Shown here piece by piece: positions 1 through 64,000 of a DNA stretch of 64,000 nt. The position numbers were made by a program, and so were the translations under genes. Positions within the stretch are counted from its first letter, which is position 1. Every line of letters starts with the position of its first letter. Source of the stretch: Streptomyces curacoi (lineage in GTDB: Bacteria; Actinomycetota; Actinomycetes; Streptomycetales; Streptomycetaceae); contig NZ_KQ947984.1 of the NCBI RefSeq assembly GCF_001513975.1, positions 634,226-698,225 on the forward strand, in the 5' to 3' direction. Under the pieces are notes generated by a model that saw nothing but the letters and a program-made list of their open reading frames with translations, was not told where the DNA came from and made no database searches.

Positions 1-149
1 GCCTCCCCCGTCGATCCATAACGAACACAGGCGGCGCCCGGATCAGCGGTCCGGCTCCCGCCGCGCGCCTCGCGCGTGACCTCTCCGGCGCCGGCCGTGC
101 TCGGGCGAGGGATGTGCTGGGAGCCGGTGAGCGGGGCCGTGCCTTCCGC

Positions 150-197
150 TGTCGGTGGGCTGTAGGCCATGTCGGTGATCTGTCGGCCGTTTGTCGG
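150..197 (+). promoter_or_regulatory. Five TGTCGG-like direct repeats at about 11-base spacing
   Basis: Hexamers TGTCGG start at 150, 170, 181 and 192, and TGTAGG at 161, so the spacings are 11, 9, 11 and 11 bases. All lie on one face of the helix and end 23 bases before the ABC transporter start at 221. Repeats at 11-base pitch are the usual target of OmpR-type winged-helix proteins, including SARPs, and a SARP gene lies about 2 kb away. The repeats are seen; the link to that SARP is inference. Confidence 0.4.
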
Positions 198-220
198 TGG
201 CCCCTGACACCGTCGTCTGC

Positions 221-1246
221 ATGACGCGAATCGACAAGAACCCCGACGGTGCGAGCACCGCCGTCTCTGTGCGGGGGTTGGTCAAGCACTACGGCGAGAC
301 CAAGGCTCTGGACGGTGTGGACCTCAGTGTGCGGGAGGGCACCGTCATGGGGGTGCTCGGGCCGAACGGGGCCGGGAAGACCACCCTGGTGCGGATCCTG
401 TCCACCCTGCTCGCACCGGATGCCGGACAGGCCACCGTGGCCGGCTACGACGTCGTCCGCCAGCCCCGGCAGCTGCGGCGGGTGATCGGGCTCACCGGGC
501 AGTACGCCTCCGTCGACGAGAAGCTCCCCGGGTGGGAGAACCTGTATCTCATCGGACGGCTGCTGGACCTGCCCCGCAAGGAAGCACGCGCGCGTGCCGA
601 CGAGCTGCTGGAGCGGTTCTCCCTGACCGAGGCCGCCAAGCGGCCCGCCGGCACCTACTCCGGCGGTATGCGGCGGCGGCTCGATCTCGCCGCCTCCATG
701 ATCGGGCGGCCCGTCGTGCTGTTCCTCGACGAACCGACCACGGGACTCGACCCCCGTACCCGCAACGAGGTGTGGGACGAGGTCAAGACCATGGTCGGGG
801 ACGGTGTGACCGTGCTGCTGACCACCCAGTACATGGAGGAGGCCGAGCAGCTCGCGACCGAGCTGACGGTCGTTGACCGGGGCAAGGTCATCGCGGGCGG
901 CGGCATCGAGGAGCTCAAGGCCAAGGTCGGCGGGCGGACGCTGCGGGTCAGGCCGGCCGATGCCCTGCAGTTGCGGCCCCTCGCCGGATACCTGGACGAG
1001 CTCGGCATCACCGGGCTCGCCACCACCACCGTGGACACCGAGACCGGCGCGCTGCTCGTCCCGCTCCTCAGCGACGAGCAGCTCACCGCCGTCGTCGGCG
1101 CCATCGCCGCGCGGGGCATCACGCTCTCCTCCATCACCACCGAACTGCCCAGCCTGGACGAGGTGTTCCTGTCCCTCACCGGCCACCGTGCCAGTGCCCC
1201 GCAGGACGCCGTGCCCGCCGACACCCGCGAGGAGGTCGCCGTATGA
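221..1246 (+). CDS. ABC transporter ATP-binding protein, DrrA-like drug exporter
   Basis: This is the 341-residue ATPase of a two-gene exporter and should sit on the cytoplasmic face, driving the membrane protein encoded next. The Walker A motif GPNGAGKTT is at about residues 47-55, the ABC signature YSGGMRRR near 146, and Walker B FLDEPTTGLDP near 167. A roughly 100-residue C-terminal extension follows, as in DrrA-type daunorubicin-resistance ATPases. ATG at 221 is preferred over an in-frame TTG at 191 because homologues begin close to it. The stop overlaps the permease start by four bases (ATGA). TGTCGG repeats just upstream may control both genes. The substrate cannot be read from the sequence. 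Confidence 0.92.
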   Translation: MTRIDKNPDGASTAVSVRGLVKHYGETKALDGVDLSVREGTVMGVLGPNGAGKTTLVRILSTLLAPDAGQATVAGYDVVRQPRQLRRVIGLTGQYASVDEKLPGWENLYLIGRLLDLPRKEARARADELLERFSLTEAAKRPAGTYSGGMRRRLDLAASMIGRPVVLFLDEPTTGLDPRTRNEVWDEVKTMVGDGVTVLLTTQYMEEAEQLATELTVVDRGKVIAGGGIEELKAKVGGRTLRVRPADALQLRPLAGYLDELGITGLATTTVDTETGALLVPLLSDEQLTAVVGAIAARGITLSSITTELPSLDEVFLSLTGHRASAPQDAVPADTREEVAV

Positions 1247-2055
1247 GCGCCGCCACCACTGTCACCACCACCGACGCCCGCATTCCACTGCGGGCGCATC
1301 TGCGGCACACCGGCGCCCTCGTCCGCCGCAACCTGCTGTGGGTCCGGCAGAACCCGGAGTCGATGTTCGACGCGATCTTGATGCCGATCGTGTTCACCCT
1401 GCTGTTCGTGTACGTCTTCGGCGGCTCGATCGGCCAGGCACTGGGCGGCGGCCAGGACGACTACGTGCAGTACGTGGTGCCCGGAATGATGGCCATGATG
1501 GGCATGAGCATGGCCATGTCGGTCGGCACCGGCTTCAACCAGGACTTCAACACCGGCGTCATGGACCGCTTCCGGTCCCTGCCGATCGGACGCGGCTCGG
1601 TGCTCTTCGCCAAGATCGCGGTGGAGCTGCTGCGGATGCTGGTCGCGACCGCGATCATGCTGGTCGTCGGTGTCCTGGTCGGCTTCGACATCACCAGCTG
1701 GGGCGGGCTGCTCGCGGCCGTGGCACTGGCCGCGCTGTTCGCCACGGCGCTGATGTGGGTGTTCCTCACCCTCGGCGTGGTGCTGCAGAACGCGCAGTCC
1801 GTGCAGGCGATGGGCTTCCTGGTGCTGATGCCGCTCCAGTTCGGCTCGTCGATCTTCGCACCGACCGAGTCGATGCCGGGCTGGCTGCAGTCCTTCACCG
1901 ACGTCAACCCGCTGTCCTCGCTCGCGGACGCCGCGCGCGGGCTGATGGTGGGCGGCCCGGTCGCGCACGACCTGTGGGTGACCGTCGCCTGGTCGGTGGG
2001 GATCACGGCCGTCATGGCGCCGATCGCGATCCACAAGTTCCGCACGAAGAGCTGA
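1243..2055 (+). CDS. ABC-2 type transporter permease, DrrB-like
   Basis: A 270-residue integral membrane protein with about six hydrophobic segments and the ABC-2 permease pattern. After the first helix comes a loop rich in Gly and Met (YVVPGMMAMMGMSMAMSVG), then a cytoplasmic stretch with MDRFRSLPIGRG that is typical of this family. It overlaps the ATPase gene by ATGA, so the two are translationally coupled and form one exporter for a drug or lipid-like compound. The gene ends eight bases before the convergent SARP gene. Which compound is exported is unknown. Confidence 0.9.
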   Translation: MSAATTVTTTDARIPLRAHLRHTGALVRRNLLWVRQNPESMFDAILMPIVFTLLFVYVFGGSIGQALGGGQDDYVQYVVPGMMAMMGMSMAMSVGTGFNQDFNTGVMDRFRSLPIGRGSVLFAKIAVELLRMLVATAIMLVVGVLVGFDITSWGGLLAAVALAALFATALMWVFLTLGVVLQNAQSVQAMGFLVLMPLQFGSSIFAPTESMPGWLQSFTDVNPLSSLADAARGLMVGGPVAHDLWVTVAWSVGITAVMAPIAIHKFRTKS

Positions 2056-2062
2056 GACGCGG

Positions 2063-5000
2063 TCAGATCAGGGCGGCGGCCTCCACGGAGGAGAGACCGC
2101 TGCCCTCCGCGTACGCCGCCTCGTACGCCGCGTCGCCCAGTACGGCGCGGGTGTGCCGCACCGCCCGGTGGCGCACCTCGCGCTCCTGGGACGACGGGAC
2201 GTGCCGGGGCGGCAGCAGGGCGTCGGCGGCGCCCAGGCAGCGGGCGGCGTCGCGGGCGCGCCGTCCGCCGTCGACCCGGGCGAGGGCGAACGCGGCAGTG
2301 GTCAGATACGCCGAGCGCATCTGCGGGGCGATGGCCTCGGACAGCGGGTCCCCGGCGCGTTCCAGGGCACGCCTGATCGTGTGCAGGGACTCCGCGTAGC
2401 ACCCGTCGACGGCGTCCAGCCAGGCCTCCGCGCCGAGGATGAACGCGTCGAAGATGATGAAGTGCGCGATCTTGAACTGCTCGCGCAGCAGCCGGAGCTG
2501 CTCACGCGCCTGGGGAACCCGGTCGGTCATGCCGAACAGGCCGGCCAGGATCAGCCGGGCGAAGGGCATCGCCTGGTCGGTCGCGCCGCTCGACTGCTCG
2601 ATGACCTCGCGCAGCAGCCGCTCCCCCCGCTCGGCCTCGCCCCCCTCGATCAGGACTGCGGCGAGCCGGGCGCTGAGCACGCCCGTCTGGGCGCGGGCGC
2701 CGAGGCGTTCGGCATGGTCGATCGCCGCCTGGTAGTCGTCCGCGGCCGCCCGGTAGTCGCCCCTGCGCTCATGTGCCTCGGCGCGCGCGGCGAACGCCTC
2801 CGCGGTGCCCCACAGATCGCCGAGGCGGCGGTAGATCGCCAGCGACTCGTCGGCGTCCTGGGTGGCGTCACCCGCCCATTCGGGGCGGTTGGCGAGCAGA
2901 TTGGCCCTCATCTGCAGATTGGCGGCGAGGTCCCACTCGAATCCGGGGGCGCCGCGGCAGGTTTCGACGGCGGCGTCGGCGATCGTCCGCACCCGCCGCA
3001 CGTCCCCGGTGAGCAGGACGGCGTAGAACCACAGGGAGCCCGGGAACCGGCACCCCTGCGGGAGCCCGGGCTCGTACGTCTCGCCGACGACGCGCAGCTT
3101 CCGCTGCCTCTCCGGTGTCTGCCAGGCGTCCAGTTCGGTGTCCATGCAGGCGAGGTGGACCAGGTGGACACCGCGCCGGGCCTCGGCGAGAACCTCGCCG
3201 GTCCAGGGCGGCGGGGTGGCCGTGCAGCGCTCCCACAGCGGGGCGGGGGGCCGGGCGGGCTCGGTGAAGGGGTCGGGGCCGAGGTCATGGACCGCGCGGC
3301 ACCAGTTGCGGGCGAGGATGCGCTGGTCGCGCATCTGCCAGTACCAGGCCATCGACAGGACCAGGCACAGCGCCTCCTGCTCGTCGCGTACGGCGACGGC
3401 GTGGTGCAGGGCGGCGCGGATGTTCTCGCTCTCGCGCTCGATCCGCTGGATGGCGGCGAGTTGACCGGCGCCGTGCAGCAACGGCTCGGTGGTGCGGGCG
3501 AGTTCGCGGTAGTACGTCAGATGCGCGCGCTCGGCCTCCGCCCGCTGTCCGGCCTCGTCGAGCCGTTCGGCGGCGTACTCGGCGACGGTCTCCAGCAGCC
3601 GGTAGCGCATGCCGCTCCCGGCCTCACCGTCCGGTAAGGGGGTGGCCACGACCAAGGTCTTGTCGACGAGCGAGCCGAGCGAGTGGAGGGCGGCGGGCCC
3701 GCACACGGCCTCGGCGGCGGCGAGATCACAGCCGCCCGCGAACACCGACAGCCGCCGCAGCACATCCCGTTCGCCCTCGTCCAGCAGCTCCCAGGACCAG
3801 TCGACGACCGCGCGGAGGGTCTGCTGCCGGGGCAGGACGGTACGGCTGCCGGAGGTCAGAAGGCGGAAGCGGTCGTCGAGCCGGTCGGCGATCTGGCGTG
3901 GCGTCAGCATGCGGAGCCGGGCGGCGGCCAGCTCGATCGCGAGGGGGAGGCCGTCGAGCCGCCGGCAGATCTCGGCGCAGGCCGCCGCGGTCTCGTCGTC
4001 GGCGTCGACGCGGAAGCCGGGCCTCGCGGCGGCGCCCCGGTCGGCGAGGAGCCGCAGCGCGACGGGCTCGGGCAGCGGCTCGACGGGGCGCAGCAACTCC
4101 CCCGGCACGCCGAGGGGTTCACGGCTGGTGGCGAGCACCGTCAGCGCCGGGCAGCGCTCCAGCAGCTCCTCCACCAGACGGGCGGCGGCCTCGACGACGT
4201 GCTCGCAGTTGTCGAGGATCAGCAGCATACGGCGCCTGCCGCAGTGCTCGGCGAGCCGCTCGACGGGGTCGTCGTGCCGGTCGGTACCGGCGCGCATCGC
4301 CTCCGCCCCGGCGCCGTACAGCACGGTCTCGCGGGCACCGACGGCGGTGAGCACGGCGTCCGGTACGGCCTTGGGGTCGTCCACCGGCGCGAGCTCGGCC
4401 AGCCACACCCCGTCCGGGGCACTGTCCCGGACCCTCTCGGCGGCCTCCTGCGACAGCCGCGTCTTCCCGGCCCCGCCGGGGCCGAGCAGGGTGACGAGCC
4501 GGGCGGTGCCGAGGTCGCCGCGGATGGCCTCGATGTCGGACTCCCGGCCGACGAAGGAGGTGAGCCGGGCGCGGAGGTTGCCGGGTGGGAGTGGGGCGGG
4601 TGGCAGTGGGGCGGGTGTGGGGGCGGGAGTGCGGTGTGGGTGGGTGGTGAGGTCGGGGGCGGGGCGCTCGGCGGGGCCGGTGGGGTCGCCGGAGGGCCCG
4701 CACGGGGGCGGGACCGTCGGCCGCAGCAACTCCTCGTGCAGGGAGCGCAGTTCCGGCCCCGGGTCGGAGCCGAGGCGGTCCGCAAGGAGTCGGCGTACGT
4801 CCTCGTAGGCCGCCAGTGCCTTCGCCGTGCGGCCAGCGTCGCGCAGGGCGCGCAGACGGAGGGCCTGGAGGGGCTCGTCCAGGGGGTGGGTGTCGCACAG
4901 GGCGGTCAGCTCGGGCAGGCACTGTTCGGCGTGGCCGAGGGCGAGGGCGGCGGTGTGACGGGCGCGCAGGGCGTCGAGCCGCCGGGTCTCCCAGCGGGCC

Positions 5001-5548
5001 GCCTCGGCGGTGCGGTCGGGGAGATCGGCGAGGGCGGGGCCGCGCCACAGGGCGAGGGCGTCGTCGAGGACGCCGGCCGCCTTGCCGGGGTCGTCGTCGG
5101 CCAACGCGCGCGTGCCCTCGCCGACGAGGCGTTCGAAGCGGTGCAGGTCGATGTCGTCGGGCGCGGCGGCCAGGCGGTACCCGCCCTCCGCCGACAGGAC
5201 GGCGTCCGCTCCGAGCGCCCGCCGCAACCGCCCGACGAGCGCCTGCAACGCCCCCGTCGCGTCGGCGGGCGGATCCCCGTCCCACACCTCGTCGACCAGC
5301 AGCCCCATCGGCACGGCCCGGCCACCCCGCAACGCCAGCACGGTCAACAGAGCACGCAAACGCGCCCCACCGACCGGAACGGGGCTGCCGTCGGGGCGGA
5401 GTACCTGGGTGGTGCCGAGGATGCGATAGCGCACGGGGTCCATTGTCTCTGGTGGGGTGGGGGCGGTCAGGGCAGTGGGGCGGTCAGGGGTGGGGGCGGC
5501 CGGGAGATCCAGGGCCGGGCCGGATGGCGAGGTCATGGGGCGGCGCAC
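2063..5548 (-). CDS. SARP/AfsR-type transcriptional regulator with BTAD, NB-ARC and TPR domains
   Basis: A large (1161-residue) regulator. Residues about 40-130 form an OmpR-like winged helix and about 135-280 the bacterial transcriptional activation domain, together the SARP module. A Pro-rich linker leads to an NB-ARC/STAND ATPase with P-loop LGPGGAGKTRL near residue 355 and Walker B LLILDNCEH. The C-terminal third is Ala/Arg-rich helical repeats consistent with TPRs. GTG at 5548 has GGAGG nine bases upstream; a downstream ATG at 5443, just before the winged helix, is the alternative. STAND regulators switch on ATP binding. Convergent to the DrrAB-like exporter, it is a plausible regulator of that pair, but its targets are inferred. 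Confidence 0.9.
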   Translation of the reverse strand: MRRPMTSPSGPALDLPAAPTPDRPTALTAPTPPETMDPVRYRILGTTQVLRPDGSPVPVGGARLRALLTVLALRGGRAVPMGLLVDEVWDGDPPADATGALQALVGRLRRALGADAVLSAEGGYRLAAAPDDIDLHRFERLVGEGTRALADDDPGKAAGVLDDALALWRGPALADLPDRTAEAARWETRRLDALRARHTAALALGHAEQCLPELTALCDTHPLDEPLQALRLRALRDAGRTAKALAAYEDVRRLLADRLGSDPGPELRSLHEELLRPTVPPPCGPSGDPTGPAERPAPDLTTHPHRTPAPTPAPLPPAPLPPGNLRARLTSFVGRESDIEAIRGDLGTARLVTLLGPGGAGKTRLSQEAAERVRDSAPDGVWLAELAPVDDPKAVPDAVLTAVGARETVLYGAGAEAMRAGTDRHDDPVERLAEHCGRRRMLLILDNCEHVVEAAARLVEELLERCPALTVLATSREPLGVPGELLRPVEPLPEPVALRLLADRGAAARPGFRVDADDETAAACAEICRRLDGLPLAIELAAARLRMLTPRQIADRLDDRFRLLTSGSRTVLPRQQTLRAVVDWSWELLDEGERDVLRRLSVFAGGCDLAAAEAVCGPAALHSLGSLVDKTLVVATPLPDGEAGSGMRYRLLETVAEYAAERLDEAGQRAEAERAHLTYYRELARTTEPLLHGAGQLAAIQRIERESENIRAALHHAVAVRDEQEALCLVLSMAWYWQMRDQRILARNWCRAVHDLGPDPFTEPARPPAPLWERCTATPPPWTGEVLAEARRGVHLVHLACMDTELDAWQTPERQRKLRVVGETYEPGLPQGCRFPGSLWFYAVLLTGDVRRVRTIADAAVETCRGAPGFEWDLAANLQMRANLLANRPEWAGDATQDADESLAIYRRLGDLWGTAEAFAARAEAHERRGDYRAAADDYQAAIDHAERLGARAQTGVLSARLAAVLIEGGEAERGERLLREVIEQSSGATDQAMPFARLILAGLFGMTDRVPQAREQLRLLREQFKIAHFIIFDAFILGAEAWLDAVDGCYAESLHTIRRALERAGDPLSEAIAPQMRSAYLTTAAFALARVDGGRRARDAARCLGAADALLPPRHVPSSQEREVRHRAVRHTRAVLGDAAYEAAYAEGSGLSSVEAAALI

Positions 5549-5573
5549 GAGAGCTCGCCTCCGCCAACCGACC

Positions 5574-6260
5574 TCAGCCCGCCCCTCCCCCTGGCCGAGG
5601 GACTGTGCTCAGGGTCTCCAGCAGGTCTGCCGGCGCGGCCGGTGGCAGGCCCGTCACCTCTGTGCCCGGTGTCGTGCCGTCGTGGGGCAGGCCCCGGGCC
5701 TCGCGGACCGCGTGCGACAGCCAGGAGTCCGTGCCCGGCACCTCAAGGGTCACGAGGACGCCCTTGTCGGCCTCCGCGAACCACTTCGGGCACTCCCGTA
5801 CCGACCGCAGCGACCGCTCCCCGGCACCCGGCTCCCCTGTGCGCGAGCCCGGCGCCGCCTCGGCCAAGCCCTGCCTCAGGACCTGGATGGCCCGTACCCG
5901 GCCCCGCGTCTCCGGCAGGTCCGGGTCGCCGTGGAACTCGGCCGTGAGCAGGCCGGTCAGGCGTAGCCGGTCCCCCGGCACCACGTCGCCCAGCTCCTCC
6001 TCCGCGAGGACCTCGACCGGATATGTGTGCAGAGCCACCACGAGCCCGCTCTCCGCCCGCAGGACCCGCACCGCGCCCCCGTCCCCCGGCACGTCCTCCA
6101 CCGGACCGGCGATCTCGGTGAGCCGGTCGTGCCGGCCGCCGCCCAGCAGGTCGTCGGCGGGCTGGAACAGCAAGGGCCAGCTCACCTCGTCCCCCAACGA
6201 GAACGGCGTACCGCAACACTCCATCTGCCAGTCCGCGTAGAACACATGCCACAGCCCCAT
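5574..6260 (-). CDS. DUF6578-like conserved protein
   Basis: A 228-residue soluble protein beginning GLWHVFYADWQMECCGTPF, an opening I associate with the Streptomyces DUF6578 family of unknown function. The rest is acidic, without transmembrane segments or a recognisable catalytic motif, and includes a stretch resembling an OB-like or beta-rich fold (VALHTYPVEVLAEEELGDVV). ATG at 6260 has GGAAGG upstream; longer starts would run into the promoter region of the divergent protease gene. It lies 25 bases upstream of the SARP gene on the same strand and may share its transcript. The family name is from memory; the function is unknown. Confidence 0.7.
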   Translation of the reverse strand: MGLWHVFYADWQMECCGTPFSLGDEVSWPLLFQPADDLLGGGRHDRLTEIAGPVEDVPGDGGAVRVLRAESGLVVALHTYPVEVLAEEELGDVVPGDRLRLTGLLTAEFHGDPDLPETRGRVRAIQVLRQGLAEAAPGSRTGEPGAGERSLRSVRECPKWFAEADKGVLVTLEVPGTDSWLSHAVREARGLPHDGTTPGTEVTGLPPAAPADLLETLSTVPRPGGGAG

Positions 6261-6364
6261 GCCCCCACCTTCCCCGGAACCACCGGCCGACCGCGAGACG
6301 TTTTCCCCCCATGCCCGGTACGGTCGGGCAGTCCCGACACCCCGTCCCACAGGAGCCCCGCCCC

Positions 6365-7165
6365 ATGACCACCGCCCTCACCCGCCCCGGCGACCGACGG
6401 ATCAGCCCCGTCTTCGTCGGGATCCTGGCCGTCACGGCGGTGACCGGCTGGGCCACCTGGACCGGCTTCGCCGAGCAGCCCGGCCTGGCCGTGTTCCTGT
6501 TCGTGACCGCGGCCTGGATCGTGTCCCTGTGTCTGCACGAGTACGCACACGCGCGTACCGCCCTGCACAGCGGCGACATCTCGGTGGGCGCGAAGGGCTA
6601 TCTCACGCTCAACCCGCTGAAGTACACGCACGCGCTGCTCAGCATCATCCTCCCCGTCATCTTCGTGATCATGGGCGGTATCGGGCTCCCCGGCGGTGCC
6701 GTCTTCATCGAGCACGGACGGATCCGGGGGCGCTGGCGGCACAGTCTGATCTCGGCGGCCGGCCCGCTGACGAACGTCCTCTTCGCCGTCGTGTGCACCG
6801 CCCCGTTCTGGCTGGACGCGCTCCACGGCGTCCCCCACCACTTCCGGTTCGCGCTCGCCTTCCTCGCCCTGCTCCAGGTCACGGCCGCGATCCTGAACTT
6901 CCTGCCGGTCCCGGGTCTGGACGGCTACGGCGTGATCGAGCCCTGGCTGCCGCACTCCGTCAAGCGCCAGGTGGAGCCGTTCGCCCCGTTCGGCCTGCTG
7001 CTCGTATTCGCGCTGCTGTGGCTGGGGCCGGTCAACGGCGTGTTCTTCGACTTCGTCGACGCCGTCCTGCGCGGGCTGGGCATCAACGAGTTCGAGACGT
7101 ACTGCGGCTACAACCTGTTCCGCTTCTGGCAGGACCCGAACGAGCTCTGCTCGATCAGCCCCTGA
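6365..7165 (+). CDS. Site-2 protease family (M50) membrane zinc metalloprotease
   Basis: A 266-residue polytopic protein. The zinc-binding motif HEYAH (HExxH) lies in a hydrophobic helix near residue 58. The second M50 signature, seen as NFLPVPGLDGYG near residue 178, supplies the third metal ligand. Such proteases cut transmembrane substrates within the membrane, often anti-sigma factors. ATG at 6365 follows a GGAG-like sequence; an upstream in-frame ATG at 6311 gives only a charged non-conserved extension. No PDZ domain is visible, so it is the short form. Its stop overlaps the 3' end of the convergent small gene by 11 bases. The substrate is unknown. Confidence 0.9.
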   Translation: MTTALTRPGDRRISPVFVGILAVTAVTGWATWTGFAEQPGLAVFLFVTAAWIVSLCLHEYAHARTALHSGDISVGAKGYLTLNPLKYTHALLSIILPVIFVIMGGIGLPGGAVFIEHGRIRGRWRHSLISAAGPLTNVLFAVVCTAPFWLDALHGVPHHFRFALAFLALLQVTAAILNFLPVPGLDGYGVIEPWLPHSVKRQVEPFAPFGLLLVFALLWLGPVNGVFFDFVDAVLRGLGINEFETYCGYNLFRFWQDPNELCSISP

Positions 7166-7340
7166 CGGCGTCCTTGCGGGCGGCCCGGCCGCGCTTGACG
7201 TAGTACCAGGCCATGTTCGACGACAGCCCCGCGAGCAGCACCCACACGATCCCCAGCCAGCTGCCCCGGGTGAAGGACACGACCGCCGCGGCCACGGAGA
7301 GCACACAGAGGATCAGGGTGTAGTAGGCGAGGCGGGGCAT
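7155..7340 (-). CDS. Small two-helix membrane protein
   Basis: A 61-residue protein with two hydrophobic segments (about residues 6-23 and 29-47) and a basic C-terminus, the layout of a small inner-membrane hairpin with an Arg/Lys-rich cytoplasmic tail. ATG at 7340 is preceded by AGGAG at good spacing. The codons have the G/C-rich third positions of neighbouring real genes. It converges on the M50 protease gene with an 11-base overlap. It is a conserved-looking hypothetical of Streptomyces type; no function can be assigned. Confidence 0.75.
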   Translation of the reverse strand: MPRLAYYTLILCVLSVAAAVVSFTRGSWLGIVWVLLAGLSSNMAWYYVKRGRAARKDAVRG

Positions 7341-7414
7341 GGGGTCGGCTCCTGTCGGGGGACACTGCTTGCACTGCTTGGACTGCTTTGGTGAAGCCAG
7401 TGTCCCCCATCGGC

Positions 7415-8140
7415 TCATACGTCCGTGACGCGGAGCCCCGCGTGCGCCTTGTACCGCCGGTTCACCGAGATCAGGTTCGCGACCAGCGACTCCACCTGGT
7501 GGGCGTTGCGCAGCCGGCCCGCGAAGATGCCGCGCATCCCGGGGATACGGCCGGCCAGCGCCTGGACGATCTCGACGTCCGCCCGCACCTCGCCCAGCAC
7601 CATCACATCCGTGTCGATCTCGTCGATCTCCGGGTCCTGGAGCAGGACCGCCGACAGATGGTGGAAGGCCGCCGTCACCCGCGAGTCCGGCAGCAGGGCC
7701 GCGGCCTGCTCGGCGGCGCTGCCCTCCGCCGGCTTCAGCGCGTAGGCGCCCTTCTTGTCGAAGCCGAGCGGGTTGACGCAGTCGACGACCAGCTTGCCGG
7801 CCAGTTCCTCGCGCAGCGACTCCAGCGTCTTGCCGTGGCCCTCCCACGGCACGGCGACGATCACGATGTCGCTGCGCCGCGCGCACTCGGCGTTGTCCGC
7901 CCCCTCGACACCGTGCCCGAGCTCCTCGGCGGCGGTCTGGGCGCGGTCGGCGGCCCGCGAGCCGATGATCACCTTCTGGCCGGCCTTGGCGAGCCGGTAG
8001 GCGAGGCCCTTGCCCTGCGGCCCGGTCCCGCCGAGGACGCCGACGACGAGACCGGAGACGTCGGGGAGGTCCCACGGGTCCTTGGCGGGGGCCTTCGCGG
8101 GAGCCCCCTCGGGCTGCTGTGCACTGTCGGTTGAGGTCAT
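7415..8140 (-). CDS. npdG: NADPH-dependent F420 reductase (F420H2:NADP oxidoreductase)
   Basis: A 241-residue Rossmann-fold enzyme that moves hydride between NADPH and the deazaflavin cofactor F420, supplying F420H2 to other reductases. The N-terminus is disordered and Ala/Pro-rich; then comes VVGVLGGTGPQGKGLA (residues about 32-47), the dinucleotide-binding loop typical of Fno/NpdG, followed by IGSR, the arginine that favours NADP. DCVNPLGFDKKGAY and AAFHHLSA are family-like. It appears monocistronic between the small membrane protein and the sialidase gene. F420 use is common in actinomycetes and fits the organism call. Confidence 0.92.
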   Translation of the reverse strand: MTSTDSAQQPEGAPAKAPAKDPWDLPDVSGLVVGVLGGTGPQGKGLAYRLAKAGQKVIIGSRAADRAQTAAEELGHGVEGADNAECARRSDIVIVAVPWEGHGKTLESLREELAGKLVVDCVNPLGFDKKGAYALKPAEGSAAEQAAALLPDSRVTAAFHHLSAVLLQDPEIDEIDTDVMVLGEVRADVEIVQALAGRIPGMRGIFAGRLRNAHQVESLVANLISVNRRYKAHAGLRVTDV

Positions 8141-8177
8141 GGCCCGACTTTACGTGCGCCCCGTCCGCACCGGCGGC

Positions 8178-9251
8178 TCAGGTGAGCTGCGTCACGGGCA
8201 GCCGCCGGAAGGTGATGGTCTCGTACGGGCCGAAGTCGCCGGTCTCGTAGAGGAGTCCGACGGTCCCGGCGTCGATCCGTACGAGGTCCGAGTACGCGGC
8301 GGGCAGCCCGTCGACCGTGTGCACGGGCCGCCAGGTGGTGCCGCCGTCGGTGGAGGCGCGGATGGTCATCAGGGCGCGGGCGGCGGGGTCGGCGGGTCCG
8401 GAGAAGAGCAGCACGTCGGGGTCGCGGAGCTGGAGCACACTGCCCTCGCAGATCGGGGCGGCCAGGCCGGCCTGCGGGCGGAAGGGCTTGACCAGCGTCT
8501 TCCCGCCGTCCGCGGAGTGGGCGTCGGCGCGGTTGCCGGGGGACGGGGAGTCGTTGCGGGTGTTGAAGTAGACGCGGCCGTCGGGGAGTTCGGCGGCGGT
8601 GGTCTCGTTGACGTTGACGTAGCCGTCGGTGTTCTCGTCGACATAGCCGAGGTACCAGTTGGCGCCGCGGTCGTCGCTGAGCAGACAGTGGCCGCTGTTG
8701 TACCGGGCCTCCGTGCCGGTGTCGGTGCCGGTGGGCGGGATCGTGTGGTTGGCGGGGACGACCACCCGGCCGGTGCTCAGCTGGATCGCATGGCCGGGCG
8801 TGGTGGCGTACCACCGCCACCCCGGCCTCTTCACCTGCGCGGTGATCTCCTTCGAGCTGGACCAGGTGAGGCCGTCGTCGTCGCTGTGGCGCACCCAGAT
8901 CCGGCGGCCGTCGGCGTCGCTCACCTCGCCGCGCAGGATGGCGTCCTCGGTGGCGGTGGCGTGGTTGCGGATGTAGACGAGCAGGATGCGGCCCGTGTCG
9001 AGGACGACGGGAGCGGGGTTGCCGGCGAGGTGCCAGTTGTTGTCGGCGGCGACCTGCAGGGGGCCCCAGGTGCGCCCGCCGTCCGTCGACCGCTTCAGCA
9101 CGATGTCGATGTGGCCGTGGTCGCGGGCGGAGTCGACCCGGCCCTCGCAGAAGGCGAGCACCGTGCCCGGCCGGCTGACGACGACGGCCGGGATACGGAA
9201 GGAGGCATACCCCTCCCGGCCCGCGCGGAAGGGGACGCTGGTCTCGGACAT
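8178..9251 (-). CDS. Exo-alpha-sialidase (neuraminidase), GH33-like
   Basis: A 357-residue six-bladed propeller hydrolase that releases terminal sialic acids. The N-terminal FRIP motif (residues 18-21) carries the arginine of the catalytic triad that holds the carboxylate. Asp-box repeats are visible as STDGGRTW, SDDDGLTW and STDGGTTW, with a weaker SADGGKTL. No signal peptide or carbohydrate-binding module is present, so it is either cytoplasmic or exported without a classical signal, unusual for a polymer-acting sialidase. ATG at 9251 has GAGGAG upstream; an upstream in-frame ATG at 9275 lacks one. It faces the SIS-like gene across a 105-base divergent promoter region. Confidence 0.88.
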   Translation of the reverse strand: MSETSVPFRAGREGYASFRIPAVVVSRPGTVLAFCEGRVDSARDHGHIDIVLKRSTDGGRTWGPLQVAADNNWHLAGNPAPVVLDTGRILLVYIRNHATATEDAILRGEVSDADGRRIWVRHSDDDGLTWSSSKEITAQVKRPGWRWYATTPGHAIQLSTGRVVVPANHTIPPTGTDTGTEARYNSGHCLLSDDRGANWYLGYVDENTDGYVNVNETTAAELPDGRVYFNTRNDSPSPGNRADAHSADGGKTLVKPFRPQAGLAAPICEGSVLQLRDPDVLLFSGPADPAARALMTIRASTDGGTTWRPVHTVDGLPAAYSDLVRIDAGTVGLLYETGDFGPYETITFRRLPVTQLT

Positions 9252-9356
9252 GGTCGGACTCCTCAACATGGCCACCGGGCCCTGTGCTTCCCCATGCCGG
9301 GCGAATTCGTGGTGAACTCCGGGTCACGAGTGTCCGTTTGCGGCAGGATGCGCCCT

Positions 9357-9959
9357 ATGGACGCCGTACGGGTCGCGTTGCTGCGGGAAGTCCTCGCCGG
9401 GACCGAGTGGTTGGGGGCCACTCGGCGGTTCGCGGGGGCCCTGCGGGCGTCGGCGGTGTCGCACGGCGGCGGGCTGCTGCTGGTCGGCACCCGGGAGTAC
9501 GAGCCCTGGCATCTGGCGGCCCATCTGGTGGACGAGGCCGCGTGGACCGGGACACCGGAGCTGGCCCCGACCCTCGTACGGCATCACGCGCGTGCCTCGG
9601 ATCCGGCTCATCTGGCGGTCGGCCTCGGGCGGTTGGCGGCGGCACGGCGCGGGGAGACGCTGCTGGTGGTGTCGCCGGCCGGCCCGGGGGCGCCGCTGCT
9701 GGAACGGGTGCACGACGCCCGGCGGGCCGGGGTGACCGTGCTGGCGCTCGGTGCCGGCGAGGGGGAGTTGACGGCCATGGCGCACGAGACGCTGGCCGTG
9801 CCGGAGGGTTCGGCGCTGGACCTGGACACCGTGCAGCACCTGGTGAGCGCGGCGGCCGGCGAGAACGCGCTGCCCTCTCCACGGGGACGCCGCCGGTTCA
9901 GGGACCGTCTGTCACGCCTGGCGGAGTCACTGACGGCACCGCCACCTCTGCGCTGGTGA
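9357..9959 (+). CDS. SIS-like hypothetical protein
   Basis: A 200-residue protein I cannot name with certainty. Its middle reads GETLLVVSPAGPGAPLLERV followed by AGVTVLALGAG, the beta-alpha-beta pattern of sugar isomerase (SIS) domains, and an alanine-rich helix HLVSAAAGE near the end fits the SIS dimer helix. It could bind or isomerise a phosphosugar, which would suit the neighbouring sialidase gene, but the usual catalytic Glu/His cannot be located. ATG at 9357 has CAGGA eight bases upstream; ATG at 9348 is the alternative. Treat the function as unknown. Confidence 0.65.
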   Translation: MDAVRVALLREVLAGTEWLGATRRFAGALRASAVSHGGGLLLVGTREYEPWHLAAHLVDEAAWTGTPELAPTLVRHHARASDPAHLAVGLGRLAAARRGETLLVVSPAGPGAPLLERVHDARRAGVTVLALGAGEGELTAMAHETLAVPEGSALDLDTVQHLVSAAAGENALPSPRGRRRFRDRLSRLAESLTAPPPLRW

Positions 9960-10226
9960 CGCTGCACGCGCAACGGGCCGGGCCCGCGGACCGCACAGCC
10001 CGGCCACGGCAACCCTCCCTGCCACCGCCCCGGCCTCGCCCCCCCGCCTGCCACCGCCCCGGCCTCGGTCACGCCCCTACCTCCGCCCCGGCCTCGCCGT
10101 CGCCGGCCCGGACCCGCCCACCGCTCCCCACTCCCCGCTCCCCGCTCCCGGCTCACAAACCCGCTTGCCCCCAGGCTCACAAAACCGCTTGCCCCCCAGC
10201 TCCGCCCCGCCCGAGCATGGCCCCTC
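9960..10226. repeat. Low-complexity C-rich spacer with short direct repeats
   Basis: 267 bases without a convincing gene. It is almost pure pyrimidine on this strand. The block CCACCGCCCCGGCCTCG occurs at about 10022 and 10051 with a looser third copy near 10082. A 24-base unit containing GGCTCACAAA and CCGCTTGCCCCC is duplicated at 10150-10174 and 10174-10199. No hairpin with a T tract was found. Confidence 0.6.
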
Positions 10227-11467
10227 GTGACGGACGACTCCCCAACCGCTGCCCCGCCTTCCTCCCCGCCCTCCCGCCTGCGTGCCGTACTCCCCGATCT
10301 CGCTCCCTGGCGGGCCTCCGCCGACTTCCGGAAGTTGTGGCTGGCGGGGCTGATCTCCTCCTTCGGCAGCTTTCTGACCTTCGTCGCGCTGCCGGTGCAG
10401 ATCAAGGAGCTCACCGGGTCGGCCGCGGCGGTCGGGGCGATCGGGGCCGTGCAGCTGGTGCCGCTGGTGGTGTTCGGGCTGTACGGGGGTGCGCTCGCCG
10501 ACGCCCTCGACAAGCGGAAGCTGATCGTGTGGACGGAGGCCGGGCAGGCGGTGCTGAGCGCGGCGCTGCTGGTCAACGCCGCGCTGCCGAGCCCGGCCGT
10601 ATGGCCGCTGTATGTCGTCGCCGCGCTGTCCTCCGCCCTCGTCTCGGTTCAGCGGCCCGCGCTCGACTCGCTGTGGCCGCGGATCGTGGCCCATGAGCAC
10701 CTGCCGGCGGCCGGCTCGCTCAACGCTCTGCGCTGGCAGGTCGGCGGCGTCGCGGGCCCGGCGCTCGCGGGCGTGGTCGTGGCGTACGCGGGGGCCGGCT
10801 GGGCGTACGGCGCGGACCTGCTGACCTTCGTCGCCTCCGTCCTCCTCACTCTCGGCATCGCCCCCTCCCCCGCCTCCCACGCGGCGGCGAAACCGTCCCT
10901 CAAGGCCATCGCCGAGGGCGCCCGCTACGCCTGGAGCCGCAAGGAGCTCCTCGGCACGTACGTCATCGACATCGCGGCGATGCTCTTCGCGATGCCGCTC
11001 GCCGTACTGCCCTTCCTCGCGGACGAGTTGAACGCCCCCTGGTCGCTAGGCCTGATGTACGCGGCGGTCCCGGCCGGCGCGATGCGAACGTATGGCTGGT
11101 GCTGCTGTTCCTGACCGTCGGCGGCGCCGCCGACATGGTCAGCGGCATCTTCCGCGGGGTGATGTGGAACCAGACGATCCCGGACGAGCTGCGGGGCCGG
11201 CTCGCCGGGATCGAGCTGCTGTCGTACTCGGTCGGCCCGCAGCTCGGCCAGACCTATGTGGGCGGCGTCGCCGCCTGGCAGGGCGTGCGGACGTCCGTCT
11301 GGTCGGGCGGGCTGCTGTGCGTGGGCGCGGTGGGGCTGCTGGCCCTGTGCCTGCCGAAGCTGATGACGTACGACGCGCGCACGAACGAGCACGCGGTACG
11401 GCTGCGGGAGCAGCGGGCGGCGGCCCCCACGGCGGCGCCGGCACAGGCCCAGGCACAGCAGACCTGA
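10227..11467 (+). pseudogene. MFS transporter broken by internal deletion/frameshift
   Basis: Two frames together make one MFS efflux protein of the MFS_3/EntS-like type. Frame one (10227 to about 11080) encodes the N-terminal half, with the loop GGALADALDKRKL between helices 2 and 3 and several further helices up to MYAAVPAGA. It then runs into CCCS and stops at 11114. The second frame resumes at about 11087 with NVWLVLLFLTVGG and continues to a normal C-terminus at 11467. Intact relatives have one or two more helices between PAGA and NVW, so the break is a deletion that also changes frame, not a single-base slip. GTG at 10227 begins the first part. A functional transporter is unlikely unless this is an assembly fault. 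Confidence 0.8.
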
Positions 11468-11504
11468 TCAGGCATGAGCCGGCCCCGCCCGGTGGTACGA
11501 CCGC

Positions 11505-11735
11505 TCAGTCGTCGTCCGTGCTTGCCGCCGGGGTGTCGTGCCACCGGGGGTCGTTCTCCCACTCGACGTTGCGCTCGCGGGCCAGCTGCATGGCGTGCTC
11601 GGCCTCCGCGCGGGAGGCGTAGGGCCCGAAGCGGTCCTTGGCCGGGCACTCCGGCCCCTCCTCGACCTTCTTGTGCACCAGGCAGTAGTACCACTCGCCC
11701 GGCTTCCCGACCGTGCGCTTCTTGAACAAGGCCAT
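11505..11735 (-). CDS. Small conserved hypothetical protein (76 aa)
   Basis: A 76-residue charged protein beginning [18 protein letters not shown] and ending in an acidic tail (ASTDDD). The middle, [22 protein letters not shown], looks like an SPOR-type or similar small alpha/beta domain in which 'GPY.S..EAE.A' marks the helix entry. Two cysteines (C18 and C30 in my count) could bind metal. ATG at 11735 has AGAGGAG upstream. It is divergent from the methionine aminopeptidase gene with only 58 bases between starts. Function unknown. Confidence 0.75.
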
Positions 11736-11780
11736 GACCGGCTCCTCTCGCCACCGACATGTTCCCCCATGCCCGCTGGT

Positions 11781-11793
11781 TAGACTCGCTGGC
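11781..11793 (+). promoter_or_regulatory. Possible -10 element for a leaderless map transcript
   Basis: TAGACT at 11781-11786 resembles a -10 hexamer and lies eight bases before the ATG of map. Transcription would start at or next to the start codon, giving a leaderless mRNA as is common in actinomycetes. No ribosome binding site is visible before this ATG. No clear -35 is seen. Confidence 0.3.
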
Positions 11794-12651
11794 ATGTCTG
11801 GCCAGTCGCTGCTCGTCCCAGGGGAGCTGTCCCCCACCCGTTCCGTGCCCGGAAACATCCGCCGTCCCGAGTACGTCGGCAAGCCCGCGCCGACCCCGTA
11901 CACGGGTCCGGAGGTGCAGACCCCGGAGACCATCGAGGCGATGCGCGTCGCCGGCCGGATCGCCGCGCGGGCGATGGCCGAGGCGGCGAAGCTGATCGCG
12001 CCCGGGGTCACGACGGACGAGTTGGACAAGGTGGCGCACGAGTACATGTGCGACCACGGCGCCTACCCCTCCACGCTCGGCTACCGCGGCTTCCCCAAGT
12101 CCCTGTGCACGAGCGTCAACGAGGTGATCTGCCACGGCATCCCGGACTCCACGGTGCTGCGCGACGGCGACATCATCAACCTCGATGTGACGGCGTACAT
12201 CGGCGGGGTGCACGGCGACAACAACGCCACGTACCTGGTGGGTGACGTGGACGAGGAGAGCCGCCTGCTGGTAGAGCGCACCCGCGAGTCCCTCAACCGC
12301 GCGATCAAGGCGGTCAAGCCGGGCCGCCAGATCAACGTCATCGGCCGGGTGATCGAGTCGTACGCCAAGCGCTTCGGCTACGGCGTGGTCCGCGACTTCA
12401 CGGGCCACGGCATCAACTCGTCCTTCCACTCGGGCCTGATCATCCCGCACTACGACAGCCCGCACGCGACGACGGTCATGCAGCCGGGGATGACGTTCAC
12501 GATCGAGCCGATGCTGACGCTCGGGACGCACGAGTACGACATGTGGGACGACGGCTGGACGGTCGTCACGAAGGACCGCAAGCAGACGGCGCAGTTCGAG
12601 CACACGCTGGTGGTGACCGAGACCGGGGCGGAGATCCTGACCCTGCCCTGA
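11794..12651 (+). CDS. map: Methionine aminopeptidase, type I
   Basis: A 285-residue enzyme that removes the initiator methionine from nascent proteins. The pita-bread fold ligands can be read: His in NEVICHGIP, the two Asp in [16 protein letters not shown], His in FTGHGIN, Glu in TIEPML and Glu in QFEHTLVV. The 40-residue N-terminal extension with [18 protein letters not shown] is the SH3-ligand-like extension of actinobacterial MetAP1c forms. ATG at 11794 fits the conserved start. A strong terminator follows at 12666. Confidence 0.97.
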
Positions 12652-12665
12652 TCATCGAGCAACGA

Positions 12666-12692
12666 GCCCGCCCTGCGAGGGCGGGCTTTCTC
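12666..12692 (+). terminator. Rho-independent terminator after map
   Basis: GCCCGCCCT (12666-12674) pairs with AGGGCGGGC (12678-12686), a perfect nine-base stem with loop GCG, followed by TTTCTCTT. It lies 15 bases after the map stop and before the iron-regulated promoter. Confidence 0.85.
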
Positions 12693-12732
12693 TTGTACGC
12701 TTTTACCGACAGAGTGTCGGCAACCCATTGAC

Positions 12733-12751
12733 TTAGGTTAGCCTTACCTTA
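12733..12751 (+). promoter_or_regulatory. Iron box (DmdR/IdeR-type operator) of the heme oxygenase gene
   Basis: TTAGGTTAGCCTTACCTTA matches the 19-base DtxR-family operator pattern (TTAGGTTAGSCTMACCTAA) at nearly all positions. It overlaps the spacer downstream of a TTGACT hexamer at 12728, which is a good -35. Iron-loaded repressor bound here would block transcription, so the gene should be on when iron is scarce. A small palindrome, CCGACAGAGTGTCGG at 12706-12720, lies just upstream and is unexplained. Confidence 0.85.
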
Positions 12752-12764
12752 GAGGATATGGCTC

Positions 12765-13412
12765 ATGGACTCCTTCTCGACACTCATCCGCACGGCGTCC
12801 CATGAACAGCACATGGAGGCCGAGACCTCGACGTTCATGAGCGACCTGCTCGGCGGACGGCTCGGCGTCGACGCGTACGCGCGGTACACCGAGCAGCTGT
12901 GGTTCATGTACGAGGCACTGGAGACCGGGGCCGAGCGGCTGACGTCGGACCCGGTGGCGGGCCCCTTCATCCGGCCGGAACTGTTCCGGCTGCCGGCCCT
13001 GGAGCGGGACCTGGCGCATCTGCGGGGCCCGCACTGGCGGGCGGGCCTGTCGGCGCTCCCGGCGACGCGGGCCTACGCGAACCGGGTACGGCAGTGCGCC
13101 CGCGACTGGCCGGGCGGCTACATCGCCCACCACTACACCCGCTACCTCGGCGACCTCTCCGGCGGCCAGATCATCCGCGACAAGGCGGAGAAGACCTGGG
13201 GCTTCGCCAAGAAGGGCGACGGGGTGCGGTTCTATGTCTTCGAGGGGATCCCCAACCCGGCGGCGTTCAAGCGGAGTTACCGCGAGCTGCTGGACGCGGT
13301 GCACGCCGACGACCTGGAGAAGCAGCGGATCGTGACGGAGTGCAAGAAGGCCTTCGCCCTCAACACGGCCGTGTTCCGGGCGCTGGGCGAGGAGTTCCCG
13401 CTGAGCGCCTGA
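12765..13412 (+). CDS. hmuO: Heme oxygenase (biliverdin-producing)
   Basis: A 215-residue all-helical enzyme that opens heme to biliverdin, CO and free iron. The proximal heme ligand is His16 in HEQHMEAE, and the distal helix shows the family motif GDLSGGQ near residue 128, whose glycines make room for oxygen. Length matches bacterial HmuO. ATG at 12765 has AGAGGA upstream; a nearer ATG at 12758 is out of frame. The iron box at 12733 predicts derepression under iron starvation. It is the first gene of the iron island, and the heme importer that should feed it is represented only by a decayed ATPase nearby. Confidence 0.95.
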   Translation: MDSFSTLIRTASHEQHMEAETSTFMSDLLGGRLGVDAYARYTEQLWFMYEALETGAERLTSDPVAGPFIRPELFRLPALERDLAHLRGPHWRAGLSALPATRAYANRVRQCARDWPGGYIAHHYTRYLGDLSGGQIIRDKAEKTWGFAKKGDGVRFYVFEGIPNPAAFKRSYRELLDAVHADDLEKQRIVTECKKAFALNTAVFRALGEEFPLSA

Positions 13413-13424
13413 GACTCAGCGCTC
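13403..13424. terminator. Bidirectional hairpin between hmuO and the PhzF-like gene
   Basis: GAGCG-C-CTGA (from 13403) pairs with TCAG-CGCTC (to 13424) around loop GAC, with one bulged C. It overlaps both stop codons of the two convergent genes and can serve both, although neither side has a clean T tract. Confidence 0.5.
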
Positions 13425-14072
13425 CAGGAAGACCCGCCCGCCGACCTCCACCCAGCCCCCGGGCTGCGGTGCCGTGAGAATCTGCGACCCCGCCCCCTGG
13501 GTGATGTTGAGGGCGCGCCCCAGCCGGTCCGTGAGCAGCAGCGCCGCGGCCCCCGTGGCCTCGTCCTCCTCGATTCCGTCACCCCGGCCGGGGAAGCCGC
13601 GGGCCCGGACCCGTCCGCCCGCCTCGTCCTCCCAGGCCCAGGCGTAAATCCACTCGCCGGGCGGCGGGACGTCCAGCGCCTCCACCTCGGCGGCCGTGGC
13701 GTACTGCCGCAGGGTCCGCGGCGGAACCCACTCCGCCCGCGCCTCGATCCAGCTGAACTCCCCGTCCAGCCGCGCGCCCACCACACCGGCCGGAGTGACC
13801 AGCTCCGGCACATCGAGCAGCCATGCCGCACCCACACAGGGGTAACCGGCGAAGGGCAGCCGCAGCGTCGGCGTGTAGATGTCGATGACCCCGCGCTCCG
13901 GATCGTCGACGAACACCGTCTCGCTGAAGCCCAGCTTCGCGGCCATCGCCTGCCGATCACCCCGCTCCGGGATCACCGACCCGTCACGGACGACGCCGAG
14001 TTCATTGCCGTATCCACCGCCGGGTCCACAGAAGACGCGGAGGACGTCGTAGTCAGTCACGGGGGCATTCAA
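13416..14072 (-). CDS. PhzF-family isomerase-like protein
   Basis: A 218-residue protein with the diaminopimelate-epimerase-like PhzF fold. Its N-terminus has [16 protein letters not shown], the family motif usually ending [20 protein letters not shown] in the first half matches the canonical 'GHPTLGTAxLL' strand-helix with Y for H, and [11 protein letters not shown] near the end matches 'DPVTGSAA'. It is shorter than the usual 260-300 residues and departs from consensus around the active site (G-N-E instead of G-N-P), so activity and substrate are uncertain. The 3' end of the next minus-strand gene upstream overlaps this start by 20 bases. Confidence 0.75.
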
Positions 14073-14331
14073 ACATCGCGCGGGCGGCCAGGTCGTCCCA
14101 GGCGGAGGCGCCGCCCGGGATCGGCCAGGTGGAGGTATGCCGCACCTCGTACGGCAGCGAGCTCACGGCCTCGGCGTAACCCCGCTCCAGAGCGGCCCGT
14201 TGACGAGCCAGGCCGGGGTGGGCGGGGCGCGACATCAGCGTCCGCATGCGCTCCTCGTGCGCCTCGGTCACCTCCTCGACGATCCGCCGCCAGACACCCT
14301 CGCCCTCGACCCGCTCCAACACCACACACAC
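14053..14331 (-). CDS. Hypothetical protein, probably the 3' remainder of a longer gene
   Basis: The minus strand carries a coding-looking frame ending at 14053, with [22 protein letters not shown] and [20 protein letters not shown]. The only candidate start before the coding signal fades is GTG at 14331, with AGGGGG-like purines upstream, giving 92 residues. It is not recognised. Because the + strand immediately beyond it carries a heme-ABC ATPase with no start, both genes probably lost their 5' ends in one deletion. The stop overlaps the PhzF-like start by 20 bases, suggesting the pair was an operon. Confidence 0.45.
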
Positions 14332-14349
14332 CGGCTCCGCCCCCCTCCA

Positions 14350-15140
14350 GCAGCGCCGCCACGGCCCGTCACCCCCGGAGACGTCCTCGCCGAGGCGGAC
14401 AACCTCCGCGTCCGCCTCGGCACCCGCACCGTCCTGCACGGCGTGTCCGTCACCGTGCGCGCCGGTGAGGTCCTCGCTCTCGTCGGCCCCAACGGCGCGG
14501 GGAAGTCCACCCTGTTGAGCGCCCTGGCCGCCGATCTCCCCGCCGCCGAGGGCGTCGTACGGGTCCACGGCCGCCCGACGGCCGACTGGTCCGCCCCCGA
14601 ACTCGCCCTCCGCCGCGCGGTCCTGCCGCAGTCGGCGACGCTCTCCTTCCCCTTCACGGTCGAGGAGGTCGTACGGATGGGCCGCGCGCCCCACGCCTCC
14701 TCGCCCGCGGAGGACGACCGGGCCGTGGCCGAGGCGATGGCCGCCACCGAGGTGACCGCCTTCGCCGTACGGCCGTTCTCCGCGCTCAGCGGCGGCGAGC
14801 GGGCCCGCGTGGCGCTGGCCCGGGTGCTCGCCCAGCGCCCAGCGCGCCCCGCTGCTGCTGCTCGACGAACCGACCGCGGCGCTGGACCTGCGGCATCAGG
14901 AGCTGGTGCTGCGGGTGTGCCGGGAGCGGGCGCGGGCCGGGGACGCCGTGGTGGTCGTACTGCACGACCTGGGGCTCGCGGCGGCCTACGCGCACCGGGT
15001 CGCGGTCCTGCGCGCCGAGCGGGCCGCCCGCCGAGGTCTTCTCCGAGCGGCTGCTGTCGGAGGTGTACGACCAGCCCGTCGAAGTGCTTCCCCATCCCCG
15101 GACAGGAGCGCTTCTGGTGCTCCCGCTGCGGAACCTTTGA
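14350..15140 (+). pseudogene. hmuV: Decayed heme (hemin) ABC transporter ATP-binding protein, HmuV-like
   Basis: Three frames are needed to read one ATPase. Frame one has Walker [14 protein letters not shown] near 14484-14520, the Q-loop region [11 protein letters not shown] and the signature [17 protein letters not shown]. At about 14847 (a CCCC run) the reading moves by one to [14 protein letters not shown] (Walker B) and [16 protein letters not shown]. At about 15024 it moves again to [21 protein letters not shown] and ends at TGA 15138-15140. No start codon with a ribosome site lies before 14386. The binding protein and permease (hmuT, hmuU) that normally precede it are absent. Homopolymer sequencing errors could explain the shifts but not the missing genes. 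Confidence 0.8.
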
Positions 15141-15198
15141 CTTGTCTTTGACTCGGCCATGGCGGCGTTTTTGGCCACTTGGGCGATCCTTAGGTGCG

Positions 15199-15217
15199 TT
15201 AGGTGAGCCTCACCTTC
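15199..15217 (+). promoter_or_regulatory. Iron box (DmdR/IdeR-type operator) of the efe operon
   Basis: TTAGGTGAGCCTCACCTTC has a perfect inner palindrome AGGTGAG/CTCACCT and fits the 19-base DtxR-family consensus. It lies 53 bases upstream of the efeO start and overlaps the probable promoter, predicting repression of efeOBU when iron is sufficient. Confidence 0.85.
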
Positions 15218-15269
15218 CTGGACTGTGAGGCGCGTCACGCACTCTTTCCGGCCATCTCCTGGAGTCCTC

Positions 15270-16427
15270 ATGCCCGCCGCCAGACTCTCCGTCACCACCG
15301 CCATCGCCGCCGTGGCGGCTCTGACCGCCGTCACGGGGTGCACCGAGAAGGGCAGTTCGACGGGTGGTGACCGGGTCGTCAACGTGACCGCCACGGACGA
15401 CAAGTGCGAGGTGTCGAAGAAGGAGTTCCCGGCCGGGCACGTCGAACTCGCCATCGAGAACAAGGGTTCCAAGGTCACCGAGGTCTACATCCTCTTCCCG
15501 GACGACCGCATCGTCACCGAGCGCGAGAACATAGGCCCCGGCACCAAGCAGACGGTCACCGCCGAGGTGAAGGCGGGCGACTACACGATCGCCTGCAAGC
15601 CCGGCATGAAGGGCGACGGCATCCGGCAGACCGTCAAGGCCACCGGCGAGGGCGCGGCCGCCAAGCGCGACCCGCGGCTGGGCAAGGCCGTCGCCGCCTA
15701 CCGCGAGTACGCGCAGGAGCAGTCCGACGAGACCCTGCCGAAGGCGCAGGCGTTCGCCGAGGCGGTCCAGGACGGTGACATCGAGGCCGCGAAGAAGGCC
15801 TACGCCCCCTCCCGCATCGGCTGGGAGCGCACCGAGCCGGTCGCCGAGTCCTTCGGCGACATCGACCCGAAGGTCGACGTCCGCGAGGACGGCCTGGCGG
15901 CCGGCCAGGACCCGGCCACGGACTGGACCGGCTGGCACCGGCTGGAGAAGGCCCTGTGGCAGGACAAGAAGATCGGCGACCGAGAGAAGGAGCTCGCCGG
16001 CCTGCTCATCAAGGACCTGAAGGACTGGCAGAAGCGGGTCGGCAAGGCCGAGATCACCCCGACGTCCATGGCCAACGGCGCCAAGGAACTCCTCGACGAG
16101 GTCGCCACCGGCAAGGTCACCGGCGAGGAGGAGCGCTACTCGCACACCGACCTGGTCGACTTCAAGGCCAACGTCGAGGGCGCCCAGAAGGCCTACGAGC
16201 TGCTGAAGCCGGTCGCCAAGGAGAACGACCCGGCGCTGGTCACCGAGCTCGACAAGCAGTTCGCCGCGCTGCACGGGCTGCTCGACAAGTACCGGGCTGA
16301 CAAGTCGTCGTACGACTTCACCTCGTACGACAAGGTCGGCGACGCCGACCGCAAGGAGCTGTCGGACGGTGTCAACGCCCTCGCGGAGCCGCTGTCCAAG
16401 CTCGCCGCCGCCGTCGTCGTGAAGTAG
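15270..16427 (+). CDS. efeO: EfeO iron-uptake lipoprotein (cupredoxin plus M75/imelysin domain)
   Basis: A 385-residue extracytoplasmic protein that captures iron for the EfeU permease. The signal peptide ends in lipobox VTGC, with lipidated Cys24. An N-terminal cupredoxin-like domain (about residues 40-125) contains the conserved cysteine pair region, and the C-terminal M75 domain carries the HxxE metal motif as GWHRLEKALW. ATG at 15270 has TGGAG upstream; the longer in-frame start at 15225 is implausible for a signal peptide. efeB follows after 12 bases. The order efeO-efeB-efeU is the common actinomycete arrangement. Confidence 0.95.
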   Translation: MPAARLSVTTAIAAVAALTAVTGCTEKGSSTGGDRVVNVTATDDKCEVSKKEFPAGHVELAIENKGSKVTEVYILFPDDRIVTERENIGPGTKQTVTAEVKAGDYTIACKPGMKGDGIRQTVKATGEGAAAKRDPRLGKAVAAYREYAQEQSDETLPKAQAFAEAVQDGDIEAAKKAYAPSRIGWERTEPVAESFGDIDPKVDVREDGLAAGQDPATDWTGWHRLEKALWQDKKIGDREKELAGLLIKDLKDWQKRVGKAEITPTSMANGAKELLDEVATGKVTGEEERYSHTDLVDFKANVEGAQKAYELLKPVAKENDPALVTELDKQFAALHGLLDKYRADKSSYDFTSYDKVGDADRKELSDGVNALAEPLSKLAAAVVVK

Positions 16428-16439
16428 GGGTACCCGGGC

Positions 16440-17711
16440 ATGACGGACTCGACGGACCCGACACAGGCCACCGCGCCCTCCCGGCGTGCGCTGATCGGCT
16501 GGGGCGGTGCCGGGCTCGCCCTCGGTGCCGCCGCGGCCGGCGGTGCCGTGGCGATGACCCGCACGGGCGACGACGTGGACCCGGCCGGTGCCGCGACGGG
16601 CGCCGCGGTCGCCTTCCACGGCGCCCACCAAGCGGGCATCGCCACCCCGGTGCAGGACCGGCTGCACTTCGCCGCGTTCGACGTGAAGACCGACGACCGC
16701 GCCGAGTTCGTGCGGATGCTGAAGGACTGGACGGCGGCCGCGCGCCGGATGACCGCCGGGCAGCCGGTCGGTGAGGGCGCGTACGGCGGGCTGGCCGAGG
16801 CGCCGCCGGACGACACCGGTGAGGCGCTGGGGCTGAAGCCGTCACGGCTGACGCTGACGATCGGCTTCGGGCCGTCCCTCTTCGAGAAGTACGGCGCGCG
16901 GTTCGGCATCGCGGACGCCCGCCCCGAAGCCCTCGTCGACCTGCCGCACTTCGCCGGCGACAACCTCGACAGGAACCGCAGCGGCGGCGACCTGTGCGTC
17001 CAGGCCTGCGCGGACGACCCGCAGGTCGCCGTGCACGCGATCCGCAACCTGGCCCGCATCGGCTTCGGCAAGGTCGTCATCGGGTGGTCCCAGCTCGGCT
17101 TCGGCAAGACGTCGTCGACGACGCCCGAGGAGCAGACTCCGCGCAACCTCATGGGCTTCAAGGACGGCACCCGCAACATCGCGGGAACCGAGAGCGATCG
17201 CCTGAAGAAGTTCGTGTGGGTGGGCGAGGAGGACGGCCCGCGGTGGATGACCGGGGGCTCGTATCTCGTCGCCCGCCGTATCCGCATGCACATCGAGACC
17301 TGGGACCGTACCTCCCTGCAGGAGCAGGAGGACATCATCGGCCGTGACAAGGGCGAGGGTGCCCCGGTCGGCAGGGCGAAGGAGCGCGACGAGCCGTTCC
17401 TGAAGGCGATGAAGCCCGACGCGCACGTACGGCTCGCGCACCCCGACTCCAACGGCGGGGCGACGATCCTGCGCCGCGGCTACTCCTTCACCGACGGCAC
17501 CGACGGTCTCGGCCGGCTGGACGCGGGCCTGTTCTTCCTCGCCTACCAGCGCGATGTGCGCGAGGGGTTCGTCCGGATCCAGCGCAACCTGGCCCTCGAC
17601 TCACTCAACGAGTACATCCAGCACGTGGGTTCGGCGGTCTTCGCGGTCCCGCCCGGCGTCCGTGACAAGGACGACTGGTGGGGCAGCACGCTGTTCTCCA
17701 AGGAGGCATGA
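16440..17711 (+). CDS. efeB: EfeB deferrochelatase/peroxidase, DyP-type, Tat-exported
   Basis: A 423-residue dye-decolorising peroxidase that binds heme outside the membrane and, in the Efe system, oxidises ferrous iron or releases iron from heme. The N-terminus has a twin-arginine signal, SRRALIGWGGAG, followed by an alanine-rich hydrophobic stretch. The DyP motif GxxDG is GFKDGTRN, and the proximal histidine region appears as IRMHIETWD. Length is typical. The stop overlaps the efeU start (ATGA), so the two are coupled. Folded, heme-loaded export through Tat is expected. Confidence 0.95.
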   Translation: MTDSTDPTQATAPSRRALIGWGGAGLALGAAAAGGAVAMTRTGDDVDPAGAATGAAVAFHGAHQAGIATPVQDRLHFAAFDVKTDDRAEFVRMLKDWTAAARRMTAGQPVGEGAYGGLAEAPPDDTGEALGLKPSRLTLTIGFGPSLFEKYGARFGIADARPEALVDLPHFAGDNLDRNRSGGDLCVQACADDPQVAVHAIRNLARIGFGKVVIGWSQLGFGKTSSTTPEEQTPRNLMGFKDGTRNIAGTESDRLKKFVWVGEEDGPRWMTGGSYLVARRIRMHIETWDRTSLQEQEDIIGRDKGEGAPVGRAKERDEPFLKAMKPDAHVRLAHPDSNGGATILRRGYSFTDGTDGLGRLDAGLFFLAYQRDVREGFVRIQRNLALDSLNEYIQHVGSAVFAVPPGVRDKDDWWGSTLFSKEA

Positions 17712-18589
17712 AGCCCGTGTTCGCCAACTATCTGATCGGCCTGCGCGAGGGGCTGGAAGCCGGCCTCGTCGTCTGCATCCTCATCGCCTATCTGGTCAAG
17801 ACCGGCCGCCGGGACGCGCTGAAGCCCATCTGGACCGGCATCGGCGTCGCGGTCGCCCTGGCGCTCGGCTTCGGCTGCGCCCTCGAATTCGGCTCGCAGG
17901 AGCTGACGTTCGAGGCGCAGGAGGCGCTCGGCGGCTCCCTGTCGATCCTCGCGGTGGGCCTGGTGACCTGGATGGTGTTCTGGATGCGGCGCACCGCCCG
18001 GCATCTGAGGTCCGAGCTGCACGGCAAGCTGGACGCGGCCCTGCGGATGGGCACGGGCGCGCTGGTGGCGACCGCGTTCCTGGCCGTCGGCCGGGAGGGC
18101 ATCGAGACGGCCCTGTTCGTGTGGGCGTCGGTGCGCGCGGCCGGTGACGGCAGCCCGGCCCCGGTGATCGGCGCCGGACTGGGCCTGGCCACCGCGGTGT
18201 TCCTGGGCTGGCTGTTCTACCGCGGTGCCCTGCGCATCAACCTCGCCAGGTTCTTCACCTGGACCGGCGGCATGCTGGTGGTCGTGGCGGCGGGCGTGCT
18301 GGCGTACGGCTTCCATGACCTGCAGGAGGCCCGCTGGCTGCCGGGTCTGAAGACGCTGGCCTTCGACATCAGCGACACCATCGACCCGGCCAGTTGGTAC
18401 GGCACCCTCCTGAAGGGCATCTTCAACTTCCAGCCGGATCCGACCGTCCTCCAGGTCACGGTGTGGCTGCTGTACCTGATCCCGACGCTCGCGCTGTTCC
18501 TCGCCCCGGTAGGGTTCGCCTCCGGGAAGGGGAAGGTGAAGGAACCTGATGAGCAGGGATCGCGGCCCTCGACGGCTCCGCAGGCTTGA
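17708..18589 (+). CDS. efeU: EfeU/FTR1-family iron permease
   Basis: A 293-residue membrane protein with seven predicted helices. The two REXXE iron motifs of the FTR1 family are present: REGLEA in helix 1 (near residue 11) and REGIET in helix 4. It takes up iron handed over by EfeO and EfeB. ATG at 17708 overlaps the efeB stop by four bases. Its 3' end overlaps the next gene by 41 bases, extending the iron-regulated operon. Confidence 0.95.
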   Translation: MKPVFANYLIGLREGLEAGLVVCILIAYLVKTGRRDALKPIWTGIGVAVALALGFGCALEFGSQELTFEAQEALGGSLSILAVGLVTWMVFWMRRTARHLRSELHGKLDAALRMGTGALVATAFLAVGREGIETALFVWASVRAAGDGSPAPVIGAGLGLATAVFLGWLFYRGALRINLARFFTWTGGMLVVVAAGVLAYGFHDLQEARWLPGLKTLAFDISDTIDPASWYGTLLKGIFNFQPDPTVLQVTVWLLYLIPTLALFLAPVGFASGKGKVKEPDEQGSRPSTAPQA

Positions 18590-19541
18590 CCGGAGCGCAC
18601 TGATAGCTGCCTCGGTGACCGCTTTGTCGCTGACGGCGAGCGGATGCGTGGTGGTACACGGGGAGCGCGAGGTGCTCCCCTCGGCCACCAGGGCGGAGGC
18701 CGCCAAGGCACTCGAACAGTTCACGACCGCGTACAACAAGGCGGACAAGGCATACGACAGCTCCCTGGACGCCGACTACGTCACCGGCGCCCTGGGCGAC
18801 ATCGACGCGGCGCGGCTGAAGGCCGGCAAGGCGATCAGCCCGGCCGGCAATGCGGCGCACTCCCCGCTGAAGCTGTCGGACGTCAAGTTCACGATCCCGA
18901 AGAAGGCGGGCTGGCCACGCTGGTTCGTGGCCGACGCGGCCGGCAACAAGTACGGCAGTGCGCGCTGGATCTTCGTGTTCACCCGCAACGGCCTCAACGA
19001 GCCCTGGCAGGCCACGTATCTGACGCTGGCGCTCCCCGGCGACGTACCGAAGTTCAAGACGGACAAGGACGGCTGGGCCGAGGCCGTGCCCGCGAACTCG
19101 ACCGAACTGGCCCTGCCGCCCGGAGACCTGAGCAAGGCCTACTCGACCTACCTCAAGGAGGGCGGGGACGTCTTCGAGGACGGCCGCCACACCAGCAAGT
19201 GGCGTGCCGACCGGGCGAAGGACGCCAAGCGGCCGGGCCTGGTCAGCCAGTTCATCGACGAGCCGCTGACGGACGGGGACTACGCGCCGCTGGCGCTGCG
19301 CACCACGGACGGCGGCGCGCTGGTGTTCTTCACCACGCGCTACTACGAGAAGCAGACGGCTTATGCGGGCACGTCCGTCCCCTCGCCGGGCAAGGCCGTG
19401 GAGGCCCTGACGAAGGGCGAGATCAAGCAGTCGCTGACGATGGAGTTCGTCTCCAACGAGATGGCGCTGGATCCGAAGGGCTCCGGAAAGGTGCGGGTCA
19501 TCGGCCGGACCCAGGGGCTCACCTCGGCGAAGGGCGAGTAG
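18549..19541 (+). CDS. Putative secreted lipoprotein downstream of efeU
   Basis: A 330-residue protein with a basic N-terminus, a hydrophobic core and lipobox TASGC, so it should be anchored outside the membrane. The mature part is a Lys/Asp-rich alpha/beta protein without a motif I recognise; AAKALEQFTTAYNKADKAYD near the start is a helical segment like those of NTF2-like extracytoplasmic domains. It overlaps efeU by 41 bases and is probably cotranscribed with efeOBU, though no iron-binding motif is evident. It may belong to one of the actinobacterial lipoprotein DUF families. Confidence 0.8.
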   Translation: MSRDRGPRRLRRLDRSALIAASVTALSLTASGCVVVHGEREVLPSATRAEAAKALEQFTTAYNKADKAYDSSLDADYVTGALGDIDAARLKAGKAISPAGNAAHSPLKLSDVKFTIPKKAGWPRWFVADAAGNKYGSARWIFVFTRNGLNEPWQATYLTLALPGDVPKFKTDKDGWAEAVPANSTELALPPGDLSKAYSTYLKEGGDVFEDGRHTSKWRADRAKDAKRPGLVSQFIDEPLTDGDYAPLALRTTDGGALVFFTTRYYEKQTAYAGTSVPSPGKAVEALTKGEIKQSLTMEFVSNEMALDPKGSGKVRVIGRTQGLTSAKGE

Positions 19542-19560
19542 CGCCGTTCCGTACGGCGCT
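19540..19560. terminator. Bidirectional hairpin between the lipoprotein and prim-pol genes
   Basis: AGCGCCGT (19540-19547) pairs perfectly with ACGGCGCT (19553-19560) around loop TCCGT. It begins at the stop codon of the + gene and ends at that of the - gene. There is no T tract, as often in high-GC terminators. Confidence 0.6.
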
Positions 19561-20294
19561 CAGTGGCGCAGGGGCCAGGACGCGGAGACGTGGTCGGGCT
19601 CCTCGCCGGCGTACCGGGCACAGGCGTCGGTGAGGACTTCCAGCAGGCTCAGCGGGTCGGGCAGCGGGTGTTCCAGCCCGCGCACCCAGTGCACGGTCTG
19701 GCTCTCGCCGGGCAGCTGGGCGGGCGGTACCAGGACGTAGGACCCGCGGCAGTGCCAGCGCAGTCCCGGGTGCTCGTCCATGGTCTCGGGGTGGCAGTCC
19801 AGCTCGCAGGGCCACCACTCGTCCTCGTCCTCGGGGGTGCCGCGGGTGAGGGTGAAGAAGAGCATGCGGCCGTCGTCGCTCTCGGCGACGGGCCCGACCT
19901 CGATGTCGGAGTCGAGCAGCCGCCGCAGCGCGGCGCGCCCGGCCTCGATCGGCACGTCGAGGACGTCGTGCACCATGCCGGTGGCGGTGATGAAGTTGGC
20001 CTGCGGCTGATGGCGGGCCCACCGCTCGATCTGGGCGCGGTCGGTGGTGGACTGCGTCTGCCAGGCGAAGGACACCGGGTGCCGGGCGGGCGTGGGACAG
20101 CCGACGCGGTCGCAGGAACAGCGGTAGCCGGGGGCGGGGTGCGCGGCGGGCGCGAGGGGCAGTCCCGCCCCGGCGGCGGCGAGCAGCAGGGCCTCCCGGC
20201 CGCCGTCGTCGGCGGCCTCCTTGGGGCGGCGTCCGCGCAGCCACTGGGAGAGTTTGCCCTGCAGGCCGGTCCGGCCGCCCAACTCCGCGCTCAT
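19560..20294 (-). CDS. Bifunctional DNA primase/polymerase (prim-pol) domain protein
   Basis: A 244-residue protein of the AEP superfamily type widespread in actinomycetes. The region after residue 35 (ALLLAAAGAGLPLAPAAHP) matches the prim-pol N-terminal helix-strand. A cysteine/histidine group (CSCDRVGCPTPARHP) is the zinc-like insert that precedes the nucleotidyl-transfer strand. Unlike complete AEPs, the acidic catalytic triad is hard to find (only LDVPIEAG near residue 115), and no helicase domain follows, so this stand-alone version may bind rather than polymerise. Its role in the cell is unknown. Confidence 0.7.
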   Translation of the reverse strand: MSAELGGRTGLQGKLSQWLRGRRPKEAADDGGREALLLAAAGAGLPLAPAAHPAPGYRCSCDRVGCPTPARHPVSFAWQTQSTTDRAQIERWARHQPQANFITATGMVHDVLDVPIEAGRAALRRLLDSDIEVGPVAESDDGRMLFFTLTRGTPEDEDEWWPCELDCHPETMDEHPGLRWHCRGSYVLVPPAQLPGESQTVHWVRGLEHPLPDPLSLLEVLTDACARYAGEEPDHVSASWPLRH

Positions 20295-20450
20295 CTATCC
20301 CCTCGCCTCGCTGTCGTGCGGAACAGCATGCCCTATGGTCCCACCATCGTGCGCTCCGGGGGGCCGTAGCGGACAACCGGCCCAGGTGGGGCGAGATGTA
20401 CACAGCACCTGGATCAGCGGTAATGGGCTGCTTTGGCGGGATTTACTCAC

Positions 20451-21083
20451 CTACCGGGTGCGCGGGGCGAGGCCGTGGAGGGCGTAGTCGACGAGGGTGT
20501 CGGTGTACTCGTACGAGATCGGGCCCGTGTACTGGAGCCAGCGCTGGGCGAGAGGTGAGACGAAGAGTTCGAGCGCGATGCGCGGATCGACGTCGGGTCG
20601 CACCTCCCCCGCTTCCTGTGCGGCGCGCAGCCGGTCGACGTAGAGCTGGAGCGAGGGTTCCATGAGCTTGGCCACGTACTCCCGGCCGAGCTCCTCGTTG
20701 ACCAGGCCCTCGGCGGCGAGGGCGCGGGACGGGGCGGCGAAGCGGGGGTCCTTCAGCTGGTCGACGGTGGCGCGCAGGACGCCCTTCAGATCGGCCGCGA
20801 GGTCTCCGGTGTCCGGGATGACGTACGACTCCTGCCCGGCTTCCTGCGCGGCCTGCTCCCCCAGGTCGAGGAACGCCTCCATCAGCACCTCGGCCTTCGA
20901 CGGCCACCACCGGTAGATCGTCTGTTTGCCGACACCGGCGCGGGCGGCGATGCCCTCGATGGTGGTCCTCGGGTAGCCGACCTCCGCGACGAGGGCGAGG
21001 GCGGCGTCGTAGATGGCACGACGGGACCGCTCGCTGCGGCGAGCGGAGCTGGGGGCGGGCTGGGCGGACTTCTGGGCTGCCAT
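20451..21083 (-). CDS. TetR-family transcriptional repressor
   Basis: A 210-residue regulator. The N-terminal helix-turn-helix is visible as AALVAEVGYPRTTIEGIAARAGVGKQTIYRWW (residues about 28-60, read as overlapping parts), the classic TetR_N pattern. The C-terminal ligand domain resembles the TetR_C_11-type group (LYVDRLRAAQEAGEVRPDVDPR). ATG at 21083 opens the gene. The next gene on the far side of its promoter region points the same way, so the usual divergent target is not present. The inverted repeat at 21150 is a candidate site for autoregulation. Confidence 0.92.
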   Translation of the reverse strand: MAAQKSAQPAPSSARRSERSRRAIYDAALALVAEVGYPRTTIEGIAARAGVGKQTIYRWWPSKAEVLMEAFLDLGEQAAQEAGQESYVIPDTGDLAADLKGVLRATVDQLKDPRFAAPSRALAAEGLVNEELGREYVAKLMEPSLQLYVDRLRAAQEAGEVRPDVDPRIALELFVSPLAQRWLQYTGPISYEYTDTLVDYALHGLAPRTR

Positions 21084-21149
21084 GGCTCGAATTTACCAGG
21101 TTGACAAGACGGAGCGTCTCGCTCACTCTGGACGAGTGGCCGACCGAGA

Positions 21150-21161
21150 CGAGACGTCTCG
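21150..21161. promoter_or_regulatory. Palindrome in the tetR promoter region
   Basis: CGAGACGTCTCG is a perfect 12-base palindrome, about 67 bases upstream of the TetR start. Related GTCTCG/CGAGAC half sites lie nearby at about 21115 and 21169. TetR repressors commonly bind such sites in their own promoters. Assignment to this protein is inference. Confidence 0.4.
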
Positions 21162-21243
21162 CATACACCGAGTCTCGTATCTGCTACGTCCGTATTGACC
21201 CCACGGCGCAGAAACGCGAGCTGCTGCGCAAGTTGCAGGAGGC

Positions 21244-22233
21244 CTACTCCGCCACCGGCGGCCAGGCGTCGCCCCAGTCCGCGTCGCGGGCGGCCTTGTA
21301 GAGGTCGCCGTGGCGTTTGGTGACCGTCGTCCGGCGCAGGGACGGCTCGGTCTCGCACAGGTCGAGGAGCACCTGACCCTTGCGGATCTGGGGTTTGCGG
21401 ACGACTCGGGCCGGGGCCGGGGTGACCGGGAGGCGGGTGGCGGCGACGTAGCTGAACTTCTCGTCCTCGTAGGCGAGGGAGCCGCCCTTGATCTGGCGGT
21501 GCAGGGAGGAGCGGCTGACCCGGGCCGAGAAGTGGCACCAGTCCGTGCCGGGGGCGATGGGGCAGGCGGCGCTGTGCGGGCAGGGGGCGGCGATGTGGAA
21601 GCCGGCGGCGATCAGGCGGTCGCGGGCCTCGATGACGCGGGCGTAGCCGGCGGGGGTGCCGGCCTCCACGATCACCACGGAGCGGGCGGCGGCTGCGGCG
21701 GTGTCGACGAGGGCGGTGCGGTCGGGGGCGGTGAGCTCGTTGAGGACGTAGGAGACGGTGACGAGGTCGGTGCTGTCCAGGGTGAGCGCCGATCCGATCC
21801 GGGCGCGCTGCCAACGGGCGTTCTTCAGCGCCGGGTTGGCTTCGGCGATGTCCCGGCCGAGGGTGAGTGCGGGCTCGGCCCAGTCCAGCACGGTGACGCT
21901 GCGCTCGCCGGGCCAGGTCGCGGTGACCGCCCAGGTCGCGGCGCCGGTTCCGCCGCCGATGTCGGTGTGGCTGCCGGGCACCCAGTCGGGTACGGCCTGC
22001 GTGAACGCCTCCAGCGCCGAGTGGACCGCCGCGAAGGTGGCGGGCATTCGGTAGGCGGCGTAGGCGGCCACGTCGGCGCGGTCGCGGAGGATCGGGGCGT
22101 CGGTGGGGGTGGCGCCCCGGTAGTTGGCGATCAGCCGGTCGACTGCCTGGGCGGCCTGGCGGGGCGGGAGGCCGTCGAGGAGGGCAGCGAGCTTGCTGCG
22201 CAGGGCTTCGGCCGGGCTTGCGGGGTCGTTCAC
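21244..22233 (-). CDS. Rsm22-family small-subunit ribosome methyltransferase-like protein
   Basis: A 329-residue SAM-binding protein related to mitochondrial Rsm22/METTL17, an assembly factor of the small ribosomal subunit. The SAM loop is DIGGGTGAATWA (residues about 91-102). Four cysteines at 218, 224, 233 and 293 (CPHSAAC, DWCHF, LLDLC) have the spacing of the iron-sulfur ligands described in METTL17. VSYVLNEL in the methyltransferase core lacks an obvious catalytic base, fitting a structural role. It starts at 22233, next to the long inverted repeat. Confidence 0.88.
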   Translation of the reverse strand: MNDPASPAEALRSKLAALLDGLPPRQAAQAVDRLIANYRGATPTDAPILRDRADVAAYAAYRMPATFAAVHSALEAFTQAVPDWVPGSHTDIGGGTGAATWAVTATWPGERSVTVLDWAEPALTLGRDIAEANPALKNARWQRARIGSALTLDSTDLVTVSYVLNELTAPDRTALVDTAAAAARSVVIVEAGTPAGYARVIEARDRLIAAGFHIAAPCPHSAACPIAPGTDWCHFSARVSRSSLHRQIKGGSLAYEDEKFSYVAATRLPVTPAPARVVRKPQIRKGQVLLDLCETEPSLRRTTVTKRHGDLYKAARDADWGDAWPPVAE

Positions 22234-22248
22234 CCGGCGATTCTATTT

Positions 22249-22460
22249 CGCCCCCGCCGCCCCTACCCTTCCCGTCCTCCAGGGGCTCCGCCCCTTCGAC
22301 CCCGCCAGGGGGCTCCGCCCCCTGGACCCCCGCTCCTCAAACGCCGGAGGGGCTGATTTCAGCCCGTCCGGCGTTTGAGGACGAGGCCCGTTCAGGGCCG
22401 AAGCGGGGGTCTGGGGGCCGCAGGCCCCCAGGGACGGGAAGGGTAGGGGCGGCGGGGGCG
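22249..22460. repeat. Long near-palindromic intergenic element (about 212 bases)
   Basis: The outer arms, 22249-22277 and 22432-22460, are 29-base perfect inverted repeats. In the centre TCCTCAAACGCCGGA (22334-22348) pairs with TCCGGCGTTTGAGGA (22367-22381). Between them are further nested pairs such as AGGGGCTCCGCCCCT and GGGGGCCGCAGGCCCCC. The central CTCAAACGCCGGA motif is a sequence I know as recurrent between Streptomyces genes. It fills the gap between two genes on the minus strand and could terminate or stabilise transcripts, or be a dispersed repeat. Confidence 0.85.
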
Positions 22461-22479
22461 AGAAACCCTGGCGGTCCCG

Positions 22480-23604
22480 CTAAAGCTCCCGCACCGCCCG
22501 GGCCACCCTCGTCCCCGCCGCCGCCCTCGGCCCGCTGTCCGGCGTCCGCCTGCGGGGGTGGACCGTGTTGGCCAGCAGGACGAGGAACGTGTCCGTCGCC
22601 GGGTCCAGCACCAGGGACGTCCCCGTGAACCCCGTGTGCCCCGCCGCACCCCGCCCCGCCAGCTCCCCCATGAACCACGGCTGGTCGACCGCGAACCCCA
22701 GCCCGGGCGGGCTCAGCAGCAGCTCCACGAAGTCGGGGCCGAGGACGCGCGCGGGGCCGTACGCGCCGCCGCAGAGCAGGGCGCGGCAGAAGACCGCCAG
22801 GTCGTGGCCCGTCGAGAACAGGCCGGCGTGGCCCGCGACCCCGCCCAGCGCCCAGGCGTTCTCGTCGTGGACGACGCCCCGCAGCATCCCCCGGTCCGAC
22901 TTGGCCCACGGCCGCCGCTGGTCCTCCGTCGCCGCGGCGCCGGGGCAGGGGCCGAAGTGCGTCGCCGTCATGCCCAGGGGGCGGGTGATGCCGTCGTGGA
23001 TCAGGACGTCGAGGGTGCGGCCGGTGATGCGTTCCAGCACGTGCTGCAGCAGCAACAGGTTCAGGTCGGAGTAGCGGTAGGTGCCGGGCACTCCCACCGG
23101 CGCCTCCGCCCGCAGCAGCTCCAGTCGCTCGGCGTCGTCGGCGCAGTCGTAGAGGGGGAGTTCGGGCCGTAGCCCGGAGGTGTGGGTGAGCAGCTGCCGT
23201 ACGGTGATGCCGTGCCGGGCGGCGGCCCGGAAGTCCGGCAGATACGCCCCGACCCGCGCGTCGATGCCGAGGGTGCCGCGCTCGATCTGCTGGACGGCGG
23301 CGACCGAGGTGAAGAGCTTCGTGAGGGAGGCCAGGTCGAAGGGCGTGTCCACGGTCATCGGGACCCGGGAGCCGGGCGGCAGCTCGACGCCCTCGTCCGT
23401 CGCCGGGTCGTAGGACGCGTACCGCACCGCCCAGCCCACCGCCTCCTCGACGGCGACGTACGGGCCCCGCCCGACGACCAGCACCGCTCCGGCCGCCCAG
23501 GGGCGGGAGCCGGTGGTGAGGTCGTGGACCTCGCGGACGAGATGACGGATCTCCTCGGGGTCGAGTCCGGCCCTTTCCGGTGTGTCCCGGCGCAGCCTCG
23601 GCAC
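22480..23604 (-). CDS. Serine hydrolase, class C beta-lactamase/esterase family
   Basis: A 374-residue penicillin-binding-protein-fold hydrolase. The nucleophile motif SxxK is ASLTKLF near residue 96, the YxN-like motif is YSDLN near residue 168, and the third motif is HTGFTG near residue 330, the H(T)G variant seen in esterases and DD-peptidases. There is no signal peptide, so it probably acts in the cytoplasm. GTG at 23604 lies three bases beyond the stop of the efflux gene, so the pair are an operon. Substrate unknown. Confidence 0.88.
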   Translation of the reverse strand: MPRLRRDTPERAGLDPEEIRHLVREVHDLTTGSRPWAAGAVLVVGRGPYVAVEEAVGWAVRYASYDPATDEGVELPPGSRVPMTVDTPFDLASLTKLFTSVAAVQQIERGTLGIDARVGAYLPDFRAAARHGITVRQLLTHTSGLRPELPLYDCADDAERLELLRAEAPVGVPGTYRYSDLNLLLLQHVLERITGRTLDVLIHDGITRPLGMTATHFGPCPGAAATEDQRRPWAKSDRGMLRGVVHDENAWALGGVAGHAGLFSTGHDLAVFCRALLCGGAYGPARVLGPDFVELLLSPPGLGFAVDQPWFMGELAGRGAAGHTGFTGTSLVLDPATDTFLVLLANTVHPRRRTPDSGPRAAAGTRVARAVREL

Positions 23605-23606
23605 GC

Positions 23607-24905
23607 TCAGCTGTCCGCTCCCTCCGCGCCCGCACGTCTGTTCCAGGGACGGCACATTCCCATGAAGCAGGCCAGCGCCACCAGTGCTGCGGCCAGTTGG
23701 ACGACGGCCATCGGGACGGCGGTGTCCTCCCCGGCGACCCCGACCAGGGGCGAGGCGATCGCGCCGATGAGGAAGGAGGAGGTACCGAGGAGCGCGGAGG
23801 CGGAGCCGGCGGCCTGCTTGGTGCGCATGAGGGCCAGGGACTGGGCGTTGGGGAGGGTCACCCCCATCGCGGACATCAGGACGAAGAGCGCCGCGGCCAC
23901 GGGGGCCAGCCCGACCTCGCCGAAGACGCCGAGGGACATCAGCAGCAGCGCCGTCGCGGCCAGGATGACGATCGCCAGGCCCGCGCCCAGTACCCGGTCC
24001 AGGCTGACCCGCCCCACGAGCACCTTGCCGTTGATCTGGCCGACGATCACCAAGCCGACCGAGTTGAGCCCGAACAGCAGGCTGAAGGTCTGCGGCGAGG
24101 CCCCGTAGATCTCCTGGATCACGAACGGCGACGCCGATATGTACGCGAACAGCGCGGCGAAGGCGAACCCGCCGGCCAGCGTGTAACCGGTGAAGGCGCC
24201 GTCGGCGAGCAGCCCGCGCATGGCGCGCAGCGCCTCGCCGACCCCGCCGCCGTGCCGGTCGGCCGCCGGCAGGGTCTCGGGGAGCTTCCACCAGACGAGC
24301 CCGGCGAGCAGCACTCCGACGACCGTGAGCACGACGAACACGCCCCGCCAGTCCGTCACCCGCAGGATCTGGCCGCCGATGAGCGGCGCCACGATCGGGG
24401 CGGCCCCCGAGATCAGCATGAGGGTCGAGAAGAAGCGGGCCATGGCCACGCCGTCGTACAGATCGCGTACGACGGCCCGCGCGATCACGATCGCCGACGC
24501 GCCCGCGAGGCCCTGCGCCAGCCGGAAGGCGACCAGGGACTCGACGGTGGGCGCGAACGCGCAGAGCACGGTGGCGACGACGTACACGGCCAGGCCCACG
24601 AGCAGCGGGCGTCTGCGGCCCCAGCGGTCGCTCATCGGGCCGACCACCAGCTGCCCGAGCGCCATGCCGGCCAGGCAGGCGGTGAGCGTGAGCTGGACGG
24701 TCGCGGCGGGCGCGTGCAGGGATCTGGTGACCTCCGGGAGGGCGGGGAGGTACATGTCCATCGCCAGCGGGGGCGTGGCGGTCAGGCCGCCGAGGACGAG
24801 GGTGACCAGGAGGCCGGTGCGGCGCAGGGAGCGGACGGGCGGTCGCTCTGTCTTCGGTACGGCTGTCTGCGGCACGTCCGGTGCCGGCCCCCCACGGTCG
24901 CCCAT
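23607..24905 (-). CDS. Bcr/CflA-family multidrug efflux MFS transporter
   Basis: A 432-residue, twelve-helix drug:proton antiporter. The first helix is followed by MDMYLPALPEV, characteristic of Bcr/CflA proteins, and the A-motif loop GPMSDRWGRRRPLLVG lies between helices 2 and 3. A charged, disordered N-terminal 27 residues precede the first helix. The serine hydrolase gene follows with two bases between, suggesting linked export and hydrolysis of one compound. The promoter is shared divergently with the oxidoreductase gene. Confidence 0.93.
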   Translation of the reverse strand: MGDRGGPAPDVPQTAVPKTERPPVRSLRRTGLLVTLVLGGLTATPPLAMDMYLPALPEVTRSLHAPAATVQLTLTACLAGMALGQLVVGPMSDRWGRRRPLLVGLAVYVVATVLCAFAPTVESLVAFRLAQGLAGASAIVIARAVVRDLYDGVAMARFFSTLMLISGAAPIVAPLIGGQILRVTDWRGVFVVLTVVGVLLAGLVWWKLPETLPAADRHGGGVGEALRAMRGLLADGAFTGYTLAGGFAFAALFAYISASPFVIQEIYGASPQTFSLLFGLNSVGLVIVGQINGKVLVGRVSLDRVLGAGLAIVILAATALLLMSLGVFGEVGLAPVAAALFVLMSAMGVTLPNAQSLALMRTKQAAGSASALLGTSSFLIGAIASPLVGVAGEDTAVPMAVVQLAAALVALACFMGMCRPWNRRAGAEGADS

Positions 24906-24993
24906 GCGCCCCTCCCTCTCCGAGTGATCCGCACTCTATGCTCTCAGCTCGTACTGAGTGCCGAGGGTCACATGAGCGAGGGGTGGGGCCGCA

Positions 24994-26037
24994 GTGGCGG
25001 AACGAAGCGTACGGTGGGGGATCCTGGCGACCGGCGGGATCGCCGCCGCCTTCACGGCGGACCTGATCGACCTGCCCGACGCCGAGGTGGTCGCGGTGGC
25101 CTCCCGGAGCCAGGGCTCCGCGGACGCGTTCGCGGAGCGGTTCGGCGTACCCCGGGCGTACGGCGACTGGAACGCGCTCGCGCAGGACGCGGACATCGAT
25201 GTCGTGTACGTCGCCACTCCGCACGCGGCGCACCGCGCCGCCGCCGGGCTCTGCCTGGAGGCCGGCCGCAACGTGCTGTGCGAGAAGGCGTTCACGCTGA
25301 ACGCGCGTGAGGCCGAGGAACTGGTCGCGCTGGCCAAGGCACGCGGGAGCTTCCTGATGGAGGCGATGTGGATGTACTGCAATCCACTGGTCCGGCGGCT
25401 CAAGGCGCTGGTGGACGACGGCGCGATCGGCGAAGTGCGCCACATCCAGGCCGACTTCGGGCTGGCCGGCCCGTTCCCGCCCGCGCACCGGCTGCGCGAC
25501 CCGGCGCAGGGCGGCGGCGCGCTGCTGGACCTCGGCGTGTACCCGGTCTCCTTCGCCCAGTTGCTGCTCGGGGAGCCGTCGGACGTCGCGGCGCGCGCGG
25601 TGCTGTCCGCGGAGGGCGTGGATCTGCAGACGGGCGCCCTGCTGTCCTGGGACGGCGGCGCCATGGCCTCGGTGCACTGCTCCATCGTCGGCGGTACGGC
25701 GACCTCCGCCTCCGTCACCGGCTCGCTGGGCCGGATCGACGTGCCGCACGGCTTCTTCTTCCCGGACCGCTTCGTGCTGCACCGCGACGGCCGTGACCCG
25801 CAGGAGTTCACGGCCGACCCGGCGGACGGGCCCCGGGGCAGCCTCAGGCACGAGGCCGCCGAGGTGATGCGCGCTCTGCGCGCCGGTGAGACCGAGTCCC
25901 CGCTGGTCCCGCTCGACGGCACGCTCGCCGTGATGCGGACACTCGACGCGATCCGGGACCGCGTCGGCGTCCGCTACCCGGGCGAGGCCCCCGACGGGGA
26001 CATCGCACCCGAGGCGCCCGAGCTCACGCCTGCTTGA
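24994..26037 (+). CDS. Gfo/Idh/MocA-family NAD(P)-dependent oxidoreductase
   Basis: A 347-residue sugar or polyol dehydrogenase-like enzyme. The Rossmann loop is WGILATGGIAAAFTADL near the N-terminus. The catalytic lysine is in LCEKAFTLNAREAEEL (the family E-K-P motif with A for P). A C-terminal alpha/beta substrate domain follows with DLGVYPVSFAQ and its conserved tyrosine region. GTG at 24994 is the start. The 3' end overlaps the convergent PhoD gene by 14 bases. The substrate cannot be deduced. Confidence 0.92.
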   Translation: MAERSVRWGILATGGIAAAFTADLIDLPDAEVVAVASRSQGSADAFAERFGVPRAYGDWNALAQDADIDVVYVATPHAAHRAAAGLCLEAGRNVLCEKAFTLNAREAEELVALAKARGSFLMEAMWMYCNPLVRRLKALVDDGAIGEVRHIQADFGLAGPFPPAHRLRDPAQGGGALLDLGVYPVSFAQLLLGEPSDVAARAVLSAEGVDLQTGALLSWDGGAMASVHCSIVGGTATSASVTGSLGRIDVPHGFFFPDRFVLHRDGRDPQEFTADPADGPRGSLRHEAAEVMRALRAGETESPLVPLDGTLAVMRTLDAIRDRVGVRYPGEAPDGDIAPEAPELTPA

Positions 26038-27664
26038 GCCCCGGCGCCCCCGCCTCCGTCACGAAGGACCCGGCCGTCGTGAGCGCCGCGCCGGGCGTGG
26101 TCACGTACGGCACCGTCTTGAAGTCGGCCCGCGCCAGCTCCCGCCCCAGGGCGACGGTCACGTAGCCGCGCCGCCCGTTGTAGAACTTCAGGTGGGGGTT
26201 GGCCTTCATGTACGTGTCCCAGTTGGCGGGCTTGTCGATGCCGTCCCGGCCGCTGGCGACCGAGGTGGCCGCGATCTCCGTGCCGAGGGTGGCGGAGTCG
26301 GGGTCGTCGAAGTCGTCCTTGATGTCGAAGCCGTACCCGACGTGCACGTCACCGGTGAGCACCATCAGGTTCTCGACACCGGCGGCCTTGGCCCCGTCGA
26401 GGATCCGGCGGCGGCAGGCGCGGTAGCCGTCCCAGGCGTCCATCGACACCCGTGACGGCGACGTGAGGTCGAACTTCCGCTGGGAGAAGATCACCTGCTG
26501 GGGTACGACGTTCCACAGCGCCGTCGAGGAGAGCCATCCGTCGAGCAGCCACTCCTCCTGGGCCGCGCCGGTCATCGTGCGCGCCGGGTCGTCGATGTCC
26601 GGACCCGGGACCTTCGCGCCGTCGCCGTACGCCTGGTTGGAGCGGTACTGCCGGGTGTCCAGCACGTCGAACTGCGCGAGCCGGCCCCAGTGCAGGCGCC
26701 GGTAGAGCCGCATGTCCGGGCCGGCGGGCTGCTGCCGGAGCCGCAGGGGCTGGTTCTCCCAGTAGGCGCGGTAGGCGGAGGCCCGGCGCAGCAGGAACTC
26801 CTCCGGCGGGACGCCGTTCTCGGGGGTGTCGTCGGCGTAGTTGTTCTCGGTCTCGTGGTCGTCCCAGGTGACGACGAAGGGGTGCGCGGCGTGCGCGGCC
26901 CTGAGGTCGGGGTCGGTCTTGTAGAGGGCGTAGCGCAGGCGGTAGTCCTCCAGGGTCGTCGTCTCGCGGTTGAAGAGCGCGGGCAGTGTGCGGTCGGTGT
27001 AGTGGCGGTAGCCGCCGACGGAGTTGACGGCGTACTCGTACAGGTAGTCGCCGAGGTGGAAGACGACGTCCACGTCGTCCTGCGCGAGATGGCGGTACGG
27101 CGTGTAGTAGCCGTCGGTGTACGCCTGGCAGGAGACGGCCGCCAGGGTGAGCGCGCTCGCCGGGCTGCCCTTCGCCGGGGCGGTGCGGGTGCGGCCCGTC
27201 TCGCTGTGCCAGGTGCCGGCGCGGAAGCGGTAGTAGAAGACGCGGTCCGCGTCGAGCTGGTCGACCTCGACATGGACCGTGTGGTGGAACTCCGGGTGTG
27301 CGGTGGCGGTGCCACGTCTGACGATCTTGCTGAACCGCTCGTCCTCGGCCAACTCCCAGTCGACGCTGACCCGTTCGGCGGGCAGTCCGCCGTCGGGCTC
27401 GAACGGGGCCGGGGCGAGGCGAGTCCACAGCAGGACGGAGTCGGGCAGCGGGTCGCCGGAGGCGACACCGAGCGTGAAGGGGTCGTCGGGGATCCGGCGG
27501 GCGTCGAGCCGGGCGGCGCTCGCCGCGCCCGCGGCCGGCAGGTGCACGGCGAAGGCGAGCGCGGCGGCGGCGCCGGTCAGGCTCAGAAAGCGGCGGCGGC
27601 CGATGTGGCGGGCGGCCGCTCTCAGTTCGGGGGCGTGCTGGGGCAGGTGTGTTGTGATTGTCAT
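26024..27664 (-). CDS. phoD: PhoD-family alkaline phosphatase/phosphodiesterase, Tat-exported
   Basis: A 546-residue secreted metallophosphatase that releases phosphate from phosphodiesters, including teichoic acids. The Tat signal reads [18 protein letters not shown]. Metal-binding motifs include [26 protein letters not shown] and [11 protein letters not shown], the PhoD set for calcium and iron. ATG at 27664 has GGGGAGGA upstream; longer frames start in the promoter. A PHO-box-like triple repeat about 80-110 bases upstream suggests PhoP control. Confidence 0.95.
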
Positions 27665-27742
27665 ACGGTCCTCCCCTGACCGATGGATGCATGAGCCATG
27701 GGAGCGGTCGGGGACGACACTCGCTTGGCGCGTACACAACAC

Positions 27743-27775
27743 CCAGATGGCGGACGGATGAGTTCCGAATGGCGG
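27743..27775 (-). promoter_or_regulatory. PHO-box-like 11-base direct repeats upstream of phoD
   Basis: On the + strand three 11-mers abut: CCAGATGGCGG, ACGGATGAGTT and CCGAATGGCGG. On the phoD strand the shared core is CATYYGG or CATCCG every 11 bases, resembling the Streptomyces PhoP direct-repeat unit (GTTCAYYYRGC). The match is degenerate at the first two positions. Location upstream of phoD is what a PHO box predicts. Confidence 0.4.
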
Positions 27776-27798
27776 ACCCTCCCGTACGCTGCGACCCC

Positions 27799-28563
27799 AT
27801 GGACGACACGCAAAGGGACACGAGGATCGCCGTGGTGACCGGCGCGGGCTCCGGCATCGGCCGTGCGGTCGCCGTGGAGCTGCTGCGCGCGGGCTGGTCG
27901 GTGGCGCTGGCGGGACGGCGCATCGAGACGCTGGAGGAGACGGCGGGGCTCGTACCCGGCGGCGCCGCGCTCGCCGTACGGACGGACGTGTCACGGCCGG
28001 AGGACGTGGCCGCTCTATTTGCCACCACGGTGGAGCGGTTCGGGCGACTCGACCTGCTGTTCAACAACGCGGGCACGTTCGGGCCGGGCGGGGTGCCGGT
28101 CGAGGAACTGTCGTACGACGCCTGGCGGCATGTGGTGGACACCAACCTCAACGGGGCGTTCCTGTGCGCGCAGGCGGCGTACCGGCAGATGAAGGAGCAG
28201 GACCCGCAGGGCGGCCGGATCATCAACAACGGCTCGATCTCGGCGCACACGCCCCGCCCGCACTCGGTGGCCTACACCGCGACCAAGCACGCGCTGACCG
28301 GCCTGACCAAGTCGCTGTCGCTGGACGGGCGGCCCTACCGCATCGCCGTCGGCCAGATCGACATCGGCAACGCGGCGACCGACATGACGTCCCGCATGCA
28401 GACGGGCGCCCTGCAGGCCAACGGCTCGGTGGTGCCCGAGCCCGTGATGGACGTGGCCGACGTGGCGCGGACCGTGCGGCACATGGCGGAGCTGCCGCTG
28501 GAGGCGAACGTGCAGTTCGCGACGGTGCTGGCGACGGCGATGCCGTACGTGGGGCGCGGCTGA
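27799..28563 (+). CDS. Short-chain dehydrogenase/reductase (SDR)
   Basis: A 254-residue classical SDR. The cofactor loop is [14 protein letters not shown], the structural motif LLFNNAG, and the catalytic residues are Ser in NNGSISAHT and the YTATK (YxxxK) pair. AGRRIETL after beta-2 has an arginine favouring NADP. ATG at 27799 is chosen by alignment to the family; in-frame ATG at 27769 would extend it into the PHO-like repeats. It is divergent from phoD. Substrate unknown. Confidence 0.93.
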
Positions 28564-28592
28564 GCCAGCCGCGGCACCTCACCGCCTCCACA

Positions 28593-28621
28593 ACTTGCAC
28601 AAGTGGAATTCAAAGTTCCAC
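28593..28621. promoter_or_regulatory. Two abutting palindromes, possible operator
   Basis: ACTTGCACAAGT (28593-28604) is a 5+2+5 palindrome and GTGGAATTCAAAGTTCCAC (28603-28621) a 6+7+6 palindrome; they share two bases. Neither is explained by the upstream SDR gene, which ends at 28563. AT content is high for this genome, which suggests a binding site or promoter. Confidence 0.45.
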
Positions 28622-28718
28622 TACATCGCGGCCGGTGGGCGGCTTATGCTCGGATGCACCTGCACCAGAGCTTCACATGTGGAGCAGTGGGCTTCCGTCG
28701 GCCACACCGAGGGGGGAC

Positions 28719-28800
28719 GCGGCAGCCGTTCCACGACACCGGGTGGGGGGACCTCGCGTGGGACCGCGAGGTGCACACCGGTGCGTGGAACGGCTGCCGC
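28719..28800. other. Strong 82-base hairpin, candidate structured RNA or bidirectional terminator
   Basis: A perfect 17-base outer stem (28719-28735 with 28784-28800) encloses an ACCGG/CCGGT pairing and an inner eight-base stem ACCTCGCG/CGCGAGGT (28751-28758 with 28765-28772; loop TGGGAC). It lies in the 286 bases between the convergent SDR and SnoaL genes. A 79-codon frame (GTG 28603 to 28842) spans it but has no ribosome site and no recognisable product. Confidence 0.6.
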
Positions 28801-28849
28801 GTGGGCATGAGGGCGGTGCTCAACGACCTCCTCGGCCCCTGAAATGCGA

Positions 28850-29176
28850 TTAAGCCTGGCCGGTCTCGAAACGGGAGATCCTGCCGTCGTCCTCGACCTC
28901 GAAGTGCCACCGGGTGCGCATCTCGCCCCAGGTGTCGTTGCGGTAGGACGCGAGGAGGTCGCGGCCGTTGTTCGACTCGTTGTCGACCTCCAGGTGACCG
29001 TGCGAGGTGAAGATCTCCCGGTCGATCCAGTCGGTGAGGTCGCGGTCGGTGCCGTCGTCCGCCATGGTCGCGCCGGGCGCGAGGATCTTCATGAAGCCCT
29101 CGCGGTCATGGGCGTTGACGGCGGTGACGAAGGCGCGGACGGACGGGTCGCTGAGTCTGGACGTCTGAATCGTCAT
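28850..29176 (-). CDS. SnoaL/NTF2-like protein
   Basis: A 108-residue protein of the NTF2 cone fold. The opening SVRAFVTAVNAHDREGFMKILAPGA (read in parts) is the standard helix-helix-strand of SnoaL-like domains, and the end WHFEVEDDGRISRFETGQA (19 residues) supplies the last strands. Such proteins are small cyclases, isomerases or ligand binders; the pocket residues here do not settle which. ATG at 29176 fits the family start. It converges on the hairpin at 28719. Confidence 0.85.
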   Translation of the reverse strand: MTIQTSRLSDPSVRAFVTAVNAHDREGFMKILAPGATMADDGTDRDLTDWIDREIFTSHGHLEVDNESNNGRDLLASYRNDTWGEMRTRWHFEVEDDGRISRFETGQA

Positions 29177-29308
29177 ACCGGTCAGCGTCACATCGCCCCC
29201 GACGCCCCGCCACCCGAACGGCGGCCAGGGCAGGCCGGGCGGGTGTCGTCGGTGCGACGGTGGATACGCGGAGGGGATCTGATCCTGCTGTCTGTTCCGG
29301 GAGCCACC

Positions 29309-29878
29309 GTGAGTGCTTACGACCGACGTGATCTGGGCCTGCTGTTGCTCCGGCTGGGTACCGGCGGGGTGCTGGCCGCACACGGCACACAGAAGCTGTT
29401 CGGCTGGTTCGGCGGACACGGCATCGAGGGGACCGGCCAGTTCATGGAATCGGTCGGCTACCAGCCCGGCAAGGTCAGCGCGACGGCCGCGGGCCTGGCG
29501 GAGGCCGGTGGCGGCACGCTGCTCGCGCTGGGCCTGGCGACACCGGCGGCGGGTGCGGCGGCGGCCGGCGGGATGGCGGGAGCGGCCACCGTGCACGCCC
29601 CGAACGGCTTCTTCAACCAGGAGGGCGGCTACGAGTACGCGGCCACCCTCGGCCTCGCCGCGACGGGCCTCGCGATCGCGGGCCCCGGCCGCCTCTCCCT
29701 CGACCACGCCCTCGGCCATGTCTTCGACCGCGGCTGGATGGTTCCCACGGCCCTCGCGGCGACGGCCGCGGTGACCGCGCTGGTCGTGGGGGCACGGAAC
29801 AAGCGGCTGGACAGGGCCGAGAAGGAGGAGGCGGCGGAGGAGCAGTTCGACGAGCAAGAGGCTCTGTTCGGGGAGTAG
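29309..29878 (+). CDS. DoxX-family membrane protein
   Basis: A 189-residue protein with four hydrophobic segments. The DoxX pattern is seen in LGLLLLRLGTGGVLAAHGTQKLFGWFGGHG (read in parts), with the basic HGxQKLFGW motif after helix 1, and in EAGGGTLLALGLATPA. The C-terminus is highly acidic. GTG at 29309 has GGGAG six bases upstream. Family members are linked to thiosulfate:quinone reduction or redox stress in mycobacteria; the role here is inferred. The last codons and stop are duplicated just after the gene. Confidence 0.88.
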   Translation: MSAYDRRDLGLLLLRLGTGGVLAAHGTQKLFGWFGGHGIEGTGQFMESVGYQPGKVSATAAGLAEAGGGTLLALGLATPAAGAAAAGGMAGAATVHAPNGFFNQEGGYEYAATLGLAATGLAIAGPGRLSLDHALGHVFDRGWMVPTALAATAAVTALVVGARNKRLDRAEKEEAAEEQFDEQEALFGE

Positions 29879-29901
29879 GAGCCGGGTTCGGGGAGTAGGA
29901 G
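29866..29901 (+). repeat. 20-base duplication of the doxX stop region
   Basis: GTTCGGGGAGTAGGAG occurs at 29866-29881, where it includes the TAG stop, and again at 29886-29901. The period is 20 bases. Confidence 0.8.
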
Positions 29902-29965
29902 GCTTCGCGCGGGGAGTCAGGACGGCTCCTCCGCCGAGTGGGCGGCTGTGTGCCAGGCTGCCCGC

Positions 29966-30355
29966 ATGACTCAACAGGCCGCCCCCTCCGCCGACACCGA
30001 CACCGACACCGACACCGCGACCACCGCCGCGACCTCCGCCGACCTGTGGGCGTCCATCGACGACCTGTGCGCCTGGCTCGACACCAACCGGCCGACCGGC
30101 GGCGAGGAGGGCATGCTGCTGCGCATGCTGAAGCTGTCCGAGGAGGTCGGCGAGGTCGCCGAGGCGGTGATCGGGGCGACCGGGCAGAACCCGCGCAAGG
30201 GCGTCACCCACACGTGGGAGGACGTCCAGGGCGAGCTGTGCGACGTGGTGATCACCGCACTCGTCGCCCTGCGGACGCTGACCCCCGACACCCGTGAGGT
30301 CTTCACCCGGCATCTGGCCCGGGTGAAGGAGCGCTCACTGGGTTCGGTGTCCTGA
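29966..30355 (+). CDS. MazG-like nucleotide pyrophosphohydrolase
   Basis: A 129-residue all-alpha NTP pyrophosphatase-like protein. The EExxE motif appears in LKLSEEVGEVAEAVIG and the second acidic helix as ELCDVVITALVAL (ExxD), the magnesium ligands of the MazG superfamily. The N-terminus carries DTDTDTD encoded by a six-base microsatellite. ATG at 29966 is the likely start. The protein probably hydrolyses abnormal or excess nucleotides. Its 3' end overlaps the convergent SMP-30 gene by 53 bases. Confidence 0.88.
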   Translation: MTQQAAPSADTDTDTDTATTAATSADLWASIDDLCAWLDTNRPTGGEEGMLLRMLKLSEEVGEVAEAVIGATGQNPRKGVTHTWEDVQGELCDVVITALVALRTLTPDTREVFTRHLARVKERSLGSVS

Positions 30356-31979
30356 CGGGCCGCCTCAGCCTCAGCACGGTCCCCTCACCGTTCGCCGACA
30401 GCAGCAGCGTGCCGTCCGGGGCCGGCGCCAGTCCCGCGAACCGGCGGGCCATGCCCGGCATCCCGTTCGCGAAGAGGGCGGGTTCCGTACGCGGTACGGC
30501 TCCGGGCGGCGGCCCGACCGGCAGGTCCTCGGCGTCGGTGCGGATCTCCCCCGTCGTCAGGGACACCGCGCGCAGCCTGCGCCGCCCCGTCTCCACCGTG
30601 AACAGCTCGTCGCCGAGGACCGCGAGGCCCTGCGGCCCGTCCAGCCCGTCCACCACGACCGACGGCGGCCCGTCCGCCTCGATCCGCAGCACCGCGCCGC
30701 GCCGCTCGTCGGTGACGTAACAGCGTCCCTCGGCGTCGAAGGCCACGTCCACGGGCTGCTGGAGCCCGTCGGCGAGCACGGTGAGGGCATCGTTCGCGTC
30801 GACGGCCACGACCCGCCCGGCGTCCGACTCGGCGACGACCAGCGAGCCGTCCGGCGCGACCGTGATGCCGAGCGGCCGCCGCAGTCCGCCGGCCCGTTCC
30901 CGCGTGGTCCCGGCCCGCAGGTCGTACGTCTGGACCTGGCCGAACTGCGAGGTGAGGTGCAGGAGTTCGCCGTCGGCCGCGATGCCGTGCGAGAAGTGCA
31001 GCAGGGAGTGGGTGGTGACGGTGCCCTCCCGAGAGGGCTCTGGGGTCGCGATCCGGTAGTGGTCGGCGGCGTACACCCTGCCGCCGAGGTCGATGGTCAC
31101 GCCGTACGGTCCGTCGAGTCCGCGCGGCACGATCTCGCGGGTCCGCCCGTCGGGGTGCAGCTCGGTGACGCCGCCGCTGGCGTAGCTGGAGACGAACATG
31201 CGGTTCCCGGCGTCGAAGGCCGCGTTGTCCAGCCCGACGACCCCGCTGGTGACCAGCGTCCGCGAGCCGCTGCCGTGCAGGTCGATACGGGTGACGATGC
31301 CCTCCGGGCCCCGGGACAGGACGTGCAGCACCCCGCCCTGGTCGAACCGTACGGCGACCGGCTGGTGGACGTCGTCCGCGACCACCTCGGGCGTCCCCCC
31401 GTCCGGCGGGATCCGCCAGACCTGGCCGGTCAGCAGGGGGTTCTGGCCGCTCATCATGTGCGGGTAGTAGAGGTAGCCGTCCGGGCCGCGCTGCATCGCG
31501 TTGCCCAGGGCGAGCCCTTCGGTGAGGACCACCGGGTCGCGGCCGTCGGGGAAGAGCTCCAGCAGCCGGCCGTCGGGCTTCATCTCGTTGACGAACAGCC
31601 GGTCGCCGACGCAGGTGATGCCGTTGGGGTTGGCCACCTCCCCGGAGACGAGCGTGTACTCCCCCTGCGGGCTGCGCCGCCACACCCGCCCCGGCACCAG
31701 GTCGGCGATGTACATCGAGCCGTCCGCGCCGAAGGCCAGGTCGTCCGGCGACTGCACGGGACCGTCCATCGGCACGACCACCTCGACGTCCCCGGTGCCC
31801 GGGTCGACAGCGCTGATCTGCCCGGCGAGGAACTGGGCGACGTACAGCCGCCCGTCCGGCCCGAACGCGACGCCGTTCGAACCCCACAGCCGATTGGGCG
31901 GGTTGAGCCGCTCGACCGCCCACCGGGCACTGCCGGCCTGCCGTTCGCCGGTCGCGTCGTACCTGCTCGTCCGCCCCAT
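30303..31979 (-). CDS. SMP-30/gluconolactonase-like double beta-propeller protein
   Basis: A 558-residue protein made of NHL/SMP-30-type blades, about twelve in two propellers (repeats such as GVAFGPDGRLYVAQF, DLAFGADGSMYIADL, GITVAPDGSLVVAES, DVAFDAEGRCYVTDE). The blades resemble lactonases and strictosidine-synthase-like proteins. It has no signal peptide. ATG at 31979 has GAGGGG upstream; a GTG at 31988 overlaps the monooxygenase stop (GTGA). It follows the Baeyer-Villiger monooxygenase directly, so a lactone made by that enzyme is an attractive substrate. That link is inference. Confidence 0.85.
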   Translation of the reverse strand: MGRTSRYDATGERQAGSARWAVERLNPPNRLWGSNGVAFGPDGRLYVAQFLAGQISAVDPGTGDVEVVVPMDGPVQSPDDLAFGADGSMYIADLVPGRVWRRSPQGEYTLVSGEVANPNGITCVGDRLFVNEMKPDGRLLELFPDGRDPVVLTEGLALGNAMQRGPDGYLYYPHMMSGQNPLLTGQVWRIPPDGGTPEVVADDVHQPVAVRFDQGGVLHVLSRGPEGIVTRIDLHGSGSRTLVTSGVVGLDNAAFDAGNRMFVSSYASGGVTELHPDGRTREIVPRGLDGPYGVTIDLGGRVYAADHYRIATPEPSREGTVTTHSLLHFSHGIAADGELLHLTSQFGQVQTYDLRAGTTRERAGGLRRPLGITVAPDGSLVVAESDAGRVVAVDANDALTVLADGLQQPVDVAFDAEGRCYVTDERRGAVLRIEADGPPSVVVDGLDGPQGLAVLGDELFTVETGRRRLRAVSLTTGEIRTDAEDLPVGPPPGAVPRTEPALFANGMPGMARRFAGLAPAPDGTLLLSANGEGTVLRLRRPVRTPNPVSAPSPGPDAG

Positions 31980-31984
31980 GCCCG

Positions 31985-33931
31985 TCACCCCTCGCCCTCC
32001 GCCAGCACGTCCCGCATGCCGCCCTCCGCACGCCAGCGCCGCAGCAGTTCGTGGAAGGCGACCGGTCCGTCGCCGTACGCCTCGCTGCGCTCCCTGGGGC
32101 TGCCCTCGTTGTTGTAGTAGCCGGGGGTGCACTCGGCCTGGAACTTGTGGAGGTCGGCCGCCTTCCGGCGGATCGTCGCCACCCAGGCGTCCTGGGCCTC
32201 GGCGGTCGGCTCGACGTACCGGGACTGCCGCTTGCGCGCCTCGGCGACGATCTCGGCGACGTGCGTGGCCTGCTCGTCGAGGATGTGGACGTAGTTGACG
32301 GAGGCGGCGTTCTGCAGCGAGCCGAGCAGGAAGAGGTTGGGGAAGCCGCGGGTGGTGAACCCGTGCAGGGTCTTGAGGCCCTTGGTCATCCAGGTCTCCA
32401 GCAGACCGGCGCCGCCCCGCCCGTACACCGGGAGCCTCCCGGACAGTACGCCCGACCTGCCGACGTCGAAGCCGGTCGCGAAGATGATGCAGTCGACCTC
32501 GTACTCCGTCCCGCCGACCACGACGGCGTTCTCCGTAATCCGCTCCACGCCGTGGGTGTCGGCGGTGTCGACCAGGGTGACGCCCGGCCGGTTGAAGGTC
32601 TGCAGGTAGGTGTCGCTGAACGTGGGCCGCTTGCACATGTAGCGGTACCAGGGCTTGAGCTTCTCGGCGGTCTCCGGGTCCTCGACGATGGCCTCGACAC
32701 GGGCGCGCAGCTCGTTCATCTTCTGGAAGTCGGCGATCTCGTAGGCGAGTTCTCGCTCCTCGGCCGGGACGTCCGCGTAGGCGTTGGTCGGGATGAGCTT
32801 CTCCTGGAGCCGGGCGGTGGACGTCCAGCCGTCGTTCACCAAATCCTCGCCGGTACGGACGCCGGTGACGACCTTCAGGAAGTTGTCCCGGCGCTCCCGC
32901 TGCCAGCCGGGTTCCAGACAGTTCGCCCACTGCGGGTCGGTGGGCCGGTTGCCGCGCACGTCGACGGAGGACGGGGTGCGCTGGAAGACGTACACCTGCG
33001 CCGCGTCGGCCCCGAGGTGCGGCACGACCTGGATGGCGGTGGCGCCGGTGCCGATGAGGGCGACGCGCTTGTCGGCCAGCTTGTGCAGGCCGCCGTTCGC
33101 GTCACCTCCCGTGTAGGCGTAGTCCCAGCGGCTGGTGTGGAAGGTGTGCCCGCGGAAGGTCTCGATGCCCGGGATGCCGGGGAGTTTGGCCTCGCTGAGC
33201 GTGCCGCCGGCGACGACGACATAGCGCGCCCGCATCTCGTCGCCGCGATCGGTGCGGACCACCCACTCCGACTCGCCGTCGTCCCAGCGGAGCTCGGTGA
33301 CCTGGGTCTGGAAGCAGGCGTGGTCGTACAGGCCGAAGCGGCGGGCGATGGCCTGCGCGTGCTCGCGGATCTCCTCGCCCGGCGCGTACTTCCACTTCGG
33401 GACGTAGCCGAGCTCTTCGAGCAGCGGCAGATAGACGTACGACTCGATGTCGCAGTGGATGCCCGGGTACCGGTTCCAGTACCAGGTCCCGCCGAAGTCC
33501 CCGCCCTTCTCGATCACCCGGATCTCCTGGACGCCCGCCTGCCGCAGCCGCGCCCCGGCGAGCAGCCCGCCGAACCCGCCACCGACGACCACCGCCTCGA
33601 CCCGGTCGTGCAGCGGCTCGCGGGTGAACTCCGGGTCGGCGTACGGGTCGGCGTCGTACGCGCCGAACTCCCCGGCGAGCTGCCGGTACTGCGCGCTGCC
33701 GTCGGGCCGGATCCGGCGGTCGCGCTCGGCGCGGTATCTGGCGCGCAGGGCTTCGGGGTCGAAGTCCAGTTCCTGGGCCGGGTCCTGCTTCAGACTCTTC
33801 GGCAGGTCCCGTTTCAGGTCCTCGGCCAGGTCCCGTTCCAGTTCCTTCGTCAGTTCCTTCGTCAGTTCCTTCGTCAGGTCCTTCGTCAGGTCCTTCGTCA
33901 GGTCCTTCGTCAGATCCTGCGGCTCGGGCAT
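31985..33931 (-). CDS. Flavin-containing Baeyer-Villiger-type monooxygenase
   Basis: A 648-residue FAD/NADPH enzyme that inserts oxygen next to a carbonyl. The FAD loop is VVVGGGFGGLLAGARL, the NADPH loop ALIGTGATAIQ, and the BVMO fingerprint FxGxxxHxxxW is FRGHTFHTSRWD. The catalytic core resembles cyclohexanone/steroid-type BVMOs. The first 50 residues are unusual: LTKD/LTKE repeats encoded by a 12-base minisatellite, then more Leu/Asp/Glu helix before the normal start region FDPEALRARYRAERDRR. Overlap with the SMP-30-like gene suggests an oxidation-then-hydrolysis pair. No ketone can be named. Confidence 0.94.
   Translation of the reverse strand: MPEPQDLTKDLTKDLTKDLTKELTKELTKELERDLAEDLKRDLPKSLKQDPAQELDFDPEALRARYRAERDRRIRPDGSAQYRQLAGEFGAYDADPYADPEFTREPLHDRVEAVVVGGGFGGLLAGARLRQAGVQEIRVIEKGGDFGGTWYWNRYPGIHCDIESYVYLPLLEELGYVPKWKYAPGEEIREHAQAIARRFGLYDHACFQTQVTELRWDDGESEWVVRTDRGDEMRARYVVVAGGTLSEAKLPGIPGIETFRGHTFHTSRWDYAYTGGDANGGLHKLADKRVALIGTGATAIQVVPHLGADAAQVYVFQRTPSSVDVRGNRPTDPQWANCLEPGWQRERRDNFLKVVTGVRTGEDLVNDGWTSTARLQEKLIPTNAYADVPAEERELAYEIADFQKMNELRARVEAIVEDPETAEKLKPWYRYMCKRPTFSDTYLQTFNRPGVTLVDTADTHGVERITENAVVVGGTEYEVDCIIFATGFDVGRSGVLSGRLPVYGRGGAGLLETWMTKGLKTLHGFTTRGFPNLFLLGSLQNAASVNYVHILDEQATHVAEIVAEARKRQSRYVEPTAEAQDAWVATIRRKAADLHKFQAECTPGYYNNEGSPRERSEAYGDGPVAFHELLRRWRAEGGMRDVLAEGEG
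33841..33912 (-). repeat. 12-base minisatellite in the monooxygenase N-terminus
   Basis: Six tandem copies of GTTCCTTCGTCA or GGTCCTTCGTCA on the + strand, read on the minus strand as alternating TKEL and TKDL units. Copy number is in frame, so expansion or loss would change protein length without a frameshift. Confidence 0.95.
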
Positions 33932-34095
33932 GGGCGGCTCTCCTCGGTCGCGGGGCCGGCCGTGGAAGGGCCGGGACAGGGGAAGTCGGGCCCAGTACAG
34001 CGAACCGGGCTGACAGCTCCCAGACATATCCCGGACACCTGATCGATGTGGTCCAGGACACAAGCGGCTGACGGAGGGGGCCGGCCGCGGCAGCC

Positions 34096-34818
34096 CTACG
34101 GCCGTGTCGCTCGGCCCAGCCAGTAGCCGAAGCCCCGCCGGGTGTGGATGAGCGCCGCCTGCTCCCCGTTCACCTTGCGCCGCAGCCGCGACACGAGCCG
34201 CTCGACCGCGCCGTCGGTCGGCGGGTCGTCCCAGACGTGCCGCCCGATCTGCTCCTTGGACAGCACGCGTTCGGCGTTCAGCAGCAGGCAGCGCAGCAGG
34301 CGGTACTCCGCGGGCGTGAGCTCGATGGTGCGCTCGCCGCGCCGCGCCCGGCGGGTGGCGTCGTCCAGCACCAGGTCGCCGTGGCGCAGGGCTCCGTCCC
34401 ATCCGGCGGGCGCGTTGCCTCGTACCAACTGCCGGGCCCGCGCGAGGACTTCGGCCACCCGGCCCGGCGCCCGGCTCGTCGGTCCGTCGCCGCCGGGGCC
34501 GTCCCCGCCGGGGCCGCCACCCCCGGGCATGCTGCCCAGGAACTCGCCGCCGCCGGTGAGGAGCAGTACGGCAGGACGGCCTGGGGCGAGGAAACAAGGG
34601 CAGCTCTTGAGCTCCGCCACATCCGGCAGGGTCACGTCGAGGATGACCAGATCGAACCGGCGCCCGGTGAGCAGGACGGCCGCCTCGGTGGCGCAGTCGA
34701 CCACGACGGCCCGGTGGCCGGCGAGCTCCAGCATCGCGGAGAGCGGCTCGGACGTATGGGGATCACCGACGACGAGCAGGACATCCGGTACCGCGTCGGT
34801 CGACGGCGGCTTCGGCAT
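34096..34818 (-). CDS. Atypical OmpR/PhoB-family response regulator
   Basis: A 240-residue protein. The receiver keeps the phosphoacceptor Asp in LVILDVTLPD and the Thr in VLLLTGGG, but the usual double acidic start is GD, and the conserved beta-5 lysine is missing, replaced by a Gly/Pro insert (MPGGGGPGGDGPGGDGP). The C-terminal winged helix is normal: ELTPAEYRLLRCLLLN and VERLVSRLRRKV near residues 165-230. No histidine kinase gene is adjacent, so it is an orphan likely controlled without standard phosphorylation. It is divergent from the lytic transglycosylase gene. Confidence 0.88.
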   Translation of the reverse strand: MPKPPSTDAVPDVLLVVGDPHTSEPLSAMLELAGHRAVVVDCATEAAVLLTGRRFDLVILDVTLPDVAELKSCPCFLAPGRPAVLLLTGGGEFLGSMPGGGGPGGDGPGGDGPTSRAPGRVAEVLARARQLVRGNAPAGWDGALRHGDLVLDDATRRARRGERTIELTPAEYRLLRCLLLNAERVLSKEQIGRHVWDDPPTDGAVERLVSRLRRKVNGEQAALIHTRRGFGYWLGRATRP

Positions 34819-34922
34819 ACGGCCACTCTACCTGCGGGTTGCGTGAGGCAAGTAAACACCGGCGAGGTCCCGCCACAGCCGGAGCAAACCCATGCGACGG
34901 ACGCGCCGCCCTCCCCCGTAGA

Positions 34923-34945
34923 GCAGACGACGGACAGTCGTCTGC
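34923..34945 (+). promoter_or_regulatory. Hairpin next to the transglycosylase ribosome binding site
   Basis: GCAGACGAC pairs with GTCGTCTGC around GGACA, a nine-base perfect stem ending three bases before the GGGAGGGGAA ribosome site. It could regulate translation or stability of the mRNA. It does not show the conserved core of the c-di-AMP (ydaO) riboswitch known upstream of some wall hydrolases. Confidence 0.4.
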
Positions 34946-34962
34946 AGGGAGGGGAACATACC

Positions 34963-36042
34963 GTGGCAGGGCACGGAGTCAGAGCAGTCCGAGGTACGGC
35001 GGCCGCGGTGGCGGCGATGGTGGCGGTGACCGCCTCACAGGCGCCCGGAGCTGTCCCGGCACGCGCCGCGGCGCCGGCACCGAGGCAGGCGTCCGCCGCG
35101 CACGGACCCAGCATCTCCGGCGACACCCCGTACCGCACCGAGCTGCCGCCGCTGCGGGCCGGAAAGGCCGACGGCACGGACGAGGCACCGGCGCAGGCGG
35201 GCGCCGCGCTGCCGGCGAGCGTGTTCGCCGCGTACCGGCGGGCCGAGGAGCGGCTCGCGCGCGAGGCGCCCGGCTGTCGGCTGCGGTGGCAGCTGCTGGC
35301 GGCGATCGGGCAGGTGGAGTCGGGGCAGGCGCGGGGCGGCCGGGTGACGTCGGACGGTACGACCGTGACGCCGATCCTCGGCCCCCGGCTGGACGGCGTG
35401 GCCTTCGCGCTGATCCGGGACACCGACGGCGGCGCCCACGACGGGGACACGGCGTACGACCGCGCGGTCGGGCCGATGCAGTTCATCCCGTCGACCTGGG
35501 CCCGCTGGGGCGCGGACGGCAACGGCGACGGGCGTACGGATCCGAACAACGTCTTCGACGCGGCGCTCGCCGCCGGGCGCTATCTCTGCGCGGGCGGGCG
35601 GGACCTGTCCGACGCCGCCGACCTCGACCGGGCGATCCTCGGCTACAACCACTCGGCGGCGTATCTGCGCACGGTCCGGGCCTGGTACGCGTACTTCCTG
35701 GACGGGCACCGGGTGGTGCCGGACGGCTCCGCCGGCTCCTCGGCACGGCCCGAGGCGTCGCGGTCACCCTCGAAGCCGAAGAAGGAGGCTTCCCCGACGC
35801 CCTCCGCACGCCCGGCCGCCCCGCCGTCGCGCACCCCGTCGCCCCCCGACGCCGCACCGGCCCCCACCCCGTCCCGTCCGTCCGCCGAACCCACGCAGAC
35901 GGCGGAGCCGCAACTTCCGCTCCCCGGCTCCGACATCGAGCTCCCCGGCGACGACCTGCTGTCCAGCGGTGCCCCACTGACCAGTAACAGCGCGGACTCG
36001 ATGACCGCCACCCCCTCCACAACCGCCGATACTCGGCGGTAA
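34963..36042 (+). CDS. Secreted lytic transglycosylase (SLT domain)
   Basis: A 359-residue exported wall enzyme. GTG at 34963 follows GGGAGGGGAA and starts a signal peptide with Ala-rich core ending near ARAAA. The SLT domain (about residues 85-230) has the catalytic glutamate in LLAAIGQVESGQARGG, and AVGPMQFIPSTWARWGADGN and ILGYNHSAAYL, the standard MltB/SLT-type motifs. A 120-residue Pro/Ser/Lys tail follows, suited to crossing the wall. The gene ends TAATG, sharing a base with a possible start of the sigma factor gene. Confidence 0.92.
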   Translation: MAGHGVRAVRGTAAAVAAMVAVTASQAPGAVPARAAAPAPRQASAAHGPSISGDTPYRTELPPLRAGKADGTDEAPAQAGAALPASVFAAYRRAEERLAREAPGCRLRWQLLAAIGQVESGQARGGRVTSDGTTVTPILGPRLDGVAFALIRDTDGGAHDGDTAYDRAVGPMQFIPSTWARWGADGNGDGRTDPNNVFDAALAAGRYLCAGGRDLSDAADLDRAILGYNHSAAYLRTVRAWYAYFLDGHRVVPDGSAGSSARPEASRSPSKPKKEASPTPSARPAAPPSRTPSPPDAAPAPTPSRPSAEPTQTAEPQLPLPGSDIELPGDDLLSSGAPLTSNSADSMTATPSTTADTRR

Positions 36043-36098
36043 TGTCGCGCCCCACCGGACGGAACGAAACCGGTGGGGTGAAGCGCGAAGGGGCCCTC

Positions 36099-37193
36099 AT
36101 GGCGACGGACATGCCTGCGGACATGCCCGCAGAGACACCTGTGGAGATGCACGCCGCCGACGAGCGTTGGCGGCGCATGTGGAGCCACCGCGAGCAACTG
36201 CTCAAGGTGGCCCGGCGCAGGTCGATGAGTGCGGAGGACGCCGAGGACGCGGTGCACGAGGCGATGCTGCGTGCCGCGGAACGCCCCGACCTGGACGACG
36301 AGCGGCTCGCCGCGTGGCTGACCACGGTCACGATGCGGCTCTGCGTCGACCGATACCGGCAGGTCAACCGCGAGGCCGAGGTGCGCACGAGCCCGACCCT
36401 CGTCGCCCCCGGCCCCGTCCCGGTCGAGGAGGCGGTGTGTGACCGCGCCGAGGCGAAGTGGCTGGCGGTGCGCAGTGGTGAGCTGCCCGCGCGGCAGGCG
36501 GAGGCGCTGCGGCTGAAGTCGGAGGACCTGGACGTCGGGCAGGTCGCGGTGCGGATGGGGCTCAGTTACCGGACCGTCGAGTCGCTGCTGGCCCGGGCGC
36601 GGCGGACGCTGCGGCAGTCGCTGGCCGCCACGCTCGGGTTCGCGCTGTTCCTCATCGGGTGGGGACGGCCGCGCGGCGGCGGCAGGGTGCACGCCGTGGC
36701 GGTGGCTTCTACGGCGGCGACCCTGGCAGTGACGGGGTTCGTCCTGCCGTACGCCCTCGACGGGAACGGGGACGGCGACGGCACGGCACCTCGGCCCGCC
36801 GTCGCCTCGCCGGGCGACGCGGAGGCGCTGCGGCCCGGCGGCAGCGGTGACGGCCGTACACCTCGGGGGAACACCCCCACGGCCACCTCGGGCGACCGGG
36901 GAGCGGCCGACTCCCCGGCGGCCGAATCGTTCCTCCCGCTGTCCGTCCCGCCCTTGCCGGACGTCCCGGCGTCCCCCCTCCCGACGCTGTCCGCCCCGGA
37001 GGTCCCGGCGGTACCGGACGTGCCGGAGGTGCCGGACGTGCCGGAGGTGCCGGACGTGCCGAACCTGCCCGACATCCCCGGCCTGCCGACAGAACCCCCC
37101 GTCGACCCGACGGCCACAACGACACTCCCGGACCTCCCCACCGCCGTACCGTCCGCCTCCCTCCCTGTGCCGACGGCGAGCGCACTGCCCTAG
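36099..37193 (+). CDS. ECF-like sigma factor fused to a membrane anchor and extracytoplasmic repeat tail
   Basis: A sigma-70-family protein of about 364 residues. Region 2 is visible in SAEDAEDAVHEAMLRAAERP and region 4 as SGELPARQAEALRLKSEDL followed by a helix-turn-helix with SYRTVESLLARARRTLRQ. Beyond it are a short hydrophobic pair (TLGFALFLIGWG; AVAVASTAATLAVTGFVLPY), a predicted membrane helix, and a 120-residue Pro/Ser/Val tail with PDVPEV repeats that would lie outside. ATG at 36099 has GAAGGGG upstream; ATG at 36042 overlaps the transglycosylase stop and is possible. No anti-sigma gene is adjacent; the anchor may serve instead. Confidence 0.88.
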   Translation: MATDMPADMPAETPVEMHAADERWRRMWSHREQLLKVARRRSMSAEDAEDAVHEAMLRAAERPDLDDERLAAWLTTVTMRLCVDRYRQVNREAEVRTSPTLVAPGPVPVEEAVCDRAEAKWLAVRSGELPARQAEALRLKSEDLDVGQVAVRMGLSYRTVESLLARARRTLRQSLAATLGFALFLIGWGRPRGGGRVHAVAVASTAATLAVTGFVLPYALDGNGDGDGTAPRPAVASPGDAEALRPGGSGDGRTPRGNTPTATSGDRGAADSPAAESFLPLSVPPLPDVPASPLPTLSAPEVPAVPDVPEVPDVPEVPDVPNLPDIPGLPTEPPVDPTATTTLPDLPTAVPSASLPVPTASALP

Positions 37194-37217
37194 CAGGGGA
37201 CACACGCCCGTAAGTCC

Positions 37218-37633
37218 GCCGGAGGCCCCGGGCGTCCCGCCGGTCCCCCGAGACGCCGGACGTGCCGGACCTGTCCGAGGCCCCGACCTGCCGGTTGAGC
37301 CCTCCGACGTGCCGACCACCACGGCGGCGGTCCCGGACCTCCCCACCGCCGTACCGTCCGCCCTCGCTCCTCCGCTGCCGTCCGAGAGCGCACTACCGCG
37401 GCCCGGCACACACGACCGTAGGTTCGCCGGAGGCCCCGGGCGTCCCGCCGGTCCCCCGAGACGCCGGACGTGCCGGACCTGCCCGAGGCCCCGACCTGCC
37501 GGTTGAGCCCTCCGACGTGCCGACCACCACGGCGGCGGTCCCGGACCTCCCCACCGCCGTACCGTCCGCCCTCGCTCCCCGTACCGTCCTCCTCCGTCCC
37601 CGCGACGACGGCGAGCGCGCTGCCGTAGCCACG
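37218..37633 (+). repeat. 208-base tandem repeats derived from the sigma factor's 3' end
   Basis: The segment 37218-37370 recurs at 37426-37578 with one visible mismatch, offset exactly 208 bases. A diverged copy overlaps the coding end of the sigma gene (common block GACCTCCCCACCGCCG at 37131, 37336 and 37544). The three copies are in three different frames, so those after the stop are not read as protein. Together with the following repeat this fills the 668 bases between 37194 and 37861, which hold no supported gene. Confidence 0.9.
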
Positions 37634-37718
37634 GCCTACGGCTGCCGCAACCACGGCCATACGGCTGCCGCACTCACGGCCATACGGCCGCCGTACCCAC
37701 AGGCCTACGGCCACCCCA
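37629..37718 (+). repeat. Degenerate 22-24-base tandem repeats
   Basis: About four copies of a unit like CCACGGCCATACGGCTGCCG, starting near 37629, 37651, 37675 and 37697. They follow the 208-base repeats and precede an AT-rich stretch (CCGAAAAAAATCC) before the mce operon. Confidence 0.7.
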
Positions 37719-37861
37719 GCCGCGCGGATACGCCCGCAAGCCACCCCAAATCCCCCACCCCGAAACCTGCCCGAAAAAAATCCGCCCCGGAAACGACGGA
37801 CGCCCGTCCCCTCCTCGTAGAGCAGATGTCGGAGCTGCTGCACGGCTGAAGGGTGGACCGG

Positions 37862-38809
37862 ATGGGTGTCGAGATCTGTGTGGAAGGGCTGACCAAGTCC
37901 TTCGGTCACCAGGTCATCTGGCAGGACGTCTCACTGACGCTGCCCGCCGGGGAGGTCTCGGTCATGCTCGGCCCCTCGGGCACGGGCAAGTCGGTGTTCC
38001 TCAAGACGCTCGTCGGACTGCTGAAGCCGGAGCGCGGGTCGATCACGATCCAGGGCCGGGACATCACCAAGCTGCGCGAGCACGACCTGTACGAGGTGCG
38101 CAAGCTCTTCGGCGTGCTGTTCCAGGACGGCGCGCTGTTCGGCTCGATGAACCTGTACGACAACATCGCCTTCCCGCTGCGCGAGCACACCCGTAAGTCC
38201 GAGAGCGAGATCCGGCGCATCGTGCTGGAGAAGATGGACATGGTCGGGCTGATCGGCGCCGAGGAGAAGCTGCCCGGTGAGATCTCCGGCGGGATGAGGA
38301 AGCGGGCCGGGCTGGCCCGGGCGCTCGTCCTCGATCCGGAGATCATCCTCTTCGACGAGCCGGACTCGGGCCTCGACCCGGTCCGCGTCGCCTATCTCAA
38401 CCAGCTGATCGTCGATCTCAACGCGCAGATCGACGCGACCTTCCTGATCGTCACGCACGACATCGCCTCGGCCCGCCAGGTCCCGGACAACATCGGGCTG
38501 CTGTTCCGCCGCGAGCTGGTGATGTTCGGGCCCCGCGAGGAGCTGCTGACCAGCGACGAACCGGTCGTACGGCAGTTCCTGAACGGCCGGATGCAGGGCC
38601 CGATCGGCATGGCGGAGGAGAAGGACGCCGCCCAGGTCGAGCAGGAGCTCGCCGCCCTCGGCGACGGCGGCAAGGACACACAGTCTCCCGGCAGCCAGGC
38701 CATGACTCCCCGCCTGCTGCCGGGGCCGGGCATCCCACGGCCACCGCGCTGGGAGGCGATCGCCCGGCGCGAGGCCGCGCTGCACCAGAAGGCGGTGGCC
38801 GGCGCATGA
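37862..38809 (+). CDS. mceG: Mce transporter ATP-binding protein (MlaF/Mkl-like)
   Basis: A 315-residue ATPase powering lipid import through the MCE complex. Walker A is GPSGTGKS near residues 37-44, the signature is ISGGMRKRAGLARAL near 142, and Walker B IILFDEPDSGLDP near 162; GGMRKR and DSGLDP are diagnostic of the MlaF/MceG group. ATG at 37862 has GAAGG upstream; GTG at 37853 has none. The gene overlaps the first permease by ATGA. In mycobacteria the ATPase is encoded apart from mce loci, whereas Streptomyces carries it inside, as here. Confidence 0.95.
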   Translation: MGVEICVEGLTKSFGHQVIWQDVSLTLPAGEVSVMLGPSGTGKSVFLKTLVGLLKPERGSITIQGRDITKLREHDLYEVRKLFGVLFQDGALFGSMNLYDNIAFPLREHTRKSESEIRRIVLEKMDMVGLIGAEEKLPGEISGGMRKRAGLARALVLDPEIILFDEPDSGLDPVRVAYLNQLIVDLNAQIDATFLIVTHDIASARQVPDNIGLLFRRELVMFGPREELLTSDEPVVRQFLNGRMQGPIGMAEEKDAAQVEQELAALGDGGKDTQSPGSQAMTPRLLPGPGIPRPPRWEAIARREAALHQKAVAGA

Positions 38810-39576
38810 GCCTGTCCCCGATCGGAGCGCTGCGGCACTCCGGGAGCCTGTTCGCGATGGCGCTGGACGTCGTCCGGACCATCCCCCGACGGCCCTTCCA
38901 GGCAAGGGAGTTCATCCAGCAGGCGTGGTTCGTCGCGAGCGTCACCATCCTGCCGACGGCGCTCGTCTCCATCCCCTTCGGAGCCGTCATCGCGCTGCAG
39001 ATCGGCAGCCTGACCCGGCAGCTCGGCGCCCAGTCCTTCTCCGGCGCCGCCTCCGTGCTCGCCGTGCTGCGCGAGGCCTCGCCGATCGTCACCGCGCTGC
39101 TGATCGCGGGCGCCGGCGGCACGGCGATCTGTGCCGACCTCGGGGCGCGGAAGATCCGCGAGGAGATCGACGCGATGCAGGTGCTGGGCATCGACCCCAT
39201 CCACCGCCTCGTCGTACCCCGCGTGCTGGCGTCGATGCTGGTGGCGGTGCTGCTCAACGGCCTGGTGTCGGTGGTCGGCGTGGCGGGCGGCTACTTCTTC
39301 AACGTCGTCCTGCAGAACGGCACCCCCGGCGCCTACCTCGCCTCCTTCACCACCCTCGCCCAGCTCTCCGACCTGTGGGCGGCCGAGGTGAAGGCACTCG
39401 TGTTCGGCGCGATCGCCGGGATCGTCGCCTCCTACAAGGGACTGACCGCGAAGGGCGGCCCGAAGGGCGTGGGCGACGCGGTGAACCAGTCGGTGGTGAT
39501 CACCTTCATGTTGCTGTTCGTGACCAACTTCGTGATGACCGCGGTGTACTTCCAGGTCGTCCCGCAGAGGGGTTAG
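38806..39576 (+). CDS. yrbEA: MlaE/YrbE-family permease A
   Basis: A 256-residue membrane protein with about five helices of the MlaE family. Family motifs are AVLREASPIVTALLIAGAGGTA and the coupling region EEIDAMQVLGIDPIHRLVVPR (read in parts), with the conserved E-x-D-A-x-x-x-x-G that contacts the ATPase. It overlaps the ATPase gene and precedes a second permease by 12 bases. The two should form the membrane heterodimer. Confidence 0.95.
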   Translation: MSLSPIGALRHSGSLFAMALDVVRTIPRRPFQAREFIQQAWFVASVTILPTALVSIPFGAVIALQIGSLTRQLGAQSFSGAASVLAVLREASPIVTALLIAGAGGTAICADLGARKIREEIDAMQVLGIDPIHRLVVPRVLASMLVAVLLNGLVSVVGVAGGYFFNVVLQNGTPGAYLASFTTLAQLSDLWAAEVKALVFGAIAGIVASYKGLTAKGGPKGVGDAVNQSVVITFMLLFVTNFVMTAVYFQVVPQRG

Positions 39577-39588
39577 GAGGTTCAAACG

Positions 39589-40416
39589 ATGAGACAGCCG
39601 ATGAGACTTCTCGATCGCCCTCTGCGCTCCCTGGAAGCACTGGGCACCCAACTCTCCTTCTACGGCCGCTCCCTGGCCTGGACCGGCCGCACCCTGCGCC
39701 GCTACAAGAAGGAGATCCTGCGCCTGCTCGCCGAGGTGAGCTTCGGCCGTGGCGCGCTGGCCGTCGTGGGCGGCACGGTCGGCATCATCGCCTTCCTGTC
39801 CTTCTTCACCGGCACCGAGGTCGGCCTCCAGGGCTACGCGGCCCTCAACCAGCTCGGCACCTCCAACTTCGTGGCGTTCCTCTCGGCGTACTTCAACACC
39901 CGCGAGATCGCCCCGCTGGTGGCGGGACTCGCGCTCTCGGCGACCGTGGGCGCCGGGTTCACGGCCCAGCTCGGCGCGATGCGGATCAGCGAGGAGACGG
40001 ACGCCCTGGAAGTCATGGGCGTGCCCTCGCTGCCGTTCCTGGTGACGACGCGGATGATCGCCGGGTTCGTCGCGGTCATCCCGCTGTACGTGGTCGGCCT
40101 GCTGTCCTCCTACCTCGCCGCCCGGACCATCACCACCGGCTACTACGGCCAGTCCGCCGGCACCTACGACCACTACTTCCAGCAGTACCTGCCCCCGGTG
40201 GACGTGCTGTGGTCCTTCGGCAAGGTGCTCGTCTTCGCCGTCCTGATCATCCTGGTGCACTGCTTCTACGGCTACTACGCGAGCGGCGGCCCGGCGGGCG
40301 TCGGCGTCGCGGTGGGCCGCGCGGTGCGGACCTCGATCGTGGCGATCAACGTCCTGGACTTCTTTCTGTCGTTGGCGATCTGGGGCGCCAACACGACCGT
40401 ACGGATCGCGGGGTGA
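39589..40416 (+). CDS. yrbEB: MlaE/YrbE-family permease B
   Basis: A 275-residue partner permease. It repeats the family coupling motif, GAMRISEETDALEVMGVPSLP, and the N-terminal interfacial helix before the first membrane segment. AGGAGG lies nine bases before ATG 39589. Its stop overlaps the first MCE gene by GTGA. The pair of unequal permeases is typical of actinobacterial mce loci, unlike the single MlaE of Gram-negatives. Confidence 0.95.
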   Translation: MRQPMRLLDRPLRSLEALGTQLSFYGRSLAWTGRTLRRYKKEILRLLAEVSFGRGALAVVGGTVGIIAFLSFFTGTEVGLQGYAALNQLGTSNFVAFLSAYFNTREIAPLVAGLALSATVGAGFTAQLGAMRISEETDALEVMGVPSLPFLVTTRMIAGFVAVIPLYVVGLLSSYLAARTITTGYYGQSAGTYDHYFQQYLPPVDVLWSFGKVLVFAVLIILVHCFYGYYASGGPAGVGVAVGRAVRTSIVAINVLDFFLSLAIWGANTTVRIAG

Positions 40417-41672
40417 GCCGCCGGATGAAGGTGCTGAGACTGCGGTTGTACGGCGTGGTGTTCCTGGCCGTACTCGCGCTGCTGCTGTCGTTGTCCGTGG
40501 CCGTCTACCGGCAGGCCTTCACGCCGGTCGTGCGGATCACCCTGGAGGCCGACAGCCTGGGCAACCAGCTCGACCCGCAGGCCGACGTCAAGCTGCGCGG
40601 GCTGCTGGTCGGCGAGGTGCGCGAGGTGCACGCCGACGGGACGAAGGCACGGCTCGACATCGCGCTCAAGCCGGAGCACGTCGCGCACATCCCCTCGGAC
40701 GTGCACGCCCGCCTGCTGCCCAAGACGCTGTTCGGCGAGAAGTACGTCGACCTGGTGCCGCCCGCCGGCGCCGGCTCCTCATCGGCGCGCCCGATCCGCG
40801 CCGGTGACGTCATCACCCAGGACCGCACCCGCGTCGGCATCGAGGTGCAGCAGCTGCTGAACGACCTGATGCCCCTGCTCCGGACGGTCCAGCCCGGCAA
40901 GCTCAACGCCACCCTCTCCGCCTTCGCCGGCGCCCTCGAAGGCCGCGGCGACCGCATCGGCGACAACCTCACGCGCCTGGAGGCCTACCTGCGCCGCCTC
41001 AACCCCCACCTGCCCTCCCTCACCGAGGACATCGCCCGCTTCGCCGAGGTCGCCGAGATCTACGGCGACGCGGCACCCGACCTGATGGAGATCCTGCGCA
41101 ACACCGTCACCACCAGCCGCACGCTCGTCGAGCAGAAGGACCGGCTGGCGGCGGCGCTGAGGACCACGGCCACCGTCGCCGGCACCGCGGAGGACTTCCT
41201 CGACACGAACGGCGACCGGATGATCACCCTCGGCCGGGTCTCCCGCCCGACACTGGAGCTGTTCGCCCGCTACTCCCCCGAGTACCCGTGTCTGATGGCC
41301 GGTCTGGTCCGCCAGGAGAAGGCCTCGGAGGAGGCGTTCCGGGGCGGAAAGATGCACATCACGCTGGAGGTCGTACGGCCGCAGGGGGCGTACGAGCCGG
41401 GTGAGGAGCCGCGCTACGGCGAGCGGTCCGGGCCGAACTGCCATGGCCTGCCGCATCCTCGCGTGCCGGCACCGGGCGTCCATCTCAACGACGGCTCCAA
41501 GAAGCTGAGTGCGTCCTCCGGTCCGCCCGGCGTCTCCGCCACCCGGTCCGAGCAGCGGGCGGTCGGCTCGCTCGTGGCCCCGGTCCTGGGCGTGCCCGCC
41601 GACGAGGTGCCGCCCGTCACGACGCTGCTGTTCGGGCCGCTGGCGCGCGGGACGGCGGTGAGTGTGGCATGA
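40413..41672 (+). CDS. mceA: MCE family protein, first of six
   Basis: A 419-residue protein with an N-terminal membrane anchor (LYGVVFLAVLALLLSLSVAV) and an MCE/MlaD domain at about residues 40-120 containing LRGLLVGEVREV and KTLFGEKYVDLVPP. A long helical region predicted to build the tunnel of the MCE hexamer follows. The C-terminal part has two cysteines likely to form a disulfide outside. GTG at 40413 overlaps the permease stop; ATG at 40425 is an alternative. Confidence 0.93.
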   Translation: MSRRMKVLRLRLYGVVFLAVLALLLSLSVAVYRQAFTPVVRITLEADSLGNQLDPQADVKLRGLLVGEVREVHADGTKARLDIALKPEHVAHIPSDVHARLLPKTLFGEKYVDLVPPAGAGSSSARPIRAGDVITQDRTRVGIEVQQLLNDLMPLLRTVQPGKLNATLSAFAGALEGRGDRIGDNLTRLEAYLRRLNPHLPSLTEDIARFAEVAEIYGDAAPDLMEILRNTVTTSRTLVEQKDRLAAALRTTATVAGTAEDFLDTNGDRMITLGRVSRPTLELFARYSPEYPCLMAGLVRQEKASEEAFRGGKMHITLEVVRPQGAYEPGEEPRYGERSGPNCHGLPHPRVPAPGVHLNDGSKKLSASSGPPGVSATRSEQRAVGSLVAPVLGVPADEVPPVTTLLFGPLARGTAVSVA

Positions 41673-42727
41673 GCCGTACGAAGTCCAGGGGTGCCCAGCA
41701 GACGGCCGCCCCGCTGGTCAAGTTCAGTCTCTTCGCGGTGGTGACCGTGCTGGCGACAGCGCTGCTCGCGGCCACCATCGTGAACATCTCCTTCACCCCG
41801 GAGCATCGCTATCGCGCGGTGTTCAGCGACGTCACCGGCCTGGAGGAGGGCGACGACATCCGGGTGGCCGGGGTGCGGGTCGGCGAGGTCGAGGACATCC
41901 GGATCAAGGACCGGACGCTGGCCGAGGTCACCTTCACGGTCAGCCAGAACCGGCCGCTGCTCACCTCCACGGGCGCGGTCATCCGGTACCGCAACCTCGT
42001 CGGGCAGCGGTACGTCGCCCTGACCGAGGGCGCGGGCGACGGCACCCGGCTGCGGCCCGGCGCGACGATCCCGCTGTCCCGCACCCAGCCGGCGTTGGAC
42101 CTCAACGCCCTGCTGAACGGCTTCAAGCCACTGTTCGCCGCGCTCAGCCCGAAGGACGTCAACCAGCTCGCCACCGAGATCATCAAGACCCTCCAGGGCG
42201 AGGGCGGGACGGTCAACAGCCTCCTCGCGCACACGGCGTCGCTCACCTCGACCCTGGCCGGCCGCGACAAGCTGATCGGCTCGGTCATCGACAACCTCAA
42301 CACGGTGCTGGGCACCCTCGACAAGCGGGGCGCCCGCTTCTCCGGCCTGCTCAAGCAGCTGCGCCGCGTCATCTCGGGCCTCTCCGCCGACCGCAAGCCC
42401 ATCGGGCAGTCGCTGGTGAGCATCGGCGACCTGACGGAGGCCACCTCGGGGCTGCTGAAGGACGCGCGCCCGCCGCTCAAGGACGACATCGCCGAGCTGA
42501 CCGAGCTCACCGGAACGCTGAACGACAACGAGAAGACCGTGGAGGGCGTGCTGAAGCGGCTGCCGAACAAGCTCAACGAGCTGACGGGGACGGCGTCCTA
42601 CGGCTCGTGGTTCAACTTCTACCTGTGTGACTTCGACGGCCGGATCGTGCTGCCGAAGACGGACTCCGGGGCACCGCAGGTGCTCACGCCCGAACTGCAC
42701 GTGGCGAGGGCGAGGTGCGGGGCATGA
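41669..42727 (+). CDS. mceB: MCE family protein, second of six
   Basis: A 352-residue MCE subunit. Its signal anchor (SLFAVVTVLATALLAATIV) is followed by the MCE domain with VTGLEEGDDIRVAGVRVGEVEDI and YRNLVGQRYVAL (read in parts), then a long coiled helix region rich in Leu, Asp and Lys. It is coupled to its neighbours by ATGA overlaps at both ends. It should be one strand of the lipid-conducting hexamer. Confidence 0.93.
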   Translation: MSRTKSRGAQQTAAPLVKFSLFAVVTVLATALLAATIVNISFTPEHRYRAVFSDVTGLEEGDDIRVAGVRVGEVEDIRIKDRTLAEVTFTVSQNRPLLTSTGAVIRYRNLVGQRYVALTEGAGDGTRLRPGATIPLSRTQPALDLNALLNGFKPLFAALSPKDVNQLATEIIKTLQGEGGTVNSLLAHTASLTSTLAGRDKLIGSVIDNLNTVLGTLDKRGARFSGLLKQLRRVISGLSADRKPIGQSLVSIGDLTEATSGLLKDARPPLKDDIAELTELTGTLNDNEKTVEGVLKRLPNKLNELTGTASYGSWFNFYLCDFDGRIVLPKTDSGAPQVLTPELHVARARCGA

Positions 42728-43797
42728 GCCGCAGGAACCGCCCGGAGCCGCTGTTCAAGGTCCGTGTGGAGCCGCCTCGCATACGGCTCCCGCGCATCCG
42801 CCGCCCGCATCTGCGCCCCTTCCGCGAGCGCAACCCCGTGGTCATCGGCGCGGTCGGCCTCACCGTCCTCGCGCTGCTGACGGTGGCCGCCTTCAACGCC
42901 GACCGGCTGCCGGTCATCGGCGACGGCGAGACGTACAGCGCGGCCTTCGCGGAGGCGGGCGGGCTCAAGCCGGGCGACGAGGTGCGGATCGCCGGCGTCA
43001 AGGTCGGCAAGGTGGAGGAGGTCGACCTGGACGGCGACCACGTCAAGATCACCTTCAAGATCAAGGGCGAGCCGGCCTTCGGCACGGACACCGGTGCCTC
43101 GATCCGGGTCAAGACCATCCTCGGCGCGAAGTACCTGGCCCTGCACCCCAAGGGCCAGGGTCAGTTGGAGCCGGGCAGCAAGATCCCGCTCGGGCGCACC
43201 GTCTCCGCGTACGACGTCGTACAGGCCTTCAGCGACCTCACCACCACGACGGAGGAGGTCGACACGGACCGCGTGGCGAAGGCCCTGGACACGATCTCCA
43301 CCACCTTCGAGGACTCCCCGGAAGAGGTACGGGCGTCCATCAAGGGCCTGTCGCAGATCTCCCGGACGGTGGCCTCCCGCGACAAGGCGCTGCGCGAGCT
43401 GCTCGACCACGCGAACGGCGTCACGGAGGTACTGGCCAACCGCTCCGAGGACTTCACCACGCTGGTCAAGGACGGCGACAAACTGCTCAAGGAGATCAGC
43501 AAGCGGCGCGAGGCGATCCACAAACTGCTGAAGAGCTCCGCCGCGCTCGGCATCCAGCTCTCCGGCCTGGTCCAGGACAACGACAAGGAGATCGGGCCCG
43601 CGCTCAAGGGCCTGAACCGCGTGGTGGACATGCTCGAACGGAACCAGTCCAGCCTGGACAGGAGCATCAAGCTCCTCGCCCCCTATGTGCGGCTCTTCAC
43701 CAACACCCTCGGCAACGGCCGCTGGTTCGACTCCTATGTGCAGAACCTGGTCGCCGCTCCGGTGGTGCCGCGGACGCGGACGGGAGGTGCGCGGTGA
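42724..43797 (+). CDS. mceC: MCE family protein, third of six
   Basis: A 357-residue MCE subunit with an unusually long basic N-terminus (about 40 residues rich in Arg and Pro) before the anchor VVIGAVGLTVLALLTVAAF. The MCE domain shows AGGLKPGDEVRIAGVKVGKVEEV and KTILGAKYLAL. A heptad-like helical region follows. ATG at 42724 overlaps the previous stop; a GTG at 42715 adds three residues and is less likely. Confidence 0.93.
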   Translation: MSRRNRPEPLFKVRVEPPRIRLPRIRRPHLRPFRERNPVVIGAVGLTVLALLTVAAFNADRLPVIGDGETYSAAFAEAGGLKPGDEVRIAGVKVGKVEEVDLDGDHVKITFKIKGEPAFGTDTGASIRVKTILGAKYLALHPKGQGQLEPGSKIPLGRTVSAYDVVQAFSDLTTTTEEVDTDRVAKALDTISTTFEDSPEEVRASIKGLSQISRTVASRDKALRELLDHANGVTEVLANRSEDFTTLVKDGDKLLKEISKRREAIHKLLKSSAALGIQLSGLVQDNDKEIGPALKGLNRVVDMLERNQSSLDRSIKLLAPYVRLFTNTLGNGRWFDSYVQNLVAAPVVPRTRTGGAR

Positions 43798-44921
43798 GCA
43801 CCCCCTGGAGGAAGCGCCTGGCCCTGCTGACCGTACTGACCCTCGTCGCCGGGCTCACCTACGTGCTGTGGCCGCGCCCCGAGCCGGTCCGTGTCACGGC
43901 GTACTTCCCGCGCACGGTCGGCATCTACCCGGGCTCGGACGTCCGCGTGCTGGGCGTGCGGATCGGCGAGGTGAAGGAGATCAGGCCGGAGGGCGGCCGG
44001 GTGCGGGTCGAGCTGGAGTACGACGCGGGCCGCAAGGTGCCGGCGGACGCGCAGGCCGCGATCATCAACTCCTCGGTGGTCAGCGACCGTTATGTGCAGC
44101 TGCTGCCGGTGTACCGGGGCGGTCCGGTGCTGCGGAGCGGGGACGAGATCCCCGAGTCGCGTACGGCCGTACCCGTCGAGCTGGACCGTATCTTCGACAG
44201 CCTGCACACCACGGCCGAGGCCCTCGGCCCGGACGGCGCGAACAAGGACGGCTCCCTGTCCCGGCTGCTCGGAGTGAGCGCGGACAACCTGGACGGCCAG
44301 GGCAAGAACCTCCACCAGACGGTCGAGGACCTCTCCGAGGCGGTCGCCACCCTGTCCGACGGCCGCACGGACCTGTTCGGCACGATCCGCAACCTCCAGG
44401 TCTTCACGGCGGCGCTGGCGGCGGACGACAAGAGCGTGCGGTCGTTCAACAGCAGCCTGGCGGAGGTCGCCGAGCAGCTGGCCGGCGAGCGCGAGGAGCT
44501 GGCGGCGGCGCTGAAGAACCTGGGCACGGCGCTCGGTGACGTGTCGGCCTTCGTGAAGAAGAACAAGAAGTCGCTGACCTCGAACGTGGAGGGCCTCAGC
44601 AAGGTGACCAAGGTGCTCGTCACGCAACGGGCGGCGCTGGAGGAGCTGTTGGAGGTGGCGCCGACCGGCATGTCGAACCTGAACAACGCCTACAACCCGT
44701 CGGCCGGCACCCTCGACACCCGCAACAACCCCGATCATCCGCAGGATCCGGCGTCGCTGCTGTGCTCCGTGCTGCGGACGACGGGTGACGAGGGCGGCAA
44801 GAACCCCGACTGCACGGAGCTGAGGGAACTGTTCGACTCCCTGCCGGAGGTGCCGCAGGGCCCCGCGGTGACGGGGACGGTCGACCGGACGCTCGGCGGA
44901 ATTCTGGGGGCGAGCGCATGA
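43794..44921 (+). CDS. mceD: MCE family protein, fourth of six
   Basis: A 375-residue MCE subunit: short anchor (LALLTVLTLVAGLTYVLW), MCE domain with IYPGSDVRVLGVRIGEVKEI and SSVVSDRYVQLLP, then long helical tunnel segment and a C-terminal globular piece with a cysteine pair (LLCSVLRTT, NPDCTEL). GTG at 43794 overlaps the previous stop by GTGA. Spacing of the cysteines suggests a disulfide in the wall space. Confidence 0.93.
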   Translation: MSTPWRKRLALLTVLTLVAGLTYVLWPRPEPVRVTAYFPRTVGIYPGSDVRVLGVRIGEVKEIRPEGGRVRVELEYDAGRKVPADAQAAIINSSVVSDRYVQLLPVYRGGPVLRSGDEIPESRTAVPVELDRIFDSLHTTAEALGPDGANKDGSLSRLLGVSADNLDGQGKNLHQTVEDLSEAVATLSDGRTDLFGTIRNLQVFTAALAADDKSVRSFNSSLAEVAEQLAGEREELAAALKNLGTALGDVSAFVKKNKKSLTSNVEGLSKVTKVLVTQRAALEELLEVAPTGMSNLNNAYNPSAGTLDTRNNPDHPQDPASLLCSVLRTTGDEGGKNPDCTELRELFDSLPEVPQGPAVTGTVDRTLGGILGASA

Positions 44922-44962
44922 GGGCCGAGCGCATGAGGGCCGAGCGTAAGAGGGCCGAGCGT
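44903..44962 (+). repeat. 15-base tandem repeat at the mceE start
   Basis: The unit GAGCGCATGAGGGCC occurs three times in a row with small changes (start codons at 44918 and 44933, AAG at the third), followed by a partial copy. Each unit supplies MRAER- or KRAER-type residues. It duplicates the initiation codon, so two starts 15 bases apart are available. Confidence 0.8.
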
Positions 44963-46249
44963 GTGACGGGGCTGCGCAGGTCCGGGGTGGCGGCGTGGGC
45001 GGCGGTCGGTTCGCTGCTGCTGACCGGCTGCGAGTTCAACGGCTGGTACGACGTCCAGCTGCCGGGTGGTGCGGCGGCGGACGGGAACGCGTACCACGTC
45101 ACCGTCGAGTTCCGCGACGTACTGGACCTGGTGCCGCAGTCGGCGGTGAAGGTCAACAACGTGACGGTGGGCGCGGTCGAGAAGGTGGAGCTGGACGGCT
45201 GGCACGCTCGCGTGCACCTGCGCGTCGCCGACTCGGTGAAGCTGCCCGGCAACGCCATCGCCGAGCTGCGCCAGACCAGCATGCTCGGCGAGAAGTACGT
45301 GGCGCTGTCCAAGCCGGTGGGCAACGCCCCGGTCGGCCGGCTCGCCGACGGCGATGTGATCCCCCTGTCCCGCAGCGGTCGCAACCCGGAGATCGAGGAG
45401 GTGCTGTCCGCCCTGTCCGCGCTGCTCAACGGCGGCGGGGTGGCCCAGCTGAAGACGATCACGGTGGAGCTGAACAAGGCGCTGGAGGGCCGGGAGAACA
45501 GAGTGAAGGCCCTGCTCAAGGAGCTGAACACCTTCCTGGGCGGCCTGGACGAGCAGAAGGAGGACATCGTCCGGGCACTGAAGGCCGTGGACCGGCTGGC
45601 CAAGCGGCTCGGCAAGGAGAAGGAGGCCATCGCCGAGGCGGTCGACACGATGCCGCCGGCCCTGAAGGTGCTGGCGGACCAGCGCCGCGACCTGACGAGG
45701 ATGCTCACGGCCCTGTCCAGGCTCGGTGAGACGGGTACCAAGGTGGTCAACGCCTCGCACGACGACACGGTCGCCAACCTGAAGCAGCTGCGGCCGATCC
45801 TGCAACAGCTGAACAAGGCGGGCAGCGACCTGCCCAACTCCCTCGAACTGCTGACGACCTACCCGTTCCCGCGCAACGCCGTGGACGCCATCAAGGGCGA
45901 CTACGTCAACCTGCACATCACGGCGGACCTGGATCTGACGGGCATCTACGGCAACCTGACGGACGAGCCGGGCGGCGGCGCGGACGGCAACGGGGACCCG
46001 GAGGGCCCCGAGCTGCCCGGGACCCCCGGCCTGCCGGACGTACCGGATCTCCCGGAGGTGCCGGGCGTGCCGACACCCACGGCGCTGCCGAGCCGCCCGG
46101 GCGTGCCGTCTCCCTCGGCTCCCTCCGGGGGCGGCGGCGACCTGCTGTGCCCGCCGGTGTGCACCGCCGGCTATGCGGCGGGGGGCGGCTGGCCCGAGGG
46201 GATCAACCTCGAACTCGCCGAGCTCATGCTGAAGGGGGTCCAGCCGTGA
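44918..46249 (+). CDS. mceE: MCE family lipoprotein, fifth of six (LprK/LprN position)
   Basis: A 443-residue MCE subunit with lipobox LLLTGC after a basic N-terminus built from MRAER repeats; in actinobacterial loci the fifth MCE protein is the lipoprotein, as here. The MCE domain has VPQSAVKVNNVTVGAVEKV and QTSMLGEKYVALS. A helical region leads to a Gly/Pro-rich tail, with LPDVPDLPEVPGVPTPT, and a final segment with cysteines (LLCPPVCTAGYA). The tail resembles that of the nearby sigma factor. ATGA overlap with mceD; ATG at 44933 or GTG at 44963 are other starts. Confidence 0.93.
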   Translation: MRAERMRAERKRAERVTGLRRSGVAAWAAVGSLLLTGCEFNGWYDVQLPGGAAADGNAYHVTVEFRDVLDLVPQSAVKVNNVTVGAVEKVELDGWHARVHLRVADSVKLPGNAIAELRQTSMLGEKYVALSKPVGNAPVGRLADGDVIPLSRSGRNPEIEEVLSALSALLNGGGVAQLKTITVELNKALEGRENRVKALLKELNTFLGGLDEQKEDIVRALKAVDRLAKRLGKEKEAIAEAVDTMPPALKVLADQRRDLTRMLTALSRLGETGTKVVNASHDDTVANLKQLRPILQQLNKAGSDLPNSLELLTTYPFPRNAVDAIKGDYVNLHITADLDLTGIYGNLTDEPGGGADGNGDPEGPELPGTPGLPDVPDLPEVPGVPTPTALPSRPGVPSPSAPSGGGGDLLCPPVCTAGYAAGGGWPEGINLELAELMLKGVQP

Positions 46250-47523
46250 TCACCCGTACGGTCAAGATCCAGCTGCTGGCCTTCGCCACCATGACCGCCG
46301 TGGGCGTCTCCTACGTGGGCGCCGAGTACACGGGGCTGGTGGACGCCGCCCTGGACCGCGGTTACACGGTCCGCGCGGACTTCGCCGACTCCGGGGGCGT
46401 GTTTCCCGGCGCCGAGGTGACGTACCGCGGGGTGCCGGTGGGGAAGGTGGGCGCGCTGCATCTGACAGGTTCCGACGGCGTTTCCGTGGCCCTGGACATC
46501 GAGGACGGGGCGCCGCGCATCCCCGCGGACACGCTGGCGGTGGTGGCCAACCGTTCGGCGATCGGCGAGCAGTACGTCGACCTCCAGCCCCGCACCTCCC
46601 ACGGCCCCTACCTCCTCGACGGCAGCACGATCCCGCGCGAGAGCACCCGCGTGCCGCTGCCGACGACGGACCTGGTCCTCAGCCTGGACCGCCTGGTCAA
46701 CTCGGTGGGCAAGGAGGACCTGCGGGTCACGGTCGACGAACTGGGCGAGGCGTTCGCCGGAACCGGCCCGAACCTGAGCCGGCTGGTGGACTCCGGCAAC
46801 GGGCTGATCGAGTCGGCGTCGGAGGCGCTGCCGGAGACGATCTCGCTGATCGAGGACTCCCGGAAGGTCCTGAAGACCCAGGCGGACCAGGGCTCGTCGA
46901 TCAAGTCGTTCGCGCGCGATCTGGCCGCCCTCACCGCCCAGGTGAAGGCGAGCGACGGGGACCTGCGCAAGCTGATCGGCAACGCGAGGCCGGCGGCCCA
47001 GGAGGTGAACTCGCTGCTGAAGTCGTTGGGGCCCGAGCTGTCGGTCCTGCTGGCGAACCTGATCAGCGGCGGCCAGGTGACGCTGGCCCGGCTGCCCGGC
47101 GTGGAACAGGCGCTGGTCACCTTCCCGGTGATGGTGGCGGGCAGCTACACGGTGGTCCCCGGTGACGGCACGACCCACTTCGGCATGGTCGTGAACGCCG
47201 ACGACCCGCCGGCCTGCACCCAGGGCTACGGCACGGCGCGCCGCGATCCCGCGGACACCAGCACCCGCGAGGCGAACACCAAGGCCCGCTGCACGCTGCC
47301 GCGCGGGAGCGAGTCGTCGGTGCGGGGCGCGCAGAACGCCCCGGGCGCGTCGGCCGCCTACGGCGGCGCTCGGCAGACAGCGCACATCACGCCGTACGAC
47401 CCGGAGACCGGCACCACCACCGGCCCGGACGGCAGGGCCGTCGAGATCGGCTCGACGGGCGGCCAGCAGGCCGCGTTCGGAAAGGAGTCGTGGCAATGGC
47501 TGCTCGTTGGCCCGATGGCATGA
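46246..47523 (+). CDS. mceF: MCE family protein, sixth of six
   Basis: A 425-residue MCE subunit with anchor IQLLAFATMTAVGVSYVGA and MCE domain SGGVFPGAEVTYRGVPVGKV, NRSAIGEQYVDLQ. The tunnel helices are followed by a C-terminal domain with two cysteines (PPACTQG, KARCTLP). GTG at 46246 overlaps the previous stop by GTGA. The end overlaps the next gene by 28 bases. Confidence 0.93.
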   Translation: MITRTVKIQLLAFATMTAVGVSYVGAEYTGLVDAALDRGYTVRADFADSGGVFPGAEVTYRGVPVGKVGALHLTGSDGVSVALDIEDGAPRIPADTLAVVANRSAIGEQYVDLQPRTSHGPYLLDGSTIPRESTRVPLPTTDLVLSLDRLVNSVGKEDLRVTVDELGEAFAGTGPNLSRLVDSGNGLIESASEALPETISLIEDSRKVLKTQADQGSSIKSFARDLAALTAQVKASDGDLRKLIGNARPAAQEVNSLLKSLGPELSVLLANLISGGQVTLARLPGVEQALVTFPVMVAGSYTVVPGDGTTHFGMVVNADDPPACTQGYGTARRDPADTSTREANTKARCTLPRGSESSVRGAQNAPGASAAYGGARQTAHITPYDPETGTTTGPDGRAVEIGSTGGQQAAFGKESWQWLLVGPMA

Positions 47524-48029
47524 AAAGCATGAAAAGCATGAGAAGCATGACGAGCTCCAGGGCAGGGGCGGTGGGACTGGCTGCGGCGACCCTCCTCACC
47601 ACCGCGCTGACGGTCTGGCTGGCCCTGGCCCTGTACGACCAGCGCGAGGCGGACCAGCGCCGCCAGGACGTCCTGGCGGCGGCCCGGCAGTCGGCACTGA
47701 ACTTCACCTCGCTCGACTACCGCCACTACGACCGCGACAGCGCGAACGTCCTCGCGGGTGCGACGGGCGACTTCAAGAAGCAGTTCGCGGCGCAGACGGG
47801 CCAGTTGACGGATCTGGTGGCCGAGAACAAGTCGGTCTCCGAGGGCCAGGTCCTGGAGGCCGGCATCGTCCGCTCCGACGAGGACTCGGCCCGGGTCCTG
47901 GTGGTGGCCGACAGCAAGGTGACGAACACGGCCGTGCCTCAGGGCGAGGCGCGCACCTACCGCCTCCAGCTGGACCTGGTGCACAAGGACGGCCGCTGGC
48001 TGACGTCGGACGTCGAGTTCGTCGGCTGA
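47496..48029 (+). CDS. Mce-associated membrane protein (NTF2-like)
   Basis: A 177-residue protein with one N-terminal membrane helix (VGLAAATLLTTALTVWLALA) and an extracytoplasmic alpha/beta domain of the NTF2/VirB8-like type seen in Mce-associated proteins (SLDYRHYDRDSANVLAGATGDF as its start, read in parts). ATG at 47496 is chosen because AAAGGAG lies eight bases upstream; the ATG at 47520, overlapping the mceF stop, lacks one. Codons 9-18 contain a nine-base repeat (MKSMKSMRSM). These proteins are thought to stabilise the MCE complex. Confidence 0.88.
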   Translation: MAARWPDGMKSMKSMRSMTSSRAGAVGLAAATLLTTALTVWLALALYDQREADQRRQDVLAAARQSALNFTSLDYRHYDRDSANVLAGATGDFKKQFAAQTGQLTDLVAENKSVSEGQVLEAGIVRSDEDSARVLVVADSKVTNTAVPQGEARTYRLQLDLVHKDGRWLTSDVEFVG

Positions 48030-48053
48030 CAAGCAGGAGTGAGGAGTACGACC

Positions 48054-48812
48054 ATGCCGAAGACGACCACCACTCGGCGCACGCTGACGGCAGCCGCCCG
48101 CGCCGCGGCCAAGCGCGCGGAACGCGGCCACGGCGACGCCGCCCCGGCGGCGGCCACCGACGAGGACTCGGACACCCGTGCCGAGCGCCCGCTCGCGGGC
48201 CGCACGGTCCTCATCGAGGCCCCGAAGAACGGCTGGCAGGACCCGCCGGAGCCGTCGCCGGAGGCCTTCGAGGAGGACGACGACGCACCGGAGCACCGCA
48301 GCACACCCCGCCGCCGAAGGCTGCTCACGGCCCTGCTCGGCGTCCTGCTCGTGGCGGCCCTGGTCGCGCTCGCCGTACTGGGATGGCAGTACCGGGACGC
48401 CCGACGCACGGAGACGGCCCGCACGGAGGCGGTCGCGGCCGCACGCGAGGCGGCCCCCGTCGTCCTGTCCTACGACTACCGCCACCTGGACAAGGACTTC
48501 ACAAAGGCCCGCGCCCACCTGACCGGCGACTTCCGCGACGAGTACGCCAAGACGACGAAGACCGTGGTCACCCCGACGGCCAAGAAGTACCACGGCGTGG
48601 TGAAGGCCACGATCGCCGCCCCGTCCTCCGCCGGCACCCCGGCCGCCTCCGTCGTATCGGCCTCCCCGGACAGGGTCGTGGTCCTGCTCTTCGTCAATCA
48701 GGTCACCGAGAGCACACAGGTTTCGGGGTCGCGGGTGGACTTGAACCGGGTGCGGATGACGATGACGCGGACGGACGACGGGTGGAAGGTGAGCGCGGTG
48801 GACGCGCTCTGA
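48054..48812 (+). CDS. Mce-associated membrane protein, second
   Basis: A 252-residue paralogue of the previous protein with a longer charged cytoplasmic part (Ala/Arg and acidic, about 90 residues), one membrane helix (LLTALLGVLLVAALVALAVLG, read in parts) and a C-terminal NTF2-like domain beginning SYDYRHLDKDFTKARAHLTGDF, with the same YRH-D-F pattern. ATG at 48054 follows GGAG. It closes the mce operon; the next gene is on the opposite strand. Confidence 0.88.
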   Translation: MPKTTTTRRTLTAAARAAAKRAERGHGDAAPAAATDEDSDTRAERPLAGRTVLIEAPKNGWQDPPEPSPEAFEEDDDAPEHRSTPRRRRLLTALLGVLLVAALVALAVLGWQYRDARRTETARTEAVAAAREAAPVVLSYDYRHLDKDFTKARAHLTGDFRDEYAKTTKTVVTPTAKKYHGVVKATIAAPSSAGTPAASVVSASPDRVVVLLFVNQVTESTQVSGSRVDLNRVRMTMTRTDDGWKVSAVDAL

Positions 48813-48830
48813 AAACCCTTTGGCGGATCG

Positions 48831-49508
48831 TCAGTACCGGATCTCGATGACGCGCCCTTCCGCGTCCGCCTCAGGGACCTCTGGAATCCGGCCCGCGACA
48901 CCCAGCGCGATCCGGTGTGCCGACCAGGCCGCCGCAGCGGCGTCGAGAACGTCGTCCACAGGAACGCGGTCCGCCTCGCCGAGCTCGTCCGGCAGCACGA
49001 GCCCGGCTGCGGCCAGCAGCCGGCGGCGCAGGTTCTGGCCGCGCCAGGTCCTTTTGGGGTAGTCCAGCGGCACGCCGCCGGCCAGCGCGCGGAAGGACAC
49101 CTCGGGATGCACCTCGTGGATCCGGTCGTCGGCGAGCCAACACGCCCTGGCCTCCAGCAGCTTGGGAGCCAGCGACCATGCCTGCCTGCTCAGCCGACAC
49201 CCGGTGAGCGCCCGGCATCGCTCCGAGGCCGCCGGGTAGTCCGGCTCCAGCCACGCCGGCCGCGGTGCCATGAGGAAAACACTGCTTCGCCGCACCCGCA
49301 GCAACGCCCGCGCCTGGAGATCCGCGGCCCGCCAGCCCTGCTCGACCAGCCCGAGCGGCATGTCCACCGCGATCGCCGCCACCCCGGCGGCACGCTCGAT
49401 CAACGCATCGAGCCGGACGCCGACCAGGCTGCCCGCGTACGCCCCGTCCGCGAGCCTGATCCCGGCCCACCCCTGCTTGCCACAGGCATCGATCCCCAGG
49501 ACGTCCAT
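48831..49508 (-). CDS. DUF429 protein (predicted RNase H-like nuclease)
   Basis: A 225-residue protein of the DUF429 family, thought to have an RNase H-like fold. The first acidic strand is VLGIDACGKQGW; a second is AIAVDMPLGLVEQGWR; HPEVSF and the late PVDDVLDAAAAAW supply further conserved acid positions. These four acids fit a two-metal site. It is not known to be part of a named pathway; relatives occur beside mobile or defence genes and elsewhere. It begins the accessory segment. Confidence 0.85.
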   Translation of the reverse strand: MDVLGIDACGKQGWAGIRLADGAYAGSLVGVRLDALIERAAGVAAIAVDMPLGLVEQGWRAADLQARALLRVRRSSVFLMAPRPAWLEPDYPAASERCRALTGCRLSRQAWSLAPKLLEARACWLADDRIHEVHPEVSFRALAGGVPLDYPKRTWRGQNLRRRLLAAAGLVLPDELGEADRVPVDDVLDAAAAAWSAHRIALGVAGRIPEVPEADAEGRVIEIRY

Positions 49509-49903
49509 GCCGCGTCGCCTCTCCTACGCGATTCGCAAAGACGGCCTCTGGGCTGCGCGGACGTTCTGCGTGACCAGAAGCCGTGCAGGACACGTGCACA
49601 CCGGCCAGGGCCGAGGTCGTCGCAGCGATACGACGAGGCGTCGGCGCGGTTACCATCCTCTTGGCCGCCGTAGTCCTCGGCTTCATCGGGGACCACCTGC
49701 TCTCCGCCCATGATCGCGTCACGTGCGCGCTCGGGCCGCTCACGGTCCGGGCCACCGAACATGAATACCGCGATGAGCGTCGTCCCACTTCCCGCGTATC
49801 ACGTTAGCCGACTGGCCCTGCACCGGCTCGCCAAACCCGACTGCGGGCTGCTTACCGCCGACAAGATCTTCGGAGAGACCACCGACGCCACCGGAGCTAC
49901 CTG
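49509..49903. other. Intergenic stretch with no supported gene
   Basis: 395 bases. The + strand has a 74-codon frame (49583-49807) containing the hydrophobic stretch VTILLAAVVLGFIGDHLL, and another up to 49907, but neither has a ribosome site, known motif or steady G/C third positions. It may be debris of the same decay that truncated the adjacent pglW-like fragment. Confidence 0.5.
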
Positions 49904-50250
49904 CTAGGCCTTGGGATTGACCAGGCGCAGCGGGTTGCCACGCGTGCGGCGGCGGCCACCGGGCGTGGTCTGTACCCGATGCCGTTCTCGGAAGTGACCG
50001 AGCCGTGCCAGTCCTTCAGCTCGATCATGCGGACGCGCCGGGGCGACGACCAGCAGGTCTCCCTCGCGGAAGTGGCCGGTGTTCGCGGTGAAGGTGAAGT
50101 TCGACCGGGCACACCAGGGATCGGAATCGGGCAGCTTCTCGCGGATCGCCTCCAGGCTGCGGCGTTCGGGATCGAACTCGGACTCGGTGACCGTGACCCA
50201 CCGGCCTTCCCGCCTGCCTGTTCCCCGCTCCTCGTGTCCCGCGAGAGCTG
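49904..50250 (-). pseudogene. pglW: Remnant of a PglW-like (BREX type 2/Pgl) kinase N-terminus
   Basis: On the minus strand, from about 50250, one frame reads GRWVTVTESEFDPERRSLEAIREKLPDSDP (in parts), WCARSNFTFTANTGHFREGDLLVVAPA. A neighbouring frame continues RMIELKDWHGSVTSENG, and the first frame returns with VQTTPGGRRRTRGNPLRLVNPKA before a stop at 49904-49906. I recognise this as the N-terminal NERD-like segment of PglW-type serine/threonine kinases, which normally continue for more than a thousand residues. Only about 110 residues remain and two frame changes are needed. No other pgl gene is present. The 378 bases upstream (50251-50628) hold nothing I can support. Confidence 0.65.
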
Positions 50251-50628
50251 CCGTTCCCCATGGTCGAGGAGACCGCGAAGCAGGGCCCGTCCTTCTCCTT
50301 GACATGGCACATCTGCATCACGCTCACTGCTTCCGGGCCGGAAATCCGGCGTCTCCTGAAGCTGCATGGGCCCTCCGTACCCGCGTGGTGCGGTTGCCGC
50401 AGCGGCATGACGTCTGGCGAATCTCAGGCTCCAACTCCAGCCAACGGCCAAGGGGTTGTCCTGATCCCGTACCCGCACTGTGCGATAGGCTTTTTCCTCG
50501 CTGCGCACCTTCCCGGAGGGTACGAGGCGGAGTCCGCGGTCCAGTCCGCTGGTCGTGAGTGACGGATGGGACGGATGCCCGGTAGGGCGGTCCTACCATT
50601 CCGAACTCACACCATGGAGTGGGCCCAT

Positions 50629-50757
50629 ATGGAATCGGTCGAGTACAAGCCTGCGCGTCGTCCTTGGATCCGCGAGATCCTGGCCGGCGCCGCCGCAGGC
50701 CTGATCTCCAACCTCGTATTGGAGGCACTGGCGGTGGCAGCACGCCACCTCATCTGA
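50629..50757 (+). CDS. Small membrane protein, DUF6408-like
   Basis: A 42-residue protein, MESVEYKPARRPWIREIL followed by one hydrophobic helix (AGAAAGLISNLVLEALAVAA) and a short basic end. It resembles the short Streptomyces proteins grouped as DUF6408. ATG at 50629 has GGAG nine bases upstream; ATG at 50614 is an alternative. It converges on the first helicase-nuclease gene with 73 bases between stops. Function unknown; a one-helix peptide in an accessory island could be an antitoxin, toxin or membrane effector, but nothing shows which. Confidence 0.6.
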   Translation: MESVEYKPARRPWIREILAGAAAGLISNLVLEALAVAARHLI

Positions 50758-50830
50758 GGCGGGCACGTGGCGGGCCCGGGAGCCCGCCACTCCTCTTCAC
50801 ACCTGACTTCCTATATACGGCGAGGATCCG

Positions 50831-52945
50831 TCAGAAGAGGAGTTCTTGCCCAGGAGCGGTGTCATTGCCTTTCCTCTTCGGGCTGGGGCGATGCGGTACC
50901 CGCGCCTCGGCAGGAAGGTTTTCCCACGTGGGTCGGAGGCCATGTATCTGCACGTCACCGACGCAGGCCTTGAGGTAATCCTGGGTCTCCTCGTCCGTCG
51001 AGTAGAGCACCGTCGCGCGGCTGGCCCTCGTCATGAGCACGTGGTAGGCGTGCCGGACGCACCGGGCGAACTCTTCCTCGCTGTCTTCCTTACTCCCCGT
51101 CGTCTCCCTGAGCTTCATGTCGAACGAGCCGGGGACTTTGACGCGTTTAACCTTGGCTTCCGAGTCCTCATACCACTGCCCCTTGCGATAGACCCAGCGG
51201 TCGCCGCGTCTCACCATGTCGTCACCGAGGATCACCCCGCACCAGTCCCACTCAAGTCCCTGCGCCGTGTAGACACAGCCGATCTGGTTGATGCCGAAGG
51301 GGTGGACAGACCAAATCGTTGAGGGGGGCACCGCTCCGTCCTCGCAGAAGGAGTCGCTTTTGGCGTTCCACGGCCGGTGCCAGCCACCGATCCGCACGTC
51401 TGCCTCCAGGCGTGCGGCTTTGCCCTTTCCCACCGGCTCAGTCCACGGCCAGCAGAAGCCGGCCACCATGCGGGCCGTCGCTCCCGCCTCTGCCTCGGTC
51501 CTGATGATGTGCTCGAGTTCCTCCGGGCTGTCGGCCACCTCCACATGCATCAACCCGTCAGGGGTCCACTCGGTGGTTCCTGCCTCAATGCCCAGGACAG
51601 CACGGACCCAGCGGATGTAGGCGTCACTGCCTCCGCAGCGCCATTCCTCCCTGAGCCGATAGTGGAGCGGAGTGATCCCCCGCGCTCTGGCTGCTCCCTC
51701 GATCAGGCTTACCGTTCCGACCTCCTTCGGCCGCACGGACTGGCTCTCGTCGAGAAAGAACACCGTGAGCCGGGAGGCGTCAAGCAGATCGTCCACCTGA
51801 GGCTGCTTGCCGGACTTCTCTTCCCGGCGGTACATGTCGATGGTTCGCTCTCTCAAGCGATGCGCCTCGTCACAGATGAGGACGTCCAGGCGAGGCTCGG
51901 GAGGGGTCACGAAGTGGCTGAAGTAGGCGAACCTCTTCCTGAACTCCTTGTCCGTGTAGCCCACCTGCTCCTTGAGTGCCCCATTGAAGGCGCGGCTGCC
52001 ACTGGCGTACTTCACCGTGTGGCCGCCCGCCTCAAAATCGGCCCTGAGCTGTAGACCGACCGCGCTCTTTCCAGTGCCTGCACCGCCCGTCACGATGAAC
52101 ACGGCTCGTCCGTCGTCCGGCAGCGCGACGGACTGGTCGGGATGACCGAGGACTGCTGCGGCTCGTTGCCGCACACTGGCCGCCACTCTCTTCTGCTGTC
52201 CGCGCAGGGTGAACACCGTGTCCTCTCCGCGGGATCTGATCATCGCGTCGAGAAGGGGCGTGTTGCGCAAATTCATCAGCCGCAGCAGTTGCTCTGCCTC
52301 GGAAGCCGCGCCCTCCTCCGCGAAATTCCCTCGCAGGTCCGCAAGGAGCAGGTCACGGCTGTCGCGGGTGTACACACGTTCGTAGGCGCCGGTCGGTGCC
52401 AACGTATCCAGCAGCGGCCGGACCGAGTCATCGGTGGCGTTGTGCAGGTATGCGAATCCGCCGCATTCGATCGAGATTCCACGCAGTGGTCCCTGATCCC
52501 CGGTGAACAACTGGTATGTGTCGCGGAGTTGTAGCGCAGGGTGCTTCTTTGGCTTCTTGATTCCCGGCACACTCACCAGCTCCGCCGTGGCCGCTTCCAC
52601 CTGCGTCACCGTTGACCATCGCTTCAGTTCGACGAGTTGGAATGAGGGCAGACGCGTCTCAGGATGTCGGCCCACGAGCACGACATCGATGAGCCGCGGC
52701 TCGCCCCTCTCCGGTTCGTCGACCGTCGCTGCACACTCGACGACCATCTCGACGTTGCCCCGCTCCGCTGCGACCAGGTCCTCCGCCAGCTCGACCAGGC
52801 TCTCGGCCCACGCCTCGCGCTCGGAGTCCGACACATCGCGGCCTCGAAAGTACTGATACCTGGCCGCGAGATGAGGCACCATCCGCCGCCTCGAGTTCAG
52901 GGTGAGCAGATCCTGCGCGGACAATCTCAGCAGGAGCATGGACAC
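50831..52945 (-). CDS. PD-(D/E)XK-like nuclease fused to DUF2075 (Schlafen group 3-type) helicase, copy A
   Basis: A 704-residue protein. The N-terminal 130 residues resemble a PD-(D/E)XK nuclease: an acid in RLIDVVLVGRHP and an ExK in QLVELKRW near residue 104. The P-loop is VTGGAGTGKSAV near residue 287 and Walker B VLICDEAHRLRE near 358; FFLDESQSV, EWRCGGSDAY, VYTAQGLEWDW and LMTRASRATVLYST match superfamily 1 motifs III-VI of DUF2075. GTG at 52945 is preferred because GGGGGAA lies seven bases upstream and matches the paralogue's start. The leader folds over that site. Predicted to unwind and cut nucleic acid; a defence role is inferred. Confidence 0.85.
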   Translation of the reverse strand: MSMLLLRLSAQDLLTLNSRRRMVPHLAARYQYFRGRDVSDSEREAWAESLVELAEDLVAAERGNVEMVVECAATVDEPERGEPRLIDVVLVGRHPETRLPSFQLVELKRWSTVTQVEAATAELVSVPGIKKPKKHPALQLRDTYQLFTGDQGPLRGISIECGGFAYLHNATDDSVRPLLDTLAPTGAYERVYTRDSRDLLLADLRGNFAEEGAASEAEQLLRLMNLRNTPLLDAMIRSRGEDTVFTLRGQQKRVAASVRQRAAAVLGHPDQSVALPDDGRAVFIVTGGAGTGKSAVGLQLRADFEAGGHTVKYASGSRAFNGALKEQVGYTDKEFRKRFAYFSHFVTPPEPRLDVLICDEAHRLRERTIDMYRREEKSGKQPQVDDLLDASRLTVFFLDESQSVRPKEVGTVSLIEGAARARGITPLHYRLREEWRCGGSDAYIRWVRAVLGIEAGTTEWTPDGLMHVEVADSPEELEHIIRTEAEAGATARMVAGFCWPWTEPVGKGKAARLEADVRIGGWHRPWNAKSDSFCEDGAVPPSTIWSVHPFGINQIGCVYTAQGLEWDWCGVILGDDMVRRGDRWVYRKGQWYEDSEAKVKRVKVPGSFDMKLRETTGSKEDSEEEFARCVRHAYHVLMTRASRATVLYSTDEETQDYLKACVGDVQIHGLRPTWENLPAEARVPHRPSPKRKGNDTAPGQELLF

Positions 52946-52952
52946 GAGGTGG

Positions 52953-53017
52953 TTCCCCCAGGGCACGAGTGACTCGCGCGGGTGGGGGCATGTCCCTGGG
53001 GAAGCCCGTCGGGCCGC
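52953..53017 (-). promoter_or_regulatory. Conserved leader hairpin sequestering the ribosome site, copy A
   Basis: On the gene strand CCCCCA (52988-52983) pairs with TGGGGG (52960-52955), which contains the ribosome site; inside, GCGCGAG pairs with CTCGTGC (52979-52973 with 52969-52963) with one G-U. Upstream at 53002-53017 is AAGCCCGTCGGGCCGC, a near palindrome also present before copy B. Confidence 0.6.
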
Positions 53018-53141
53018 AATCCGGTACCGGTGATCTTAGAAACACGGCCCCATACAGAGAAACCGGATGCTTGTTCGTCGGCCCGATCCGTAGGCATCGT
53101 GGCCGGATCACGCTGCCAGTGGCATGGGCTTGGACGAACTC

Positions 53142-53684
53142 ATGACCGTTCATGATGTTGCCGCCGCGCTGCTGGACATCCCCGGCCTGCGAGAGATGTG
53201 CCGTTCCATCGCCATAACCGCAGCCGTGCTGAATCCCTGCGACTACAAGTACTACTCCTTCGACGTGCGCTGGTCGGAGACTGAGGAAGCCTTTCTCGAT
53301 GCGGAGCGGCAGCGGGGACGAGTTCGATGTCGTCTTTTCCCTTGCCGGCGCGTACATACGCGGCTTCGACCACGAGTCGCCGATGAGTCCGAACGCTGAG
53401 GACGTGGTCTGGCCGGGCGTGCTCGACTCGGTGCCTGGGGCCTTCCACGCCCAGATCGCAGAGCTGGCCCGACGGCTCCGGCTGGATGCTCGACCTGCTT
53501 GTCGAGCCCACTCCTGAAGCAGTCGTTCGCAGAGGACTAATACGAGTGCCCCGTCGACCTCGACGCCGTCTGCCACATTTATGGACAGCGGCCACTGGCG
53601 CCCGAGATCGCGGCTCGTCTGAATTCCGCTGCCTCCTTCGAGACGGTCTCAAAGGAGGCGGAGCGAACGGGCTACCCGGTTTGA
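53142..53684 (+). pseudogene. Decayed hypothetical gene between the two helicase-nuclease genes
   Basis: Pieces of one protein lie in several frames: MTVHDVAAALLDIPGLREMC and NPCDYKYYSFDVRWSETEEAF from 53142; then GSGDEFDVVFSLAGAYIRGFDHESPMSP in another frame from about 53303; then LVEPTPEAV near 53495; then YECPVDLDAVCHIYGQRPLAP after an in-frame TAA at about 53538, ending at 53684. I recognise these as parts of a roughly 220-residue Streptomyces hypothetical protein of unknown function; its middle is deleted. The 3' end overlaps that of copy B. Confidence 0.75.
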
Positions 53685-55633
53685 CCCGTTCTGGCCGCCT
53701 TCTGACCCGTTTCAGCTGCCTTCCCTGCCGGACCGTCCACGCTGCGGTCAGCCCCCTGCGGGGTCCCGTTCCAGACGGCCCCCAGCTCGCGTAGCTTCTC
53801 TCGGGTCTCTGGGTCCGTCGAATACACGACTGTGCCGACCATGCCCCGGGTCAGCAGCACCTTGTAGGTGTTGCGGATCAGGCGGTCCACGTCATGGTCA
53901 GGGGTGGACCTCTTGAAGACCGGGTCCTTCGACGCCGTGCGGTCCGTGATCCAGCGGTCGCCGCGCCAGACCAGATCGGGGCCGATGATCACGCCGGACC
54001 AGTCGTACTCGAAGCCCTGGGCGGTGTAGACGCAGCCGACCTGTCCGAAGCCGGCCGGGTCGGTGGCCCACAGGGCGGCCGGGGGCGCGCCGGAGACGGA
54101 GCGGTCACCGCGCAGGTTCCAGGGACGGCCCCAGTCGCCGATGACGACGTCGGGCGGGAGCGGGTCGCCGGGCTTGGGTTCCGGGGACCAGCTCCAGCAA
54201 TAGCCCGCGGACATACGGGCGCCGTAGCCCTGGGTCCGACGGGCTTCGAGGAAGGCTTCCATCTCCTGCGGGCTGTCGGCGACCAGCAACTGCATACGGT
54301 CGTCGGGCTCCCATACGACCGGTCCGCCCGGCTCCAGGCCGAGGAGGCGGACCACCCAGCGCAGGTAGGCGTCACTGCCACCGCAACGGAACTGGCTGTC
54401 CAGGGGGACGACACTGCAGGGGATGCCGCGCTTCGCCGCTGCCGCCTTGATGTCGGCCACGGTGCCCATCTCGCCGGGGCGGACGACCTGGTGCTCGTCG
54501 AGGAAGAAGACGGGCACGTAGGCGACGTCGATGAGTTCGTCGATCTGTGCCCTGCCGGTACGATGCTCGGCGCGCGTGTAGCGGTTGGCCGAGGTCTCCC
54601 GGATACGGTGTGCCTCGTCGCAGATCAGGGCGCCCAGGCTGTTCTTCTCGGCCGTCATGAAGCTGTTGAAGTACTTGAACAGGTCCTGGACTTCCCGCTT
54701 GCGGGCTCCAGCGACCTTCCTCATCGTCTTCGTGAACGACTGCGAGCCGGTGGCGTGCAGCGCCGGAACCCCACGCCGGTAGAGCTCGCCGAGCAGTTGG
54801 AGAGCGATGACGCTCTTGCCGGTGCCTGGGCCGCCCGTGACGATGACGACCTCCTTGCGATCGGCGTGCTTGGCCTTCTCCACCGCGTTGAGCACCATGC
54901 GGTACGCGACCTGCTGCTCGTCGAGGAGGACGAACTGCGTGCGTTCGCGCACCTCCTGAGCGGCCACGGACATGAGCTGCTTCGACGGCACCGTGGCGCC
55001 TGCGCGGAGTTCGTCCGCCGCCCGGGCTCCCGGGTGCTTGTCGCTCAGCCTTGAACGAAGGTGGTCCAGGAAGGCGCCTCGGCGTTCCGCCGTGAAGAGC
55101 AGTCCGTGGCCGTCGCGCTCGATCTCCCGCAGTCCGGTCACTCCGAACTCGGTGGCATTGTGCAGATACGCCACTCCGGCCACCCGGTGCCCGTGTTCGG
55201 CCACCGCCCCATTGAAATTGACGAGATATTCGCAGTAGCGGCGCACCTGCTCGATGGGATTGAGTACCGGCTGGGCATAGGCGTCGACATGACACAGGGT
55301 GGGGTCGTCCTCATGTGGCAGTGCCTGGCTCCACTGCTTCAGCTCCACCACGACATAGGACGGCTCTCCCGTGACCGGGTGCACTCCAGCGAGGACGACA
55401 TCGGCGCGCTTGCTGTTCAGCGGGAGCGCGTACTCCAGCATGACCTCCACGTCGCCCAGTCCGGCGTCGTTGAGTGCGGCGGCCAGGACGGGGATGCTGC
55501 GCTCCCAGGAACGCACTTCCGAGGCGCCGGGCCGATAGCCGTGCATGTGGACGAACTTGTCGGTGAGGTGCAGGAACAGCGAACCGTCGAGTGCCATGAC
55601 GGCGACCGTTTTCGCGGACGCGCGGAACAGCAA
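53672..55633 (-). CDS. PD-(D/E)XK-like nuclease fused to DUF2075 (Schlafen group 3-type) helicase, copy B
   Basis: A 653-residue paralogue of copy A with the same domain order. Nuclease-like motifs are KRADVVLAGVHP and YVVVELKQWS near residue 96; P-loop VTGGPGTGKSVIAL near 268; Walker B ALICDEAHRIRE near 339; then FFLDEHQVVRPGEMG, QFRCGGSDAYLRW, VYTAQGFEYDWSGVIIG and VLLTRGMVGTVVYST. TTG at 55633 is chosen because LLFRASA aligns with copy A's LLLRLSA and GGGGGAAG lies just upstream; the first in-frame ATG is 55597. The C-terminal 30 residues (GKAAETGQKAARTGQTG) are low complexity and overlap the pseudogene. Confidence 0.85.
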   Translation of the reverse strand: MLFRASAKTVAVMALDGSLFLHLTDKFVHMHGYRPGASEVRSWERSIPVLAAALNDAGLGDVEVMLEYALPLNSKRADVVLAGVHPVTGEPSYVVVELKQWSQALPHEDDPTLCHVDAYAQPVLNPIEQVRRYCEYLVNFNGAVAEHGHRVAGVAYLHNATEFGVTGLREIERDGHGLLFTAERRGAFLDHLRSRLSDKHPGARAADELRAGATVPSKQLMSVAAQEVRERTQFVLLDEQQVAYRMVLNAVEKAKHADRKEVVIVTGGPGTGKSVIALQLLGELYRRGVPALHATGSQSFTKTMRKVAGARKREVQDLFKYFNSFMTAEKNSLGALICDEAHRIRETSANRYTRAEHRTGRAQIDELIDVAYVPVFFLDEHQVVRPGEMGTVADIKAAAAKRGIPCSVVPLDSQFRCGGSDAYLRWVVRLLGLEPGGPVVWEPDDRMQLLVADSPQEMEAFLEARRTQGYGARMSAGYCWSWSPEPKPGDPLPPDVVIGDWGRPWNLRGDRSVSGAPPAALWATDPAGFGQVGCVYTAQGFEYDWSGVIIGPDLVWRGDRWITDRTASKDPVFKRSTPDHDVDRLIRNTYKVLLTRGMVGTVVYSTDPETREKLRELGAVWNGTPQGADRSVDGPAGKAAETGQKAARTGQTG

Positions 55634-55725
55634 GGACTTCCCCCAGGCAGCACGAAAAGACTCGTGCGGGTGGGGGCATGTCCTTCGAGACTCCACCGGG
55701 GTGGAGCGGAAGCCCGTCGGGCCGC
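55634..55725 (-). promoter_or_regulatory. Conserved leader hairpin sequestering the ribosome site, copy B
   Basis: On the gene strand GGAC-ATG-CCCCCA pairs with TGGGGG-AA-GTCC (55683-55671 with 55645-55634), and inside it GCACGA pairs with TCGTGC (55667-55662 with 55655-55650). The TGGGGG strand includes the ribosome site. An extra hairpin CTCCACC/GGTGGAG (55691-55706) and the block AAGCCCGTCGGGCCGC (55710-55725) precede it. The remaining bases to 55934 show no gene. Confidence 0.6.
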
Positions 55726-55934
55726 GTTGACGATGTGTTTGAGGGTACCTGGCGGCACTGGCACTGGTACCGGTGGCGGCAGCAGACGCTGTGTCCGGGG
55801 TCTTCCCTGCCAACGCCAAGACGCCCGTCGCCAGCTGTCAGCGGTGCACTTGCGCCGACCCCCTTGCTGGCTCGCCGTGCCGGGCGTCATCCGGAGAACA
55901 TGGCCTATGGCCAATGGCCGTGGAAATGTGAGGC

Positions 55935-56356
55935 GGCAGACGAGTCGGGCTGTACGCCGGGTTCTGTTCCGAGGGGTCCTCGCGGACCCCCCGGCGACGG
56001 CCATCCATCTAGGGCCGGCGTTGCCGTCGGCCTCCTGCGGTCTACCCGCGGACTCGGGCGGGCAGCCCTCGAACGTCCGCGCAGGGTCGCCCGCTCTTGC
56101 GAGAAGGCGGCCCCTCTTGACCTTGCTCCGGGTGGGGTTTACCTAGCTGCCCAGGTCACCCTGGGCACTGGTGGTCTCTTACACCACCGTTTCACCCTTA
56201 CCCAGCGCCTGAGCGCCGGGCGGTCTGCTTTCTGTGGCACTGTCCCGCGGGTCACCCCGGGTGGCCGTTAGCCACCACCCTGCCCTGTGGAGCCCGGACG
56301 TTCCTCGGGAAGCCCCCTGGGGAGCTCCACGCGGCCGTCCGCCCGGCTCGTCTGCC
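55935..56356 (-). ncRNA. rnpB: RNase P RNA (class A, actinobacterial)
   Basis: The RNA subunit of ribonuclease P, which matures tRNA 5' ends. Conserved landmarks on the minus strand are GAGGAACGTCCGGGCTCC near the 5' end, ACAGGGCAGGGTG, GGTAAGGGTGAAACGG and GTGTAAGAGACCACC in the specificity domain, GGGTAGACCGCAGGAGG, and the 3' ACAGAACCCGGCGTACAG that pairs back to the 5' region. The terminal GGCAGACGAG/CTCGTCTGCC-like ends close helix P1. Length of about 420 nucleotides is typical for Streptomyces. Confidence 0.95.
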
Positions 56357-56490
56357 GTGTGGACCATGTTACCGGCCTGCGAGGGGCGGCCGTAGCCGGC
56401 ACTGATCCGGGCCTGCGATCAGCACGCCCGCTGGAGCCGAGCGTTCCGGCGACCTTCACCGGGCGCAGGCCGGTCTCTCGTAGGCCGCGT

Positions 56491-57069
56491 TCAGAGAAAG
56501 TCCGACGTGTCCAGGTCGAAGGCGAAGGGCTCCGGGAGGACCAGAGGCTTACCGAGGGGACGTGTGCAGTGCTCCCGGTAGTCGCCCTTCTCGGGGTCGC
56601 TGAAGAGGGTGACCGATGAGGCCTCGCGATCGACGAGCAGGTAGAGCGGGATGCCGCCGCGGGCGTAGCAGCGGCGCTTGGCCTCGCGGTCGGCCTTGGG
56701 CTTGGTGGAGGTCACCTCAAGGACCATGGCGACGCCGTCGCAGGGCATCCAGGAGTCGGCGCCCCGGTAGAGACGCAGCTTCCTCGGAGCGAACGTGCCG
56801 TCCGGGATCACGTGGTCCTTCGGGCAGTCGCTCCCGCTCTGCAACTTCAGTCCCTTGTTCCCGGAGAACTGCATGTCGGTCCGGGACCGCCTGTAGACCT
56901 GGTTCACGATCAACTCGATGCAGTCCTCGTGATCCCCGTCCGGCGGCGGTGTCACAACGATCTCCCCCTCGATCAGCTCCGCCCGGAAACCCTCCGGGGT
57001 GTCCAGGGCGAGAAAGCCCTCCAGCAGGACTTCTTCCTGCGTGAGCGGCTCATGGGCCATGGCAGTCAT
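56491..57069 (-). CDS. Uma2-family (DUF820) endonuclease-like protein
   Basis: A 192-residue protein of the Uma2 family, with a PD-(D/E)XK nuclease-like fold: an early FRAELIEGEIVVTPPPDGDHE (in parts) strand, VIPDGTFAP with the conserved Asp, and AMVLEVTSTKPKADREAKRRCYARGGIPLYLLVDRE (in parts) with the ExT and the helix-strand motif. These proteins are abundant in Streptomyces and their role is unclear. ATG at 57069 has AAGGAGGGG upstream; ATG at 57060 is possible. Confidence 0.88.
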   Translation of the reverse strand: MTAMAHEPLTQEEVLLEGFLALDTPEGFRAELIEGEIVVTPPPDGDHEDCIELIVNQVYRRSRTDMQFSGNKGLKLQSGSDCPKDHVIPDGTFAPRKLRLYRGADSWMPCDGVAMVLEVTSTKPKADREAKRRCYARGGIPLYLLVDREASSVTLFSDPEKGDYREHCTRPLGKPLVLPEPFAFDLDTSDFL

Positions 57070-57194
57070 GTCACGCCCCTCCTTCGGTCGCTCGCCAGAC
57101 TGGGACATCGGAAGATCACCTGTCCGTGAGATCGGGAACCGTTCCTTCGATCGTGGCACACGATCACGGCACCGTCAGGCGGCGAGCCGCTCGC

Positions 57195-57225
57195 TTGACC
57201 CTGCCGCAGCGTCAACGTCTCTACT
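57195..57225 (+). promoter_or_regulatory. MerR-type promoter with operator dyad
   Basis: TTGACCCTGCCGCAGCGTCA begins a dyad TTGAC-C-CTG-CCG-CAG-C-GTCAA (57195-57215). TTGACC serves as -35; CTACTG at 57220 is a candidate -10 with the long 19-base spacing that MerR proteins correct by bending DNA. Transcription would begin near the ATG at 57232. Confidence 0.55.
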
Positions 57226-57231
57226 GATCCC

Positions 57232-57993
57232 ATGCGGATCGGAGAACTCGCCGCCGCCGTCGGCGTCACCACGCGGACCGTGCGGCACTACCACCATCAG
57301 GGGCTGCTGCCCGAGCCCGAGCGGCGTCCGAACGGCTACCGGGACTACACCCTGCGGCATGCCGTCGTGCTCGCGCGGATTCGGCGGCTGACCGAGTTGG
57401 GGCTGGGGCTCGCGGAGGTGCGGGACGTGCTCGCGGAGGATGCCGGGAAGGATCTTGTCGAGGTGCTGAGCGAGCTCGATGAGGATCTCGCGCGGCAGGA
57501 GGCCGCCATCCGGGAGCGGCGGGCGCGGTTGCGGGCGTTGCTGGAGACGGAGGGCGGGGTGCCGGCCGAAGGGCCTGTGTCGCCCCGGCTGGCCGCCCTG
57601 TTCCAGGACATGGCGCATGCCGCAGCCGACTCGCCCATGGCCGCCAAGGACCGCGAGATGCTCGCGCTGATCGAGACCACGGCCTCCCCCGAGGACCGTG
57701 AGCGGATCATGGAGGTGATGGGCGGCGCGCTGGCCACGCCGGGCGGGGTGGAGCGGGCCCTGGCCGCCTACGCCCTGCTCGACGACCTCGCCGACGCCGG
57801 CCCCGGCGACCCGCGCGTGGAGGAGGCCGCCCGCGCTCTGGCCGACTGTCTGCCCCGCGATCTGCTGCCGGGCGGTTGGGGCGACATCGATCACGACGAC
57901 AGCTTCCTGCGCGCCTTCTACGCCGACTTCGCCCCGGCGCAGGCCGAGGCGATCCGCCGTACGCTGCGGATCCTCATGGAGGAGCGGCGATGA
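57232..57993 (+). CDS. MerR-family transcriptional regulator
   Basis: A 253-residue regulator. The N-terminal winged helix is clear: MRIGELAAAVGVTTRTVRHY, then GLLPEPERRPNGYRDY. A coiled dimerisation helix (VLSELDEDLARQEAAIRERR) follows, then a 150-residue effector domain rich in Ala, Asp and Glu, unlike metal-sensing MerR proteins, so an organic ligand is likely. The dyad in its own promoter predicts autoregulation. It is coupled by ATGA overlap to a membrane protein gene. Confidence 0.93.
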   Translation: MRIGELAAAVGVTTRTVRHYHHQGLLPEPERRPNGYRDYTLRHAVVLARIRRLTELGLGLAEVRDVLAEDAGKDLVEVLSELDEDLARQEAAIRERRARLRALLETEGGVPAEGPVSPRLAALFQDMAHAAADSPMAAKDREMLALIETTASPEDRERIMEVMGGALATPGGVERALAAYALLDDLADAGPGDPRVEEAARALADCLPRDLLPGGWGDIDHDDSFLRAFYADFAPAQAEAIRRTLRILMEERR

Positions 57994-58592
57994 ACGCCGT
58001 GCTCGTCGTGGCCCGGCACGAGCTGCGGCTCCTCGTCAGCCTCGCGCTGTGGGTGGCCCGGCGTCGCCACCAGACCGGCTCGGGCACCGCCTTCGGGTAT
58101 GCGCGGGGGCAGGGCCCGGTGATGTTCGGGCTGGCGTTCGTGTGCGTGGTCGAGTCGATCACCATGTCCGTGCTGCTGCGGGACCATCCGGCCGTGCACC
58201 GGGTGGTGTTCCTCCTCGACGTGTACACCATCGTGCTGGTCGTCGCGCTGCACGCGGCCTCCGTCGTACGACCGCATGTGCTCGACGCCGACTCCCTGCG
58301 CATCCGGCGTGCCGCCCACGTCGATCTGCGGATACCGGTGGAGAAGATCGCGCATGTGCGGCGCGAGTTGCGCACGACCCATGAGCGGGCGGAGGGTGAG
58401 CTCGATGTCGTCATCGGGGCGCAGACTTCGGTGACGCTCGAACTCGCCGACACCGTCCCCTACTTCGGCTTCCTCGGTCGTCGGCGGGACATCCGCCTCG
58501 TCCGCTTTCACGCCGACGACGCCGACGCCCTCGTACGAGCGATCACGACGGCACGAAGCGCACCTTCGCCACGCCCGGATCGGCCTGGGTGA
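57990..58592 (+). CDS. Membrane protein coupled to the MerR regulator
   Basis: A 200-residue protein with two or three hydrophobic segments (ELRLLVSLALWVARR; VMFGLAFVCVVESITMSVLL; VVFLLDVYTIVLVVALHAASVV) and a soluble C-terminal half of PH-like beta strands (RIPVEKIAHVRREL; DVVIGAQTSVTLELADTVPYF). ATG at 57990 overlaps the regulator's stop. The topology recalls bacterial PH-domain membrane proteins. Function unknown; it may sense or export the regulator's ligand. Its end overlaps the convergent ribonuclease gene by 50 bases. Confidence 0.8.
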   Translation: MNAVLVVARHELRLLVSLALWVARRRHQTGSGTAFGYARGQGPVMFGLAFVCVVESITMSVLLRDHPAVHRVVFLLDVYTIVLVVALHAASVVRPHVLDADSLRIRRAAHVDLRIPVEKIAHVRRELRTTHERAEGELDVVIGAQTSVTLELADTVPYFGFLGRRRDIRLVRFHADDADALVRAITTARSAPSPRPDRPG

Positions 58593-59985
58593 GGCGGACC
58601 CGGAGACGTTCTCCCAGGGGGAGCCGGTCCGTGCCCTCGATCCGGCCTATGACCGCCGGAGACTCCAACTGCACGGTGCCCCGGGCGGGTTGCCGCTCCT
58701 GCACGTCCACCACCCAGCCGTCGAACACCTCCCCCACCCGGTCCTTCAGCAGCGCCGCCTCCACGAGGTCGACGCACTCCCGCTCGACGGTGCCCGCGCG
58801 CCGCGCTCCCTCGGCCATCCGGGCGGGCAGCGCGTCCAGGGCGGACAGCACCCAGTCGGGCACCGGCTGTCCGGCGGCGGTGGCCAGGCAGATCTCACTG
58901 ACGTACCGGTCGGCGAGGCGGCGCAGTGGCGCCGTGCAGTGGGCGTAGGGGGCGGCCACGGCGGAGTGGGTGGTGATGACGGGGAGGTCGCCGTCCCGGA
59001 AGACGGTGTAGCCGGCGCCGCGCAGCAGCGTCGTGCACTCCTGGAGGAAGGCCGCGTGGTGCGGGCGGTGCGGGTCGAGGGAGCGGACCAGTTCGGCGTA
59101 CGAGACGTGGTGCGGCCAGTCGATGTGCAGGGCGTGCGCGGTGCGGCGCAGGCGGCCGACGGCGCCGTCGGGGGCGGCGGGGAGGGTCCGCAGGATGCCG
59201 GTGCCGCCTGCCAGCATCAGGTCGGCGGCGGCCATGCCGGTGAGCAGGGAGAGCTGGGCGTTCCAGCCGTCGGCGGGGTGGGGTGCGCGGTAGGCGAGTT
59301 CGTAGGTGTGGTCACCGTCGCGCTCGACTATCTCCTGCTCCGGCACGTTCAGCGAGATCCCGCCCCGCTCCACCTCCAGCCGCTCCCGCAGCTCCCCGAT
59401 CTCCTTCAGCAGCGCGAGCGGCTCCTCGGCGGTCCCGCTGTCGATCTCCTTCTGCACGGCCGCGTAGTCCAGCTTGGCCCGGCTGCGCACCAGGGCACGG
59501 CGGACGTCGACGGCGAGCGTACGGCCCTCCGCGTCGAGGTCGATGGTCCACAGGACGGCGGGCCGGACCTGGTCCGGGAGCAGGCTCGCCGCGCCCTCGC
59601 CGAGCACCTCGGGGTGGAGCGGGATCCGCCCGTCGGGGAAGTAGAGGGTCATCACCCGCCGGTGCGCCTCCCGGTCGAGCGCGCTCGACGGTACGACGAA
59701 GGCGGCGACGTCGGCGATGGCGTACCGGACGCGGTAGCCGGTGCCCTGCCGGGAGAGGTGCATCGCCTGGTCGAGGTCGGTGGAGGTGGGCGGGTCGATG
59801 GTGAGGAAGGGGAGGTCGGTGGCGTCGTGCGACGGGCGGGCGGTGGCGTTGGCGGCCTGTTCGGCCTCCGCCGACACCTCGGGCGGGAAGCTGCCGGAGA
59901 CGCCCAGTTCGGTACGGAGCGCGCCGAGGGCGGCCCGGAGGGGGGCCTCGGGTGCGCCGGTCACTCGGATGTGGCGGCGGGGCAT
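58543..59985 (-). CDS. RNB-domain ribonuclease (RNase II/R-like)
   Basis: A 480-residue 3'-5' exoribonuclease-like protein reduced to the RNB catalytic domain, without cold-shock or S1 domains except a short beta-rich C-terminus. The magnesium site motif is IDPPTSTDLDQAM, with D64, D70, D72 and Q73; RNase II has four Asp (D201, D207, D209, D210), so the fourth is Gln. The downstream PYAHCTAPLRRLADRYV matches the RNB motif that holds the 3' end. ATG at 59985 fits the conserved start. Confidence 0.9.
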   Translation of the reverse strand: MPRRHIRVTGAPEAPLRAALGALRTELGVSGSFPPEVSAEAEQAANATARPSHDATDLPFLTIDPPTSTDLDQAMHLSRQGTGYRVRYAIADVAAFVVPSSALDREAHRRVMTLYFPDGRIPLHPEVLGEGAASLLPDQVRPAVLWTIDLDAEGRTLAVDVRRALVRSRAKLDYAAVQKEIDSGTAEEPLALLKEIGELRERLEVERGGISLNVPEQEIVERDGDHTYELAYRAPHPADGWNAQLSLLTGMAAADLMLAGGTGILRTLPAAPDGAVGRLRRTAHALHIDWPHHVSYAELVRSLDPHRPHHAAFLQECTTLLRGAGYTVFRDGDLPVITTHSAVAAPYAHCTAPLRRLADRYVSEICLATAAGQPVPDWVLSALDALPARMAEGARRAGTVERECVDLVEAALLKDRVGEVFDGWVVDVQERQPARGTVQLESPAVIGRIEGTDRLPLGERLRVRLTQADPGVAKVRFVPS

Positions 59986-60058
59986 GTGTCGAGCGTAGGG
60001 CGAGGGCCGCCGGGTGGCACGCCGTACGCTGTGGCGGAGTTCGACTGAAGGAGTACGT

Positions 60059-60841
60059 GTGCTTGTCCTGCTGCCGCCTTCCGAGGGGAAGGCCCCGTCC
60101 GGTCGGGGTGCCTCGCTGAAGCTGGAGTCACTGTCGCTGCCGGGGCTCAACGAGGCCCGTGAGGCCGTTCTCGGCGAGCTCGTCGAGCTGTGTGCGGGCG
60201 ACGAGGACAAGGCGCGGGAGGTACTCGGGCTGAGTGAGGGCCTGCGGGGCGAGGTCGCGAAGAACGCCGCGCTGCGCACGGCCGGCGCGCGGCCCGCCGG
60301 GGAGATCTACACCGGGGTCTTGTACGACGCCCTCGACCTGGCGTCGCTGGACGCGGCGGCGAAGAAGCGGGCGGCCCGGTCACTGCTGGTCTTCTCGGGA
60401 CTGTGGGGTGCCGTCGGGGTCACCGACAAGATCCCCTCCTACCGCTGCTCGATGGGCGTGAAGCTCCCCGGCCTCGGTGCGCTCGGCGCGCACTGGCGGG
60501 CGCCGATGGCCGGTGTGCTGCCGGAGGCGGCCGGGGACGGGCTGGTGCTGGATCTGCGGTCGTCGGCGTACGCGGCGGCGTGGAAGCCGAAGGGCGAGGT
60601 GGCCGGGCGGACGGCGACGGTGCGGGTGCTGCACGCGCCGACCCGGAAGGTCGTCAGCCACTTCAACAAGGCGACGAAGGGGCGGATCGTACGGAGCCTG
60701 CTGACGGCCGGCGCCGCGCCCGAGGGCCCGGCCGAGCTGGTGGAGGTGCTGCGGGATCTCGGATACGAGGTGGAGGTCGAGGCGCCCGGGAAGGCCGGGA
60801 AGGCGTGGACGCTCGATGTGCTGGTGACGGAGATCCACTAG
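60059..60841 (+). CDS. yaaA: YaaA-family peroxide stress protein
   Basis: A 260-residue protein of the UPF0246/YaaA family, which in E. coli limits free iron and DNA damage during peroxide stress. The N-terminus VLVLLPPSEGKAP is the family signature, and the middle has AGEIYTGVLYDALDL, LLVFSGLWGAV and YRCSMGVKLPG. GTG at 60059 has GAAGGAG upstream. It is divergent from the RNB gene, with only 73 bases between starts. Confidence 0.93.
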   Translation: MLVLLPPSEGKAPSGRGASLKLESLSLPGLNEAREAVLGELVELCAGDEDKAREVLGLSEGLRGEVAKNAALRTAGARPAGEIYTGVLYDALDLASLDAAAKKRAARSLLVFSGLWGAVGVTDKIPSYRCSMGVKLPGLGALGAHWRAPMAGVLPEAAGDGLVLDLRSSAYAAAWKPKGEVAGRTATVRVLHAPTRKVVSHFNKATKGRIVRSLLTAGAAPEGPAELVEVLRDLGYEVEVEAPGKAGKAWTLDVLVTEIH

Positions 60842-60877
60842 CCCGCATCGTCCTCCCCTGAGGGCGCATCGCGTGCA

Positions 60878-60914
60878 TTGCATCATGCGCAACTCCCTTT
60901 GCGCACACTGCATG
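60878..60914. promoter_or_regulatory. Nested inverted repeats upstream of the KDPG aldolase gene
   Basis: TGCGCAA (60886-60892) and TTGCGCA (60899-60905) form a perfect inverted repeat around CTCCCT, flanked by TTGCAT on the left and TGCATG on the right. They lie about 30-55 bases before the ATG at 60934, a typical position for a repressor site. The cognate regulator is not in the window. Confidence 0.45.
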
Positions 60915-60933
60915 CCCTGGGCAGGATGAGGCC

Positions 60934-61566
60934 ATGACCTCCGTCCTGGATCTCGCGCCCGTCGTCCCTGTGGTCGTGGTCGACGATCCCGCCGACGCCG
61001 TACCGCTGGCCAGGGCGCTGGTCGCGGGCGGGCTGCCCGCGATCGAGGTGACGCTGCGGACGCCGACCGCGTGGGCGGCGATCCGGGCGGTCGCCGACGC
61101 GGTGCCGGACGCGGTGGTCGGGGCGGGCACGGTGATCACACCGGAACAGGTGTCGGAGGCGGTCGCGGCGGGGGCGCGCTTCCTGGTAAGCCCCGGCTGG
61201 ACGGACGTACTGCTCGATGCCATGCGGGGGTCCGGGGTGCCGTATCTGCCGGGCGTGTCGACCACGTCCGAGGTGGTGGCACTGCTGGAGCGCGGGGTGC
61301 GGGAGATGAAGTTCTTCCCGGCCGAGGCGGCGGGCGGCACGGCGTATCTCAGGTCGTTGTACGGGCCGCTGCCACAGGCCCGGTTCTGTCCCACGGGCGG
61401 GATCGGTCCGGCGTCGGCCCCGGGCTATCTCGCGCTGCCCAACGTCGGTTGCGTGGGCGGCAGTTGGATGCTTCCGGTGGACGCGGTGGCGGCCCGGGAC
61501 TGGGGGCGGGTCGAGGCGCTGGCGCGGGAGGCGGCCCGGCTCAGGGACTCAGGGGCGCAGGTGTGA
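60934..61566 (+). CDS. eda: 2-keto-3-deoxy-6-phosphogluconate/4-hydroxy-2-oxoglutarate aldolase
   Basis: A 210-residue TIM-barrel class I aldolase splitting KDPG to pyruvate and glyceraldehyde 3-phosphate in the Entner-Doudoroff or sugar-acid routes. Conserved pieces are GLPAIEVTLRTP (catalytic Glu), VVGAGTVITPEQ, FLVSPGW, and the Schiff-base lysine in MKFFPAEAAGG near residue 128; CPTGGIG binds phosphate. ATG at 60934 has CAGGATGAGG upstream. The 3' end overlaps the convergent RNase H gene by 18 bases. Confidence 0.95.
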   Translation: MTSVLDLAPVVPVVVVDDPADAVPLARALVAGGLPAIEVTLRTPTAWAAIRAVADAVPDAVVGAGTVITPEQVSEAVAAGARFLVSPGWTDVLLDAMRGSGVPYLPGVSTTSEVVALLERGVREMKFFPAEAAGGTAYLRSLYGPLPQARFCPTGGIGPASAPGYLALPNVGCVGGSWMLPVDAVAARDWGRVEALAREAARLRDSGAQV

Positions 61567-62847
61567 GGTGTCGTTGACGAGACGGACGCTGGCGTTGCCG
61601 TCGGCGTAGTACGCGATCGCCGAGAGGGAGGCCGCCGACAGTTCCATGCGGAACAGGGACTCGGGCGGGGCGCCGAGGGCGAGGCGTACGAACGTCTTGA
61701 TCGGGGTGACGTGCGTGACGAGGAGGACCGTGCGGCCGGTGTACGCCGCGATCAGCTTGTCGCGGGTGGCGGCTATGCGGGTGGCGGTCGCCGCGAAGCT
61801 CTCGCCGTCGCCGGTGGGGCGGGCCTCGGGGTCGGCCAGCCAGGCGTCGAGGTCTTCCGGGTAGCGCTCGCGGACCTCGCCGAAGGTGAGGCCCTCCCAG
61901 GCGCCGAAGTCGGTCTCGCGCAGGCCGTCGTCGATGGTCACCTCCAGGCCGAGGCGGGCGGCGACGATGCCCGCGGTCTCCCAGGTGCGGGCCAGCGGCG
62001 AGGCCACGACGGCCTGGATGGTGCCGCGCCGGGCGAGGGCGGCGCCGACCCGCTCGGCCTGCTCCCGGCCGACGTCGGAGAGGGACGGATCGGTACCGCC
62101 ACTGCCGGAGAACCGCTTCTGGGGGGTGAGGGGGGTCTCCCCGTGCCGGAGCAGTACGAAGGTGGCCGGGGCCCCCATGTCGGCGGGGGCCCAGCCGGAC
62201 GAGGGCGTGGCCACGGTGCGCGCGGCCCTGACGTCGGCCTCGGCCGCCGCGGAAAGCCGCCCCTCGGCCGCCGCGGAAACCCGCCCCTCGGCCAGCGCCG
62301 CACGCGCCCGCGCCGCGCCCGCGGCGGCGTCTCCCGGCGGGCCGGACGGCTCGGGCTCGGGCTCGGCCACGGCCCGCGCGGCCCGCGCGTCAGCCGCCGC
62401 GAGTTCGGCGGTGGACGCCGCCGGCGACCAGGGCTCCCCCCGCTTCCCGGCGTCCATCGCCTCGTTGGCCAGCCGGTCCGCGTGCTTGTTCTGCTCCCTG
62501 GGCATCCACTCGTACGTCACCCGCGTCGCCGGGAAGACCCGCGCCGCCTCGAACGCCAGCGGCTTCATGTCGGGGTGCTTGATCTTCCAGCGGCCCGACA
62601 TCTGCTCGATGACCAGCTTGGAGTCCATACGGACGTGGACCGTGGCCGTCGGGTCCAGCTCGTGCGCGGCGCGCAGACCCGCGAGCAGGCCGCGGTACTC
62701 GGCCACGTTGTTCGTGGCGACGCCGATGTACTCGGCCGCCTCGGCCAGGGTCTGGCCCGTCGCCGCGTCGATGACCACGGCGCCGTAGCCCGCGGGCCCC
62801 GGGTTGCCCCGTGACCCGCCGTCGGCCTCGACGATGAACTCCCGCAC
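61549..62847 (-). CDS. Bifunctional RNase H / acid phosphatase
   Basis: A 432-residue fusion. The N-terminal RNase H1-like domain (about residues 1-145) has the acidic positions EADGGSRGNPGPAG, NVAEYRGLL, VRMDSKLV and NKHADRLANEAM. The C-terminal histidine-phosphatase domain (from about residue 225) has FVLLRHGET and the second catalytic His in VLLVTHVTPIK. Mycobacterial orthologues act on RNA-DNA hybrids and on alpha-ribazole phosphate. The linker has Ala-rich repeats (LAEGRVSAAAEGRLSAAAE). GTG at 62847 has AAGGGG eight bases upstream. Confidence 0.95.
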   Translation of the reverse strand: MREFIVEADGGSRGNPGPAGYGAVVIDAATGQTLAEAAEYIGVATNNVAEYRGLLAGLRAAHELDPTATVHVRMDSKLVIEQMSGRWKIKHPDMKPLAFEAARVFPATRVTYEWMPREQNKHADRLANEAMDAGKRGEPWSPAASTAELAAADARAARAVAEPEPEPSGPPGDAAAGAARARAALAEGRVSAAAEGRLSAAAEADVRAARTVATPSSGWAPADMGAPATFVLLRHGETPLTPQKRFSGSGGTDPSLSDVGREQAERVGAALARRGTIQAVVASPLARTWETAGIVAARLGLEVTIDDGLRETDFGAWEGLTFGEVRERYPEDLDAWLADPEARPTGDGESFAATATRIAATRDKLIAAYTGRTVLLVTHVTPIKTFVRLALGAPPESLFRMELSAASLSAIAYYADGNASVRLVNDTSHLRP

Positions 62848-62865
62848 GACCAAAGCCCCTTGTAT

Positions 62866-62971
62866 TTACCGAGGTCCTACAGAGCCGACTGTTTACCGAG
62901 TCCTACAGACCCGACTGGTTACCGAGGTCCTACAGACCCGACTGGTTACCGAGGTCCTACAGACCCGACTC
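62866..62971 (-). repeat. Four 26-27-base tandem copies of a gene end
   Basis: Four copies of a unit ending ACCGAGGTCCTACAGACCC (+ strand), with starts near 62866, 62892, 62919 and 62945. The last copy contains the TAG stop and final codons of the zinc-ribbon gene, so the others are duplications of that stop region into the gap before the RNase H gene. Confidence 0.9.
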
Positions 62972-63700
62972 AGCCGTGCGCACCAGGATCCGGCGGCAGT
63001 TCTCGCACCGCACCACCGTGTCCGGCGCGGCCGAGCGGATCTCGCTCAGCTCGGTGATGGCGAGCTCCTGGCGGCAGCCCTGGCAGGTGCGCTGGTACAG
63101 CTTGGCCGCGCCGATGCCGCCCTGCTGCTCGCGCAGCTTGTCGTAGAGCCTCAGCAGGTCGGCGGGGACGGCGGCGGAGATGACCTCGCGCTCCTTGGTC
63201 ACGCTCGCCACCTCGCCGTCGATCTCCTCGAACGCGGCGTCCCGGCGGGCGGTCGCGTCGTCGATCTTCGACTGGACGGAGGCGACCCGCTCGGTCAGCT
63301 CGGCGACCCGCTCCTGCGCGGACTCACGGCGCTCCATGACGTCCAGGACGATGTCCTCCAGGTCGCCCTGCCGCTTGGCGAGGGAGGCGATCTCGTGCTG
63401 GAGGTTCTCCAGGTCCTTCGGGGAGGTGATGGCGCCGGAGTCCAGTCGCTGCTGGTCGCGGGCGGAGCGCTGGCGGACCTGGTCCACGTCCTGCTCGGCC
63501 TTGGTCTGCTCGCGGGCGCAGTCGCTCTCCTCGGTCTGCGCGGCCACGAGCAGGTCGCGCAGCTGGGTGAGGTCCTTGGTCAGCGACTCGATCTCGGCGT
63601 GCTCGGGCAGGGACCTCCGCCGGTGCGCGAGCTGCTGCAGGCGGACGTCGAGGGCCTGGACGTCGAGAAGTCGGATCTGGTCGGCCGGCGCGGCGTTCAG
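62957..63700 (-). CDS. Coiled-coil zinc-ribbon protein (C4-type) with CTG start
   Basis: A 247-residue protein: about 165 residues of charged coiled coil, then a zinc ribbon with CQGC and CENC near the C-terminus. Such proteins lie between nif3-like and rnhA-like genes across actinomycetes; a nucleic-acid or assembly role is assumed. No ATG, GTG or TTG lies between an upstream in-frame TAG and the conserved segment. CTG at 63700 (LNAAPADQIRLLDVQALD) has GGGAG seven bases upstream and overlaps the Nif3 stop as CTGA. The first standard start, GTG 63547, would remove 51 conserved-looking residues. Confidence 0.85.
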   Translation of the reverse strand: MNAAPADQIRLLDVQALDVRLQQLAHRRRSLPEHAEIESLTKDLTQLRDLLVAAQTEESDCAREQTKAEQDVDQVRQRSARDQQRLDSGAITSPKDLENLQHEIASLAKRQGDLEDIVLDVMERRESAQERVAELTERVASVQSKIDDATARRDAAFEEIDGEVASVTKEREVISAAVPADLLRLYDKLREQQGGIGAAKLYQRTCQGCRQELAITELSEIRSAAPDTVVRCENCRRILVRTAESGL

Positions 63701-64000
63701 TTGGGGGCTCCCGTTGTGCTAGTGGGCGGGTTGGACGCCGCGTGGGCGGTCCAGGGGTCGGTGACCGTCTTCGAGACGTGGACGCGCAGGTCCCAGCCAT
63801 GGCGGTCGGAGATCTCGTCGAGCTGGGCGGCGGCCAGCTCGCACCAGGGCCATTCGGTGGCCCAGTGCGCCGCGTCGAGCAGCGCGAGGGGACTGTGCGC
63901 CACGGCCTCGGAGGCCGGGTGGTGGCGCAGGTCCGCGGTGAGGAAGGCGTCGACGCCGGCCGCCCGTACCTGGTCGAAGAGGCTGTCGCCGGAGCCGCCG
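63697..64000 (-). CDS. Nif3-like dinuclear metal centre protein, 3' part only
   Basis: The last 100 residues of a NIF3/YbgI-family protein, cut by the window end. Visible are GGSGDSLFDQV, LTADLRHHPASEA with metal-ligand histidines, and LLDAAHWATEWPWCE, which supplies further His and Glu ligands. The protein is probably a GTP-cyclohydrolase-I-type-2-like metal hydrolase. Its TGA overlaps the CTG start of the zinc-ribbon gene, so the two are translationally coupled. Confidence 0.9.
   Translation of the reverse strand, partial: GGSGDSLFDQVRAAGVDAFLTADLRHHPASEAVAHSPLALLDAAHWATEWPWCELAAAQLDEISDRHGWDLRVHVSKTVTDPWTAHAASNPPTSTTGAPN

Follow-up and report, generated by a model that had tools for sequence, protein, structure and literature searches.

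The question raised by this locus is what is encoded in the gap between two convergent genes of Streptomyces curacoi. In the window we have analyzed, that is, the whole stretch of 64,000 nt, the gap is flanked by a gene for an SDR-family oxidoreductase (an open reading frame at 27799–28563, + strand) and by an open reading frame on the other strand (28850–29176, - strand), which an earlier reading of the sequence named a SnoaL-like gene. The best SDR family model matches the first gene with an E-value of 4.2e-45, below that model's own cut-off; the second has no NCBIfam match at E<=1e-10. The original prediction placed a small RNA gene under regulation, together with its structure or a terminator, in the gap between them. 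It is partly supported: an independent non-coding unit is present, with compensatory changes and a TATGCTC box, while of the two palindromes proposed only one is conserved as such. From the comparison of genomes we are highly confident that this is a real conserved non-coding RNA gene: it is an intergenic unit with a promoter-like box, a structure maintained by compensatory changes and no conserved reading frame. The complete reading we propose is that 28591–28802 is an autonomous small non-coding RNA gene descended from a gene for a secreted protein with a lamin-tail domain (LTD), which appears likely on the whole.

The interval 28591–28802 is one conserved unit, and conservation falls to about the level of shuffled sequences just outside it. 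Of the 199 genomes from the genus, 77 contain the unit according to a covariance model built from 69 diverse sequences (R1, whose E-values are rough, as the calibration was short), two of these matches being weak or partial (G195 and G032). Across the order, the model recognises it in 110 of 293 genomes, in only 1 of 9 genera. With blastn, 78 of the 199 genomes are matched, a few of them by short chance matches. Among the matches listed (the best 10–15 candidates per genome were scored), the unit occupies one place per genome, and second matches correspond to the other strand of the hairpin. Judged by the candidates scored, it does not behave as a mobile or repeated element of the MITE or REP type. 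No paralogue is present in its own genome, where the only further matches are the opposite strand of the hairpin and some short ones at E>=0.046, and phage and plasmid records show no match to the unit.

The element was found in 160 of the 170 loci fetched for comparison, in which several genomes are present more than once; the other 10 are chance pattern matches outside Streptomyces. A pattern scan of named Streptomyces, demanding TATGCTC and CTTCACA-N-TTGG, gave at least 80 loci. The element is spanned by 155 loci, which are reduced to 126 distinct rows, 123 after a filter for length and N, and 111 after a 93% identity filter. Alignment A1 contains 69 of these 111 rows, those of about 147–161 nt, and so favours rows which are easily aligned. 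Since the pattern had chosen 53 of the 126 rows, and 27 of the 69 that form A1, for some of their letters, conservation has been recomputed on the other 73, referred to below as the unselected rows. L102, one of the 126 rows, is an LTD-type locus and is absent from A1.

The promoter box has a mean pairwise identity of 0.711, and the values are higher for the leader (0.762), the trailer (0.784) and the hairpin (0.785); in the unselected rows these four figures become 0.701, 0.736, 0.787 and 0.77. The flanks have 0.51 just upstream and 0.525 just downstream (0.509 and 0.534 in the unselected rows), compared with 0.49–0.51 for shuffled sequences. A middle segment of 15 bases, with an identity of 0.514 (shuffled 0.429), is placed between stretches with 0.76–0.79 on both sides. 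In the SDR gene, third codon positions show an identity of 0.702 and fourfold sites one of 0.64. Taken in its entirety, the promoter box exceeds these third positions only marginally, although it is above the fourfold sites; its core motifs, the leader, the trailer and the hairpin are clearly constrained.

Two abutting AT-rich palindromes had been proposed at 28593–28621. Both are present, but they overlap by two bases, and only the second is conserved as a palindrome. The first is ACTTGCACAAGT (28593–28604); only its right part is kept, the CACAA box at 28598–28602 (+ strand), with 90–97% per position in the 126 rows and 86–97% in the unselected rows. It precedes the second palindrome, the operator-like inverted repeat GTGGAATTCAAAGTTCCAC (28603–28621, + strand; consensus CGGA-N9-TCCG), which sits within the conserved promoter-like box. 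The half-sites of this repeat, CGGA at 28604–28607 and TCCG at 28617–28620, are conserved at 92–100% per position, in the 126 aligned rows and also in the unselected ones; the repeat is a putative operator. Further downstream is a -10-like hexamer, TATGCT (28645–28650, + strand), followed by C; TATGCTC is almost invariant, with 95–100% per position in the unselected rows. A simple scan did not detect any sigma-70-consensus promoter, and there is no recognisable -35 before TATGCT. If the RNA starts about 7 nt after the -10 box and finishes with the 3' arm of P3, the long hairpin described below, the putative RNA gene has about 146 nt (28657–28802, + strand), and the centre of GTGGAATTCAAAGTTCCAC is about 45 bp before the predicted start.

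The leader (28651–28686, + strand) contains a near-invariant CTTCACA (28671–28677), with 99–100% per position in the unselected rows, and a Shine–Dalgarno-like GGAG (28681–28684). It also includes a weak hairpin, P1 (28670–28675/28680–28685, + strand). The variable middle segment follows (28687–28701, + strand), and then the G-rich trailer CCACACCGAGGGGGGA (28702–28718, + strand). The unit ends with a long hairpin, P3 (28717–28802, + strand), formed by an outer stem with arms of 19 nt each (28717–28735 and 28784–28802), an inner stem (28737–28742/28778–28783), a G-rich internal loop and an apical stem (28751–28758/28765–28772). In some RNA-type species (L118, L161, L168 and other loci) the part that separates the leader from the hairpin core is expanded: the aligned stretch has up to 113 nt, compared with 50–54 in most cases. 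These expansions are possibly traces of the lost LTD frame or later insertions.

A hairpin of 82 bases, about 100 bases downstream of the palindromes, was also predicted. It is found at this place and is far beyond chance, although its span of 86 nt slightly exceeds the length claimed. The arms of the outer stem (19 bp) are 100% complementary, and the fold has -72.9 kcal/mol, compared with a mean of -44.4 for shuffled sequences (z -8.25); for the whole interval 28564–28850, z is -6.15. A search for covariation among relatives had been suggested, and it reveals strong compensatory changes in the hairpin. In alignment A1 (69 sequences), pairing is found in 93.4% of cells, and 20 of the 41 pairs show changes on both sides. 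There are 139 doubly changed cells; shuffles give 46.9, and sliding the partners gives 9 to 36. The counts were made on a sequence-only alignment, for a structure that combines a prediction from this alignment with the fold of the window itself. Practically all the signal belongs to the long hairpin, with 19 of the 20 pairs changed on both sides, and little comes from the two short helices of the leader. Besides its pairing, the hairpin is conserved in sequence. It is GC-rich and lacks a T-run, so it does not correspond to a classical intrinsic terminator, and a simple scan for T-tailed terminators found none (0). We regard P3 as a probable terminator and stability element.

The conserved positions which are mostly unpaired in predicted folds are the leader ACA, the apical loop and portions of the hairpin's G-rich internal loop. 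Considered in full, the leader stretch gives more stable folds than shuffled sequences (mean -9.8 vs -8.0 kcal/mol). We have also considered that CUUCACA might be displayed in a plain hairpin loop, and have rejected this idea: it is found in 37 of 108 rows, while 49.8 would be expected with shuffled flanks.

A possible origin of this unit is suggested by genomes which do not have it. Several SDR-bearing genomes without the RNA show the same promoter box and leader before a small frame with a signal-peptide-like start. This frame of 153 codons codes for a secreted LTD protein (PF00932, E 6.1e-22). An orthologue (E<1e-63) is carried by 27 of the 199 genus genomes and by none of the 77 with the RNA. 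In the sample of the order, 28 of the 293 genomes have the LTD gene and 110 have the RNA, with no overlap. The window's own genome contains no LTD homologue at E<=1e-15, and a scan of 177 loci found the LTD gene only in L102, which was caught by the pattern. The LTD gene is placed directly after the SDR gene in 22 of the 27 genomes. It is about 1 kb downstream of the SDR gene in G085 and about 2.4 kb in G081; for G010, G100 and G158 no SDR gene is listed at E<=1e-90.

The two sides of the RNA unit can be recognised around the LTD gene. A profile of the 5' part (28591–28686) matches 14 of the 27 loci with LTD at E<=1, and 9 at the stricter limit of E<=1e-3, with a best value of 2.8e-16; all these matches are on the LTD strand and end about 6–17 nt before the LTD start codon. 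The leader of the RNA is thus homologous to the leader of the LTD mRNA, and the middle segment of the RNA occupies the slot of the LTD reading frame. A profile of the 3' part (28702–28802) matches three of the 27 loci, with E-values of 1.2e-5, 0.0025 and 0.27, the latter two being weak; these matches are also on the LTD strand and begin 3–26 nt after the stop codon, the trailer being homologous to post-stop sequence in these three loci. Reversed sequences gave 0 matches with either profile, and L102, L080, L144 and L168 were omitted when the profiles were made. In L254, the whole of model R1 can be aligned (29.3 bits), from the final codons of the LTD frame through the sequence after the stop. 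The loci with a 3' match (L253, L254 and L248) fall together with L250 and L251 beside the RNA clade, in a grouping supported at only 39. No 3' match is seen in L250, and L284, which is the LTD gene of the L251 genome, meets the end of the contig soon after the LTD gene.

A tree of the SDR gene requires a single change between the RNA and LTD labels (117 RNA and 24 LTD rows, in a tree with all 152 distinct SDR rows). In a tree with four distant SDR genes as outgroups, a single clade gathers the RNA rows (46 of them, together with 2 decayed loci), with an SH-aLRT support of 77; in a further SDR tree the support is 84, and we regard this support as moderate. The clade is found inside an LTD-bearing grade: all 46 RNA rows descend from the common ancestor of the 24 LTD rows. 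The trees with supports of 84 and 77 used 60 and 45 random RNA-type rows, respectively, plus L001. As they correspond to a single gene, with one very long-branched outgroup row and several low inner supports, the rooting is good, not final. Since the halves of the RNA match the flanks of the LTD gene and the RNA clade lies inside the LTD grade, it is probable that an mRNA gene lost its reading frame, its untranslated regions were fused, and the product stayed under selection. That the RNA gene derives from the LTD gene is, judging from these comparisons, very probable.

Some loci of the tree have neither form complete. In L246 (G195) and L247 (G062) the SDR gene is inside the RNA clade, and a hairpin remnant is found just downstream, without promoter box or leader; L246 only has a partial hairpin, and L247 only a short one. 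Both are apparent cases of secondary decay of the RNA gene. L249 and L252 have the SDR gene and fall outside the RNA clade, with neither LTD nor RNA directly after the SDR gene; there LTD has apparently disappeared without leaving an RNA.

A mechanism may be proposed for the descendant of the LTD gene. After loss of the frame, the promoter, the leader and the Shine–Dalgarno-like site would run straight into the old 3' UTR with its hairpin. A regulator on the CACAA / CGGA-N9-TCCG site would turn on the promoter and set the timing of the RNA, RNA polymerase would start at about 28657 from the TATGCT box, and the GC-rich hairpin would end and protect the transcript of about 146 nt. The RNA would act on other transcripts or on a protein by means of its conserved unpaired spots. 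The candidate contacts are CACA at about 28674–28677, the G-rich internal loop at 28745–28750 and the apical loop.

It is possible, though we would not put it at an even chance, that the RNA acts in trans by base pairing; we think that this is slightly likelier than protein binding. RNAs of the 6S/Ms1 and CsrB types act by binding proteins. If the present RNA worked in this way, instead of pairing with mRNAs, one could understand that a G-rich internal loop is among its most conserved unpaired positions and that the hairpin maintains its sequence besides its pairing. On the other hand, no Rfam 15 family matches the unit, either at the gathering cut-off or with relaxed thresholds (the best sub-threshold match has 10.2 bits, while 55 are required), and we consider protein binding rather doubtful.

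A rival reading denies the product any function. Deletion of the frame might have left the promoter and the terminator together as a neutral remnant in decay, whose transcript, if any, would be functionless. The unit does seem to derive from a lost gene, two genomes of the RNA clade (L246 and L247) show decay, and two others (L249 and L252) carry neither LTD nor RNA in this slot. Nevertheless, leader, trailer and hairpin are above the third positions and fourfold sites of the SDR gene and far above the flanks, compensatory changes extend over 69 diverse sequences, and TATGCTC maintains its 95–100% per position in rows which were not chosen for it. A remnant without function is therefore improbable.

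The unit could also be nothing else than a bidirectional or shared terminator of the SDR gene and its convergent neighbour, with a promoter placed before it by chance. In favour of this, a strong hairpin does lie between convergent genes, and the usual position of the unit is directly after the SDR gene, on the same strand and within about 200 bp. But the SDR gene is not found in the stretch fetched for L018/L090, L024, L045, L047, L053, L074 and L116, and in L052/L151, which correspond to one genome, it is on the other side of the unit and in the opposite direction. As the unit is kept without an SDR gene nearby or with this gene inverted, it cannot be explained as the tail of the SDR message. 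The SnoaL-like gene is not always the next gene in relatives, and its distance to the unit varies from a few bases up to kilobases. Moreover, the leader and the promoter box are conserved more than 60 bp before the hairpin. We consider this explanation very improbable.

The original prediction saw no convincing protein between 28564 and 28849, and this is borne out. Only 5 of the 126 rows (3 of the 73 unselected ones) retain the start codon of the 79-codon frame, and net insertions and deletions are a multiple of three in 48 of the 126 (27 of 73), about one third, as in non-coding DNA. A shorter frame of 71 codons keeps its start in 32 of the 126 rows, with net indels multiple of three in 58. 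Conservation does not show codon periodicity (0.841, 0.831 and 0.847 for the three positions). No stop is found through 90% of the length of the 79-codon frame in 71 of the 126 rows, which is unremarkable at this G+C. The Shine–Dalgarno-like site is recognised in 111 of 123 rows, and 91 of these 111 do not have a start codon 3–14 nt after it. It had been anticipated that conservation of the protein frame alone would speak against an RNA gene; the result is the opposite, the frame is not conserved and the unit is. A conserved small protein or leader peptide is thus hardly conceivable, in spite of the two open frames, the many rows free of stops and the retained GGAG.

How the LTD gene could give rise to an RNA gene is more speculative. 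One reading is that the untranslated regions of the LTD mRNA already worked as a regulatory RNA, and that the frame was lost once, in one ancestor of a large Streptomyces clade; a whole protein gene would have become a non-coding RNA gene because its protein half was dispensable and its RNA half was not. We put forward this reading tentatively, as something less than probable. If it is true, species of the LTD type still carry an undetected dual-function mRNA.

The nearest precedent we have found appears to be SgrS/SgrT of enteric bacteria. There, some lineages maintain an RNA which elsewhere contains a reading frame, although this frame has been lost; according to a review, in Yersinia the SgrS RNA is present while the sgrT frame is absent (PMC4021124). 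SgrT is a frame of about 40 codons, close to the 5' end of an RNA whose regulatory role is known, whereas here a 153-codon frame for a secreted protein seems to have gone from between two UTRs, and the parent mRNA is not known to have a regulatory activity. As in SgrS, parts of the RNA flank an intact frame elsewhere: the 5' side in 14 and the 3' side in 3 of the 27 LTD loci, two of the latter weakly. Another related case is the small RNA processed from the 3' UTR of sodF in Streptomyces, where untranslated sequence of an mRNA also makes up an RNA (PMC3919588). The sodF mRNA persists and is processed, while at our locus the coding part seems to be gone and the RNA stands alone on the old promoter. 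The genes for scr5239 and for scr5583 (PMC3765725) are likewise conserved, structured and intergenic small RNA genes of Streptomyces.

We have found no name for the locus in the main texts that were searched by the presumed locus numbers of this region, which is a weak test. The names of the neighbouring genes gave nothing relevant in the main texts of the papers on Streptomyces small RNAs that we have searched. By their SCO numbers, compared with those presumed for this region, scr5239 and scr5583 are apparently other loci. It is possible that the locus has been detected earlier as a listed transcript.

The family is missing from Rfam 15, in a genus which is important for antibiotics. The birth of bacterial small RNA genes is an open question, and intermediate stages have rarely been caught. 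In this case the likely parent (LTD), the product (the RNA) and decayed forms are found in the same chromosomal slot of species alive today, which allows us to map the change on the tree and makes it accessible to experiment.

With respect to the regulator, the published AtrA responsive element is GGAACCACCGGTTCC (PMC4457907). The window's GGAATTCAAAGTTCC shares with GGAACCACCGGTTCC a GGAA-N7-TTCC geometry. The core conserved in relatives is different, CACAA and CGGA-N9-TCCG, and the GGAA-N7-TTCC geometry is weakly specific. AtrA is a candidate by geometry only, and we mention it as a lead only.

We have also looked for a regulon in the genome of S. curacoi by means of the operator pattern, and this candidate was rejected, as the pattern is not enriched over a control pattern. 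The single exact match is the present locus; with up to two mismatches there are 42 matches in the forward and 36 in the reverse orientation, compared with 80 and 82 for the control. An AT-rich near-match to the operator, CACATGCGGAATTAATGATTCCG, is found in the same genome at about 1501–1523 of L217 (G000:C1:54943-54964), with no clear gene around it; the regulator proposed above might bind here as well. Two other features of the window may be mentioned. About 7–10 kb downstream of the unit there is a gene for a sigma-70-family factor (36042–37190), together with a transport cluster of the mce/MlaE type (38806–46249). The gene for the RNase P RNA (bacterial class A, 277.5 bits) is found at 55937–56350, on the - strand.

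Follow-up and report, generated by a model that had tools for sequence, protein, structure and literature searches.

The two nuclease-helicase genes of the Streptomyces curacoi window (i.e. the whole stretch of 64,000 nucleotides analysed here) are each preceded by a leader hairpin that is real, lies at the coordinates given in Table 1 and is far beyond what chance would produce. When these two leaders are considered together with their relatives, we think it reasonably probable, judging from sequence comparison, that in actinobacteria a conserved cis-acting RNA leader governs how two mutually non-homologous groups of nucleases, likely to act against phages, are translated, with one helix (beta) as its closed state and a competing helix (alpha) as its open state. 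To our knowledge, it is mostly unknown by what means bacteria restrain self-harming defence nucleases until these are needed, the known answers being largely transcriptional or lying in protein activation. If such a leader is common to non-homologous defence nucleases, post-transcriptional control of immunity becomes testable by simple reporters.

In the window, genes B and A lie in tandem on the minus strand, each with its own leader. The first-pass annotation had claimed the same order of elements before both genes, namely block S1, block S2, an inner stem and a Shine-Dalgarno arm, and this order was confirmed. The pairing of CCCCCA with TGGGGG over the Shine-Dalgarno sequence was likewise found in the minimum free energy (MFE) folds of both copies, where the start region is also held in an outer stem; the folds have energies of -37.1 kcal/mol (z -2.05) for copy A and -46.6 kcal/mol (z -2.60) for copy B. 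It had also been remarked that the leaders stayed close while the coding regions diverged, and indeed the S1 and S2 blocks are identical between the copies whereas the two proteins are 37% identical. A search of the window with ACATGCCCCCACCCGC, allowing up to two mismatches, returned the two leaders only (0.12 matches expected), and these are also the sole occurrences of the exact S2 core ACATGCCCCCACCCGC in the genome. An ATG downstream of the likely start of copy B is not conserved, being AGG in two relatives (L018 and L020). The "compensatory change" that had been noted in the inner stem is only a one-sided change, from A-U in copy B to a G-U wobble in copy A; two-sided pair changes are absent among 25 Streptomyces type-A leaders, and genuine ones occur only in leaders more distant than these. 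What stands of the original reading as an RNA switch is therefore the structured leader over both ribosome sites, to which a second, competing helix can be added, but not the pair cited in its support.

Table 1. Elements of the two leaders and the genes that follow them, in window coordinates.
Feature	Position	Strand	Remarks
Copy A, -10-like hexamer TAAGAT	53033..53038	-	20 nt upstream of S1
Copy A, block S1 CCGACGGGCTTCC	53000..53012	-	5' half of helix alpha
Copy A, block S2 GGACATGCCCCCA	52983..52995	-	strand common to helices alpha and beta
Copy A, inner stem-loop P3 (GCGCGAG-TCA-CTCGTGC) with CCC/CC flanks	52961..52982	-	
Copy A, Shine-Dalgarno arm TGGGGGAA	52953..52960	-	3' strand of helix beta
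Copy A, likely start GTG (52943-52945), in-frame ATG (52937-52939)	52937..52945	-	TGTCC pairs with S2 GGACA
Gene A, SLFN-g3 helicase with N-terminal PD-(D/E)XK-like motif	50831..52945	-	PF09848 7.6e-88; D..ExK motif
Copy B, -10-like hexamer TACCCT	55742..55747	-	21 nt upstream of S1
Copy B, block S1 CCGACGGGCTTCC	55708..55720	-	
Copy B, spacer hairpin GCTCCACC..GGTGGAG	55684..55707	-	inside helix alpha; many relatives keep the stem, sequence varies
Copy B, block S2 GGACATGCCCCCA	55671..55683	-	
Copy B, inner stem-loop P3 (GCACGAG..TTCGTGC) and TGCC	55646..55670	-	
Copy B, Shine-Dalgarno arm TGGGGGAA	55638..55645	-	
Copy B, likely start TTG	55631..55633	-	GTCCTT pairs with leader AAGGAC
Gene B, SLFN-g3 helicase / PD-(D/E)XK-like protein, PADLOC candidate PDC-S41	53672..55633	-	PF09848 1.2e-92; PDC-S41 1.2e-19

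Two further features of the neighbourhood may be mentioned. Between genes B and A there are about 650 nt without a clear gene (window 53020-53670), and the short plus-strand ORF in this interval (53124-53399) may be what is left of a decayed gene. An RNase P RNA gene (window 55937-56350, minus strand) lies about 210 nt upstream of leader B, a neighbour that we also saw beside the leader in one other species (L019) and that is not general; given this adjacency in two species, rnpB may have been an insertion site.

The PADLOC match of gene B to PDC-S41 covers both the nuclease and the P-loop region, whereas its match to Nhi (1.5e-7), in the helicase part, spans only part of that model; gene A matches PDC-S41/Nhi weakly. 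An alignment-based AlphaFold model of the gene B protein (pLDDT 84.9) has an SF1 helicase region near UvrD and the Schlafen helicases, and comparison of its helicase part with SLFN11 gave a Z score of 19.2 and an rmsd of 3.5 over 282 residues. A D..ExK motif (D77..E96xK98), consistent with a PD-(D/E)XK nuclease, is invariant in 22 aligned relatives that include both gene types. In this putative PDC-S41/Nhi-like architecture the helicase part is thus supported by PF09848 and by the fold, and the nuclease part by a single feature, the D77..E96xK98 motif. An anti-phage function of the helicase genes may be supposed because of the family resemblance and the restriction-type neighbours.

The leader also precedes other genes of the helicase family: in a genome collection the element stands directly before the gene in 71 of 76 helicase homologues, as opposed to 2 of 760 control stretches. 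The genera concerned include Rhodococcus, Nocardiopsis, Micromonospora and Georgenia. Among the five homologues without the element, one falls at an assembly gap (L063), one has a rearranged leader (L071), one has a diverged leader that the covariance model still detects weakly (L103), and in two (L087 and L100) no S1/S2 leader was detected. Of 395 genomes belonging to the class, 28, from 13 genera, contain the two-block pattern CCGACRGGCTTCC..GGACAYGCC, and in two families closely related two-block patterns occur in 19 of 181 genomes of one and 34 of 181 of the other; as the reversed control gave no matches in any of these searches, the S1/S2 pattern can serve as a marker for finding more members. 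Within Streptomyces, a type-A leader is nearly always accompanied by a type-B leader, either about 2.1 kb off or inverted nearby, which indicates that the B+A pair of the window is a conserved cassette.

The element is also found before the gene of a non-homologous protein, an HNH nuclease with an EVE-like N-terminus, in Rhodococcus, other Mycobacteriaceae and Georgenia. This protein matches HNH_2 (E-values down to 3.7e-13), PDB entry 6yex (5.8e-12) and the PADLOC HNH model (2.8e-15), its EVE part being detected weakly (best Pfam E-value 0.0058). In one more genome (G625) the element precedes a gene encoding an EVE and restriction-like protein (PADLOC type IV restriction, 1e-4). The EVE/HNH leaders keep S1 and S2, while the 3' arm is very different and still complementary by prediction. 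Wherever the neighbourhood was read, the EVE/HNH genes and the EVE/restriction-like gene of G625 adjoin the helicase, and among the loci fetched for HNH nuclease homologues at large none, apart from the known G625 locus, has the element; the element therefore belongs to the helicase cassette rather than to HNH genes generally. The arrangement outside Streptomyces suggests that the nuclease-helicase and the EVE gene form a two-component defence cassette, the counterpart of the Streptomyces B+A pair. At four loci (L177, L085, L089 and L178) the EVE/HNH or EVE/restriction-like gene lies immediately 3' of the nuclease-helicase.

Covariation in further homologues, the absence of which had been named beforehand as a refutation, is present in both helices. 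Helix alpha joins RGGC-U-UCC of block S1 (consensus CCGAC-R-GGC-U-UCC) to the complementary GGA-CAY-GCCY of block S2 (consensus GGA-CAY-GCC-Y-CCA), and since both blocks align gap-free, the counts for alpha need no structural alignment. In a mutual-information scan over all S1 x S2 columns, the predicted antiparallel pairs 13-1', 8-8' and 6-10' ranked first to third, and there were 10 double-changed cells compared with 1.9 after shuffling (0/500). At the end pair R6/Y10', 157 of 176 leaders have G-C, 13 have A-T, four have A-C, and G-T and C-C occur once each. The independent events behind such counts are few: on the helicase tree, pair 13-1' underwent about three joint changes with pairing kept (C-G to U-A twice, to G-C once) and one change to a wobble; pair 8-8' changed once with compensation and once without it, the uncompensated A-C being the state of a whole Rhodococcus clade; and pair 6-10' shows one or two compensated changes among the helicases, others in EVE/HNH leaders, and four scattered uncompensated tips (A-C). 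In Georgenia satyanarayanai, a joint C-G/U-A change in alpha distinguishes two strains whose beta arm is the same. Between S1 and S2, the spacer in many cases folds into a stem of its own, with varying sequence (GCUCCACC/GGUGGAG, GCUGUGA/UCACAGC and GAGGUGCGCC/GGCGCACC). A kissing contact between GAC of S1 and GUC in the P3 loop was considered and dropped, as the loop varies on inspection.

In helix beta, S2 pairs with the Shine-Dalgarno and start region. Across genera (84 leaders), two-sided changes were seen in 8 of 22 pairs, four of the 22 belonging to a small hairpin within S1, and amounted to 13 cells versus 1.3 after shuffling (0/500), counts that are inflated by the fitting of the alignment (A6) to the structure; sliding the partner strand abolishes the signal. 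Examples are CUCCA/UGGAG in Nocardiopsis, CCCCUA/UAGGGG in L075 and GUCCC/GGGA in Georgenia. The hairpin has a mean MFE z score of -3.5 over 121 leaders, and in the lineages examined it covers the Shine-Dalgarno sequence and the start region. Occlusion of the Shine-Dalgarno sequence would be predicted in this GC-rich context, the computed native accessibility being 0.172 versus 0.226 for shuffled upstream sequence, an effect too small to decide.

S2 positions 1'-3' and 8'-10' are needed by both alpha and beta, so that the two helices compete and cannot both form completely. In helicase leaders in which S2 has changed, both of its pairing partners tend to have changed as well, and three-way changes of S1, S2 and the Shine-Dalgarno arm are found (A6-U10'-A in Nocardiopsis and L214, A8-U8'-A in Georgenia and Pseudactinotalea, including L094), as expected from two alternative helices under selection. 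This joint use of the same S2 bases argues against a static brake, in which the beta hairpin would permanently limit how much of either nuclease is translated and alpha would be a first-forming, mRNA-stabilising 5' hairpin, without any switching. Nor would such a brake require that bases of the alpha region (CCGAC and CAY) be unpaired and yet invariant, and it does not sit well with a separate leader on each gene of the cassette. In its favour are the energetics: beta is favoured over alpha by about 9 kcal/mol in helicase leaders (1.8 in EVE/HNH leaders), so alpha, at that distance above the MFE state, would need help or kinetics, and when alpha is enforced in helicase leaders the opening in silico is modest, with the unpaired fraction of the Shine-Dalgarno sequence rising from 0.168 to 0.257 and start-region accessibility from 0.39 to 0.51. 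All in all, we regard a permanent brake as unlikely, albeit with some claim to attention. Because the computed opening is modest and the native accessibility is near that of shuffled sequence, we infer which state is open and which is closed rather than report it as a result.

In the two-state leader that we prefer, beta would be the resting, closed state and alpha the open one, favoured by fast RNA folding; alternatively, a protein or small molecule might bind the invariant unpaired bases of alpha (CCGAC, the bulged U and CAY) and shift the leader towards it. The leading candidates for the trigger would be an infection-linked signal or autoregulation by the encoded protein. In the latter case the nuclease-helicase or a partner would bind or cut its own leader and thereby adjust its own synthesis, an explanation that names the trigger and keeps the same RNA element. 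Nucleic-acid enzymes often regulate their own mRNA, and the element is almost always found with this helicase or on an adjoining gene, but the sequence offers nothing that separates autoregulation from an external trigger, and we hold this explanation to be possible, if doubtful. Equally tentative is the broader proposal of a two-state RNA sensor that, across actinobacteria, silences unrelated anti-phage nucleases and frees all of them on a common infection-linked signal, i.e. a post-transcriptional defence regulon.

In 111 of 121 leaders a TANNNT hexamer precedes S1 by 15-40 nt, as against 12 in the reversed control, and its end peaks 17-23 nt upstream of S1. With a -10 hexamer preceding S1, transcription from upstream of the hairpin, which the first-pass annotation had presupposed, is very likely, and the transcript should begin about a dozen bases before S1 and include the whole leader. 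The near-fixed distance between S1 and the hexamer, together with the strong conservation of the S1/S2 sequence, is also what one would expect if the inverted repeats were a DNA operator, binding a transcription factor beside the promoter. However, the EVE/HNH leaders start, where this is measurable, 15-96 nt past the stop codon of the upstream gene and by inspection have no recognisable consensus -10 hexamer, and leaders lacking an adjacent promoter of their own favour action in RNA over action in DNA. Moreover, the two-sided changes alter the sequence while keeping the pairing, the palindrome of S1 can be lost with no matching change (CCGACAGGC), and in the lineages examined the hairpin lies over the ribosome site and start region, all of which makes a DNA operator highly improbable. 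As for attenuation by a leader peptide, a short ORF starting at the ATG of S2 (MPPPARV...) would stall ribosomes and so open the hairpin, and ATGCCCCCACCCGCACGA does read M-P-P-P-A-R in both window copies. Yet this ATG is ACG in many leaders (GGACACGCCC), its reading frame with respect to the main gene varies (L023), and upstream of S1 there is no conserved start codon. With the start codon lost in so many otherwise intact leaders we ruled this peptide out, and attenuation of this kind retains hardly any probability.

As a kind, a leader that covers the Shine-Dalgarno sequence and has competing helices is already known. In Erm-type translational attenuators (ermC and ermB) alternative helices likewise free or hide the Shine-Dalgarno sequence, with a middle strand that pairs either upstream or downstream; in contrast to these, our leaders have no conserved leader peptide or stall site, the start codon being lost in many of them, and the controlled genes would encode nucleases rather than rRNA methylases. 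Translational riboswitches and protein-leader RNAs similarly combine a 5' UTR structure and conserved unpaired bases with an expression platform on the Shine-Dalgarno sequence, and a phylogenetically supported 5' UTR structure with conserved unpaired bases is what was found here; unlike those with a known ligand, the present leader is known from sequence and predicted structure. The Streptomyces RNA motifs dauA and livJ are computationally found 5' UTR structures, and that of dauA includes the Shine-Dalgarno sequence, but they belong to different genes and the paper makes no mention of Schlafen or DUF2075 genes (PMC11109978). The second leader-bearing family resembles the EVE-HNH endonuclease VcaM4I (6YEX) in its EVE-like N-terminus and related HNH domain; the searched passages of that report contain no regulatory leader (PMC7897488). 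In the open-access literature that we searched, nothing relevant was found on an RNA leader for DUF2075 genes or on RNA control of defence. None of the families in Rfam 15 (4227 models) scores above its gathering threshold on the leader or matches it above chance, even at E-values up to 10, the sole match being RNase P at 55937-56350. The Weinberg 2017 motif survey reportedly includes a motif named ssNA-helicase. Apart from that motif, and measured against Rfam and the open-access literature searched, what appears to be new is the leader family itself, how far it extends taxonomically, and that unrelated nucleases have it in common.

As to whether the element came from phages or other mobile DNA, viral contigs gave no match. 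A 9-kb faecal scaffold labelled 'Bacteriophage sp.' (L207, MT836681.1), carrying a leader and a nuclease-helicase gene, is probably bacterial DNA. The type-B leader is present on three large plasmids of Streptantibioticus and Streptomyces (NC_016113.1, NC_017585.1 and NZ_CP023408.1), with 90-97% identity. Two loci (L070 2237-2530 and L071 2448-2530) concern inverted leaders: in Streptomyces sp. H27-H1 the B and A leaders are divergent, and the hairpin of H27-H5 resembles a chimera of both inverted leaders (TTGCCCCCAGGCAGCACGAAG..CTCGTGCCTTGGGGGA), which looks as if the inverted leaders had recombined with the pairing kept.
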